From Candidatus Peregrinibacteria bacterium (GTDB taxonomy: Bacteria; Patescibacteriota; Gracilibacteria; UBA1369; UBA12473), in assembly GCA_018659585.1 (NCBI GenBank), contig JABJMC010000026.1, positions 1-34,622 of the forward strand: a stretch of DNA of 34,622 nucleotides, written 5' to 3'. A program made the translations under genes and the position numbers. Every line of letters begins with the position of its first letter. Within the stretch, counting starts at the first letter, position 1. Positions 1-34,622 of this stretch are shown here, piece after piece. The notes under the pieces were generated by a model. It saw nothing but the letters and a program-made list of their open reading frames with translations, did no database searches and had not been told where the DNA came from.

Positions 1-38
1 ATAGCAGATACTTTTATGGTTTAATTTAACAGAGAAGA

Positions 39-58
39 GTTTGTGCCCGGGCACAAAC
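39..58. repeat. 20-bp perfect palindrome
   Basis: GTTTGTGCCCGGGCACAAAC is its own reverse complement over all 20 bases and symmetry breaks at both flanks (A38/A59). It lies about 90 bases beyond the ftsK stop, in the non-coding stretch 1-146, where I see nothing else that I can name. Neither side carries a T-run long enough for a standard terminator. A dimeric-protein binding site or a cruciform/hairpin is the simplest reading. I found no second copy in the window. Confidence 0.6.
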
Positions 59-146
59 ATTCAGGTTGAATTTTATTTTAAATTTTTACGCCTAAAATAT
101 GTCAAATCTGCGCGTTTTGGAAAAACTGGGGCCTTTTTAGTTAATT

Positions 147-2438
147 TTACTCCTCCTTCCCCACAAAAACTTCCCTTGGCTTCGCGCCACTCGCCGGCCC
201 GACCACACCATTCTCCTCCAACATATCAATCAGGCGGGCCGCCCTAGAATACCCCACTTTCAGGTGGCGCTGCAACATTGTTGCCGACGCCTTTTGATTC
301 CGTCTAATAAGCTCAATTGCACTTTCATATAAATCATCATCCGAATCCCTTACCGTTGATGTTGGCACTCCATTTACTTTGAGCCCCGCAGTTTTACGAG
401 CAGTAACTTCTACGTTATAAGATGGCTCATCATCGCCAGTTAATTTAACACGATTAGCTACTTTTTGAATTTCCTCAGTCGACACAAACACTCCTTGCAA
501 ACGGAATGGCTTACCCATACTTCCCGATAAATAAAGCATGTCTCCTTGCCCCAAAAGATCCTCTGCCCCAACACCATCAATAATTGTTCGAGAATCAATT
601 TGTGAAGCCACGGTAAAAGCAATCCTTGCTGGGATATTAGCTTTAATTAAACCTGTAATCACATCTACGGACGGCCGTTGTGTAGCCACTACTAAATGGA
701 TTCCTACAGCGCGCGCCATTTGCGCAATTCGACAAATCGAAGCTTCTACTTCCTTCCCAGCCGCCATCATCATATCCGCTAACTCATCAATCAAAACCAC
801 AATCTTTGGCATTTTTTGAGGTGAATCTGGATCACCATTGTAATCATCAATATTTCGATGCCCAGCATCCGCACAAACCGTATAACGACGATTCATCTCC
901 GCCACTACCCATCGAAGAGCAATCGCTGCTTTATCCGGCTCAGTAATCACTGGTGTAAGCAAATGTGGGATCGCATTATAAGACCTAAGTTCAACCTGTT
1001 TCGGATCAATCAAAATCAACTTCAAATCCTTAGGAGAATTCTGATACATAAAAGAAAGCAACATAGCGTTCGTGGCCACAGATTTACCAGAACCAGTTGC
1101 CCCCGCTACCAATAAATGCGGCATTTTAGCCAAATCAGCCACGACCGGTTCTCCACTAACATTACGTCCCAAAGGAATCAACAATTTAGACTCAGTTTTC
1201 TTTTGCATCTCTGCAAACTCCTCACTCTCCAAAAGTTCACGCAATCGCACAATTGCGCGCGTATCATTTGGCACTTCAATTCCCACCAGACCCTTGCCCG
1301 GAATAGGCGCCTCAATTCGAATTGCCTTAGCAGATAACGCTAGAGCTAAATCGCTTTTTAAACCTGTAATTTTGGATAACTTAACACCTTCTGCCGGCTT
1401 CAAAGTATATTGAATAACTGTTGGCCCAACATGCACATCATACATTTTTACTTCAATTCCAAACTGACTTAATTTGTGTTTAATTGCCTCGGCTTTTTCG
1501 CGCAAAACGTCTTCATTCAAAGTAACATCCTCTTTAATCCCACTTAATAAGTCTAATGGTGGGAATTCCCACGGGACTTCTTCTTCATCGACCTCTTCGG
1601 CTTCAGCCTCGGCTTTTTCTAACTGTTCAGCAATTTTTTCCACTGGAATCTTTTGTCCAGGATCTTCTTTCTCAGATCCCTTTGAAGGTTCTACTTTTTT
1701 AAGATGAAGTGTTTCGCTGTCTCCTTTATCCTCAAACTCAAACACTACTTCTTCATCATCCCCAGCTTGCGCTCGCATGGTGTGAATAATCATGTCATCT
1801 TCATCCTCCTCAACAATAGATTTTTTAGAAAATGCTTTGGGTTCCTTTTTCTTATTCTTTCTTTCCCATTTCCATTCAAACAGCATCATAATCTCGCGCA
1901 AAGATACCGAAAAAGTAAGCAATACCGAAATCAAAAATAAAGCCAAAAACACCACATACGAACCTGTTACACCCAAAACTTGCCTAGATATAAAACTCGA
2001 CACAAAGCCAATGTACCCACCGTACTCACCTGCGCGAGCCACTTCATAGATTTCGCCTGACGGCACCGCTAAATGCAGTGTTCCCAACGCCGAAACTACC
2101 ATTAAACCAATTCCCAGTGTTCTCGTGGCATCAAACTCCACTCTTCGCGCAAAAAACAGCGCCAAACTAATTCCTCCCAAAAGCACTGGCACCGCATACA
2201 ATCCCCAACCAAAAATCGGGGTCAAAAAGTTATTCCAAAACTCCCCCACAAATCCCAACCCTCCATTAATACTCAAAATCGTGAGTACACAAAGCGCCAT
2301 ATAAACCACCGCCCAAATCTCACGCATTACGTGACTAGCTATTTGAATCTGAGTTCCTTTTCGAGCTTTGGTACGTGTTCTTTTAGTAGGAGATTTTCTT
2401 CGAGTAGTCTTACGTCTGGTCTTTTTGCGAGGAGGCAT
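147..2438 (-). CDS. ftsK: DNA translocase FtsK/SpoIIIE
   Basis: Hexameric, membrane-anchored DNA pump that clears chromosome termini from the closing septum. The product is 763 aa from the ATG at 2438. An in-frame TTG at 2444 would add only two residues and has no better upstream signal. A very basic N-terminus (about residues 3-28) precedes roughly four hydrophobic segments (about 40-180). An acidic, low-complexity linker follows (about 195-290), then the motor. Walker A GATGSGKS is at about 446-453 and Walker B is in the VVLIDELADMM segment. The last ~65 residues match the gamma winged helix that reads KOPS-like sites (YSRAARLIDMLEENG). All parts of a full-length FtsK are present. It probably shares a transcript with the small gene upstream, separated by 64 bases containing a hairpin. 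Confidence 0.96.
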   Translation of the reverse strand: MPPRKKTRRKTTRRKSPTKRTRTKARKGTQIQIASHVMREIWAVVYMALCVLTILSINGGLGFVGEFWNNFLTPIFGWGLYAVPVLLGGISLALFFARRVEFDATRTLGIGLMVVSALGTLHLAVPSGEIYEVARAGEYGGYIGFVSSFISRQVLGVTGSYVVFLALFLISVLLTFSVSLREIMMLFEWKWERKNKKKEPKAFSKKSIVEEDEDDMIIHTMRAQAGDDEEVVFEFEDKGDSETLHLKKVEPSKGSEKEDPGQKIPVEKIAEQLEKAEAEAEEVDEEEVPWEFPPLDLLSGIKEDVTLNEDVLREKAEAIKHKLSQFGIEVKMYDVHVGPTVIQYTLKPAEGVKLSKITGLKSDLALALSAKAIRIEAPIPGKGLVGIEVPNDTRAIVRLRELLESEEFAEMQKKTESKLLIPLGRNVSGEPVVADLAKMPHLLVAGATGSGKSVATNAMLLSFMYQNSPKDLKLILIDPKQVELRSYNAIPHLLTPVITEPDKAAIALRWVVAEMNRRYTVCADAGHRNIDDYNGDPDSPQKMPKIVVLIDELADMMMAAGKEVEASICRIAQMARAVGIHLVVATQRPSVDVITGLIKANIPARIAFTVASQIDSRTIIDGVGAEDLLGQGDMLYLSGSMGKPFRLQGVFVSTEEIQKVANRVKLTGDDEPSYNVEVTARKTAGLKVNGVPTSTVRDSDDDLYESAIELIRRNQKASATMLQRHLKVGYSRAARLIDMLEENGVVGPASGAKPREVFVGKEE

Positions 2439-2446
2439 AATCAAAA

Positions 2447-2465
2447 CAGGGTTAGTTGCACCCTG
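2447..2465 (-). terminator. Hairpin between the small gene and ftsK
   Basis: On the minus strand CAGGGT and ACCCTG form a perfect 6-bp stem around a 7-nt loop. TTTTGATT follows directly, and then the ftsK ATG. It could be a weak intrinsic terminator after the 148-aa gene, an attenuator for ftsK, or a structure affecting ftsK translation. The stem is short, so the assignment is tentative. Confidence 0.4.
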
Positions 2466-2502
2466 AACTATACAACAGGACTAGAAAGAAGAGAAGGGGG
2501 AA

Positions 2503-2949
2503 TTAACTCTCTTCTTCCAGAAGGCTTAAGTAAGGACAACTTGGTGGGGCATCGGCCATTACCGCCCTAATTTCTCCTTGAGCTTCATCTAATGAAACTA
2601 TCTCTTTATATTCTATTTTATCACGAACTTGTTTAACTCTATTAGCCACCGCACATCCACTCAATGTCAAATCCATGCCAATTAACTCACCTTTTTTTGT
2701 TTTTCTGTTTGCATCACCCCATTCTAAATTTGAACAAGAACCACTTCCCGGCTCAAAAGAAAGGCTCATTGAATCCTCATGTTCCCTCCTTCTAATAATT
2801 CTTTTAGGATCTAACTCATTAAAACTAAACACCGAAGGCAAACCCAACGGTTCTTGCCTACGACCATTACAAGGCGCTTGTAAGGGTTTTAACTGATTTA
2901 CTTGAATATCATCAATATCTTTGACCAGACTTTCTAAAGTTCTAGACAT
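2503..2949 (-). CDS. Hypothetical protein, 148 aa
   Basis: I do not recognise a family. The product is soluble, with no signal peptide or membrane segment. It has five cysteines: one near residue 27, one in the GSGSC stretch, one in LSGC, and one in the C-terminal SCPYL, plus a mixed acidic/basic body. The ATG at 2949 sits 28 bases below a plausible -35/-10 pair and has no Shine-Dalgarno sequence. It is divergent from the gene at 3041 and lies just upstream of ftsK on the same strand. The C-terminal CPxL is shared with two proteins of the 12.5-15.4 kb cluster, but the motif is too short to claim homology. The open frame and start position support a real gene; the function is unknown. Confidence 0.6.
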   Translation of the reverse strand: MSRTLESLVKDIDDIQVNQLKPLQAPCNGRRQEPLGLPSVFSFNELDPKRIIRRREHEDSMSLSFEPGSGSCSNLEWGDANRKTKKGELIGMDLTLSGCAVANRVKQVRDKIEYKEIVSLDEAQGEIRAVMADAPPSCPYLSLLEEES

Positions 2950-2976
2950 TTTGGGGATAAATTATGGATGGAGAAA

Positions 2977-3005
2977 ACCTTAAATCTTTAGTGGACTTTT
3001 GTCAA
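2977..3005 (-). promoter_or_regulatory. Promoter for the 148-aa gene and possibly ftsK
   Basis: Reading the minus strand, a perfect -35 TTGACA (3005-3000) is followed by 17 bases and a weak -10 TAAGGT (2982-2977). Transcription would start near 2970, about 20 bases above the ATG at 2949. Confidence 0.45.
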
Positions 3006-3040
3006 GTTCTAACCTAAACTAACTGCCTAAAATCAACAAA

Positions 3041-3625
3041 ATGGACAAACCATCATTCGAAACATTAGTACAAGACTCTCAAACCCTTGTTGCCGAGGCA
3101 TATTCTAAACATTCCGCTGATCTAGAAGCCTTAGAAACACTAGACATAGAGTTTGTAAGCGCCAGGATGAATGATCGATTTTTAAAATTACTCCAAAGAC
3201 ATCGTCGCGAACAACCTACTCTTAAATCTGATAACCCCGTTGCTGCCAAAGAAAAAGACTTACTCACTCTCCTCCGTGGGCCATACCCAAACCAAAGGGT
3301 TTTGCATGAATTAGTTATTTTAAAATTAATTCATCATCATAGCCGCGAAACTGGCAGCCAAAACCCACCGCCATATTTAACCCGTTCCTTTACCGGGATA
3401 ATTGCCAGAATTATTGCCCAAGAATGGGGTTATATTATGGAAATACCAGACACCCATATCTCTTATTTTCTAAACAGAAGTGAACTTTTAGCCCGCTTAA
3501 AACAAATTGCTAATGCCCAAGGCACTGCTGACGAAATCCCCTCACATCTAGACAGATTTCTCTCACAGTTAATACTACTTTTAAAAGTACGCTGTGCCGA
3601 CAAAAGCGTAACTATCCGTGCCTAG
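3041..3625 (+). CDS. Hypothetical helical protein, 194 aa
   Basis: No family recognised. The sequence looks predominantly alpha-helical and soluble, rich in Leu, His and Arg (for example LLQRHRREQPT and LVILKLIHHHSRE), without signal peptide or transmembrane segment. It ends in TAG 51 bases before gltX and may be its transcriptional leader gene, although a strong hairpin lies between them. The start ATG at 3041 has no clear Shine-Dalgarno sequence. Codon usage resembles its neighbours. Function unknown. Confidence 0.65.
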   Translation: MDKPSFETLVQDSQTLVAEAYSKHSADLEALETLDIEFVSARMNDRFLKLLQRHRREQPTLKSDNPVAAKEKDLLTLLRGPYPNQRVLHELVILKLIHHHSRETGSQNPPPYLTRSFTGIIARIIAQEWGYIMEIPDTHISYFLNRSELLARLKQIANAQGTADEIPSHLDRFLSQLILLLKVRCADKSVTIRA

Positions 3626-3632
3626 CAAAAAA

Positions 3633-3655
3633 GGGCTCCTTGGCAGATGGAGCCC
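3633..3655 (-). terminator. Strong hairpin, minus-strand terminator form
   Basis: GGGCTCC (3633-3639) and GGAGCCC (3649-3655) form a perfect 7-bp GC-rich stem with a 9-nt loop. On the minus strand the stem is followed by TTTTTT, the classic intrinsic-terminator layout. On the plus strand it is preceded by A6 and followed only by TAATCT, so it is a poor terminator for the upstream plus-strand gene. It may instead fold in the gltX leader. Confidence 0.6.
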
Positions 3656-3676
3656 TAATCTGGTATCTTATGCCCG

Positions 3677-5164
3677 ATGTATAAAACACGTTTTGCACCA
3701 TCACCGACTGGATTTCTTCACGTTGGCGGACTCCGGACTGCCTTGTACGCTTACCTCTTTGCGCGCAAACACGAAGGGAAACTTATTTTAAGAATCGAAG
3801 ACACTGATCGAACCAGATTTGTAGAAGGCGCGACTGAAAGTCTAATCCGAACTGTACTTTGGGCTGGTCTTGAATATGATGAAGGACCAGATCCTAACAA
3901 TATTGACCTCGAAATTGGCGAAAACGGACCTTATATCCAATCCAAACGAAACGACACTTACGAACAAGAAGTCCAAAAATTACTAGATGAAGGCCACGCT
4001 TATCGCTGTTTTTGTTCAAAAGATCGCTTAGATGAAATGCGCAAAGAACAACAAAAGAATAAACAAGCCCCCATGTACGACAAAAAATGCCGCCATAGAC
4101 CCAAAGAAGAAACCAAACAACTCATGGAACAAGGTGTAGCGCATGTTATTCGTCTGGCTGTCCCAGAAAACGAAACCCTGCGCTTTCGCGATTCAATCCG
4201 CGGAGATATGCAATTTAAATCCAACACTATTGACGACCAAGTATTAGTTAAATCTGACGGGTATCCAACTTATCACCTCGCCAACGTGGTCGATGATCAT
4301 TATATGGGCATAACTCACGTTATTCGCGGTGAAGAATGGCTTCCCAGCACCCCAAAACATATTTACTTGTACCGAGCTTTTGGCTGGGAAGAGCCACAAT
4401 TTGCTCATATTCCGCTCCTGTTAAATAAGGACAAATCCAAACTTTCCAAACGCCAAAACGACGTGGCTGTCGAAGACTATATTGCCAAAGGCTATTTAAA
4501 AGAAGCGCTGATTAATTTTATTGCCTTACTTGGTTGGAATCCCGGTGACGGCTCCACTCAAGAAATATTTTCAATGAAAGAATTAATCGAAACTTTTTCC
4601 CTTAAAAAAGTTCATAAAGCAGGCGCGGTTTTTGATTTAGAGCGATTGGATTTCTTTAATGCTCATTATATTCGCGAATTTTCCGCTAAAGAATTTGCCG
4701 ACAAAATTTACCCGTGGTTGGAAAAAGAAGAGTGGTTTAAAGGGACCGCGGAAGATTTACATAATGAATACGCATATAAGTTCCTTCCCGCGGTGCAAAC
4801 CAGGATCAAAACTTTAGCCGAAGCCCCAGCTATGATCCGTTATTTCTTAACTGATAAGATGGACTACGATCTTTCTCTTCTTGAGCATGAAAAAATGAAA
4901 ATTACTCCTGAAATTGCCAAACAAGCTCTGCAAGCTTGCGCCGAAGATCTACAAAATTTAGACAATTACGACGAAGAAGACGCCATCAAAGAACATTTAA
5001 TAAAAACCATTGAAAGGCTCGGGATGAAAAATGGCCAAGTACTTTGGCCGCTGCGGGTTGCTCTCTCTGGAGAGCAATACTCCCCCGGCGCTTTTGAAAT
5101 AGTTATGCTTCTTGGCAAAGAAAAAACTTTAGACCGCATTGCGCAAACCCTCCAAAAATTATAG
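3677..5164 (+). CDS. gltX: Glutamate--tRNA ligase
   Basis: Class I aminoacyl-tRNA synthetase that charges tRNA-Glu (and possibly tRNA-Gln, if non-discriminating) in the cytoplasm. At 495 aa it has normal length for bacterial GluRS. The HIGH signature is present as PSPTGFLHVGG (about 8-18) and the KMSKS loop as SKLSK (254-258). The connecting region contains YRCFCSKDRLDEMR, and ITHVIRGEEW precedes the KMSKS loop, as expected. The C-terminal half (about 330-495) is the anticodon-binding helical domain, ending in a typical LGKEKTLDRI segment. The ATG at 3677 gives the canonical MYKTRFAPSPTG start. It heads a dense plus-strand run ending at ackA. Whether it also charges tRNA-Gln cannot be told from this window. 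Confidence 0.97.
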   Translation: MYKTRFAPSPTGFLHVGGLRTALYAYLFARKHEGKLILRIEDTDRTRFVEGATESLIRTVLWAGLEYDEGPDPNNIDLEIGENGPYIQSKRNDTYEQEVQKLLDEGHAYRCFCSKDRLDEMRKEQQKNKQAPMYDKKCRHRPKEETKQLMEQGVAHVIRLAVPENETLRFRDSIRGDMQFKSNTIDDQVLVKSDGYPTYHLANVVDDHYMGITHVIRGEEWLPSTPKHIYLYRAFGWEEPQFAHIPLLLNKDKSKLSKRQNDVAVEDYIAKGYLKEALINFIALLGWNPGDGSTQEIFSMKELIETFSLKKVHKAGAVFDLERLDFFNAHYIREFSAKEFADKIYPWLEKEEWFKGTAEDLHNEYAYKFLPAVQTRIKTLAEAPAMIRYFLTDKMDYDLSLLEHEKMKITPEIAKQALQACAEDLQNLDNYDEEDAIKEHLIKTIERLGMKNGQVLWPLRVALSGEQYSPGAFEIVMLLGKEKTLDRIAQTLQKL

Positions 5165-5191
5165 AATTAAAAACACGCCTAACTTAAAAAA

Positions 5192-5509
5192 ATGAACTTC
5201 GAAGAATTCAAACAATTAGTAAAAGAAATCCGCGGAACCATTACTTGTCGCGAGTGTGACAGCAAATTTGAAGACCGCGATATTTCCCTTATTGGCACAA
5301 TACTCAAAGAGGGTTACCTACAAGCCAAATGTCCTAAGTGTAAACACAATACTATTATCAATGTCTTCTTTGGACCAGCTAATCGAAAACATCGCAAAAT
5401 CCTTAAAAAGAAACCGCGAATCATTACCCCCAACGATATTTTAGATATGCAAAATTTCCTTCGTAGTTTTGACGGAGATTTTATTAAACTCTTTAACAAA
5501 AAATCATAA
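5192..5509 (+). CDS. Small zinc-ribbon protein
   Basis: 105 aa. Four cysteines in two CxxC pairs (C19/C22 and C47/C50) separated by about 24 residues form a likely zinc ribbon. The C-terminal half is basic (RKHRKILKKKPR) followed by an amphipathic tail. Basic patches with a zinc ribbon suggest nucleic-acid or ribosome contact, but that is inference. The stop TAA shares its last A with the ATG of the lipoprotein gene (TAATG), so the two are translationally coupled. Not assigned to a named family. Confidence 0.75.
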   Translation: MNFEEFKQLVKEIRGTITCRECDSKFEDRDISLIGTILKEGYLQAKCPKCKHNTIINVFFGPANRKHRKILKKKPRIITPNDILDMQNFLRSFDGDFIKLFNKKS

Positions 5510-5871
5510 TGCGTTTCCTCTCCCTTATTTTAACCGCTTTCATTCTTCTTACTTTTACCGGCTGTGATGAAACTGATAGTGTAAAAAATGGTTTTTCTAG
5601 TGCTGTTGACGAAGTTGTCGAAGCTTATCAAAACGTCGCTACCAAAATCACAGACACTAAAAATTGGGTTCAAGAAAAAATTGATCAAACGCAACAAGCC
5701 GCCGAAGATGTACAAGACGCCGCTGACAGCATTAACGACGCTGTAGACAGTATCAAAGACTTAACTGGTGGAGCTGAAGGAGACGACACCGAAGATTCTC
5801 CGTTAGCTGAAGAAGATACCGCAACCGAAGAAGCCCCTACTGAAGAAGTAACCGAAGAAACAACTGAATAA
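5509..5871 (+). CDS. Putative lipoprotein, 120 aa
   Basis: The N-terminus is a short signal peptide with hydrophobic core (about residues 3-17) ending in the lipobox-like FTGC, with Cys19 as the lipidation site. The mature part is a helical, Asp/Ala/Gln-rich segment with repeated DAADSINDAVDSIKD-like heptads, probably an amphipathic or coiled-coil helix. It ends in a Glu/Thr-rich low-complexity tail. Start and stop both overlap neighbours through TAATG (5507-5511 and 5869-5873). No catalytic feature is visible. A surface-anchored structural or spacer protein is the most that can be said. Confidence 0.75.
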   Translation: MRFLSLILTAFILLTFTGCDETDSVKNGFSSAVDEVVEAYQNVATKITDTKNWVQEKIDQTQQAAEDVQDAADSINDAVDSIKDLTGGAEGDDTEDSPLAEEDTATEEAPTEEVTEETTE

Positions 5872-6662
5872 TGCTTAAAAGCTCGCTTCACATTCATATC
5901 CAAGGTGACCCCAAGGATTATATTACGCATACCGGATATGACTTAATTGATCGTGCCCACAAACTGGGTTACGAAGTTTTAGCCATCACCTGTCACTGGC
6001 GCGTGGTCATGTGGTCAGATTTAAAAAAATATGCTGAAGAACGGGGAATTCTTCTAATTCAAGGAGTTGAAATTGAAATCAACAACGGTGATATTCTTAT
6101 TTTAAATGCTCCCCCAGACGTTCAGTTTATTCAAACTTTTAAACAACTAGCTGCCTATAAAAAAGACCACCCTGAAATCTTTATTATTGCTCCACACCCC
6201 TTTTTCCCAAGCAGCAAAGGTTGCTTAAAATCTCAACTTTACGATCACATTGATATTTTTGATGGCATTGAAAAATCTTGGTTTTATTCTCATTCTATTA
6301 ATTTTAATAGACGCGCTCGTCGCCTCGCCAATCTTTGCGATCTTCCCTACATTGCCACCGCTGATATCCATATTTTAGATCAAATAGAAATTGGGGGGCA
6401 CGTACTCATTAATGCGGAAAAAAATATCGAATCTGTTCTCGAGGCTCTGCGCCAAAAAAAGTTTAAAAGTATCTCTCGCCCACTCACTAATTTTAAGATG
6501 GCTCTAACTTTTGCTAGAATGACTTTAGCTAACTTAAGTCAATATTTACCTTGGACCCCGCCACATATCCCCTTCCAACATGAAAAATTTCATCAAGACT
6601 ATCAAACAAAAAGCCAAAAACGATCCAAAAAATATCGTCCTGCCCGAAGCCGCCTTAGATGA
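5871..6662 (+). CDS. PHP-family metal-dependent phosphoesterase
   Basis: 263 aa. The PHP ligands appear in order: HIH at residues 7-9, ITCH near 39, GVEIE near 66, APHPFF near 104 and TADIH near 164. This family hydrolyses phosphoesters using two or three metal ions; substrates range from nucleotides to histidinol phosphate, and nothing here fixes the substrate. The PHP core ends near residue 200, and the remaining ~60 residues are basic and dissimilar to the core. The ATG overlaps the lipoprotein stop (TAATG). The 3' end overlaps the first 83 bases of pta in another frame, an unusually long overlap. Confidence 0.88.
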   Translation: MLKSSLHIHIQGDPKDYITHTGYDLIDRAHKLGYEVLAITCHWRVVMWSDLKKYAEERGILLIQGVEIEINNGDILILNAPPDVQFIQTFKQLAAYKKDHPEIFIIAPHPFFPSSKGCLKSQLYDHIDIFDGIEKSWFYSHSINFNRRARRLANLCDLPYIATADIHILDQIEIGGHVLINAEKNIESVLEALRQKKFKSISRPLTNFKMALTFARMTLANLSQYLPWTPPHIPFQHEKFHQDYQTKSQKRSKKYRPARSRLR

Positions 6663-7581
6663 TCGTATTCTTCAAGCAGCTGAAACAATTTTAAAAGAAG
6701 GCACTGCGCATCCCGTTCTTTTAGGTGTCCCCCAAGAATTAGAAAAAAAAGCCAAAGACTTAAACCTAACTATCGACTGGGACAAAGTAACTATTATGGA
6801 TCCCAAAACCGATGTGCATTTAGAACCTTTTGTTAATAAATATGTAGAAATTCGCGGCGGTAAAATCAATCAAGATCAAGCCCGTAAAGAACTAACCGAG
6901 GACATCAATACTTTTGGGACTATGGTTGTCGAAGAAGACCTAGCGGACGGCATGATTTCTGGAACCACTTTCTCCACTGCCGAAACTATTCGACCCGCCC
7001 TCCGCATCATTAAAACCAAAGAAAGATTTCACAAAGTTTCTGGATTTTTCTTTATGATCTGGGAAGATAAATTACTTCTTTTTGCAGATTGCGCAGTCAC
7101 TATTGACCCCAACTCACACGACTTAGCTGACATTGCCATGGATACAGCCGAAACTGCTGTTCGCTTTGGCATTGAGCCCCGCATTGCCATGCTTTCTTTT
7201 TCCACGGCTGGCTCTGCTAAACATCCTTCTGTCGACAAAGTCCGAGAAGCCACCAAAATGATCAAATATCAAAAACCCGATCTTTGTGTCGAAGGCGAAA
7301 TGCAAGTTGACGCCGCTCTTATTCCGGCCATTTACGAACGCAAATTCCCCAAAGGAAAATCCTGCGATAACTTCAACATCCTAATTTTCCCCAATCTTAA
7401 CGCCGGAAACATTGCCTATAAACTTGTCGAACGACTCGCCGGAGCCCACGCCATTGGCCCTATCTTACAAGGTCTTCAAAAGCCAGTTAACGACCTTTCC
7501 CGCGGCTGCTCCGCCGAAGACATTTCCACTCTCGCCGCCTTCACCACTGTAGAAGCTCAAGGCGAAGACAAAGTGTTGTAA
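6580..7581 (+). CDS. pta: Phosphate acetyltransferase
   Basis: Converts acetyl-CoA and phosphate to acetyl phosphate and CoA. At 333 aa it is the short, single-domain Pta typical of many bacteria, without the N-terminal DRTGG/P-loop region of the long form. Conserved stretches include IVLPEAALDDRIL, the central ADGMISGTTFSTAETIRPAL, MLSFSTAGSAKHP, VEGEMQVDAAL and LIFPNLNAGNIAYKL. The start at 6580 gives the standard N-terminus although it lies 83 bases inside the PHP gene. ackA follows 20 bases downstream, so the pair forms an acetate/ATP module. Confidence 0.96.
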   Translation: MKNFIKTIKQKAKNDPKNIVLPEAALDDRILQAAETILKEGTAHPVLLGVPQELEKKAKDLNLTIDWDKVTIMDPKTDVHLEPFVNKYVEIRGGKINQDQARKELTEDINTFGTMVVEEDLADGMISGTTFSTAETIRPALRIIKTKERFHKVSGFFFMIWEDKLLLFADCAVTIDPNSHDLADIAMDTAETAVRFGIEPRIAMLSFSTAGSAKHPSVDKVREATKMIKYQKPDLCVEGEMQVDAALIPAIYERKFPKGKSCDNFNILIFPNLNAGNIAYKLVERLAGAHAIGPILQGLQKPVNDLSRGCSAEDISTLAAFTTVEAQGEDKVL

Positions 7582-7601
7582 ATCTGTAAACCCTCCCAAA
7601 A

Positions 7602-8792
7602 ATGAAACTCCTCGTCTTAAATAGCGGTTCATCATCTCTACGTTTTAAATTTTATGAATCCAAAGGTTGGAAACGACTTTTTAGCGGACACATCGACGGC
7701 ATTGGTCTCAAAAACTGCCGCCTTCGAGGAGATATCGAAACCAAAGTTAAAGCCAAAAATCACACCCAAGCTCTAAAAATCGCGCTCGCCATTTTGCAAG
7801 AATCCGGTCACCTCACACATCCCAAAGAAATCGAAGCAGTCGGACACCGCGTAGTTCACGGCGGCGAAAAATATCACAACCCTACTCGCATCACACGTAC
7901 TGTCCTCAAAGATCTTAAAAAACTTTCTGACCTAGCCCCGCTTCACAACCCACCAAACATCCAAGGAGTCGCTGCCTGTCAAAAACTCCTTAAAAAAGCG
8001 ACCAACGTGGCTATCTTTGACACTGGTTTTCACGCCACCTTACCCGAACACGCCTATCTTTACGGCCTCCCCTACGAACTGTATCGCAAACACGGAATCC
8101 GAAAATACGGCTTCCACGGAACCAGTCATAAATATGTGGCCGAACAATCAATCTCTCTCCTTAAAAAATCTAAAAAGAAGTATTCCAAAATCATCACCTG
8201 CCACATTGGCAACGGCGTCTCACTTACCGCTATTAAAAACGGAAAATCCCTAGACACCACCATGGGATTCACTCCGCTCGAAGGAGTCATGATGGGCACT
8301 CGCACCGGCGACTTTGATTCCGCCATTATTTTCTATCTCCACGACCACCTCAAGATGAAACTAAGCGATATTGACCACCTCGTTAATAAAAAATCTGGCC
8401 TTCTCGGCCTTTCCGGCATTTCTTCTGACATGCGCCCACTTTGGAAAATTCTTCAAAATAAAAAATACAAACAATACGCCGCGGTCAAACGCGCCTATGA
8501 CGCCTATGTCTATCGCCTCGCCAAAAAAATAGCCAGCCTTACCGTGCCACTTGGCGGATTAGACGCACTTGTTTTCACAGCCGGCATCGGAGAATCCGCC
8601 TGGTACCTTCGCCGTGATATTTGTAAACAACTCGCCCACCTCGGCCTTGCCCTTGATCCCACAAAAAACAAAAAAACCATTGAAGGCAAATCCGGACTAA
8701 TAAACAAACCACGCACCACCAGCGTTGTTGTAATGCCAACCAATGAGGAACTAAAAATCGCCAAAGAAACCGTGACCACATTACAAAAATAA
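7602..8792 (+). CDS. ackA: Acetate kinase
   Basis: Transfers phosphate from acetyl phosphate to ADP, giving acetate and ATP. It is 396 aa, a normal length for the ASKHA family. Signatures in order are LVLNSGSSS (about 4-12), GHRVVHGG, FDTGFHATLPE, GFHGTSHKYV, HIGNGVSL, MGFTPLEGVMMGTRTGD and FTAGIGE. Together with pta it gives substrate-level phosphorylation, the usual energy route in fermentative Patescibacteria. Its stop is one base from the stop of the convergent alr gene, with no terminator between them. Confidence 0.97.
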   Translation: MKLLVLNSGSSSLRFKFYESKGWKRLFSGHIDGIGLKNCRLRGDIETKVKAKNHTQALKIALAILQESGHLTHPKEIEAVGHRVVHGGEKYHNPTRITRTVLKDLKKLSDLAPLHNPPNIQGVAACQKLLKKATNVAIFDTGFHATLPEHAYLYGLPYELYRKHGIRKYGFHGTSHKYVAEQSISLLKKSKKKYSKIITCHIGNGVSLTAIKNGKSLDTTMGFTPLEGVMMGTRTGDFDSAIIFYLHDHLKMKLSDIDHLVNKKSGLLGLSGISSDMRPLWKILQNKKYKQYAAVKRAYDAYVYRLAKKIASLTVPLGGLDALVFTAGIGESAWYLRRDICKQLAHLGLALDPTKNKKTIEGKSGLINKPRTTSVVVMPTNEELKIAKETVTTLQK

Positions 8793-8793
8793 C

Positions 8794-9915
8794 CTATTTC
8801 ACAACCTCCCGCCTCATCCCTTGAATAACCCGCGTCAATAACTCATACGGGATACATCCCGCCAATTTCGCCATATTTGCTATTGAATTTTTCGCACCAG
8901 ATTCAGCCGCATAAACCACTACTTTATCGCCAATTTCTGGATCTTCCACTCCTGTTAAATCAACCATCGTATAATTCATACAAACTCTTCCTACAATCGG
9001 ACACAAAACACCCTTCACCTCCAAAACACCCTTATTACTCAAACTCCATGGCAACGCCTCATAATACCCCACCGGCACCATTCCAATTTTCATATCGCGA
9101 CTCGCGGCAAAAGTACACGAATAACTTACCCGATCGCCCTTCACTAAATCCCTAATCCCCGCCAAAGTAGACTCCAACTGCATCACTGGCTGCAACTTCT
9201 CTAAATCCTGCGCCCGCATATCATTATCCGCAAACGGCGATACTCCATACAACCCCAATCCCAATCGCACCATATTAAAACCACCCTCATAAAGCGCTCC
9301 TGCACTCTGCTCAATATGCACGTACTCTGGTTCAAACCCAGCTGTACGCACCATTTGAACCGCTTCTTCAAACTTCTTAAATTGCTGTTTGGTATACGAA
9401 ACATCATGCGCATTATCCGCATCTGCTAAATGAGACAAAACTCCCACTACTTCCACTTTTAATTCTTTAAATTTCTCTAAAACCTGCGGTAAATTTTCCA
9501 CAGAAAATCCCATCCTATTCATGCCAGTATCAATTTTTAAGTGAACCTTAGCCTTATATTTAGACAAAGCCTTTGCCGTCCCCAAATCACTCACTGCAAA
9601 ATGAAAAGGCAACTTTTTACGCAATAAATTTTCTGGAAATGTATAACCAAGAATCAAAATTTTAGACTTAATCCCGGCTTTTTTAAGTTGATATGCCTCG
9701 TGCAACGAATCCACCACAAAAAACTCTGGCTTTTCTGGATCCAAAGCCTTCGCAACCTCTGTTAATCCGTGCCCATAAGCATTTGCTTTTAAAACCGGGC
9801 ACACCATCTTTTCCGGCGCCAATTCTCGATACAGTGCTAAATTTAAGCGCAAAGACTGGGCCGAAATTTTCACTGTATTTAAAGTCCGATATTTACCTTT
9901 AAAAGGAATTCTCAT
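8794..9915 (-). CDS. alr: Alanine racemase
   Basis: PLP enzyme interconverting L- and D-alanine for peptidoglycan. From the ATG at 9915 the product is 373 aa; the in-frame TTG at 9924 adds three residues and is less likely. The PLP lysine lies in VLKANAYGHG (K43) and the second catalytic base in DRVSYSCTFA (Y265), both at normal positions. MNRMGF, SHLADAD and GRVCMNYTMVDL also match the family. It indicates that the cell makes its own peptidoglycan precursor. It is convergent with ackA and lies 21 bases downstream of the Cys-rich gene on the same strand. Confidence 0.95.
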   Translation of the reverse strand: MRIPFKGKYRTLNTVKISAQSLRLNLALYRELAPEKMVCPVLKANAYGHGLTEVAKALDPEKPEFFVVDSLHEAYQLKKAGIKSKILILGYTFPENLLRKKLPFHFAVSDLGTAKALSKYKAKVHLKIDTGMNRMGFSVENLPQVLEKFKELKVEVVGVLSHLADADNAHDVSYTKQQFKKFEEAVQMVRTAGFEPEYVHIEQSAGALYEGGFNMVRLGLGLYGVSPFADNDMRAQDLEKLQPVMQLESTLAGIRDLVKGDRVSYSCTFAASRDMKIGMVPVGYYEALPWSLSNKGVLEVKGVLCPIVGRVCMNYTMVDLTGVEDPEIGDKVVVYAAESGAKNSIANMAKLAGCIPYELLTRVIQGMRREVVK

Positions 9916-9936
9916 AGCGGGCAAAAGTATACCCCT

Positions 9937-11595
9937 CTAAAACACCTCCTTCAAGTAGCAATCTTCACAATAAACCGGTTCTGGTCTTTCTGGCGCATAA
10001 GAAGATTTTATAGAGGCAGCACATTTCCCACACGTCCGATCCCATAATTTTCGTGGATTACGTAATTTCATACGCTCGCCATGTCGTTCCATAGGCGCAA
10101 TTCGCGGCAAAGCAATTCCAAACCGTTTATAAAACTTAAGTTCCTGCGGAATAATTTTATAAAAATCAGAACTCTCGGCACATTGCAAAACTTTATCACA
10201 AACAGATTCATCAGCGTCCGCCACCGCCTCTGGCAATGTAACCTCTGGCCCTTGATAAGCCGCACTATCATCTTTATCTTTCCATTTATAACCACGTGTC
10301 AAAGCCTCCTCCTTAGTTAAAGGAAAATACTCCTGCGCCACAGTCTCGTTATAGCCATAAGGAGAAATAGACACTGGAAAAAACTCACCCCATTCACCAG
10401 TCGACTTCATGTGTTCGATAATTTTTGGAACTAATTCCTCGTATTGCTCCTTGGTGTATTGCTTGTTGAGGATGCAGTATTCTTTCTTACGCAAACCTAC
10501 ACACCCAAATAAATCCTTATTATCAATACAAAGGTCTGTATATGTTAAATTATCCGCTCCCTCCCAAATATTCATACAAAATCGACAATTCCTCAAATTA
10601 TAACAAGAGCTACACATTTCATAACAAAGCTGACATTTATACCCAATAAAATCCCAATCATAAGCATCCGTAGTCTGGTGTAAATGAGTTGCAAATTTAA
10701 CATCCCGCAAACCCTCACAATTAAAACTTTCATGGGTATCTTTACACCCCTCCAAATAATCTCCCGTCGAATCTTCACATCGCATATTTTCTAAATTTTT
10801 GCGTGGAAATTTTTGAATATGTTCTTCGAAATATTTTTTAGCTTTTCCCATACCAGCTTGCGTGTCTAATCCCATATTAGCCTTCATTTTTTCATACTCT
10901 TCTTTGCTAACTTTTTTATTAAAAATCACATACTGCTGATTCTGCAAATTTGCAGAAAACATACAATCATGACAACTTTGCATATTATAACAAAAATAAA
11001 GCCCAGATGACCCTTTAATTTTGTATGAATAAAAACACGTTTCACAATTAATTGCATGAAAAACATTCAAACAAAATCGTGAATCATAAGTAAAATCCGC
11101 ATCTAAACAACTATAATTACGATCTGAAAACCGCATGTAATAACACTTTTCATTATAATCCGCAGTATAAATCAAATAACTATCTTTATTATGCGCTGAA
11201 TAACTAATAAAAGTACTATTTTCATTATGCAACCCCACCAAAGCCATACGTGGGACTTTTAACTGCAACTCTTCAAACTGCTCAAAAAAAGGACGAGAAA
11301 AATCAAACTCCTGTCCATACTCCAGGGGATCCCAATCATTTTTCCACCACTCATCTCTATCATAAATAGTATACGGTGAATCTGGGGAATACATCGAAAT
11401 CATAGATTTACCGGTTTTAGCACAAGTCCCACTATAAAGACTGGTCTCATTTCGGATTGCCAAACGACGTCGACGACGCTCCTCCGGACACAAAGTTGGC
11501 TCTGGCACCTCCACTTTTTTATAAAAAGCTTGATCCTCGTCTGTAATAACAAATCCCTTTCCCGAAACCGCACATTGCTTGGTAATTGAAGCCAT
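9937..11595 (-). CDS. Cys-rich protein with zinc ribbons and beta-helix-like core
   Basis: 552 aa, no signal peptide. The N-terminus carries a zinc-binding-like module (C8, C36, then C58 in SGTCAKTGK). The middle contains two stretches densely populated by Cys, Asn and aromatic residues at regular spacing (about 151-225 and 320-375). Each ends in an NKK/NKQ turn and a KEEYEK/KEQYEE helix, suggesting an internal duplication and possibly a right-handed beta-helix. The C-terminus has two CxxC pairs (CGKC and CEDC), another zinc ribbon. I associate this architecture with an uncharacterised family common in Patescibacteria, sometimes carrying misleading CoA-transferase names, but I cannot confirm that here. 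The ATG at 11595 is preceded by a plausible promoter. Function unknown. Confidence 0.85.
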   Translation of the reverse strand: MASITKQCAVSGKGFVITDEDQAFYKKVEVPEPTLCPEERRRRRLAIRNETSLYSGTCAKTGKSMISMYSPDSPYTIYDRDEWWKNDWDPLEYGQEFDFSRPFFEQFEELQLKVPRMALVGLHNENSTFISYSAHNKDSYLIYTADYNEKCYYMRFSDRNYSCLDADFTYDSRFCLNVFHAINCETCFYSYKIKGSSGLYFCYNMQSCHDCMFSANLQNQQYVIFNKKVSKEEYEKMKANMGLDTQAGMGKAKKYFEEHIQKFPRKNLENMRCEDSTGDYLEGCKDTHESFNCEGLRDVKFATHLHQTTDAYDWDFIGYKCQLCYEMCSSCYNLRNCRFCMNIWEGADNLTYTDLCIDNKDLFGCVGLRKKEYCILNKQYTKEQYEELVPKIIEHMKSTGEWGEFFPVSISPYGYNETVAQEYFPLTKEEALTRGYKWKDKDDSAAYQGPEVTLPEAVADADESVCDKVLQCAESSDFYKIIPQELKFYKRFGIALPRIAPMERHGERMKLRNPRKLWDRTCGKCAASIKSSYAPERPEPVYCEDCYLKEVF

Positions 11596-11622
11596 AATTA
11601 AGAAAGATTAAATGACGCTTAC

Positions 11623-11651
11623 ATAATAAAACATTTTTGTAAATTTAGCAA
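11623..11651 (-). promoter_or_regulatory. Promoter for the Cys-rich gene
   Basis: On the minus strand, -35 TTGCTA (11651-11646), a 17-nt spacer and -10 TATTAT (11628-11623). The start of transcription would be near 11616, about 20 bases above the ATG at 11595. It is divergent from the promoter of the TrmB-like gene, whose -35 box lies only 21 bases away. Confidence 0.5.
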
Positions 11652-11671
11652 GACAAGCATATTTCCCAAAC

Positions 11672-11700
11672 TTGATTAAACCTGTTGTTTTTGGTAAAAT
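11672..11700 (+). promoter_or_regulatory. Promoter for the TrmB-like gene
   Basis: -35 TTGATT (11672-11677), 17-nt spacer, -10 TAAAAT (11695-11700). This leaves a leader of about 105 bases before the ATG at 11813, long for this window, containing a hairpin at 11726-11753. Confidence 0.5.
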
Positions 11701-11725
11701 ACTTGTAGAAAATCTTTTACAACTA

Positions 11726-11753
11726 GCGACAGGAAGCAAAGCGATCCCGTCGC
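11726..11753 (+). other. Hairpin in the leader of the TrmB-like gene
   Basis: GCGAC (11726-11730) pairs with GTCGC (11749-11753), and an inner GG/CC continues the stem after one mismatch. The loop contains AAGCAAAGCGAT. It resembles the small dispersed palindromes found between genes in many bacteria, but no second copy was found in this window. It could equally be a leader structure. Confidence 0.3.
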
Positions 11754-11812
11754 CTTGCCCTCACAAAAATTATATTTAAACCTATTTATTTAATACGCGG
11801 CGGAGCGGCATC

Positions 11813-12586
11813 ATGACTAATCAAAACCTCACAAATAATTTGCAACAATTTGGCCTTTCCAAAGACGAAGCCAAAGTCTTTATTGCCACGCTCGAATTGG
11901 GCGGTGGTTACGCCTCTACAATTGCTAAAAAAGCTCGTGTCGCGCGCGTAAATTGCTACCATTTACTAGAAAAACTCACCAAAAAAAGCTTGATCGTGCC
12001 AGTTCAACGAGGCAAGGTACAATTCTTTATGCCCGAGCCACCGCAAGTCTTTTTAAACCAACAAGAGCAACGCTTTAATCGTGCTAAAGAACTCCTCCCT
12101 GAACTTCTCTCCATCACCAACACCCATCCTTTTAAACCAAAAATTCGCGCCTTTGAAGGCTTGGACGGCATCAAGGAAATTTTTAACCAAACTCTAAAAG
12201 CTGAAAGCGAAATCTTGGGCTACACTAATCTCGAAAAACTCCAAAAACTCCTTCCCGACTATCTCCCGGAATACGTCAAAAAATCCCTTGAAAACAAAGT
12301 CAAAAAACGCCTCATCTCCCCAAAAACTGATGCTGCCACCACTCACACTAAAAAGTACTACCCAAAAAACTACCCACGCGAACTCCTCGAAATCTTTTTC
12401 GTAAAACCAAAACAATTTCCTTTTGAAAATCACATCTCTATTTACGATAACTCGGTCGCCATCATTTCCTTAAATCCCGAAGAACAAATTGGCGTGCTCA
12501 TCGAAAGCACCTCTCATGCCAAAACCCAACGCACCATATTTAATCTTGCGTGGCTAGGAGCAACTAGTTTTGTGGCGCAGAATTAA
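11813..12586 (+). CDS. TrmB-like transcriptional regulator
   Basis: 257 aa. Residues about 10-75 form a winged helix-turn-helix of the TrmB/sugar-specific type (FGLSKDEAKVFIATLE, then ASTIAKKARVARVNCYHLLEKL). A coiled linker follows (about 80-100). The C-terminal domain (about 108-257) contains VKPKQFPFE at 197-205, identical in the second TrmB-like protein of this window. TrmB proteins bind DNA as dimers and often sense small molecules through the C-terminal domain; no effector can be read here. This is one of the few genes with a good Shine-Dalgarno element (GGAG at 11802-11805, 7 bases before ATG). It is divergent from the Cys-rich gene, a plausible target. Its 3' end overlaps the convergent gene by 23 bases. 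Confidence 0.85.
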   Translation: MTNQNLTNNLQQFGLSKDEAKVFIATLELGGGYASTIAKKARVARVNCYHLLEKLTKKSLIVPVQRGKVQFFMPEPPQVFLNQQEQRFNRAKELLPELLSITNTHPFKPKIRAFEGLDGIKEIFNQTLKAESEILGYTNLEKLQKLLPDYLPEYVKKSLENKVKKRLISPKTDAATTHTKKYYPKNYPRELLEIFFVKPKQFPFENHISIYDNSVAIISLNPEEQIGVLIESTSHAKTQRTIFNLAWLGATSFVAQN

Positions 12587-13400
12587 CTCGATTTTCTACT
12601 AAATCTTGCCACCTTCCTACAACATATAAAGTTGGTGTTTGATCTGCAAAAACCCAATAACGATCACCGCGCAAACCATCTTCATCAGGATCTCCTAAAT
12701 GCCCCAAATCAAACTCTGGTTCTTTATCATCTACTGGATCTAAACCTAACACTACATAAGGCTTAACATTTTGAACATCATCAAACTCCGTTGCATTCTC
12801 AGGCCAATAACAAACTCCTCCACTCCCCTCAAGTTCTGCCAAAACCTCTTTCATTCTCTCCCCAGCATCCCTAGTAAAAATATTTACTTCTTGATCAGCT
12901 TGTCCTTTAAAAGCACCCTCTAACCTATCCCTAATCCCATCTTTCTGCTCCCGAAAATCTATTGCCAAATCTTCTACAGTTCCACGCAATGCATACACTA
13001 CTGCCTCTAAGCTCATCCCCTGCGTCCTCTGATCATTAGCATACAAAGCACTCACACATTGCTTTTGTAAAACAATTAGATTACCCGCTGCAAATTGAAT
13101 TCGATCATCCCAAAGTTCATTCCCTTTCCATTCCCCATTCATTGGTCTTCCAAAATCATAATCTAACTCTTCTTCTAATAAACCCACTGCATGCTTAAAT
13201 ATTTCCTCCATCAAACCACGATAATCTGCTTCTTCCGCTAACTCTCGACATCTACTTCCTAATACAGCCGCTGTGCTATCTTCCACTAATAACTCAAACA
13301 AAACTGTATTTAATACTCTTTCTACTGGGCGTTGTTCCATGGCCCGCACACGCTTCGACGTTGAACGAATTCCGTGTTGTTCTGATTTTGGGGTAGTCAT
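12564..13400 (-). CDS. Uncharacterised protein, third of three tandem relatives
   Basis: 278 aa, cytoplasmic by appearance (no signal peptide or membrane segment). The N-terminal two thirds look helical (RPVERVLNTVLFELLVEDS at about 24-42). The C-terminal third looks beta-rich and contains DGLRGDRYWVF with GDR at 245-247. It shares the MTTP start and an [RQ]R..ER...LV.DS stretch with the next gene upstream, and the D(G/A)xxGDR motif with both relatives. I recognise no database family. It is the last gene of a minus-strand trio 9-12 bases apart, likely one transcript. Its 3' end overlaps the convergent TrmB-like gene. Position below the cyclase-like gene suggests a shared process, but this is inference. 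Confidence 0.75.
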   Translation of the reverse strand: MTTPKSEQHGIRSTSKRVRAMEQRPVERVLNTVLFELLVEDSTAAVLGSRCRELAEEADYRGLMEEIFKHAVGLLEEELDYDFGRPMNGEWKGNELWDDRIQFAAGNLIVLQKQCVSALYANDQRTQGMSLEAVVYALRGTVEDLAIDFREQKDGIRDRLEGAFKGQADQEVNIFTRDAGERMKEVLAELEGSGGVCYWPENATEFDDVQNVKPYVVLGLDPVDDKEPEFDLGHLGDPDEDGLRGDRYWVFADQTPTLYVVGRWQDLVENRVNSAPQN

Positions 13401-13409
13401 AATAAAAAA

Positions 13410-14471
13410 TTAAGATTGAACTTGAACTGCATATTTAGTTGCCGCCGCCGGATCATCAGTTGGATGCCAAAAACCAGCATGAGTCATATTTTTAGAGGCA
13501 GTCCACACTTCCGATTGCTGCCTATCCCCTTGTCTAGCATCCCGATCAAACATGAGCACATCGAATTTCCCTTCTCCACTAAAAGGAAGCTCTTCCACTA
13601 CAGGAAACTTAGAAAAAACTAATGGGTCAAAAGATGCATTAAGATCCCAACTAAAACTTATTCCCTCCTCCAACGATCCCTCAGTCATTTGTTGCAATAC
13701 TGACAAAGCTTGCTCATCAAATCCAAACATCCTATTTGGGCCATCAACTTGTTGAATTCCTTGTGGCCCGCCACTATAACGCGGCCCATAAGTTGCCGCT
13801 CTAATAAGTTTTACTTTAATTCCGATTTCTTGACGTTGTCGCTCTAACCATAGCTGTGGGCAAGCATTAATTAACAATTCTCTTAATTCTTCTGGAGACC
13901 ATTCTACTTTAGATTGATCCTGTTGCGCCTGCTCCGAAAACTCTTTACGTTCAAAAACTCCTTGCAAACGCACTGTCAAAGGAGCCAATTCATATGGGGT
14001 AATTTCAAATCTATCCTCGACAGCCTTCACCGCACTCTCTAAATCTATATCTCCGTTAAATTCAAGGGTTGATTCCCTTAATAAACTCATTTGCATACGA
14101 TAATTCCGCACAATATCCACGGCATTACAAAGCGACTCCCAAAATCGGGCAACTTCCATGGTTTCCTCTCCTCCCTCTTCTACAGAGTTATACAAAAAAC
14201 CCACAAAATTAGGCACACCATGGTTATTTGGGGGGATGCGACCAATTCCACGTTGCTCTGCAAAAACTTTTTGCAACCCATTAATAACCGCATCAATTGT
14301 AATATCTTGATAATCCGAATCTACTAAGTTATTTATCACCTCAAAAACTGCTCGCTCCAAAGTACGACGTTCTCGTAACCCATCAATATCTGTCCGATGA
14401 ATACCGCCATTCAATAACTCAAAATCCTCTATTGTGGGACTAAAAATTTCTGGGTTATCTGGGGTGGTCAT
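13410..14471 (-). CDS. Uncharacterised protein, second of three tandem relatives
   Basis: 353 aa, soluble. The N-terminal helical region has RRTLERAVFEVINNLVDS (about 35-52), resembling the following gene. A CPQLWLERQRQEIG motif at 204-217 is matched by CPSLVKERENQEAG in the preceding gene. Near the C-terminus, DARQGDR (GDR at 315-317) corresponds to the DGLxGDR of the other two. These shared, ordered motifs suggest diverged paralogues. The ATG at 14471 has no Shine-Dalgarno sequence; spacing is 12 bases from the upstream stop and 9 to the downstream start. No enzyme motif recognised. Confidence 0.75.
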   Translation of the reverse strand: MTTPDNPEIFSPTIEDFELLNGGIHRTDIDGLRERRTLERAVFEVINNLVDSDYQDITIDAVINGLQKVFAEQRGIGRIPPNNHGVPNFVGFLYNSVEEGGEETMEVARFWESLCNAVDIVRNYRMQMSLLRESTLEFNGDIDLESAVKAVEDRFEITPYELAPLTVRLQGVFERKEFSEQAQQDQSKVEWSPEELRELLINACPQLWLERQRQEIGIKVKLIRAATYGPRYSGGPQGIQQVDGPNRMFGFDEQALSVLQQMTEGSLEEGISFSWDLNASFDPLVFSKFPVVEELPFSGEGKFDVLMFDRDARQGDRQQSEVWTASKNMTHAGFWHPTDDPAAATKYAVQVQS

Positions 14472-14483
14472 AACAATAATATT

Positions 14484-15377
14484 TTAACCAAATAAAACTA
14501 ATCGGTCACCTACCAAACCATCATTACCATCAACATTGCCAGGCCTCTTCCCTTCAACCCGATGAATCAAAATATGAGTACAAGTTTCCTTGTTCTCATA
14601 ACCAATAAACATAACTGGTATTTCCTTCTTACTCCCTCCTTTTATAGATACTGCTTTCGCATCCGGTTTATCGCATTCTTCACCCTGGGCTTCCCGCACT
14701 GGAATACGCACGACCAAAATTCCGTTCTCAGCGTCACTTTCCCTATATCTCATATACTTATCACTGAAATCCCAACCTAAACGTGTCAGCCCGGTATTCT
14801 TCAAACGTGGGGCACCATCAATACTTACCAATTCTGACTGCCCCTGTGGCAAACGCTTTAATCGTTCGGCTAATCCTGCCTCTTGATTCTCTCGCTCCTT
14901 TACCAAACTTGGACACTTAGTTTCCAAGGCTCTAATTTGCTTTTTAAACCAATTATTTATAATTGCTAATTGCTCTTCATCATCAGAAGCCTCCTCCAAA
15001 GCCTCGTCTAACTTTCCTTCATCAAGATCTTCCACATGCTCCATAAATACTCTCTCAATTTCACGCATTAATTCATCCAATGGCTCCCAATCATAAAGAG
15101 CATCTAACGCATCGTCATCATCAGAGGCTACTCTCATACCAACAATTCCTTCCAACGACTCAGCAAAACGATCTCGAAGCTCCCTAAATTCACCTTGAAA
15201 ACGATAACCATCAAAACTAAAATCACTCAAATCCTTTCCCTTAAATTTAGCTCCAACAACAACTTTATCTAAATATGCTAAAAACTCCCTCGCCAAGGAG
15301 CGCTCCATTACACTAGCAATTAAGGTATCTTCTCTGACGCGTACGCCTCGATCAGAGACATCTGGGCCATTCTTCAT
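14484..15377 (-). CDS. Uncharacterised protein, first of three tandem relatives
   Basis: 297 aa, acidic, soluble. A helical N-terminal region contains an Asp/Glu-rich stretch (about 85-135, including SDDDDALDALYDWE and SDDEEQ). CPSLVKERENQEAG lies at 155-168 and a beta-rich C-terminal part ends in DGLVGDRLVLFG (GDR at 290-292), the very C-terminus. Shared motifs with the two downstream genes indicate a common family that I cannot name. The start ATG at 15377 is preceded by C-rich sequence, not by a Shine-Dalgarno element. A plausible promoter lies about 27 bases upstream, so the trio can be transcribed independently of the large cyclase-like gene. Confidence 0.75.
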   Translation of the reverse strand: MKNGPDVSDRGVRVREDTLIASVMERSLAREFLAYLDKVVVGAKFKGKDLSDFSFDGYRFQGEFRELRDRFAESLEGIVGMRVASDDDDALDALYDWEPLDELMREIERVFMEHVEDLDEGKLDEALEEASDDEEQLAIINNWFKKQIRALETKCPSLVKERENQEAGLAERLKRLPQGQSELVSIDGAPRLKNTGLTRLGWDFSDKYMRYRESDAENGILVVRIPVREAQGEECDKPDAKAVSIKGGSKKEIPVMFIGYENKETCTHILIHRVEGKRPGNVDGNDGLVGDRLVLFG

Positions 15378-15403
15378 GGGGGTGGGTGGTTAAATTGGAA
15401 TCT

Positions 15404-15432
15404 ATCTTATCCCACAATTTAGCATGTTGCAA
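15404..15432 (-). promoter_or_regulatory. Promoter for the three-gene cluster
   Basis: On the minus strand, -35 TTGCAA (15432-15427), 17-nt spacer and -10 TAAGAT (15409-15404). Transcription would begin near 15397, about 20 bases above the ATG at 15377. Confidence 0.4.
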
Positions 15433-15434
15433 TA

Positions 15435-15458
15435 GTTATGTTATAGCTAAAACATAAC
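15435..15458 (-). terminator. Inverted repeat after the cyclase-like gene
   Basis: GTTATGTT (15435-15442) and AACATAAC (15451-15458) form a perfect 8-bp stem with an 8-nt loop, four bases past the stop of the large gene and directly next to the -35 box of the trio promoter. It has no T-run and is AT-rich, so it may be a protein-binding operator instead of a terminator. Confidence 0.4.
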
Positions 15459-15462
15459 AACC

Positions 15463-18400
15463 TTAATGAGCCCCCAAAAAATTTGTTAAACGCGGAATAA
15501 GACTAGAACATTCAAGCCATGCTCTCGGGTGTTTTTCTCTAAAAATTTGCAATTCATCCCATTGTTTTTTTAATCTATGCAGAATTGGAGCCGGAGATTC
15601 CCCTAATCTTTCTAAACAAACATACTGGTCCATTAACCCAAACGCCCAAGTTAATTGTGATTTCAACAACATCCTGGCTACACTTTCTTGATCTCGCAAC
15701 GGCGCAGCCAATGCTTTCATGTCATCCCATATCCGCTCCATACGCCCAAGTTCATAATAAGCCTGTTCATAGCGCCCTTCCTCCATCAACTTACCACCTC
15801 TAATTTTAGGTACATCAATTAAATAACCATACCCCTTTAATCCAGCATCCCTAAAATGATTTTCTTTCGCTCTCTTAATAATTTTACGAGAAACCCTTTC
15901 TCCCTCGGCTAGACTAATTGGTTCTGCCTTAGGAGCCATAAAAGCGCGTGCCAAAAACAAGGCTAATTGCATGTTAGCTTCCTTTTGATGGCTACTCTCC
16001 ACATCTTCTTGGGAATCCAAAAACTCCGTCACTTTTCTAATATAAACTTGCACATTTCCTAATTCTTGCGATTCACCTAACTCCAACAACCGATATCCTT
16101 CAGCCTGCAACCTAAACCTTTTAACATCAGAGTCAAAAGGCTCGATACCCACTGGATCCAATGAACCCAAGCCAACAATTGCCTTATCAATATATGACAA
16201 TTTATTTTTTTCCTCGGGAGAATCAGCTCGACGATAAGCTAATTTAGCATCATACAAAGCCAGTACCCCAGTTATAAAAGGGAATTTTCTAAACTTAAAC
16301 CCCCTATCAAAATGCATTTTCAAATCAGCCACCGCCTGTCCATGTGCCTCTAAATCACTATTTGATCTATACATTGCCTCGGTTTGCAAACCTAACAACC
16401 GAGCCACATCTGCAAATAAATCTTTTTTCATTTTGGCAGGAATAAACCCTACTATTTTTAAAGCTAATTCCAATTCTTGTTCCACGCTCTCTCCCAAAAT
16501 AATTTTCGTCTCTATTAAATAATTAAAAAGCTGTAATAATTCAGAAAAATCAATTAATTCAAATCCTTTAAGAGCTTCTTCATCTTCAATCTCTAAAATC
16601 TGCTGACCAATATCCATAACTTCAAACAAGTTTTGCGCCTGAAAAGCTTCTTTTAATTGCGAAAACGATGCCTGCAAAACTGGCCTTGTCCAACCAATTC
16701 CCATATTTCCACACGTTCTTAAATATTTTTCAAATGGAATTTGATCTTCCGAAACCGCTCGACGTAAATTTCTTTCCACCACATCTGCATAACGCCTCTC
16801 TACTCGTAATTCCTGAATCTGACGTCCAGTAGTTACAAAATACGATTCCCTAAAAGCAACTTCACCATCTCTAAAAATACCAACCTGCTGCAATTCAAGT
16901 AAAAGAGGTTCAAAATCTTGAATTGGCGGGCTAGCGGCTAAACGAAGTTCTTCTTCTGAAAACTCTCCCATTGCTAAAGCAATACCAAGCAAAGTCCGCG
17001 AAGCCATTCTTTTTAACTGATCTGAATAATGACTCACTATATTTTCTAACTGAGACACCTTTCTATCAAGATCTAATCTATCCCAAACAAACTCTGTCGA
17101 ACCAACCATTACAACCCCTTCCCGCAACCAATCTTTTATCAAGACCTCTAGCACCATAGGATTATAAGAACCCATATCACTAACCAATTGAACTAAAGCA
17201 TGTGCCACCTCAGAGTACCCAATCTCTTGAATTGGGACTTCTAAATAAAAAGCAACTATCTTAAGAGCCTCTGCCAAAGGAACATTTTCAAAATTAACTG
17301 ATTCTGGAGCTGCTTCACAGTCAACTCCTATCACGATCACCTCTGAATCAAACAAAACATCCTGAGAAACCCCATCCATCCCTGCCCAATGCGGACAAGC
17401 CACCCCAAAATTTTCACCAAAAAAACTTAATAAATTAGCCAGCTCGGGCTTAGCATAATCAAAATGATTCAATAAAAATATTTCTTCCCCGCCAACAAGT
17501 TCCCCAAAAAGCATTTTCCAAATCTCTACTTGTCCAGCAGGGGCACCCGTTTTTTCAAGCCAATCAGAAAACTCTTCAATATCAGCAAAAATCGAACTAA
17601 AAACCTGCCTTAAACCAGAATAATAGCTATGATCATGATGCTCAGACAACACTACTATTTGCATCCCATGCTCAGATTGTAATTGTTGAGCCGCCGCTTG
17701 CAAAACTGACACCTGACCCGCGCCAAATTCACCAGTTAAATTCCACTGGCGAACAGAATTTACATCAGCTCCACTTACAAGTCCTACTAATTCTTCCACT
17801 TTATCTTCACGCACATAGGAATCTATTTCTTCAATTTCAAACCCCAACCCTACCAACACGGTCTGCAAGCCATAAGTTTTCAATTCTATTTCTTCCGATT
17901 TCTCCTCCACTATTAAAATTCCTCTTTGTTTAAATAATTCATAAGTAGTCTGATCCATTCGGATTCCAGGCACTCCCAGGCAAGTCGCCAAACGATGTGA
18001 CCCATTTACCGCATCCGAAACCAATTCTTGAACCCCACTTACATCCTTTTCTCCCATATTAGAAACATGTATAGCTCCCTGCTTAAGACCAATTTGAGAG
18101 GTAGGATAAAAACCTAAAAGCTCATTCGCACAACGAGCAGACCGCTCTTCTTTATTAATTTGACTTGAACCTTGTGCTCCAAAAATTAAAATTCCACTTT
18201 TTTTACCTCCATTTAAAGTAAAAAACTTAACCTTCGCATTATATTTTTGGGCTAGCTGCATCAGTTGCTTTTCCCATTTAAAAATCTCTTGTGGATACTC
18301 ATCAGGATTGTCACTTTCGATTGGAGCTTGCGCATACAAACTAATAGCGCTTCGTTCCACTGTTTCTTTTGATTGCAAGGCTTCAAATGACATCGGACTC

Positions 18401-19509
18401 GCCGTTAAAGCCATTTGTCGTCGCACTCCATCCAAAATAACAGCCGGATCATTTTTGATCTCATCAGTATCCGCCCCCATAAAAAACTGTATTTGAGAAT
18501 CATCTGGAAGCGACCTCTCGTCTAAATAATCATCTACTTCCAAATAATGAATGTCACCTTTTTCATCAAAAAAAATTATTATCGAATTATCTCCAACATT
18601 AATCCCGTCTTTACTTAATCCTTGCACTGCTTCAGCCCGATCAAAAGCCTCTCCCAAAATTAACAATTTTCCACTTGGGGTAACAATCTCCATAAATCGA
18701 CCCTCTCCAATCGTAATATGACAAGGAACTTTTAATCCACAAGCCACATTCGCCATAAAACCCAAATGATTTTTCCGCTCATCTTCTAAAGACTCCACCT
18801 GCCTAACCGGAACCAAAGCATCACCAGCAATTTGAATTAAACGCTCACCATCAGCCCTTTCTAAAGCATCAAAAGTCGGCTGAAATAAACCCTCAGACAA
18901 ACTACGTGAAGAAGCTGATGCCCCTCGCAAAATTGTATCTTCGGTAAAACCCATCGCATCAACTACATCCACAAACCCATAACGCTCTTCTACCCCTACA
19001 AAAGGTTTACCCTTATACAAATGATTATTTGCTCTTTCTAACAAACAAACAATTCCCGGAATACGCGGAATAAAACGTGATTCAAACAACAAAAGCAACT
19101 CTCGAATTTCTGGCCATTCCGAACTTTGCAAAAGATTTTCCTCTGCTTCACCATCTAAAAAAGGTAGCCTTAAACGAATCAGCGCTCGATCTAAATCATC
19201 ATTAACTTCCAGCATCTTTCTTTTAACGCGTTTTAACTCTCTTACTTCTTCTTCAGTTTCGGCCATATTAGTCAAAAACTGATCCGGCCTTTCCAGATAA
19301 ACAAGCCAATCCTCATAATTATAAGGCACATCAGGAATAGTTTCGGAAACTGCGGTTATTTGACGAGTAGACAATTCTTCCAAAAGTTCCCGAAGCTCCC
19401 TTGAAACTGACTGGCCCATTTGTCCAACGAGAACATCTGTATATTCTAAAGCTTCAACATCCACCCTTTTTGATTTTAAAATAAGGAGATCATTATAAAC
19501 TTTGCTCAC
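15463..19509 (-). CDS. Soluble-adenylyl-cyclase-like multidomain protein
   Basis: 1348 aa from a GTG start. By eye the domain order matches class III cyclases of the soluble type (human ADCY10 and bacterial relatives). Cyclase homology domain 1 is at about 176-300: VDVVDAMGFTE with D184, then QIAGDALVPV with D230, the two metal-binding aspartates. Domain 2 is at about 384-525: NAKVKFF with K426 as candidate base-contacting lysine, and SDAVNGSHRLA with N502 and R506 at the transition-state positions. A STAND-type NTPase follows at about 586-800. Its P-loop reads GEFGAGQV (K replaced by Q599, S/T by V600), its Walker B reads FLLNHFDYAKPEL, and SYNPMVLEVL corresponds to the usual GNPFFLEEL. A winged-helix-like part (to about 920) and helical TPR-like repeats follow to the end. 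Predicted product is cAMP or another cyclic nucleotide; activity is unproven. The assignment rests on remembered family patterns, not on a profile search. Confidence 0.7.
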   Translation of the reverse strand: MSKVYNDLLILKSKRVDVEALEYTDVLVGQMGQSVSRELRELLEELSTRQITAVSETIPDVPYNYEDWLVYLERPDQFLTNMAETEEEVRELKRVKRKMLEVNDDLDRALIRLRLPFLDGEAEENLLQSSEWPEIRELLLLFESRFIPRIPGIVCLLERANNHLYKGKPFVGVEERYGFVDVVDAMGFTEDTILRGASASSRSLSEGLFQPTFDALERADGERLIQIAGDALVPVRQVESLEDERKNHLGFMANVACGLKVPCHITIGEGRFMEIVTPSGKLLILGEAFDRAEAVQGLSKDGINVGDNSIIIFFDEKGDIHYLEVDDYLDERSLPDDSQIQFFMGADTDEIKNDPAVILDGVRRQMALTASPMSFEALQSKETVERSAISLYAQAPIESDNPDEYPQEIFKWEKQLMQLAQKYNAKVKFFTLNGGKKSGILIFGAQGSSQINKEERSARCANELLGFYPTSQIGLKQGAIHVSNMGEKDVSGVQELVSDAVNGSHRLATCLGVPGIRMDQTTYELFKQRGILIVEEKSEEIELKTYGLQTVLVGLGFEIEEIDSYVREDKVEELVGLVSGADVNSVRQWNLTGEFGAGQVSVLQAAAQQLQSEHGMQIVVLSEHHDHSYYSGLRQVFSSIFADIEEFSDWLEKTGAPAGQVEIWKMLFGELVGGEEIFLLNHFDYAKPELANLLSFFGENFGVACPHWAGMDGVSQDVLFDSEVIVIGVDCEAAPESVNFENVPLAEALKIVAFYLEVPIQEIGYSEVAHALVQLVSDMGSYNPMVLEVLIKDWLREGVVMVGSTEFVWDRLDLDRKVSQLENIVSHYSDQLKRMASRTLLGIALAMGEFSEEELRLAASPPIQDFEPLLLELQQVGIFRDGEVAFRESYFVTTGRQIQELRVERRYADVVERNLRRAVSEDQIPFEKYLRTCGNMGIGWTRPVLQASFSQLKEAFQAQNLFEVMDIGQQILEIEDEEALKGFELIDFSELLQLFNYLIETKIILGESVEQELELALKIVGFIPAKMKKDLFADVARLLGLQTEAMYRSNSDLEAHGQAVADLKMHFDRGFKFRKFPFITGVLALYDAKLAYRRADSPEEKNKLSYIDKAIVGLGSLDPVGIEPFDSDVKRFRLQAEGYRLLELGESQELGNVQVYIRKVTEFLDSQEDVESSHQKEANMQLALFLARAFMAPKAEPISLAEGERVSRKIIKRAKENHFRDAGLKGYGYLIDVPKIRGGKLMEEGRYEQAYYELGRMERIWDDMKALAAPLRDQESVARMLLKSQLTWAFGLMDQYVCLERLGESPAPILHRLKKQWDELQIFREKHPRAWLECSSLIPRLTNFLGAH

Positions 19510-19534
19510 AAATTATCAACAGATTAACTCCAGG

Positions 19535-19563
19535 TTGAGTTTAAGGGCAAAATGTGTTAAAAT
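19535..19563 (+). promoter_or_regulatory. Promoter for the AMP phosphorylase operon
   Basis: -35 TTGAGT (19535-19540), 17-nt spacer, -10 TAAAAT (19558-19563), with a leader of about 20 bases before the ATG at 19592. The -10 hexamer is the same as at the TrmB-like and serB promoters. Confidence 0.55.
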
Positions 19564-19591
19564 AATATGAGTAAATAACCCTCCTATAACA

Positions 19592-21088
19592 ATGCTTAAA
19601 CTAAAACCAAAGAAAATTGAAATCAAATCCGGAAACACCTGGATTGCGGTTCTACACGAAGATACGGCCCACAAACTAGACCTTCACCCTGGAGATCGAG
19701 TTGAACTCTCGATTGGAAAAGGTAAAGCTCGCCGCGAAGTAAACGCCATTTTGGATATTTCTGAAGATTATTTAAAACGCGATCAAATTGGGCTTTTTAC
19801 GGAAACTTGGAAAAAATTAGAAGTAAAACGAGGCGACACCATTACAGTTAATCGCACTTCTAAACCGACTTCGGTAATTTATATTCGAGAAAAATTATTA
19901 GGCGGAAAATTAAGTGCCCGCAAAATTGATGAAATCATTCGAGATGTAGTGGCCGAAGATCTTTCTTCGGTAGAAATGGCCTATTTTGTATCTGGAGCTA
20001 TGATTCATGGTTTAAGTGATCTAGAAACAGTAAATTTAACTAAATCCATTGTAAAACACGGGAGTAAATTAAATTTTGGGAAAGGAAAAATCGTGCTAGA
20101 TAAACACTGTATTGGCGGAGTTCCAGGAAACAGAACCACTATGATAATTATTCCAATTTGTACTTCCCTTGGGCTAACAATGCCCAAAACTTCCTCCCGG
20201 GCAATTACTTCCCCGGCAGGAACGGCTGACACTATGGAAACTCTGTGTGAAGTTGCCATTGAAGCTGATGATTTAATGCGCATTGCTAAAAAAACTGGTG
20301 GCTTTATTGCCTGGGGTGGTGGTGTTGACTTAGCAGCGGCTGACGACAAGATGATTAAAGTTCGTCATCCTCTAAGTCTAGATCCTCAGGGAATGCTACT
20401 CGCTTCAATTATGGCCAAAAAATTCTCAGCTGGATCTAATCATGTTTTGATTGATATTCCAGTCGGTGATCAAGTTAAAATCAAAACGAAAAAGGATGGA
20501 ATGCAACTCAAAAAACGATTTGAAAATATTGGTCGCATGCTTGGCATGAAAGTCAAAGTTATTATGACCGAAGGCGAAGAACCGATTGGTCAAGGAATTG
20601 GCCCAGCTTTAGAAGCAGTTGATGTTTTAGCCACTCTTCGTGGCGACAGTGGTGGATCAAAAGATCTCCGTGAAAAAGCTGTTTACATGGCTGGGATTTT
20701 GCTCGAAATGTGTGGCAAATCCAAAAAAGGACAAGGCGCCAAACTAGCTGCTAAACAACTAGATTCTGGAGCGGCTTACGACCAAATGCTCAAAATCATC
20801 AAAGCCCAAGGCCAAAAAACCCTAAACCCAAAAGTTGGTCGTCTCAAAAAAGACTTTAAAGCCGAAAAATCTGGAGTTGTCTCTCACGTTAATAACAAAA
20901 TGGTTGCTCGCGTAGCTCGTATAGCCGGAGCACCTAAATCACCTGGATCTGGACTATGGCTCGAGAAAAAACTTGGAGATAAAGTTAAGAAAGGTGATGT
21001 GCTTTTTACCATTTATTCCGATAGCGCTGAAACCCTAAAAACTGCGCTTAAATTCGCCTTAAAAGACAAGCCCTACACTATTAAATAA
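19592..21088 (+). CDS. deoA: AMP phosphorylase (archaeal-type DeoA family)
   Basis: Phosphorolyses AMP (also CMP/UMP in characterised archaeal members) to the free base and ribose-1,5-bisphosphate. It is 498 aa, close to the ~500 of archaeal enzymes and longer than bacterial thymidine phosphorylases. The extra N-terminal ~85 residues form the beta domain typical of the AMP-type enzyme (LHPGDRVELSIGKGKARREV). The catalytic core has KHCIGGVPGNRTTMI, SSRAITSPAGTADTMETL, GGGVDLAAADD and the phosphorylase region LRGDSGGSKDLREKA. The next gene, 5 bases downstream, catalyses the following step of the nucleoside monophosphate pathway, which fixes the assignment to AMP phosphorylase over thymidine phosphorylase. 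Confidence 0.93.
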   Translation: MLKLKPKKIEIKSGNTWIAVLHEDTAHKLDLHPGDRVELSIGKGKARREVNAILDISEDYLKRDQIGLFTETWKKLEVKRGDTITVNRTSKPTSVIYIREKLLGGKLSARKIDEIIRDVVAEDLSSVEMAYFVSGAMIHGLSDLETVNLTKSIVKHGSKLNFGKGKIVLDKHCIGGVPGNRTTMIIIPICTSLGLTMPKTSSRAITSPAGTADTMETLCEVAIEADDLMRIAKKTGGFIAWGGGVDLAAADDKMIKVRHPLSLDPQGMLLASIMAKKFSAGSNHVLIDIPVGDQVKIKTKKDGMQLKKRFENIGRMLGMKVKVIMTEGEEPIGQGIGPALEAVDVLATLRGDSGGSKDLREKAVYMAGILLEMCGKSKKGQGAKLAAKQLDSGAAYDQMLKIIKAQGQKTLNPKVGRLKKDFKAEKSGVVSHVNNKMVARVARIAGAPKSPGSGLWLEKKLGDKVKKGDVLFTIYSDSAETLKTALKFALKDKPYTIK

Positions 21089-21093
21089 ACCTT

Positions 21094-21960
21094 ATGGAGA
21101 CTCTAGATTTAAAAGACACCGTGGCTAAGATTAAAAGCTTAGAAATCCAAGGAGCGGAACGCATTGCGCGCGCCGCAGTCAAAGCTCTAGCCTCCAAACT
21201 GCAGGAAGGAGCCGATCACGCTACGCTCGAAGCCGCAGCAGCCGAATTAATAGCGGCGCGCGCCACAGAACCCGGCCTCCGCAACGCCTTAAAATTCTGT
21301 CTCACCAATTACAAGGACAACCCAAATGTCACCGAAGACGTTCTCAAATATTTCAAAGAATCCAAAGAAAAAATTTCTGAATACGGGGCTAACAAAATTC
21401 ATGATGGCATGATTGTTATTACCCATTGTCACTCCTCCACCAGCGAAGGTTGCATTATCAAAGCTTGGGAAGACGGCAAACGTTTTACTGTTTACAACAC
21501 CGAAACTCGCCCTCGCTATCAGGGCCGCATTACAGCCGAAACCCTTGCCAAACACGGCATCCCCGTTGAACATTTTGTAGATTCTGGAGGACGCATGGCC
21601 ATGAAAGAAGCTGACTTATTTTTATTTGGCTGCGACTCACTTTCCGCCGAAGGAAAAGTCATTAACAAAATTGGCACCCGCCAAATGTTAGAATTTGCCC
21701 AAAAATATGATGTGCCAGCCTACACCTGCACCAATTCCTGGAAACTAAATCCCGAAACAGTATTTGGCGTAGAAGAAGAAATCGAAGAACGAGACCCCTC
21801 CGAAGTTTGGCCCGATGCCCCAAAAGGTGTCAAAATCCATAACCCAGCTTTTGAAGTTTCTGATCCCGATGACATCACCGGTGTTATCTGTGAGCTAGGA
21901 ATCTACAAACCAGAAGCCCTAATTACAGAAGTAAAAAATGAATATCCCTGGATGTTCTAA
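21094..21960 (+). CDS. Ribose-1,5-bisphosphate isomerase
   Basis: Member of the eIF2B-alpha/MtnA fold that converts ribose-1,5-bisphosphate to ribulose-1,5-bisphosphate, the substrate of form III-type RuBisCO. 288 aa. The catalytic cysteine lies in THCHSSTSEG (C112) and the aspartate in FGCDSLSAEG (D181). Their 69-residue spacing equals that of the catalytic Cys/Asp pair I recall for the Thermococcus enzyme. NTETRPRYQGR and GTRQMLEFAQKYDVP also match. It is directly coupled to AMP phosphorylase. No RuBisCO large subunit is in the window, so the final step must be sought elsewhere in the genome. Confidence 0.93.
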   Translation: METLDLKDTVAKIKSLEIQGAERIARAAVKALASKLQEGADHATLEAAAAELIAARATEPGLRNALKFCLTNYKDNPNVTEDVLKYFKESKEKISEYGANKIHDGMIVITHCHSSTSEGCIIKAWEDGKRFTVYNTETRPRYQGRITAETLAKHGIPVEHFVDSGGRMAMKEADLFLFGCDSLSAEGKVINKIGTRQMLEFAQKYDVPAYTCTNSWKLNPETVFGVEEEIEERDPSEVWPDAPKGVKIHNPAFEVSDPDDITGVICELGIYKPEALITEVKNEYPWMF

Positions 21961-21986
21961 ATCACGGCCCTACAAACAAAAATAAA

Positions 21987-22505
21987 ATGAAACTCATAGT
22001 CCCCTCTCTAAAATACAAAGACAGTTTTCTTGACGCCCTTATGGAATTCGAAAAAACCAAAGAAGCTGGATTTTGGAAATTTCCAGACGAAACTCCTCGC
22101 ACACTTGAGTCGTACATTGAACGAATTTTAAACCACTCCGAAGGCGCAGACTTACCTGACAATTGGGTTCCCTGCACTTCTTATTGGTTAATAGACGAAA
22201 ACAACGAATTTGTCGGCCACATTAACATCCGCCATCGTTTGAATGATTTCTTAACTAATTTTGGTGGTCACATTGGTTATGCTATTCGTCCCTCCATGCG
22301 TCGCCAAGGTCACGGAACTCAAATCCTAAAACTAGCGCTCCCCAAAGCGGCGGCTCTTGGACTAGACCGTATCTTAATAACCTGTGACAAAACAAATACC
22401 CCTTCCCTTAAAATTATTGAAAAAAATAATGGAATTTTTGAAAACGAATGTGAACAAACTGGTGACCTCCCGACTAAACTCCGTTTTTGGATTGATTTAG
22501 TGTAA
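21987..22505 (+). CDS. GNAT-family N-acetyltransferase
   Basis: 172 aa with a complete GNAT fold pattern: beta strands around residues 64-80 (SYWLIDENNEFVGHINIRH), then GGHIGYAIRPSMRRQGHGTQ, where RRQGHG (105-110) is the acetyl-CoA pyrophosphate-binding loop. The C-terminal strand has ILITCDKTNTPSLKIIEKN, typical of motif B. The acceptor substrate cannot be inferred. It lies 26 bases after the isomerase and 9 bases before the deaminase gene and is probably in the same transcript, without an obvious pathway link. Confidence 0.9.
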   Translation: MKLIVPSLKYKDSFLDALMEFEKTKEAGFWKFPDETPRTLESYIERILNHSEGADLPDNWVPCTSYWLIDENNEFVGHINIRHRLNDFLTNFGGHIGYAIRPSMRRQGHGTQILKLALPKAAALGLDRILITCDKTNTPSLKIIEKNNGIFENECEQTGDLPTKLRFWIDLV

Positions 22506-22514
22506 ACTAAATTC

Positions 22515-22988
22515 ATGCTCACTGAAAACGATCATAAAGTCCTCAAACGACTTGTAAAAATCGCTCCAAATTCAACTTGTATCCGCGCTAGCGTGGCTTC
22601 AATTCTTGCTCGCAACGGAGAAATCTTAATTGAATCCCACAATAACACTCTTCCTAAGTTCGACTGCAACAAAATCGGCTGTATTCGCGACATTCGCAAC
22701 GTCCCATCAGGTTCCAATCGCGAAATTTGTTATGGGCTCTGCGCCGAACAATTCCTTGTTGCCCAAGCCGCCAAAGACCAAATTTCAACCAAAGACACCA
22801 CTATTTATGTCACTACTCACCCTTGCCGAATTTGTGAATGCCTAATTGTTTCTGCTGGGATAAAACGGGTCGTCTATGTCCATGGTTATCCCGATGTCCT
22901 TCCTCAATACGATCCTTTCAAAAAACACGGCGTTGAACTAATTCACGCCAAAGAATATGACACGCTCCCTAAACCTTTTGACGTTTAG
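22515..22988 (+). CDS. dCMP deaminase-like zinc deaminase
   Basis: 157 aa of the cytidine/deoxycytidylate deaminase superfamily. The zinc site is CAEQ (C76, E78 as proton shuttle) plus PCRIC (C104, C107). The stretch with CNKIGCIRDI and PSGSNREIC before it resembles dCMP deaminases, which usually have HAE; here the histidine is cysteine, as in cytidine deaminases. It would supply dUMP or uridine nucleotides, compatible with the neighbouring nucleotide-salvage genes. The stop overlaps the convergent gene by 4 bases. Exact substrate uncertain (dCMP more likely than cytidine). Confidence 0.85.
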   Translation: MLTENDHKVLKRLVKIAPNSTCIRASVASILARNGEILIESHNNTLPKFDCNKIGCIRDIRNVPSGSNREICYGLCAEQFLVAQAAKDQISTKDTTIYVTTHPCRICECLIVSAGIKRVVYVHGYPDVLPQYDPFKKHGVELIHAKEYDTLPKPFDV

Positions 22989-25099
22989 TACGTAATCTCG
23001 TAAACCTTAGTATCACCAACTACATAAACACGCCCAGACTCTTTATCAGCGTAAAGCTTTTTAAGCGATTCCTCGGTCTCCAATACATACTGACTAGCAT
23101 AAGCTAAATTCCCTGTCCGCGAATCTTTATTAAAAATCAAAACTCTATTTCCGACTGCATCTAACATAAACACTTGGAACATTTCAAATTCCGTATAAAT
23201 TTCAATTGCCCCCGAAAGGTCAGTCGTTGGCACATTTTTAATCGAATAATCCACATATTCTCCACTTAATAATTTAACAATGTCTCCATCGTCTCTCAAA
23301 ATATAAACAAACCCATCAATCGCCAAAGACTTCGTATTAATAAGATCCGTCCCATCTGTTACATAAGCATCTGCGCCACTATAACCATTTCGTTGTTGAT
23401 AATAGCGCCAAATTTGTCCTTGGCTAGCATCAAGTAAATAAATCCGACTATTATAGATTTCTAAATCTACAGCTGAATGCCAAGATCCATCATCGGTATC
23501 AACAAATGAAAACTGATCATCTTTAAACTCAATAATTCTATTTGCCTTAGTTAAGAAAAGAACTGACTCATCTTCTTCAAAATAAGCCGCATCTACTACT
23601 ACTTCATCCGCATCAATCGTTACCGGCTCTTGAATATCACCCAAAACAACTTCGAACAATTGGTTATAACTATACACATAATAACGATCACCAAATGGCA
23701 CAATTCCCAAAATATTTACGGTTGGATAAGCTATTGCGAAATCTGCAAAAACCGTCGGAGTCTCTAGTCTCGTCACATTATCCAAATAATCACGCTGACT
23801 TTCGATCTCTCCTAAATATTCACTAGCCTTACCACGCAAATAACCAGAATTCAAAACTTCCAAAGCTAATTCCTCAGCCTCATCCAAAAGGGCCGTGGCT
23901 GATTCTTTGTCATAACTACCTTGTGTTTGAGCGGTATTAATATTGAGTTCTACGGTTTCCAGTTTTGTCTCTAAATCTTCCATGAGTTGCTGTTTTTCTC
24001 CCTGATGTCGCACCATATAAATCCCTACCAACAACATCACCACCACCGCAACTAGCGCCAACAAAATTTTGTCACGTTTAAGTTCTTTCCATTCCTGGAT
24101 TAAATCTGTCATATCAGCCAAAGCTTGTTTTTTGCTGCTTTTTTTGGGGACTTCGGCTTGAACCTCTGCCTCAACTTGAACTTCTTCAGTCCCTTCTATT
24201 ATTTTCTCCGCCACTTCTCTTTTTACTTCTTCAACTTCCTCAATTTCTTCTACTTCTTCAATTTCTTCAACCTCTTCAACCTCTTCAATTCCCTCTATTT
24301 TCTCGATTTTCTCCCCTTTTTCAGGAATCAATTTACCTAAATGCAATTTTAGCGATGCTCCTAATTTAGGCAATTTCTTAGCCCAATTAGAACCCTGTCC
24401 GCTCACATCTTGCGCATCTCCACCATCAATTACTTCCTCCACCCCTTCAATGTGAACACCCAAAACACTCATTCGATCCATTAAATCAATCGAAACCGCA
24501 TCATTAATAGCGTTGAGAGCCACTTTTAAAGAAAGTTCTTCGGAAATTAACTTCCCTAAATCAGATTTTGTAATGTATCGAACTAGTCGAGAAGAACAAA
24601 ACAACAAATAATCACCAGCCGTTAAATCCCCACTCGAGATATTAGAAAAAAGTTCATCTTTATTCTTAGGATCTGATAATCCTTCGGAAACAGTACTTAC
24701 AAATCGACGACGAACTAAATACGCCTCAGATTCACCATGTTGCGACAAATAAAGGGAATCCCCCCAAACAGCCGCCACTACTACGTGCATATTAGGAACA
24801 AACTTTATTCCTAATTCATCCTCCTTTTTACGAATTTCAGTATTTACTTCTTTCAAAGTGTCTTCAAACCGGTTCGAAGCATCACGCTCCAAACCATGGA
24901 AAAAATAATTCTTGATAATTTCGAAAATTGACTCACCAATTTCATTCCCTGGAACTTCAGTTGAATCAATGCGAAGATTTAAGAAAATCTGTGAACGAGG
25001 ACCACCCATTCCGTCTTCCCATTCATAAAAATAGTTTTTGGAGAAACCAAGTGACTCCTTCCCGATCATCAAGAATTCATGTGCGATACGAAAAGCCAT
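22985..25099 (-). CDS. Membrane protein with PP2C-like domain and propeller-like C-terminus
   Basis: 704 aa. The N-terminal ~220 residues have the strand order of PP2C/SpoIIE-type phosphatases: HVVVAAVWGDSLYLSQHGESEAYLVRR (about 105-131), then LTAGDYLLFCSSRL (159-172). The usual Asp-Gly metal motifs are not evident: DGMGG at 29-33 is out of place, and S169-S170 replaces the SDG pair. It may be a pseudophosphatase that binds without catalysis. Next come a Glu/Val/Ile low-complexity segment (263-293), one transmembrane helix (about 345-363), a coiled coil (about 365-435), and a C-terminal region of repeated beta strands resembling a beta-propeller (about 440-704) outside the membrane. The layout suggests a transmembrane scaffold or sensor. 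It is divergent from rpmH, where many bacteria carry dnaA. Confidence 0.75.
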   Translation of the reverse strand: MAFRIAHEFLMIGKESLGFSKNYFYEWEDGMGGPRSQIFLNLRIDSTEVPGNEIGESIFEIIKNYFFHGLERDASNRFEDTLKEVNTEIRKKEDELGIKFVPNMHVVVAAVWGDSLYLSQHGESEAYLVRRRFVSTVSEGLSDPKNKDELFSNISSGDLTAGDYLLFCSSRLVRYITKSDLGKLISEELSLKVALNAINDAVSIDLMDRMSVLGVHIEGVEEVIDGGDAQDVSGQGSNWAKKLPKLGASLKLHLGKLIPEKGEKIEKIEGIEEVEEVEEIEEVEEIEEVEEVKREVAEKIIEGTEEVQVEAEVQAEVPKKSSKKQALADMTDLIQEWKELKRDKILLALVAVVVMLLVGIYMVRHQGEKQQLMEDLETKLETVELNINTAQTQGSYDKESATALLDEAEELALEVLNSGYLRGKASEYLGEIESQRDYLDNVTRLETPTVFADFAIAYPTVNILGIVPFGDRYYVYSYNQLFEVVLGDIQEPVTIDADEVVVDAAYFEEDESVLFLTKANRIIEFKDDQFSFVDTDDGSWHSAVDLEIYNSRIYLLDASQGQIWRYYQQRNGYSGADAYVTDGTDLINTKSLAIDGFVYILRDDGDIVKLLSGEYVDYSIKNVPTTDLSGAIEIYTEFEMFQVFMLDAVGNRVLIFNKDSRTGNLAYASQYVLETEESLKKLYADKESGRVYVVGDTKVYEITY
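24221..24313 (-). repeat. Low-complexity repeat coding for Glu-Val/Ile triplets
   Basis: A 9-nt period (TTCTTC/CCTCTTCAA-type units on the plus strand) encodes about ten copies of a three-residue unit, EE followed by V or I, between the PP2C-like domain and the membrane helix. It likely forms an extended charged helix and is prone to copy-number change. Confidence 0.8.
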
Positions 25100-25163
25100 G
25101 ATATTTAAAGTAATTTTAAAGCAGGGTAAACATACTAAAAAAGCCCCAAATGAGCAAGACCGG

Positions 25164-25192
25164 TTGACTCCACCCCCTAAACCCGTTAGTAT
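25164..25192 (+). promoter_or_regulatory. Promoter for the rpmH operon
   Basis: -35 TTGACT (25164-25169), 17-nt spacer, -10 TAGTAT (25187-25192), giving a leader of about 25 bases before the rpmH ATG at 25228. Confidence 0.5.
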
Positions 25193-25227
25193 CCGGACGC
25201 TTATTTTGGCAATTAGTAGAAAAAATC

Positions 25228-25356
25228 ATGCTTAAAAAACTCAGCAAACGCAGACGCTCTCGGAAACACGGTTTCTTATCTCGTCTTGCGTCAAAAACAG
25301 GTCAACGGCTCCTTAAAAGACGCCGATCAAAAGGTCGCAAAAGACTGTCTCGCTAA
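25228..25356 (+). CDS. rpmH: 50S ribosomal protein L34
   Basis: 42 aa, extremely basic. It contains the L34 signature RKHGFLSRL followed by KTGQRLLKRRRSKGRKRL. The N-terminus is two residues shorter than the usual form. rnpA follows after a 2-base gap, the standard rpmH-rnpA arrangement, which confirms the identity. Upstream in-frame codons offer no better start. Confidence 0.95.
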   Translation: MLKKLSKRRRSRKHGFLSRLASKTGQRLLKRRRSKGRKRLSR

Positions 25357-25358
25357 TT

Positions 25359-25700
25359 ATGTTTTCCTCAAAACACCGCTTAACAAAAAAGGATAAACCA
25401 GAAGCCATCCTTAAGAGCGGTAAGAAAGCGATGGGCAAGTTTATGGTACTGCGATTTATTAGAAATCAGCACAAAGAACATCGCTTTAGCGTGATTATTA
25501 GTACGAAAATCTCCAATAAAGCCGTTACTAGAAACCGATTTAGAAGACAAATTCAAGAAATCATTCGCTTAAATCTAGAGACTTTCCCCCCAAAAGACCA
25601 CTTTGACATTCTAATTCTACCTAAAAAAGCTATTATAGAATCAACTTATGCGGAATTAGAAACTGATTTACTCTCCCTAATCTCTCAACTTAAAGCATGA
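25359..25700 (+). CDS. rnpA: Ribonuclease P protein component
   Basis: Protein subunit that assists the RNase P ribozyme in maturing tRNA 5' ends. 113 aa, basic. The conserved RNR motif is seen as TRNRFRRQIQEI, after the strand FSVIISTKISNKAV; the last part DILILPKKA also fits. It ends in TGA within ATGA, overlapping the yidC start by 4 bases, which implies translational coupling and shows that UGA is a real stop in this genome. Confidence 0.94.
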   Translation: MFSSKHRLTKKDKPEAILKSGKKAMGKFMVLRFIRNQHKEHRFSVIISTKISNKAVTRNRFRRQIQEIIRLNLETFPPKDHFDILILPKKAIIESTYAELETDLLSLISQLKA

Positions 25701-27001
25701 AAAATAAATTCTTACTCTGGGCCTTAGTTTTCTTATCCATCATGTTGTTTATGCAAAACATGGGGAATGAAAAAGAAATGGAACCTACTTTAGCAGCCAG
25801 TGATTTAGGAATTGCCACTACAAAAACCGAATATAAGTTGGGTAAGGAAATCTCTCTTACCCTGCAAAACAACACCGCAGACGTAATTATGCTGCCAGAT
25901 TTTTGTGGCGAAAGACTTTTTGAGGTTTATCGTTACGAAAATTCTGATTGGGTAAAAATCCCCATTGGTGAGGATGAAACCTGTGAAGCTGAAGCTTACG
26001 AAATCCCATCTACCGAAGGAATTAGTGTTAGTTATAAAAACTGGGCTTATCGCACTTTTGGAGAATACGGACGCTACCATATTAAAGTCTCTGCCTATGT
26101 TTATGATGTCGAAGGAGAAGCTCCTGAAATGATGATTTTTGAATCAAATGAATTTTCTGTTGTCCCGCGCACCATGCTTGGTAATTTTTGGTTAAAAGGA
26201 ATTTATCAACCAATTTTGAACACCATGGTGTTCCTTATTAAGGTAATTCCTGGAAACCACCTTGGTTTTGCCATTATTATCTTAACGTTAATTATTAGGA
26301 CTATTCTATTAGTACCTTCTCAACGCGCAATGCGTTCTCAAAAAAGAATGCAAGAACTTCAACCCAAACTAGAAGCTCTAAAAAAGAAGTACAAAAACAA
26401 TCAAGAAAAACTGGCCATGGAAACCATGAATTTATGGAAATCCAACAAAGTCACTCCTTTTGGAAGTTGTTTACCAATTTTCATTCAATTCCCAATTTTG
26501 ATTGGACTTTATTACGTGGTGCGTGAAGGCTTACACATTGATAAATTTGAACTCTTATACGGATTTGTTGGTGATGGATTTAGCTTTGTGGCCATGAACA
26601 CTAACTTCTTAGGGATTCTAGAATTAATGGAATTAAACGTAATTGTCCTACCTTTAATTGTGGGTGGCTTACAATTTATTCAAATGAATCTAGCCCTGTC
26701 CCGCGCCAAGAAAAAGAAAGAAGCTAATACTCCAAAAGGAGGGAAAAATGTCTCTAAAAAAGTTAAAAAGCCTGGTGACATGCAAGACGAGATGCAAATG
26801 GCAACCAGCATGATGAAGTACTTTATGCCCGTAATGATTGCTTTCTTTACTGCTAGCATGCCAGCTGGTGTAGGACTTTACTGGGGAACTTCCACAATAT
26901 ATGGCATCGTTCAACAACTTGTGGTAAACAAAGAGAGCCTAGATGACAAACCCAAAAAAGGAGCTGCCACTGTGAAAGTAATTGAGAAAAAAGATAAATA
27001 A
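25697..27001 (+). CDS. yidC: Membrane protein insertase YidC
   Basis: Inserts and folds membrane proteins, alone or with SecYEG. 434 aa. An N-terminal hydrophobic segment (about 5-20) precedes an extracytoplasmic beta-rich domain (about 35-157) with cysteines at 70 and 96. The conserved five-helix core begins near 160: LNTMVFLIKVIPGNHLGFAI, then LIIRTILLVP with R201 as the groove arginine. The cytoplasmic coiled-coil hairpin follows (QKRMQELQPKLEALKKKYKNN), then GSCLPIFIQFPILIGLYYVV and a later PAGVGLYWGTS helix. The external domain is shorter than the large P1 domain of proteobacterial YidC and does not look like it. Order rpmH-rnpA-yidC-jag is the standard arrangement. Confidence 0.95.
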   Translation: MKNKFLLWALVFLSIMLFMQNMGNEKEMEPTLAASDLGIATTKTEYKLGKEISLTLQNNTADVIMLPDFCGERLFEVYRYENSDWVKIPIGEDETCEAEAYEIPSTEGISVSYKNWAYRTFGEYGRYHIKVSAYVYDVEGEAPEMMIFESNEFSVVPRTMLGNFWLKGIYQPILNTMVFLIKVIPGNHLGFAIIILTLIIRTILLVPSQRAMRSQKRMQELQPKLEALKKKYKNNQEKLAMETMNLWKSNKVTPFGSCLPIFIQFPILIGLYYVVREGLHIDKFELLYGFVGDGFSFVAMNTNFLGILELMELNVIVLPLIVGGLQFIQMNLALSRAKKKKEANTPKGGKNVSKKVKKPGDMQDEMQMATSMMKYFMPVMIAFFTASMPAGVGLYWGTSTIYGIVQQLVVNKESLDDKPKKGAATVKVIEKKDK

Positions 27002-27052
27002 GAGCTGTCCCCACCGTTTCTTTTCAAAAAATATCATTTAATTGTATCTAAA

Positions 27053-27505
27053 ATGGAGGAAATCATTAGCGAAACTCTAAAACCGCTTCTAGAATTAATG
27101 CACATTCCTTTTACAAGGATTGATGTTGAGGCTCAAGAAGACAATCAATATCGTATTAATATTGAAGCCCCAGATCCTAAAGATCTAATTGGTTATCACG
27201 GGGGAACTCTTTATGCGATTCAACATCTTTTAAAAATTCTTCTTTCCAAAAAAATCGATCAAGCCTTTTCTATCAATTTAGATATTGATAATTACCGCAA
27301 ACGCCAAGAAGAAAATGTCATTAACATTACCGAACAAAAAATCGATCAAATTAGGAAAGACAGTACTTCTCGCAAGCTCCCACCCATGTCTCCTTATTTC
27401 CGTCGTGTTGTTCACCTTTATTTAGCTCAGCCTGAATTCGAAGACATTACAACTTATAGCGAAGGTACTGGCGACCACCGTGCAGTGGTGATCTCTATGG
27501 TATGA
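27053..27505 (+). CDS. jag: KH/R3H RNA-binding protein Jag (KhpB)
   Basis: 150 aa. A KH-like domain with DPKDLIGYHGGTLYAIQHLL (about 42-61) is followed by an R3H domain with KLPPMSPYFRRVVHLYLA and the C-terminal GTGDHRAVVIS. The Jag-N domain found in longer homologues is missing. KhpB proteins bind many RNAs and affect cell division and elongation in Gram-positives. The stop TGA overlaps the next ATG (ATGA). A 51-base gap after yidC holds no clear terminator. Confidence 0.93.
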   Translation: MEEIISETLKPLLELMHIPFTRIDVEAQEDNQYRINIEAPDPKDLIGYHGGTLYAIQHLLKILLSKKIDQAFSINLDIDNYRKRQEENVINITEQKIDQIRKDSTSRKLPPMSPYFRRVVHLYLAQPEFEDITTYSEGTGDHRAVVISMV

Positions 27506-28506
27506 AAAAACTAATTACTGTCATTATTGGGTTATCAATCTTTCTGCCTAGTGCAGTGGTTTTTGCAACTGAAGAAATAGAACCAATCACTGTAACCGAT
27601 GCCACAGCAGAGGTATCAATCGAAATTGAAACTGAATCCATCTTTTCTGATCTTTCCGAAAACAATGAATATTATCCGGCGATTTTAGATTTATATGAAC
27701 GCGGCATTGTTGAAGGTTACGATGATGGTACTTTCCGCGCTTACGATCCCATTAACCGGGTCGAAACACTCAAAATCATTATGATGTATTTTGAAATCGA
27801 AGAATTAATTCCTACCGAAACAACCGAAGAAGTCATACTTAATTTTAGCGACATTCAAACCGGAGCTTGGTATGAATTCACTCTAAAATCTGCTTACAGC
27901 AACGGAATCATTGATGGCTATCCAGATGGCACCTTTAAACCAGCTAATACCGTAAACTTAGCCGAAGCACTAAAAATTGTTTCTCAGTCCGTGCCTTTTA
28001 GTTTTATCGAAAAATACACTATTGAAATTGATCCCGCTCTAGATGTGCCCGCTGATAGTTGGTACGCAGGTTATGTTTTTCACGCTTTAGAAGAAGGTGC
28101 GGTTTATTTAGATGCCGAAGGAAATTTAAATCCAGACCAGGATGTAACGCGCGGCCAATTAGCAGATATTTTGTATCGGTTTGAAAACGACGAATATTTT
28201 TCTGGCCAAGTTTCGTATGGTAACGCAACCTATTACGCTGATATGTTTGAAGGCCGCGGTACCGCGTCTGGAGAGGTATTTCAACAAGCATTATTCACCG
28301 CGGCCCACCTAACCCTACCCTTTGGCACTTATGTCCGCGTTACCCACCAACACACCGGCGAAACCGCAGTAGTCAAAGTAAATGATCGCGGCCCTTATTC
28401 CGATCACGCCATTATTGACCTAACCTCTACGGCCTTCGAATCCATTGGCTCACTTGGTTCCGGCGTCATCCCGGTCAAAGTTGAAATTATCTATCCAGAG
28501 GAGTAA
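27502..28506 (+). CDS. Secreted SLH-domain RlpA-like protein
   Basis: 334 aa. A signal peptide (about 1-22, ending VVFA) leads into three SLH repeats (about 48-95, 113-160, 175-225), recognised by YERGIVEGYDDGTFRAYDP and SNGIIDGYPDGTFKPANT. These usually anchor proteins to secondary cell-wall polymer. The last ~100 residues are an RlpA/double-psi beta-barrel domain: GNATYYADMFEGRGTASGE, TAAHLTLPFGTYVRV and VKVNDRGPY, with the conserved Asp in NDRGP. RlpA-type domains cleave or bind peptidoglycan strands, often at division sites. Start overlaps the jag stop by 4 bases and a DivIC-like gene follows 9 bases later, consistent with a cell-wall remodelling role. Confidence 0.9.
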   Translation: MKKLITVIIGLSIFLPSAVVFATEEIEPITVTDATAEVSIEIETESIFSDLSENNEYYPAILDLYERGIVEGYDDGTFRAYDPINRVETLKIIMMYFEIEELIPTETTEEVILNFSDIQTGAWYEFTLKSAYSNGIIDGYPDGTFKPANTVNLAEALKIVSQSVPFSFIEKYTIEIDPALDVPADSWYAGYVFHALEEGAVYLDAEGNLNPDQDVTRGQLADILYRFENDEYFSGQVSYGNATYYADMFEGRGTASGEVFQQALFTAAHLTLPFGTYVRVTHQHTGETAVVKVNDRGPYSDHAIIDLTSTAFESIGSLGSGVIPVKVEIIYPEE

Positions 28507-28515
28507 TTTGTATAT

Positions 28516-28896
28516 ATGCCCAAGGATCCTTACTATCAAAATCGTCTTAAGAAATCACGTAAAGAAACCAAACGCCGTAAAAAAGTACGTCGCCTTTCCG
28601 AAGAAATTCAAACCACCACTCGCCTTCTTATTATTACGATTGGAATTTTACTTTTCGCATCCACAGTTAGCTTTCTTTACATCAGCAGCTTAAAAGCCGC
28701 CAAAGGTTATTACCTCCAACAACTACAACAAGAATACGAAGATTTAAGTAGTGACAACCGTGAACTATCTTCTGATTTGCAAGACATCCAAGCCATCACC
28801 CAAATCGAAGACTCAGACTCTATCGACAACATGGCCGAACCCGAAGATTTAAACATTAGCTACGTTAGCGAACCCAGTGACTTAGCTTCCCGTTAA
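28516..28896 (+). CDS. DivIC/FtsL-like septum protein
   Basis: 126 aa, bitopic. A very basic cytoplasmic N-terminus (about 9-27) precedes one transmembrane helix (about 37-57) and a coiled coil (about 62-95: LQQLQQEYEDLSSDNRELSSDLQ), then an acidic unstructured tail. This topology is that of DivIC/FtsL division proteins, but sequence similarity in this family is weak, so the call rests on architecture and on the neighbouring RlpA-like and Jag genes. It is convergent with the TrmB-like gene 11 bases away. Confidence 0.6.
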   Translation: MPKDPYYQNRLKKSRKETKRRKKVRRLSEEIQTTTRLLIITIGILLFASTVSFLYISSLKAAKGYYLQQLQQEYEDLSSDNRELSSDLQDIQAITQIEDSDSIDNMAEPEDLNISYVSEPSDLASR

Positions 28897-28907
28897 TCAG
28901 CCAGTCC

Positions 28908-29681
28908 CTATTTCTTCTTTTTCACGCTTTTGCTTTTCTTAAACAACAATTCAAAAACACCAGACAAAGTATGGAAAATTGCCTGATTTTCTATAATCAC
29001 AGCCGTAAAATCTCCTTCCTTAAAAGAAATAAACGCCACTCGCTCTTTTCCATATAAAGCAATCTCTGTCTCAAAAGGAAATTGTTTTGGCTTTACCAGT
29101 ACAGTTTTCCGCAAATATTTAGAATCTCGATCCTGATATCGACGCGCTCTTTCAGAATCAGCCGCAATAAGTTCGGATCTAATTTTTTTCTTAACCAAAG
29201 CTGGCATATATTCTCCCATCAAAAAATTCTTAATATCCTCAGGAATCGTATCAACCGTTAAAAAAGCTCGAATCGGCCCCTTAAACTTCAAGGTATCTTC
29301 GTAAACCGTCTTAATCCCCTCTACACCCTCGTAAAAACGCACTTTTGGCACGGAACTGTAATCTTGAAGATAAGTAGAAAATTCAGGTAAATGCTTTTTT
29401 ATAGACTTTTTCTTGCGTTCCCATTCCTGTTGTTGATGGTCTGCATAACGAATAAGAGCCTCTGGTTTTTCCACAGTAAAATACTGAATATTTCGGCGCG
29501 TCACTACATTTGCCACTCCTTTCTCAATCAACTTTCGACAAATAACATAAGTCGTTACCCGATTCATTTTGACATGCTTAGCCAAAATACTAGCTGGCTG
29601 CATTCCTAGCCGCAAAGCCGCCAAATAAACTTGGACTTCTTTGTCTGAAAATCCAATGCTTTTTAAAAGTTGTTCAATCAT
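28908..29681 (-). CDS. TrmB-like transcriptional regulator, second copy
   Basis: 257 aa, the same length as the TrmB-like protein at 11813-12586. Winged helix at about 1-70 (IGFSDKEVQVYLAALRLG, then ASILAKHVKMNRVTTYVICRKL). The C-terminal domain carries VKPKQFPFE at 196-204, identical to the other copy, then an analogous strand order (ALYGKERVAFISFKEGDFTAVIIEN). The tail is lysine-rich. It is divergent from the serine operon, whose control is the natural hypothesis, but no operator is proven. The ATG at 29681 lacks a Shine-Dalgarno sequence. Confidence 0.85.
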   Translation of the reverse strand: MIEQLLKSIGFSDKEVQVYLAALRLGMQPASILAKHVKMNRVTTYVICRKLIEKGVANVVTRRNIQYFTVEKPEALIRYADHQQQEWERKKKSIKKHLPEFSTYLQDYSSVPKVRFYEGVEGIKTVYEDTLKFKGPIRAFLTVDTIPEDIKNFLMGEYMPALVKKKIRSELIAADSERARRYQDRDSKYLRKTVLVKPKQFPFETEIALYGKERVAFISFKEGDFTAVIIENQAIFHTLSGVFELLFKKSKSVKKKK

Positions 29682-29722
29682 GTTGTGTTGTTAGGATTAA
29701 ATAACAAGGCCAATCTAATCTG

Positions 29723-29751
29723 AAAATATCATGCTTACAAACAGATTGCAA
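29723..29751 (-). promoter_or_regulatory. Possible promoter for the second TrmB-like gene
   Basis: On the minus strand, -35 TTGCAA (29751-29746), 17-nt spacer, -10 TATTTT (29728-29723). An alternative overlapping pair (TTGTAA/TAGATT) is about equally good, so the exact position is uncertain. Confidence 0.3.
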
Positions 29752-29756
29752 GGCTA

Positions 29757-29785
29757 TTTACAATAACAAGCCCTGCCGTTAAAAT
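29757..29785 (+). promoter_or_regulatory. Promoter for the serine biosynthesis operon
   Basis: -35 TTTACA (29757-29762), 17-nt spacer, -10 TAAAAT (29780-29785). The leader to the ATG at 29814 would be about 22 bases. It nearly abuts the divergent TrmB promoter, so one bound regulator could affect both. Confidence 0.5.
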
Positions 29786-29813
29786 TAAGTTACAATAATT
29801 TAAAGCCTTAGCA

Positions 29814-30458
29814 ATGTTTCAACAAATTTTCTTTGACTGCGATTCTACCTTAACCACTATCGAAGGGATTGATGAATTAACAGCTGACTTAAACCTCAAA
29901 GAACAAATCCAAAACATTACTAAAAAGGCTATGCTAGGACAAATTGATTTCAAAACAGCCCTTATCCAAAGACTTTTCCTTCTTAATCCCACTAAAAAAG
30001 ACCTTCAAAGAATTGGAGAGCAGTATATTAAAAATATTTTCCCGGGCACCAAAAAACTCATCAATCTCTTTAAATCTAATCAAAGAGAAGTCTACATTGT
30101 AAGTGGTGGCTTCAAAACCGCTATTCTGCCTTTTGCTAAACATCTTGGTATTCCACCTGAAAACGTATTCGCAAACGAAATAATCTTTGACCAAAAAGGA
30201 CAATTTGAAAAACTAAACACCAAAAACATCCTTATTCACACCAATGGCAAAGCGCAATTCATGCGTTCTCATCGAATCCTAAATCCTCACAAAAAAACTG
30301 TCTTTATTGGCGATGGAATCACTGACTTAGCTACCAAGCCTTTTGTAGATCGATTTATTGGTTTTGGTAGTACTCAATCCAGACCAGAAGTAAAAAATCA
30401 ATCACCTTATTTTTTCCAAGAAAATAATCTCCTTAAATTACTTCCATTTCTAACCTAA
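29814..30458 (+). CDS. serB: Phosphoserine phosphatase-like HAD hydrolase
   Basis: 214 aa HAD-superfamily phosphatase. Motif I is FDCDSTLTT (D8 nucleophile, D10), motif II VSGGF, and motif III/IV FIGDGITDLATKP. The cap region after motif I (EGIDELTADL, then the helical part to about 75) fits the SerB type. Catalyses the last step to serine, phosphoserine to serine. The operon context with an aminotransferase and a phosphoglycerate dehydrogenase supports this over other HAD substrates. The next gene begins 6 bases after its stop. Confidence 0.88.
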   Translation: MFQQIFFDCDSTLTTIEGIDELTADLNLKEQIQNITKKAMLGQIDFKTALIQRLFLLNPTKKDLQRIGEQYIKNIFPGTKKLINLFKSNQREVYIVSGGFKTAILPFAKHLGIPPENVFANEIIFDQKGQFEKLNTKNILIHTNGKAQFMRSHRILNPHKKTVFIGDGITDLATKPFVDRFIGFGSTQSRPEVKNQSPYFFQENNLLKLLPFLT

Positions 30459-30464
30459 AAAACC

Positions 30465-31601
30465 ATGACTAAACTTTTCATTCCCGGCCCCACAGAAGTC
30501 CTCCCCCAAAACTTAGCCGCTCAAACCAAACCTTTAATTGGTCACCGCAGTGATGAATACGCACAATTACAAGAATCTATTGAAAACAATCTCAAAGAAC
30601 TTCTTTACACTAAAAATGATGTTTTTTTATGTGTTAGCTCTGCCACCGGTTGCATGGAAGCTGCTGTTCGCAACTGTGTTCAAGAAAATGTTTTGTGCTT
30701 AGTAAACGGCGCCTTTTCTGAACGATGGGCCACTATTGCCGAACAAAATGGCAAAAAAGTAACTCGCTTAGAAGTTCCTTGGGGCTCTGCTATTACTCCT
30801 GAAAAATTAGAAAAACTCTTAAAACGCAAATCTTATGAAGCCGTCACTTTAGTCTTAAGCGAAACTTCTACCGGAGCGCGCGCGCCAATTAAACAACTCT
30901 CCAAAATTATGCAAAAATATCCCCAAACTCTGTTTTTAGTTGATGGGGTTAGCATTGTGGGCGGAGAACTAGTAGACGTGGATCGCCTGGGTATCGACGT
31001 TCTTTTGTTTGGTACTCAAAAAGCCCTAGCTCTACCACCTGGAATCGCCTTTATGTCTGTTTCTCCTTCTGCGTTGGCCAAGTCCAAAAGAGTTAAAAAT
31101 CGTGGTTTTTACTTTGATTTTCTTAATCTAAAAAAATACGCAGATCGTCACCAAACGCCAGTCACTCCCCCTATTAGTTTGCTTTATGCCGTTGAAAAAC
31201 ATCTTAACCACATTATTAACGAAGAAGGTTTACTTAACCGCTTTATGCGACATCAAGTTATGGCCAAAAGAGTTCGTGACTGGGGACAGCAATATTTTGA
31301 TTTCTTCACAGATCAAAGATTTTTGGCTGGAACCATAACGAATTTCAAAACCCCAACTTTTTTCGACACTGCTTCTTTTATAAAACAGGCCAAAGCCAAA
31401 GGATTCATTATTTCTAATGGCTACGGCCCACTCAAAAACAAGTGTTTTCGAATTGGCCACATGGGAGACCATACCATTCGCGATATCGAAAAAATGCTCC
31501 GCAAATTAGACTCTCTTGTTCAACAACAATTTAATGAAAATTTTAATCCCATTACTTATGAAATTACTAATCGCCAACAAATTAGGCTTAAAAGGGCTTG
31601 A
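30465..31601 (+). CDS. Class V aminotransferase, probable phosphoserine aminotransferase
   Basis: 378 aa PLP enzyme of the alanine-glyoxylate/serine-pyruvate aminotransferase branch (FIPGPTEVLP start, HRSDEYAQL). D160 in LVDGVSIVGG contacts the PLP ring nitrogen and K186 in FGTQKALALPPG forms the Schiff base. True SerC proteins differ in sequence, but this branch replaces SerC in several archaea and bacteria. Lying between serB and serA, it most likely transaminates 3-phosphohydroxypyruvate. The enzyme alone could also act on glyoxylate. Ends in TGA, overlapping serA by 44 bases. Confidence 0.88.
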   Translation: MTKLFIPGPTEVLPQNLAAQTKPLIGHRSDEYAQLQESIENNLKELLYTKNDVFLCVSSATGCMEAAVRNCVQENVLCLVNGAFSERWATIAEQNGKKVTRLEVPWGSAITPEKLEKLLKRKSYEAVTLVLSETSTGARAPIKQLSKIMQKYPQTLFLVDGVSIVGGELVDVDRLGIDVLLFGTQKALALPPGIAFMSVSPSALAKSKRVKNRGFYFDFLNLKKYADRHQTPVTPPISLLYAVEKHLNHIINEEGLLNRFMRHQVMAKRVRDWGQQYFDFFTDQRFLAGTITNFKTPTFFDTASFIKQAKAKGFIISNGYGPLKNKCFRIGHMGDHTIRDIEKMLRKLDSLVQQQFNENFNPITYEITNRQQIRLKRA

Positions 31602-32475
31602 TATCCTTCGCGCCCAAAAACAGATTAAATTCGACTATTTTGAAAGTATTTCTGATAAAAAATTACTTAAAATAATCCCTGAATATGACGCTGTTATTGT
31701 TCGCAGCAAACCTCAGATTTCTAAAACAGTCATTCAAGCTGGGAAAAATCTAAAATTAATTGCCAGGGCTGGCGTTGGTTTAGACAACATTGATTTAAAA
31801 ACAGCCGCCAAACACAACATCGAAGTTATAAATGCCCCCGACGCCAACACCATTTCTGCCGCAGAACACACTTTTGCTCTTATGCTCGCTACCGCTCGCC
31901 ATCTTATCCCAGCCAATGAAAGTCTTAAGGCTGGTCGTTGGGACCGCAAACTTTTCCTAGGCACCGAACTTTTTGGCAAAACCCTAGCCCTTATTGGCTG
32001 TGGCCGCATTGCCCAGCACGTTAACCAAATTGCTCAAGGTTTCCAAATGAAAGTTATTGGCTATGATCCCTTTGTTGATGAGACACAAATGGCAGCGCAA
32101 CAAATTCAAAAAATCGAAACTCTAAATAAAACATTACAAGAAGCAGATATTGTAAGCCTTCATCTCCCCCACATCCCCGAAACCCACCATTTAATTGGCA
32201 AAAAAGAACTTAAGCAAATGAAATCTCACGCAATACTCATAAACTGTGCCCGCGGTGGAATTATAGACGAAAAAACTCTTTTTACGGCCCTTCAAAACAA
32301 AACCATTCAAGCTGCAGGCATTGATGTTTGGGAAAATGAACCAGATACAAAAAATCCTCTCCAAAAATTACCAAATGTAGTGGCAATCCCTCATTTAGGA
32401 GCTTCTACCCACGAAGCCCAGGTTAGAGTAAGTGAAATCATCATCCAAAAAACTCTTCAAAAACTCCTCAAATAA
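31558..32475 (+). CDS. serA: D-3-phosphoglycerate dehydrogenase, short form
   Basis: Oxidises 3-phosphoglycerate to 3-phosphohydroxypyruvate with NAD, the first step to serine. I place the start at ATG 31558 because MKLLIANKLGLKGLDIL is the standard N-terminus; starts at 31516 or 31534 would add unrelated residues. The product is 305 aa, lacking the ACT regulatory domain, so serine feedback through that domain is absent. Seen motifs: VRSKPQISK, ARAGVGLDNIDL, nucleotide-binding ALIGCGRIAQHV (the usual GxGxxG ends in Ala), NCARGGIIDE with the catalytic Arg, and IPHLGASTHEAQ with the catalytic His. It overlaps the aminotransferase gene by 44 bases. Confidence 0.92.
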   Translation: MKLLIANKLGLKGLDILRAQKQIKFDYFESISDKKLLKIIPEYDAVIVRSKPQISKTVIQAGKNLKLIARAGVGLDNIDLKTAAKHNIEVINAPDANTISAAEHTFALMLATARHLIPANESLKAGRWDRKLFLGTELFGKTLALIGCGRIAQHVNQIAQGFQMKVIGYDPFVDETQMAAQQIQKIETLNKTLQEADIVSLHLPHIPETHHLIGKKELKQMKSHAILINCARGGIIDEKTLFTALQNKTIQAAGIDVWENEPDTKNPLQKLPNVVAIPHLGASTHEAQVRVSEIIIQKTLQKLLK

Positions 32476-32478
32476 ACA

Positions 32479-32495
32479 AACCTGAATAACAGGTT
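32479..32495. promoter_or_regulatory. Inverted repeat touching the -35 box (possible operator)
   Basis: AACCTG (32479-32484) and CAGGTT (32490-32495) are perfect inverted halves around AATAA, four bases past the serA stop. The right half overlaps the first two bases of the -35 hexamer of the dockerin gene. It could be an operator, or a weak serA terminator, although no T-run follows on the plus strand. Confidence 0.4.
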
Positions 32496-32522
32496 GAAAA
32501 AAACATCAAAATCCGGTATAAT
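32494..32522 (+). promoter_or_regulatory. Promoter for the dockerin/cohesin operon
   Basis: -35 TTGAAA (32494-32499), 17-nt spacer and a perfect -10 TATAAT (32517-32522), the best promoter in the window. It decides the start of the next gene: the in-frame TTG at 32494 is part of the -35 box, so the true start is the ATG at 32548, about 19 bases after the expected transcription start. Confidence 0.75.
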
Positions 32523-32547
32523 ATTAAGATTAAAAAACAAACATAAA

Positions 32548-33168
32548 ATGTTTTCACTCAAAAAACGCCTCATTGCCGCTTTCATAAGTGTTATTACCTT
32601 AGTTTCTTTTACAAATTTCACTAATACAGTTTACGCCAGCTCCCTCACCACAATTGTAGAAATTGTTATTAGTGATGGGTTCTTAGGCACCATTAGCATT
32701 AAGGCTCTCCCTGAAAAACGTGTCTCTGTTCTTGGAGGAAACCTAGGAACATTAATGCGAGTTCGCTTTACCGACCCTGATACTGACGACCAATTACTAG
32801 AAACTTCCTACACCTCTAGTTCTTTCGGACTAACAACCAGCAATGTTGATATTTCCACCCTTACACCCAATGAATATCATATTTTTGCTAAAGGACGCTC
32901 CCATCTCACCCGAAAAATGTCAAACGTTAACTTAACCACCGACACAACCAATATCGACTTTTCATATGGTGACACTGAATATCTTTACGCTGGTGATGTA
33001 AATGGCACTATTTTTGGTGACGATATTGTTAACGCCATTGATTTATCCATCCTTATTAACGACTTAGATTCTTTTGATTTAAGAACTGATTTAAATCGAG
33101 ACAACACTGTTAATGCGCTCGATCTTTCTATTTTAATTACTAACCTAGACAAAGAAGGCGATGCTTAA
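32548..33168 (+). CDS. Secreted dockerin-domain protein
   Basis: 206 aa from ATG 32548. A signal peptide (about 1-30, ending VYAS) is followed by a beta-rich domain of about 100 residues that I do not recognise, resembling a carbohydrate-binding or carboxypeptidase-regulatory fold. The C-terminal ~60 residues are a type I-like dockerin with two calcium loops: GDVNGTIFGDDIVNAIDLSI, where the loop carries a ~4-residue insertion, and TDLNRDNTVNALDLSI, a regular loop. Dockerins bind cohesins, and the next gene, overlapping by 8 bases, encodes a cohesin. This suggests the pair assembles outside the cell. Confidence 0.87.
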   Translation: MFSLKKRLIAAFISVITLVSFTNFTNTVYASSLTTIVEIVISDGFLGTISIKALPEKRVSVLGGNLGTLMRVRFTDPDTDDQLLETSYTSSSFGLTTSNVDISTLTPNEYHIFAKGRSHLTRKMSNVNLTTDTTNIDFSYGDTEYLYAGDVNGTIFGDDIVNAIDLSILINDLDSFDLRTDLNRDNTVNALDLSILITNLDKEGDA

Positions 33169-34622
33169 AAAAATTCTCACAATAAGTTTGCTTCTAAGTT
33201 TTCTAACGACGCTCTTGCCGCCGTTAAGCATCCCCGTAGCCAAAGCTGCGGTGACTCCACCAGCCTTTAGCCTGTATCCAACTTCTGGCGATTACTATGA
33301 AGCCTGTGAAACTATTGACGTTGATATTCTTATTCATACCAACAACACCAATACTGACTCGGCCAATATTATTATTGGCTACGATGACACTAAAGTAGAA
33401 GTCCAAGACGATGATGGTGGAGTAGGAGGAATCCAAATTACTACCGGAAGTTCTTATGACAACCACGCCTCTTACACTGTAGACGAAGATGACGATGAAA
33501 TTCTCTTAACCGGCTATAATACAGTTTCTCCATTTAATAGTGGTGCTAGTTACACCACTTTTGGATCTTTTACTCTAAACCCCCAAAGCACTGGCACCGC
33601 TAATTTAACCATTGATTTCACTCCTGGTGAAACAGTTGATTCTAATATCGCAGAAGCTGTTACTAGTGATGACATTTTAAATGCCGTTGAAAACGCCAGC
33701 TATAATTTATTAGCTGATTCTACGGCACCTTACACTAGTGATTTAAATCCTGCGAATAGCGCCTCTGGCGTCGCCATAAGCAGCAATGTGGTCCTTAGAT
33801 TCAAAGATGATGAATGTGGCGCTGATATTGACACTTTAACTGTCACTGTTGATGGCACTGCCTACACCAAAGCAGGGCCCAATACTTTCTCTTATTCTGG
33901 AACTTCTAGCAATTATCTAATCACTATTAATCCCGCGTCTAATTTTGGTTACGATGAAACTATCAATGTTTCAGTTGCCGCCGATGATATAGAAGGAAAC
34001 CCTTTAACACAGGCCTATAGCTTTACTACTATTGCCGACACCACGGACCCGACTATTTCTAATCGAAATCCTGCGTCTGGGGCCACTAATATTCTAAAAA
34101 ACACTAATGTTGGCTTCCGTGTTTCTGATACTGAAACTGGAGTTGATATCGACACTGTTTCCGCCACAGTTGACGGCGTTGTTTATACCAAAGCAGGACC
34201 TAACACTTTCTCCTACACTGGGACCACCGCCGCTTACGACATCACTATAAATCCAGCCTCTGATTTTACGAAAGGGGCAACCATTAATGTGGCTATTGAC
34301 GCCGATGACTTAGCCAACACTCCTAACAGTATGAGCACTGTAAATTATTCATTTTCACTAGACTCTACCCCGCCCACAATCTCTGGAAGAAATCCAGCTA
34401 ATAGCGCTACTAATATTCTAAAATCAACCAATGTTGTTTTCACAATTTCTGATGCAAATACCAATGTAGATTTAAGCACTGTTTCAGCTACTGTTGATAG
34501 CGTAGAATACACCGAATCTGGCCCTAACACTTTTTCTTATACTGGCAGTGGATCAAGTTATGAAATCACTGTTAATCCAGCCTCTGATTTCACAACCGGA
34601 GCAACTATAAATGTTTCTATTG
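33161..34622 (+). CDS. Secreted cohesin protein with Ig-like repeats (partial)
   Basis: Open to the window end; 487 codons visible, 3' end missing. The ATG at 33161 lies inside the 3' end of the dockerin gene (ATGCTTAA, 8-base overlap). A signal peptide (about 1-28) precedes a cohesin-like domain at about 29-183: FSLYPTSGDYYEACETIDVD, ANIIIGYDDTKVEV, ILLTGYNT and a final DDILNAVENASYNLL. It then has Ig-like (Big_5/SbsA-type) repeats of 107-108 residues from residue 185. The architecture is a surface scaffold or adhesin, with the anchor presumably beyond the window. Confidence 0.88.
   Translation, partial: MLKKILTISLLLSFLTTLLPPLSIPVAKAAVTPPAFSLYPTSGDYYEACETIDVDILIHTNNTNTDSANIIIGYDDTKVEVQDDDGGVGGIQITTGSSYDNHASYTVDEDDDEILLTGYNTVSPFNSGASYTTFGSFTLNPQSTGTANLTIDFTPGETVDSNIAEAVTSDDILNAVENASYNLLADSTAPYTSDLNPANSASGVAISSNVVLRFKDDECGADIDTLTVTVDGTAYTKAGPNTFSYSGTSSNYLITINPASNFGYDETINVSVAADDIEGNPLTQAYSFTTIADTTDPTISNRNPASGATNILKNTNVGFRVSDTETGVDIDTVSATVDGVVYTKAGPNTFSYTGTTAAYDITINPASDFTKGATINVAIDADDLANTPNSMSTVNYSFSLDSTPPTISGRNPANSATNILKSTNVVFTISDANTNVDLSTVSATVDSVEYTESGPNTFSYTGSGSSYEITVNPASDFTTGATINVSI
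33713..34622 (+). repeat. Tandem ~321-bp repeats encoding Ig-like domains
   Basis: Three units: 33713-34033 (107 codons), 34034-34357 (108 codons) and 34358 to the window end (incomplete). Each begins D-[ST]-T-x-P and repeats NPA..A, TVDG/TVDS, GPNTFSYTG and INPAS/VNPAS. Similarity is visible at nucleotide level, especially around the GPNTFSY segment, which suggests fairly recent duplication. More units probably follow. Confidence 0.85.

Follow-up and report, generated by a model that had tools for sequence, protein, structure and literature searches.

Human sperm contain a soluble enzyme for cyclic-nucleotide synthesis, sAC (ADCY10). At full length it comprises two cyclase homology domains, C1 and C2, together with a P-loop region predicted to be of the STAND type (PMC12802110). 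Roles have been assigned to Asp47 and Asp99, the metal-binding pair in C1, to Asn412 and Arg416 in C2, and to Lys334, Lys95 and Arg176 (PMC12867704), while the role of Thr405 and a switch between Arg176 and Asp99 have been described separately (PMC12250328). Two further kinds of protein are relevant to the locus considered here. Chains that join Guanylate_cyc to AAA_16 occur in Pseudomonadota, an example being WP_060611346.1 of Paraburkholderia caribensis, which as a query retrieves 362 plasmid records, some of them without covering both domains. It resembles our protein in that a class III cyclase precedes AAA_16 within one long chain, but it has a single cyclase domain placed after a SAM domain, and its Pfam scores are strong. 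The CHASE2-Guanylate_cyc proteins found in the genome of P0001 and in its order (L006 and its relatives) share the class III catalytic fold, but carry a membrane-type sensor and one cyclase domain with all motifs, and are easily recognised.

We describe here a long protein, P0001, from Candidatus Peregrinibacteria, encoded in a window of 34,622 nucleotides; the window is the whole stretch analysed and makes up an entire contig (C8) of a genome of 1.41 Mb in 49 contigs that is 96.7% complete. We will argue from sequence and structural models that P0001 is probably a catalytically active class III nucleotidyl cyclase, a pseudoheterodimer laid out like sAC, in which base recognition is altered and the NTPase module has degenerated. 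The kind is known already; new are the lineage of the protein, how far it has diverged, its loss of the residues for base and bicarbonate although the catalytic ones are kept, and the decay of its NTPase. ADCY10-like tandem cyclases would then extend into Patescibacteria in a form that is invisible to family databases.

The open reading frame (15463-19509) lies on the minus strand, starts with GTG at 19509 and encodes 1348 amino acids; the preliminary description had given no strand, and the plus strand across this span is crowded with stops. On comparative grounds it is a real gene, since four homologs of 1291-1453 aa align over most of its length with 21-27% identity. The exact start is uncertain and may lie further in, because a sigma-70-like promoter match (11/12, at 19519-19492 on the minus strand) overlaps the GTG. 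Promoter-like sites of such score do not occur more often in the region than in shuffled sequence. Residues 1-54 are not conserved among the homologs.

The preliminary description proposed the domain order of ADCY10, in which two class III cyclase domains are followed by a P-loop domain of STAND type and then by a tail of helical repeats. This layout is confirmed by the family profile, by the AF2 model with Foldseek, and by AAA_16 in the homologs (Table 1). P0001 thus has the C1-C2-STAND order and the long C-terminal region of sAC in one soluble chain, and also its metal-binding Asp pair in C1 and Asn-Arg pair in C2. It differs from sAC in being only about 15% identical, in lacking the base-recognition and bicarbonate residues, in having degenerate Walker A and B motifs, and in a conserved helical region of about 110 residues that runs directly into C1. 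This region is specific to the family, and to our knowledge nothing like it has been described for sAC.

Table 1. Features of P0001 and of the genes downstream of it (window coordinates).
Feature	Position	Strand	Basis or remark
Residues 55-167, conserved N-terminal helical region	19009..19347	-	14/113 columns invariant; helices in AF2 model
Residues 168-315, cyclase homology domain C1, both metal-site Asp	18565..19008	-	model, Foldseek, family profile, residue alignment
D184 codon, metal Asp 1 (sAC Asp47 slot)	18958..18960	-	invariant in 5/5 proteins
D230 codon, metal Asp 2 (sAC Asp99 slot), G-D motif	18820..18822	-	invariant in 5/5 proteins
Residues 378-555, cyclase homology domain C2, transition-state pair	17845..18378	-	hhalign, model, Foldseek, family profile
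N502 codon (sAC Asn412 slot)	18004..18006	-	sole invariant Asn of C1+C2
R506 codon (sAC Arg416 slot)	17992..17994	-	invariant in 5/5 proteins
Residues 575-760, STAND/AAA_16-like P-loop domain, degenerate	17230..17787	-	AAA_16 matches, clearer in homologs
Residues 593-599, Walker A loop G-E-F-G-A-G-Q, Gln for Lys	17713..17733	-	residue alignment
Residues 761-1348, all-helical, TPR-like superhelix	15466..17229	-	AF2 model; weak PDB matches
297-aa orphan protein	14484..15377	-	downstream of P0001, 85-base gap
353-aa orphan protein	13410..14471	-	12-base gap
278-aa orphan protein	12564..13400	-	9-base gap

The Pfam family PF00211 (Guanylate_cyc) has no match in P0001, and the homolog in genome G001 reaches 18.5 bits against a cut-off of 21.9; this threshold marks a limit of detection and not a feature of the biology. 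A search of P0001 with NCBIfam and a phmmer search of P0001 alone against the PDB are likewise without match. The fold is detected by a family profile, built on the region of residues 55-565 of the five members and searched against PDB sequences. All seven matches with E < 0.01 are class III cyclases, six of them matched by two stretches, with the first half of the profile on C1 and the second on C2, and the best is a Chlamydomonas soluble guanylyl cyclase (E 3.9e-7). Aligned by hhalign with 25 canonical cyclases gathered from the same order, C2 has a probability of 89% (E 2.3e-6), compared with 0.3-2.6% for reversed controls. C1 alone reaches 1.4%, which is not significant, yet both Asp motifs align in register.

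The AF2 model of residues 55-565, based on an alignment of five sequences, has a pLDDT of 77.9 and a pTM of 0.78. A comparison with ADCY10 had been recommended, and in Foldseek human sAC indeed takes the top 24 PDB matches of this model, with E down to 7.6e-15 and alignments of about 490 columns that cover both cyclase domains at once. Other mammalian cyclases follow (AC9, E 1e-12), and single-domain cyclases also rank below sAC; the Foldseek probability is 1.00, and every one of the 50 listed matches is a class III cyclase or a cyclase-like protein. The TM-scores to sAC are moderate, 0.51-0.62. Both the profile and the model predict that residues 55-565 adopt the class III cyclase fold.

The sAC slots were counted on a short stretch of the human sequence, whose numbering fits the published FDKG loop at 338-341. 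The preliminary description was right that D184, D230, N502 and R506 are kept, and the two metal-binding Asp and the transition-state Asn and Arg are found in all five proteins in spite of their divergence. Over the 388 columns of C1 and C2 the only invariant residues of these types are Asp 184, 230 and 499, Asn 502, and Arg 456, 506 and 517. All four catalytic residues are among them, for which the composition-matched chance is 1.3e-4. In an active enzyme, C1 and C2 would pair within the one soluble chain to give a single catalytic site, C1 providing D184 and D230 for metal binding and C2 providing N502 and R506 to handle triphosphate and transition state, with the other, mirror-image site of the pair being dead.

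The base-recognition residues behave differently (strings of five residues are given with P0001 first and G001 last). The Lys334 slot is F429 in P0001 and reads F/Y/H/H/Y across the family, i.e. aromatic or His and never Lys, while the Thr405 slot reads E/gap/gap/gap/D, with Asp in G001; the placement of both slots depends on an alignment with loop gaps. The combination expected of an adenylyl cyclase, Lys in the first slot with Thr or Asp in the second, is not found. K426, put forward earlier as a key residue of C2, does not hold that place: it varies as K/T/K/K/T, one column before the invariant V427, and the adenine-lysine slot is F429. K437, kept in 4/5 members, could conceivably replace the base-recognition lysine. 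Since both slots are without the known residues in 5/5 proteins, the use of ATP or GTP is not readable from the sequence.

We now consider the remainder of the chain. AAA_16 scores 14.5 bits in P0001 (E 0.05) and gives E 4e-6 in G001 and 1.2e-4 in G022, all three below the Pfam cut-off. The Walker A pattern GxxxxGK[ST] is absent, the Lys slot reading Q/Q/K/gap/V with the lone Lys followed by His, and the acidic pair of Walker B is present as 'ED' only in G001 (ACEDIAHIDSAS), P0001 having ACPHWAGMDGVS. Because most members have lost the Walker A Lys and the acids of Walker B, the P-loop domain of the family is read as a degenerate STAND module. The AF2 model of the C-terminal region is all-helical (pLDDT 74.7, pTM 0.45), and TPR proteins such as LGN are among the PDB entries that fit it best, with E > 1e-3. 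The degenerate P-loop and the TPR-like tail would together form a regulatory scaffold, in which protein binding is likelier than ATP hydrolysis and the tail may sense proteins.

Several results count against an active cyclase, namely the hhalign value of C1, the moderate TM-scores, the five-sequence basis of the model, the Gln that P0001 alone has at the lysine of KxxGD, and the base slots without known residues. The loss of the base-specifying residues in 5/5 proteins would also fit a tandem fold that serves as a sensor or scaffold by binding a nucleotide, with catalysis gone. So would the decay already in progress in the attached NTPase, where most members lack the Walker lysine and the acids of Walker B, as well as the Foldseek match to a Pseudomonas 'class III adenylyl cyclase-like ATP-binding protein' (6yii, E 2e-8) and the canonical cyclase already in the genome. 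However, none of the four catalytic residues has changed in any member, although the NTPase motifs drift, and binding alone needs neither N502 nor R506. We consider the loss of catalysis unlikely for this protein, and an active cyclase probable.

The product itself may be unusual. Because the base-recognition lysine is aromatic or His throughout the family, P0001 might make something other than cAMP or cGMP, e.g. cCMP or cUMP, and be a second channel beside the CHASE2 cyclase, but we regard this as distinctly doubtful. The same domain order, and sAC as the top structural match, could be taken to indicate an adenylyl cyclase of the sAC/class IIIb type that is truly regulated by bicarbonate. Against this, the Arg176 slot reads A/T/S/L/L (A294 in P0001), with Arg absent from 5/5 proteins, the Lys95 slot (the lysine of KxxGD) is Q226 in P0001, the sole member with Gln where the other four have Lys, the Lys334 slot is substituted and the Thr405 slot is unconserved; the Lys95 and Arg176 pair of the bicarbonate site is missing, and such an enzyme is very improbable here. 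With the Lys334, Thr405 and Arg176 slots lost, the terms 'adenylyl' and 'bicarbonate-regulated' are unsupported, and from the original assignment as an ADCY10-type cyclase the architecture and a plausible catalytic site stand, but not 'adenylyl'.

STAND domains with helical repeats are common in conflict and defence proteins. A protein of that type, with the cyclase pair as an effector making an alarm nucleotide, would agree with the patchy distribution (5/89 genomes of the order) and the three orphan genes directly downstream, but it is scarcely credible given that PADLOC gives no match to P0001, its locus has no effector partner in common with the other four loci, and the NTPase motifs are decayed.

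The three orphans have no Pfam assignment above cut-off. The 297-aa protein is a possible operon partner of P0001. By blastp the orphans have no counterparts in the other four cyclase loci examined, so they are not partners of the family. The loci of G022, G010 and G039 have neighbours in common; beyond the cyclase, only G022 shares a neighbour with the window, an FtsK fragment close to the end of its contig, and no gene neighbourhood conserved with the window was found at the other four loci. Elsewhere in the window, a protein of 704 aa (22985-25099, minus strand) without Pfam match contains repeats rich in E and V (EEVEEIEEVEE) and what looks like a single membrane span.

The five genomes with full homologs, that of P0001 included, belong to families f1 and f10, and profile searches add none from 353 genomes of the class or from 380 sampled across the phylum, where the weak extra matches cover short stretches only. 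One open reading frame read among the P-loop matches (L070) is a Clp-type AAA protein and not a homolog. Another weak match (L067, 1336-3093) is not a full homolog either, but a different diverged cyclase-like protein of 585 aa. It belongs to another lineage of the phylum, has no Pfam match and carries a motif like that of C1 (IKSAGDELLFVSE); it is another cyclase candidate overlooked by libraries. Two more diverged cyclase proteins occur in the order (L060, 1718-4960, 1080 aa; L061, 1677-4148, 823 aa), with Guanylate_cyc matches of E 8e-8 and 0.016 that are stretched longer than usual, and with N-terminal regions that lack a functional assignment.

P0001 alone matches nothing in public genome contigs, and the alignment of the family matches only the three homologs already known, in Candidatus Peregrinibacteria RIFOXYA2_FULL_41_18, GW2011_GWF2_43_17 and CG2_30_44_17. 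These records, from the same order, bear out the early impression of a Patescibacteria-type genome. A tblastn search of plasmids with P0001 or the G001 homolog gives no match, and in the part of the literature covered we found no papers on cyclic-nucleotide cyclases in Peregrinibacteria.

Turning to the genome as a whole, where our statements rest on family searches, we find one canonical CHASE2-Guanylate_cyc protein (L006, contig C37; Guanylate_cyc E 6e-26). The search for cNMP-binding proteins that had been advised yields two (L007 and L008, contigs C11 and C26; E ~1e-22 each), both with intact-looking phosphate-binding cassettes, FGE...PR[AT]A. No obvious receptor had been seen in the window, but outside it the genome has receptor-type proteins and a second cyclase. 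No HTH was found by Pfam in the cNMP-binding proteins examined, which is consistent with the reported absence of two-domain CRP/FNR regulators from the CPR clade (PMC12531629).

Surprise at cyclic nucleotides in such a small genome was also unwarranted, because the order is rich in both families: Guanylate_cyc is present in 50/88 genomes and cNMP_binding in 68/88, and they co-occur (Fisher p 2e-5, a value that ignores relatedness and completeness). From these counts, signalling by cyclic nucleotides looks routine in this Peregrinibacteria order and not exceptional. G010, which is rated 100% complete, has no Guanylate_cyc even at E 10 and keeps two cNMP-binding proteins together with the sAC-like protein. 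As an argument this co-occurrence is weak, because 21/38 genomes without a Guanylate_cyc match still carry cNMP-binding proteins, and G010 has a CYTH protein that might be a class IV cyclase.

A cyclic nucleotide made by P0001 would act on the cell's own cNMP-binding proteins, one of which lies beside a PilT-like ATPase. The gene of this protein of about 300 aa (L007) directly follows that of the ATPase (G000:C11; L063, 6329-8314), and the pair is present in 5/5 genomes with the sAC-like protein (also G001, G010, G022 and G039). Its recurrence suggests that a cyclic nucleotide may control pilus retraction, and such control in small-genome bacteria is a testable idea. As a separate observation, the window encodes a Cys-rich protein of 552 aa (9937-11595, minus strand), and related open reading frames at G000:C11 (L063, 3093-5595) sit close to the PilT/cNMP-binding pair.

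Follow-up and report, generated by a model that had tools for sequence, protein, structure and literature searches.

Side-by-side genes for an X-dockerin and a cohesin-like protein in Candidatus Peregrinibacteria probably encode an enzyme-free surface complex

At the 3' end of the window, as the whole analysed stretch of 34622 b is termed here, two neighbouring genes were identified to encode a secreted X-dockerin protein and a secreted cohesin-like protein with Ig-like repeats, and it is considered likely that their products form an enzyme-free one-to-one surface complex in which the X-dockerin pairs with the cohesin of an anchored Ig-stalk. The first gene would yield a small secreted X-dockerin, while the second would yield a stalk of Ig-repeats which is held by the wall or the membrane and carries the cohesin at its outer, N-terminal end. 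The X-dockerin is suggested to plug into the cohesin of the neighbouring gene, which would place the X domain at the tip of the stalk, where it may be presented as an adhesive or layer-building head; plug and socket would probably join on the cell surface. This proposal builds on the domains of both proteins, on the conserved order and linkage of their genes, on the co-variation of both domains and on chain loci in relatives, from which we infer mutual binding, an SLH or transmembrane anchor at the missing 3' end, the adhesive or layer-building head and with it any adhesive role of the pair.

The window is a complete contig of a 1.41 Mb genome (49 contigs) from an uncultured bacterium of small size, hence the cohesin-like gene, which starts with the ATG at 33161 and stays open for 487 aa until the contig ends (33161..34622, plus strand), lacks its 3' end. 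The upstream XDoc gene (32548..33168, plus strand) codes for a secreted protein of 206 aa, in which a signal peptide is followed by an X-module-like domain and by a dockerin at the C-terminus, and its stop overlaps the start of the cohesin-like gene by 8 bases (ATGCTTAA, 33161..33168, plus strand), which bears out the original prediction of neighbouring dockerin and cohesin-type genes with such an overlap. The translational coupling which had also been claimed is plausible given the overlap, but an overlap was found in just 8 of 35 related pairs, the gap being 0-30 bases in 12, 31-200 bases in 13 and larger in 2, counts for which the start codon nearest to the upstream stop was taken and which are biased to short gaps. 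Upstream of the pair, a sigma-70-like promoter (TTGAAA-17-TATAAT, 32494..32522, plus strand) was identified by its match to the consensus only (11 of 12 positions). Its supposed rank as best promoter in the window depends on spacing, as a scan of the window revealed a minus strand site (TTGATA-16-TATAAT, 19519-19492) with equally many matches, and promoter-like sites were as numerous in the window as in shuffled sequence. A TTG start at 32494 was discarded since it lies inside the -35 hexamer. The 5' neighbours resemble serine synthesis genes (HAD phosphatase, class-V aminotransferase, 2-hydroxyacid dehydrogenase) and apparently have no relation to the pair. An NCBIfam search returned nothing above cut-off. 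Farther upstream, a gene at 27502-28506, itself downstream of genes for the ribonuclease P protein and the 60 kDa inner membrane protein and of a KH/R3H gene, encodes SLH domains and a lytic-transglycosylase (DPBB) domain.

Relatives were compared by means of two profiles, A5 for the X-dockerin and A6 for the cohesin-like domain, both of which include the window, so that the window's own A5 and A6 scores prove nothing. A1 took in 12 of the 14 first places; L015 and L016 entered no profile, L011, L014 and L018 were absent from the subsequent ones and L035 was added to A6.

Judged by its sequence, the XDoc protein is little beyond a signal peptide, an X-like domain and a dockerin. The signal peptide (about 30 residues, ending VYA, 32548..32637, plus strand) was recognised by eye, as was that of the cohesin-like protein (29 residues, ending AKA, 33161..33247, plus strand), in agreement with the predicted secretion of both products. 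The dockerin (32989..33147, plus strand) comprises two repeats and reaches 27.9-28.2 bits with PF00404 (Dockerin type I), whose curated Pfam cut-off is 22.9 bits, hence the dockerin assignment holds even at the lower value of 27.9. Canonical dockerin calcium loops possess 12 residues. Compared with these, the first loop of the XDoc protein (DVNGTIFGDDIVNAID, 32995..33042, plus strand) carries a 4-residue insertion, while the second (DLNRDNTVNALD, 33088..33123, plus strand) is of canonical length; insertions of 2 residues were found at the identical place of the first loop in many relatives. Pfam identified no domain besides the dockerin, and the ~100 residues preceding it are conserved together with the dockerin in relatives (alignment A5), whereby the columns P-E-K-R, K and H-L are invariant. 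This region was assigned as an X-module-like beta domain (32689..32988, plus strand, motif PEKR...KGRSHLT) from the columns of alignment A5, the profile A5 and the structural model. When compared to solved structures, profile A5, which spans X part and dockerin, matched the X-dockerin dyads 4wi0 (E 4e-6) and 4u3s (E 1.1e-5), whereby the match to 4wi0_B covers profile positions 45-147 of 156 and both domains. The profile was needed for this, as the XDoc sequence by itself revealed no X-dockerin dyad among the solved structures. The model shows beta strands in the X part (pLDDT about 55-88 by block) and a poor dockerin part, and structure searches with it gave no secure fold match: Foldseek returned nothing at E<=0.001 and listed 4wi0_B third (E 0.018), with the dockerin part poorly modelled. 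Given its X-module-like part ahead of the dockerin, the small 206-aa protein is considered an X-dockerin dyad, the type of module by which cellulosomes are anchored. A partner as small as this (<=245 residues) was found in 11 of the 35 related pairs, the window's counted in; viral contigs contained no X-dockerin relative.

The second protein carries, behind its signal peptide, a cohesin-like domain (33263..33709, plus strand; profile A6, with the window included, and fold matches) and three bacterial Ig-like repeats of the Big_5 type, the third being incomplete (33716..34621, plus strand; PF13205, 60.2 bits in 3 stretches), so that the predicted Ig-like repeats were recovered by Pfam. The domain had originally been called a cohesin and is termed cohesin-like here because PF00963 (cohesin) does not match the protein encoded here at E<=1; nor was any PF00963 match found in the genome at E<=10. 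The cohesin assignment was however strengthened by relatives and by fold. Two members of the A6 profile family exceed the PF00963 cut-off of 24.1, namely L024 (30.1 bits) and L177 (27.1 bits); A6 matches the G315 protein, which is the L177 protein, at E 6.5e-47 and also the G014 protein, which is the one at L024. The model of the domain is modest (pLDDT 53.5, pTM 0.50), and Foldseek searches with this modest model returned 10 matches at E<=0.001, all 10 of them cohesins (best 2.3e-5). In VIA-align, ranks 1-18 were occupied by cohesins, the top one with Z 10.3 and 129 residues aligned at rmsd 3.4, and unrelated Ig-like integrin domains followed after these with Z up to 9.5. Profile A6 matched the solved cohesins 1g1k and 2vn5 at just E 0.25-0.29, and single-sequence searches of solved structures gave nothing useful for either the cohesin or the X-dockerin half. 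As the model matches solved cohesins best, it suggests that the window's domain possesses the beta-sandwich fold of cohesins.

How the cohesin-like protein may be held on the surface was derived from its relatives. A hydrophobic segment within the last 90 residues was recognised by eye in 25 of 35 cohesin proteins, the window's protein being incomplete; in the other 10 no such C-terminal segment was found at the chosen threshold, three of these being cut or interrupted. The two X-dockerins nearest to that of the window by sequence are found among L094, L095 and L096, and at these three loci the second protein combines the cohesin-like domain with Big_5, SLH and a C-terminal hydrophobic segment. 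By analogy, SLH and a C-terminal hydrophobic segment are expected to form the missing end of the window's cohesin-like gene. Surface assembly, as brought forward in the original prediction, is thus supported by the transmembrane tail of most complete relatives and by the SLH domains of the nearest architectures. Searching the genome with the L095 cohesin protein yielded many SLH proteins, none of which read as the contig-edge remainder of the gene; the genome encodes many further SLH proteins. In Gram-positive bacteria, WxL and WxL-interacting proteins (WxLIP) form surface clusters. Similar to these, WxLIP domains above cut-off adjoin the pair at two loci, L102 and L104, a further pointer to the cell wall; unlike in these clusters, WxL itself was found below cut-off only, and the surroundings of the window's pair revealed no WxL context. 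Small secreted and WxL-interacting-like proteins adjoin the pair at L098-L104, L184 and L187, reaching the cut-off in L102 and L104 only. As the plug proteins of relatives bear DUF4215 or TSP3 repeats, the plug was considered the variable part of the complex.

Patescibacteria are often epibionts, and an unlikely alternative, which the original prediction had also offered, assumes that the pair is a device for host attachment, in which a molecule on the partner cell would serve as ligand either for the X-dockerin at the tip or for a cohesin left empty. This would be consistent with the dockerin-domain protein SEML1_0315, which is reported as essential in the cultured epibiont Southlakia epibionticum (PMC10633639), whose authors guess that such dockerin proteins target host glycans; the accessible parts of this paper do not name a partner, and its main text lacks the word cohesin. 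The genome analysed here, however, comes without a known host.

The preferred reading of an enzyme-free surface complex is supported by the recurrence of the pair. Relatives were sought in 288 genomes of the class and 379 of the phylum, with some genomes common to both samples, and, where named, comprise Candidatus Gracilibacteria, Peregrinibacteria and other Patescibacteria. Within the class, A6 gave 54 matches in 37 genomes and A5 gave 47 in 31, both halves being present in 28 genomes; the cohesin-like half occurred without an X-dockerin match in 9 of the 37, the reverse in 3 of the 31. An X-dockerin was located upstream on the same strand within 3 kb for 33 of the 54 cohesin-like matches (25 within 700 b), the remaining 21 had no X-dockerin on their contig and no other arrangement was seen. 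For the phylum, 150 A6 matches in 96 genomes and 110 A5 matches in 69 were obtained, with both halves in 53. Here, 52 of the 110 X-dockerin matches are followed by a cohesin-like match on the same strand within 3 kb (40 within 700 b, 12 more up to 3 kb), for 3 it lies upstream at up to 700 b, for 11 at a greater distance, and 44 lack one on their contig; a cohesin-like match on the opposite strand within 3 kb was found for 0 of the 110. Among the 24 strongest X-dockerin matches, 22 have the cohesin downstream within 3 kb, and for the exceptions G483 and G355 a wider profile identified a cohesin-like neighbour (E 7.7e-16 and 9.2e-16). As the pair recurs across the phylum, its occurrence in the window is more than chance, and the pairs of relatives, with the same gene order, apparently recur without a cellulose-digesting machine. 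Neither half was found in G001, a genome of the same family. One-to-one pairing is not general, since 16 of the 29 pair genomes have two to eight PF00404 matches at E<=0.1 and 13 have at most one.

Next to order and linkage, the two domains co-vary. For 35 pairs, which include G543:C10 with an internal stop in its dockerin sequence read as X, the domain distances correlate with r 0.649, a value reached by 0 of 2000 shuffles. The true pairing ranks first among 128 within-genome swaps; after addition of four chain pairs, G483 and G355 (41 pairs, r 0.702), it surpasses every other one of the 10368 pairings possible within genomes (mean 0.355), whereby these re-pairings are not independent as 5 of the 7 multi-pair genomes belong to one lineage (f22). 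Linkage and co-variation would equally follow from inheritance or duplication of the pair as a block. In the chain loci L105, L106, L108 and L109 an X-dockerin is followed by a protein with cohesin and X-dockerin and this by a cohesin with a membrane tail, which in L106 lies on an adjacent frame behind an N run and is present directly in L105, L108 and L109. The simplest reading of these sequences would be that each chain dockerin pairs with the cohesin encoded by the gene that follows, and the gene order may therefore equal the assembly order from tip to anchor. Against this background, it appears quite improbable that the two products are no partners at all, i.e., an Ig-like surface protein which happens to be encoded beside an unrelated calcium-binding protein: the miss of the cohesin by Pfam and the mutual similarity of Ig-like folds, as seen with the integrin domains, would fit, whereas the strict order that recurs, the co-variation of true pairs, the chain loci and those relatives that exceed the Pfam cohesin cut-off argue against it.

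The original prediction had further noted a cellulosome-like pairing without any glycoside hydrolase, and a search of the whole genome supported the absence of a cellulosome context. PF00404 has a single match, the XDoc protein, and as this protein is without catalytic domain, no enzyme cargo was identified. The cohesin-like domain likewise occurs once, protein and profile searches giving no paralogue, with the end of the gene missing. One dockerin match and one cohesin-like domain led us to reject a cellulosome, which would comprise dockerin-bearing enzymes, of which none was identified in the genome, and a scaffoldin with several cohesins, further ones being conceivable in the missing part of the gene. 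A cellulosome-like scaffold recruiting enzymes, to which the identical connector domains and a weak alpha/beta-hydrolase-like region below cut-off in the cohesin proteins of L019 and L020 would point, is thus highly improbable given the single cohesin-like domain and the single dockerin match, on a protein without catalytic domain, in a genome that is 96.7% complete. The L019 (7826-11599) and L020 (5123-8296) proteins exceed 1000 residues, and their weak hydrolase-like region precedes a membrane segment.

Among known systems, the enzyme-free complex suggested here resembles the cellulosomal dyad of X-dockerin and type II cohesin (ScaA-ScaB, 4wi0, 4u3s), with which it shares the unit of X-module and dockerin, as identified by profile, the cohesin on the anchoring side and, in its closest relatives, SLH domains within the cohesin proteins. 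It differs from this dyad in that enzymes and a multi-cohesin scaffoldin are absent, that the X-dockerin is a free-standing protein of 206 aa, that the genes of the pair lie side by side and that an insertion enlarges the first calcium loop. It seems that the half of the connector which anchors cellulosomes is employed here without enzymes. In cellulosomes, adaptor scaffoldins composed of cohesin and dockerin link the outer part to the anchor. The chain loci resemble these adaptors; in contrast to them, no enzymes were recognised on the L105 chain proteins and assembly seemingly follows gene order. Noncellulosomal cohesins and dockerins are known from archaea and bacteria, as stated in the accessible parts of PMC9012536 and PMC10066038, the former also proposing that ANME archaea attach proteins to their surface by means of proteins which combine S-layer and dockerin domains. 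The noncellulosomal cohesin of Archaeoglobus fulgidus (2xdh; fold match with Z 9.3, rmsd 3.5, 125 residues) shares the use outside of cellulose degradation, but the archaeal systems (Archaeoglobus, ANME) belong to another domain of life, and the accessible parts of these sources describe no conserved X-dockerin/cohesin gene pair there. Within the accessible literature on dockerins and cohesins of Patescibacteria, mostly non-subscription papers, no report on this gene pair was found.

To our knowledge, most surface proteins of Patescibacteria lack an assignment. A conserved plug and socket would mean that both halves become known at once and that gene order predicts binding partners, and the pair family would supply many orthogonal connector pairs. 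A far-reaching extension, which we regard as doubtful, assumes an enzyme-free cohesin/X-dockerin system that is ancient and widespread in Patescibacteria, with the order of genes mirroring that of assembly, from tip via adaptors to anchor, and with the essential Southlakia dockerin serving as its plug half, required for host contact.

Some individual loci deserve mention. L192 (2758-6365) encodes two consecutive cohesin-plus-dockerin proteins and then a cohesin-match protein with a C-terminal membrane segment, and L024 (6656-7816), located in a genome without X-dockerin match, combines a cohesin above cut-off with Big_1/Invasin_D3. In-frame TGA codons were found in the cohesin-like matches of G161, G135, G193, G131, G205, G237, G173, G033, G119, G209, G011 and G097, as expected where lineages read TGA as an amino acid.
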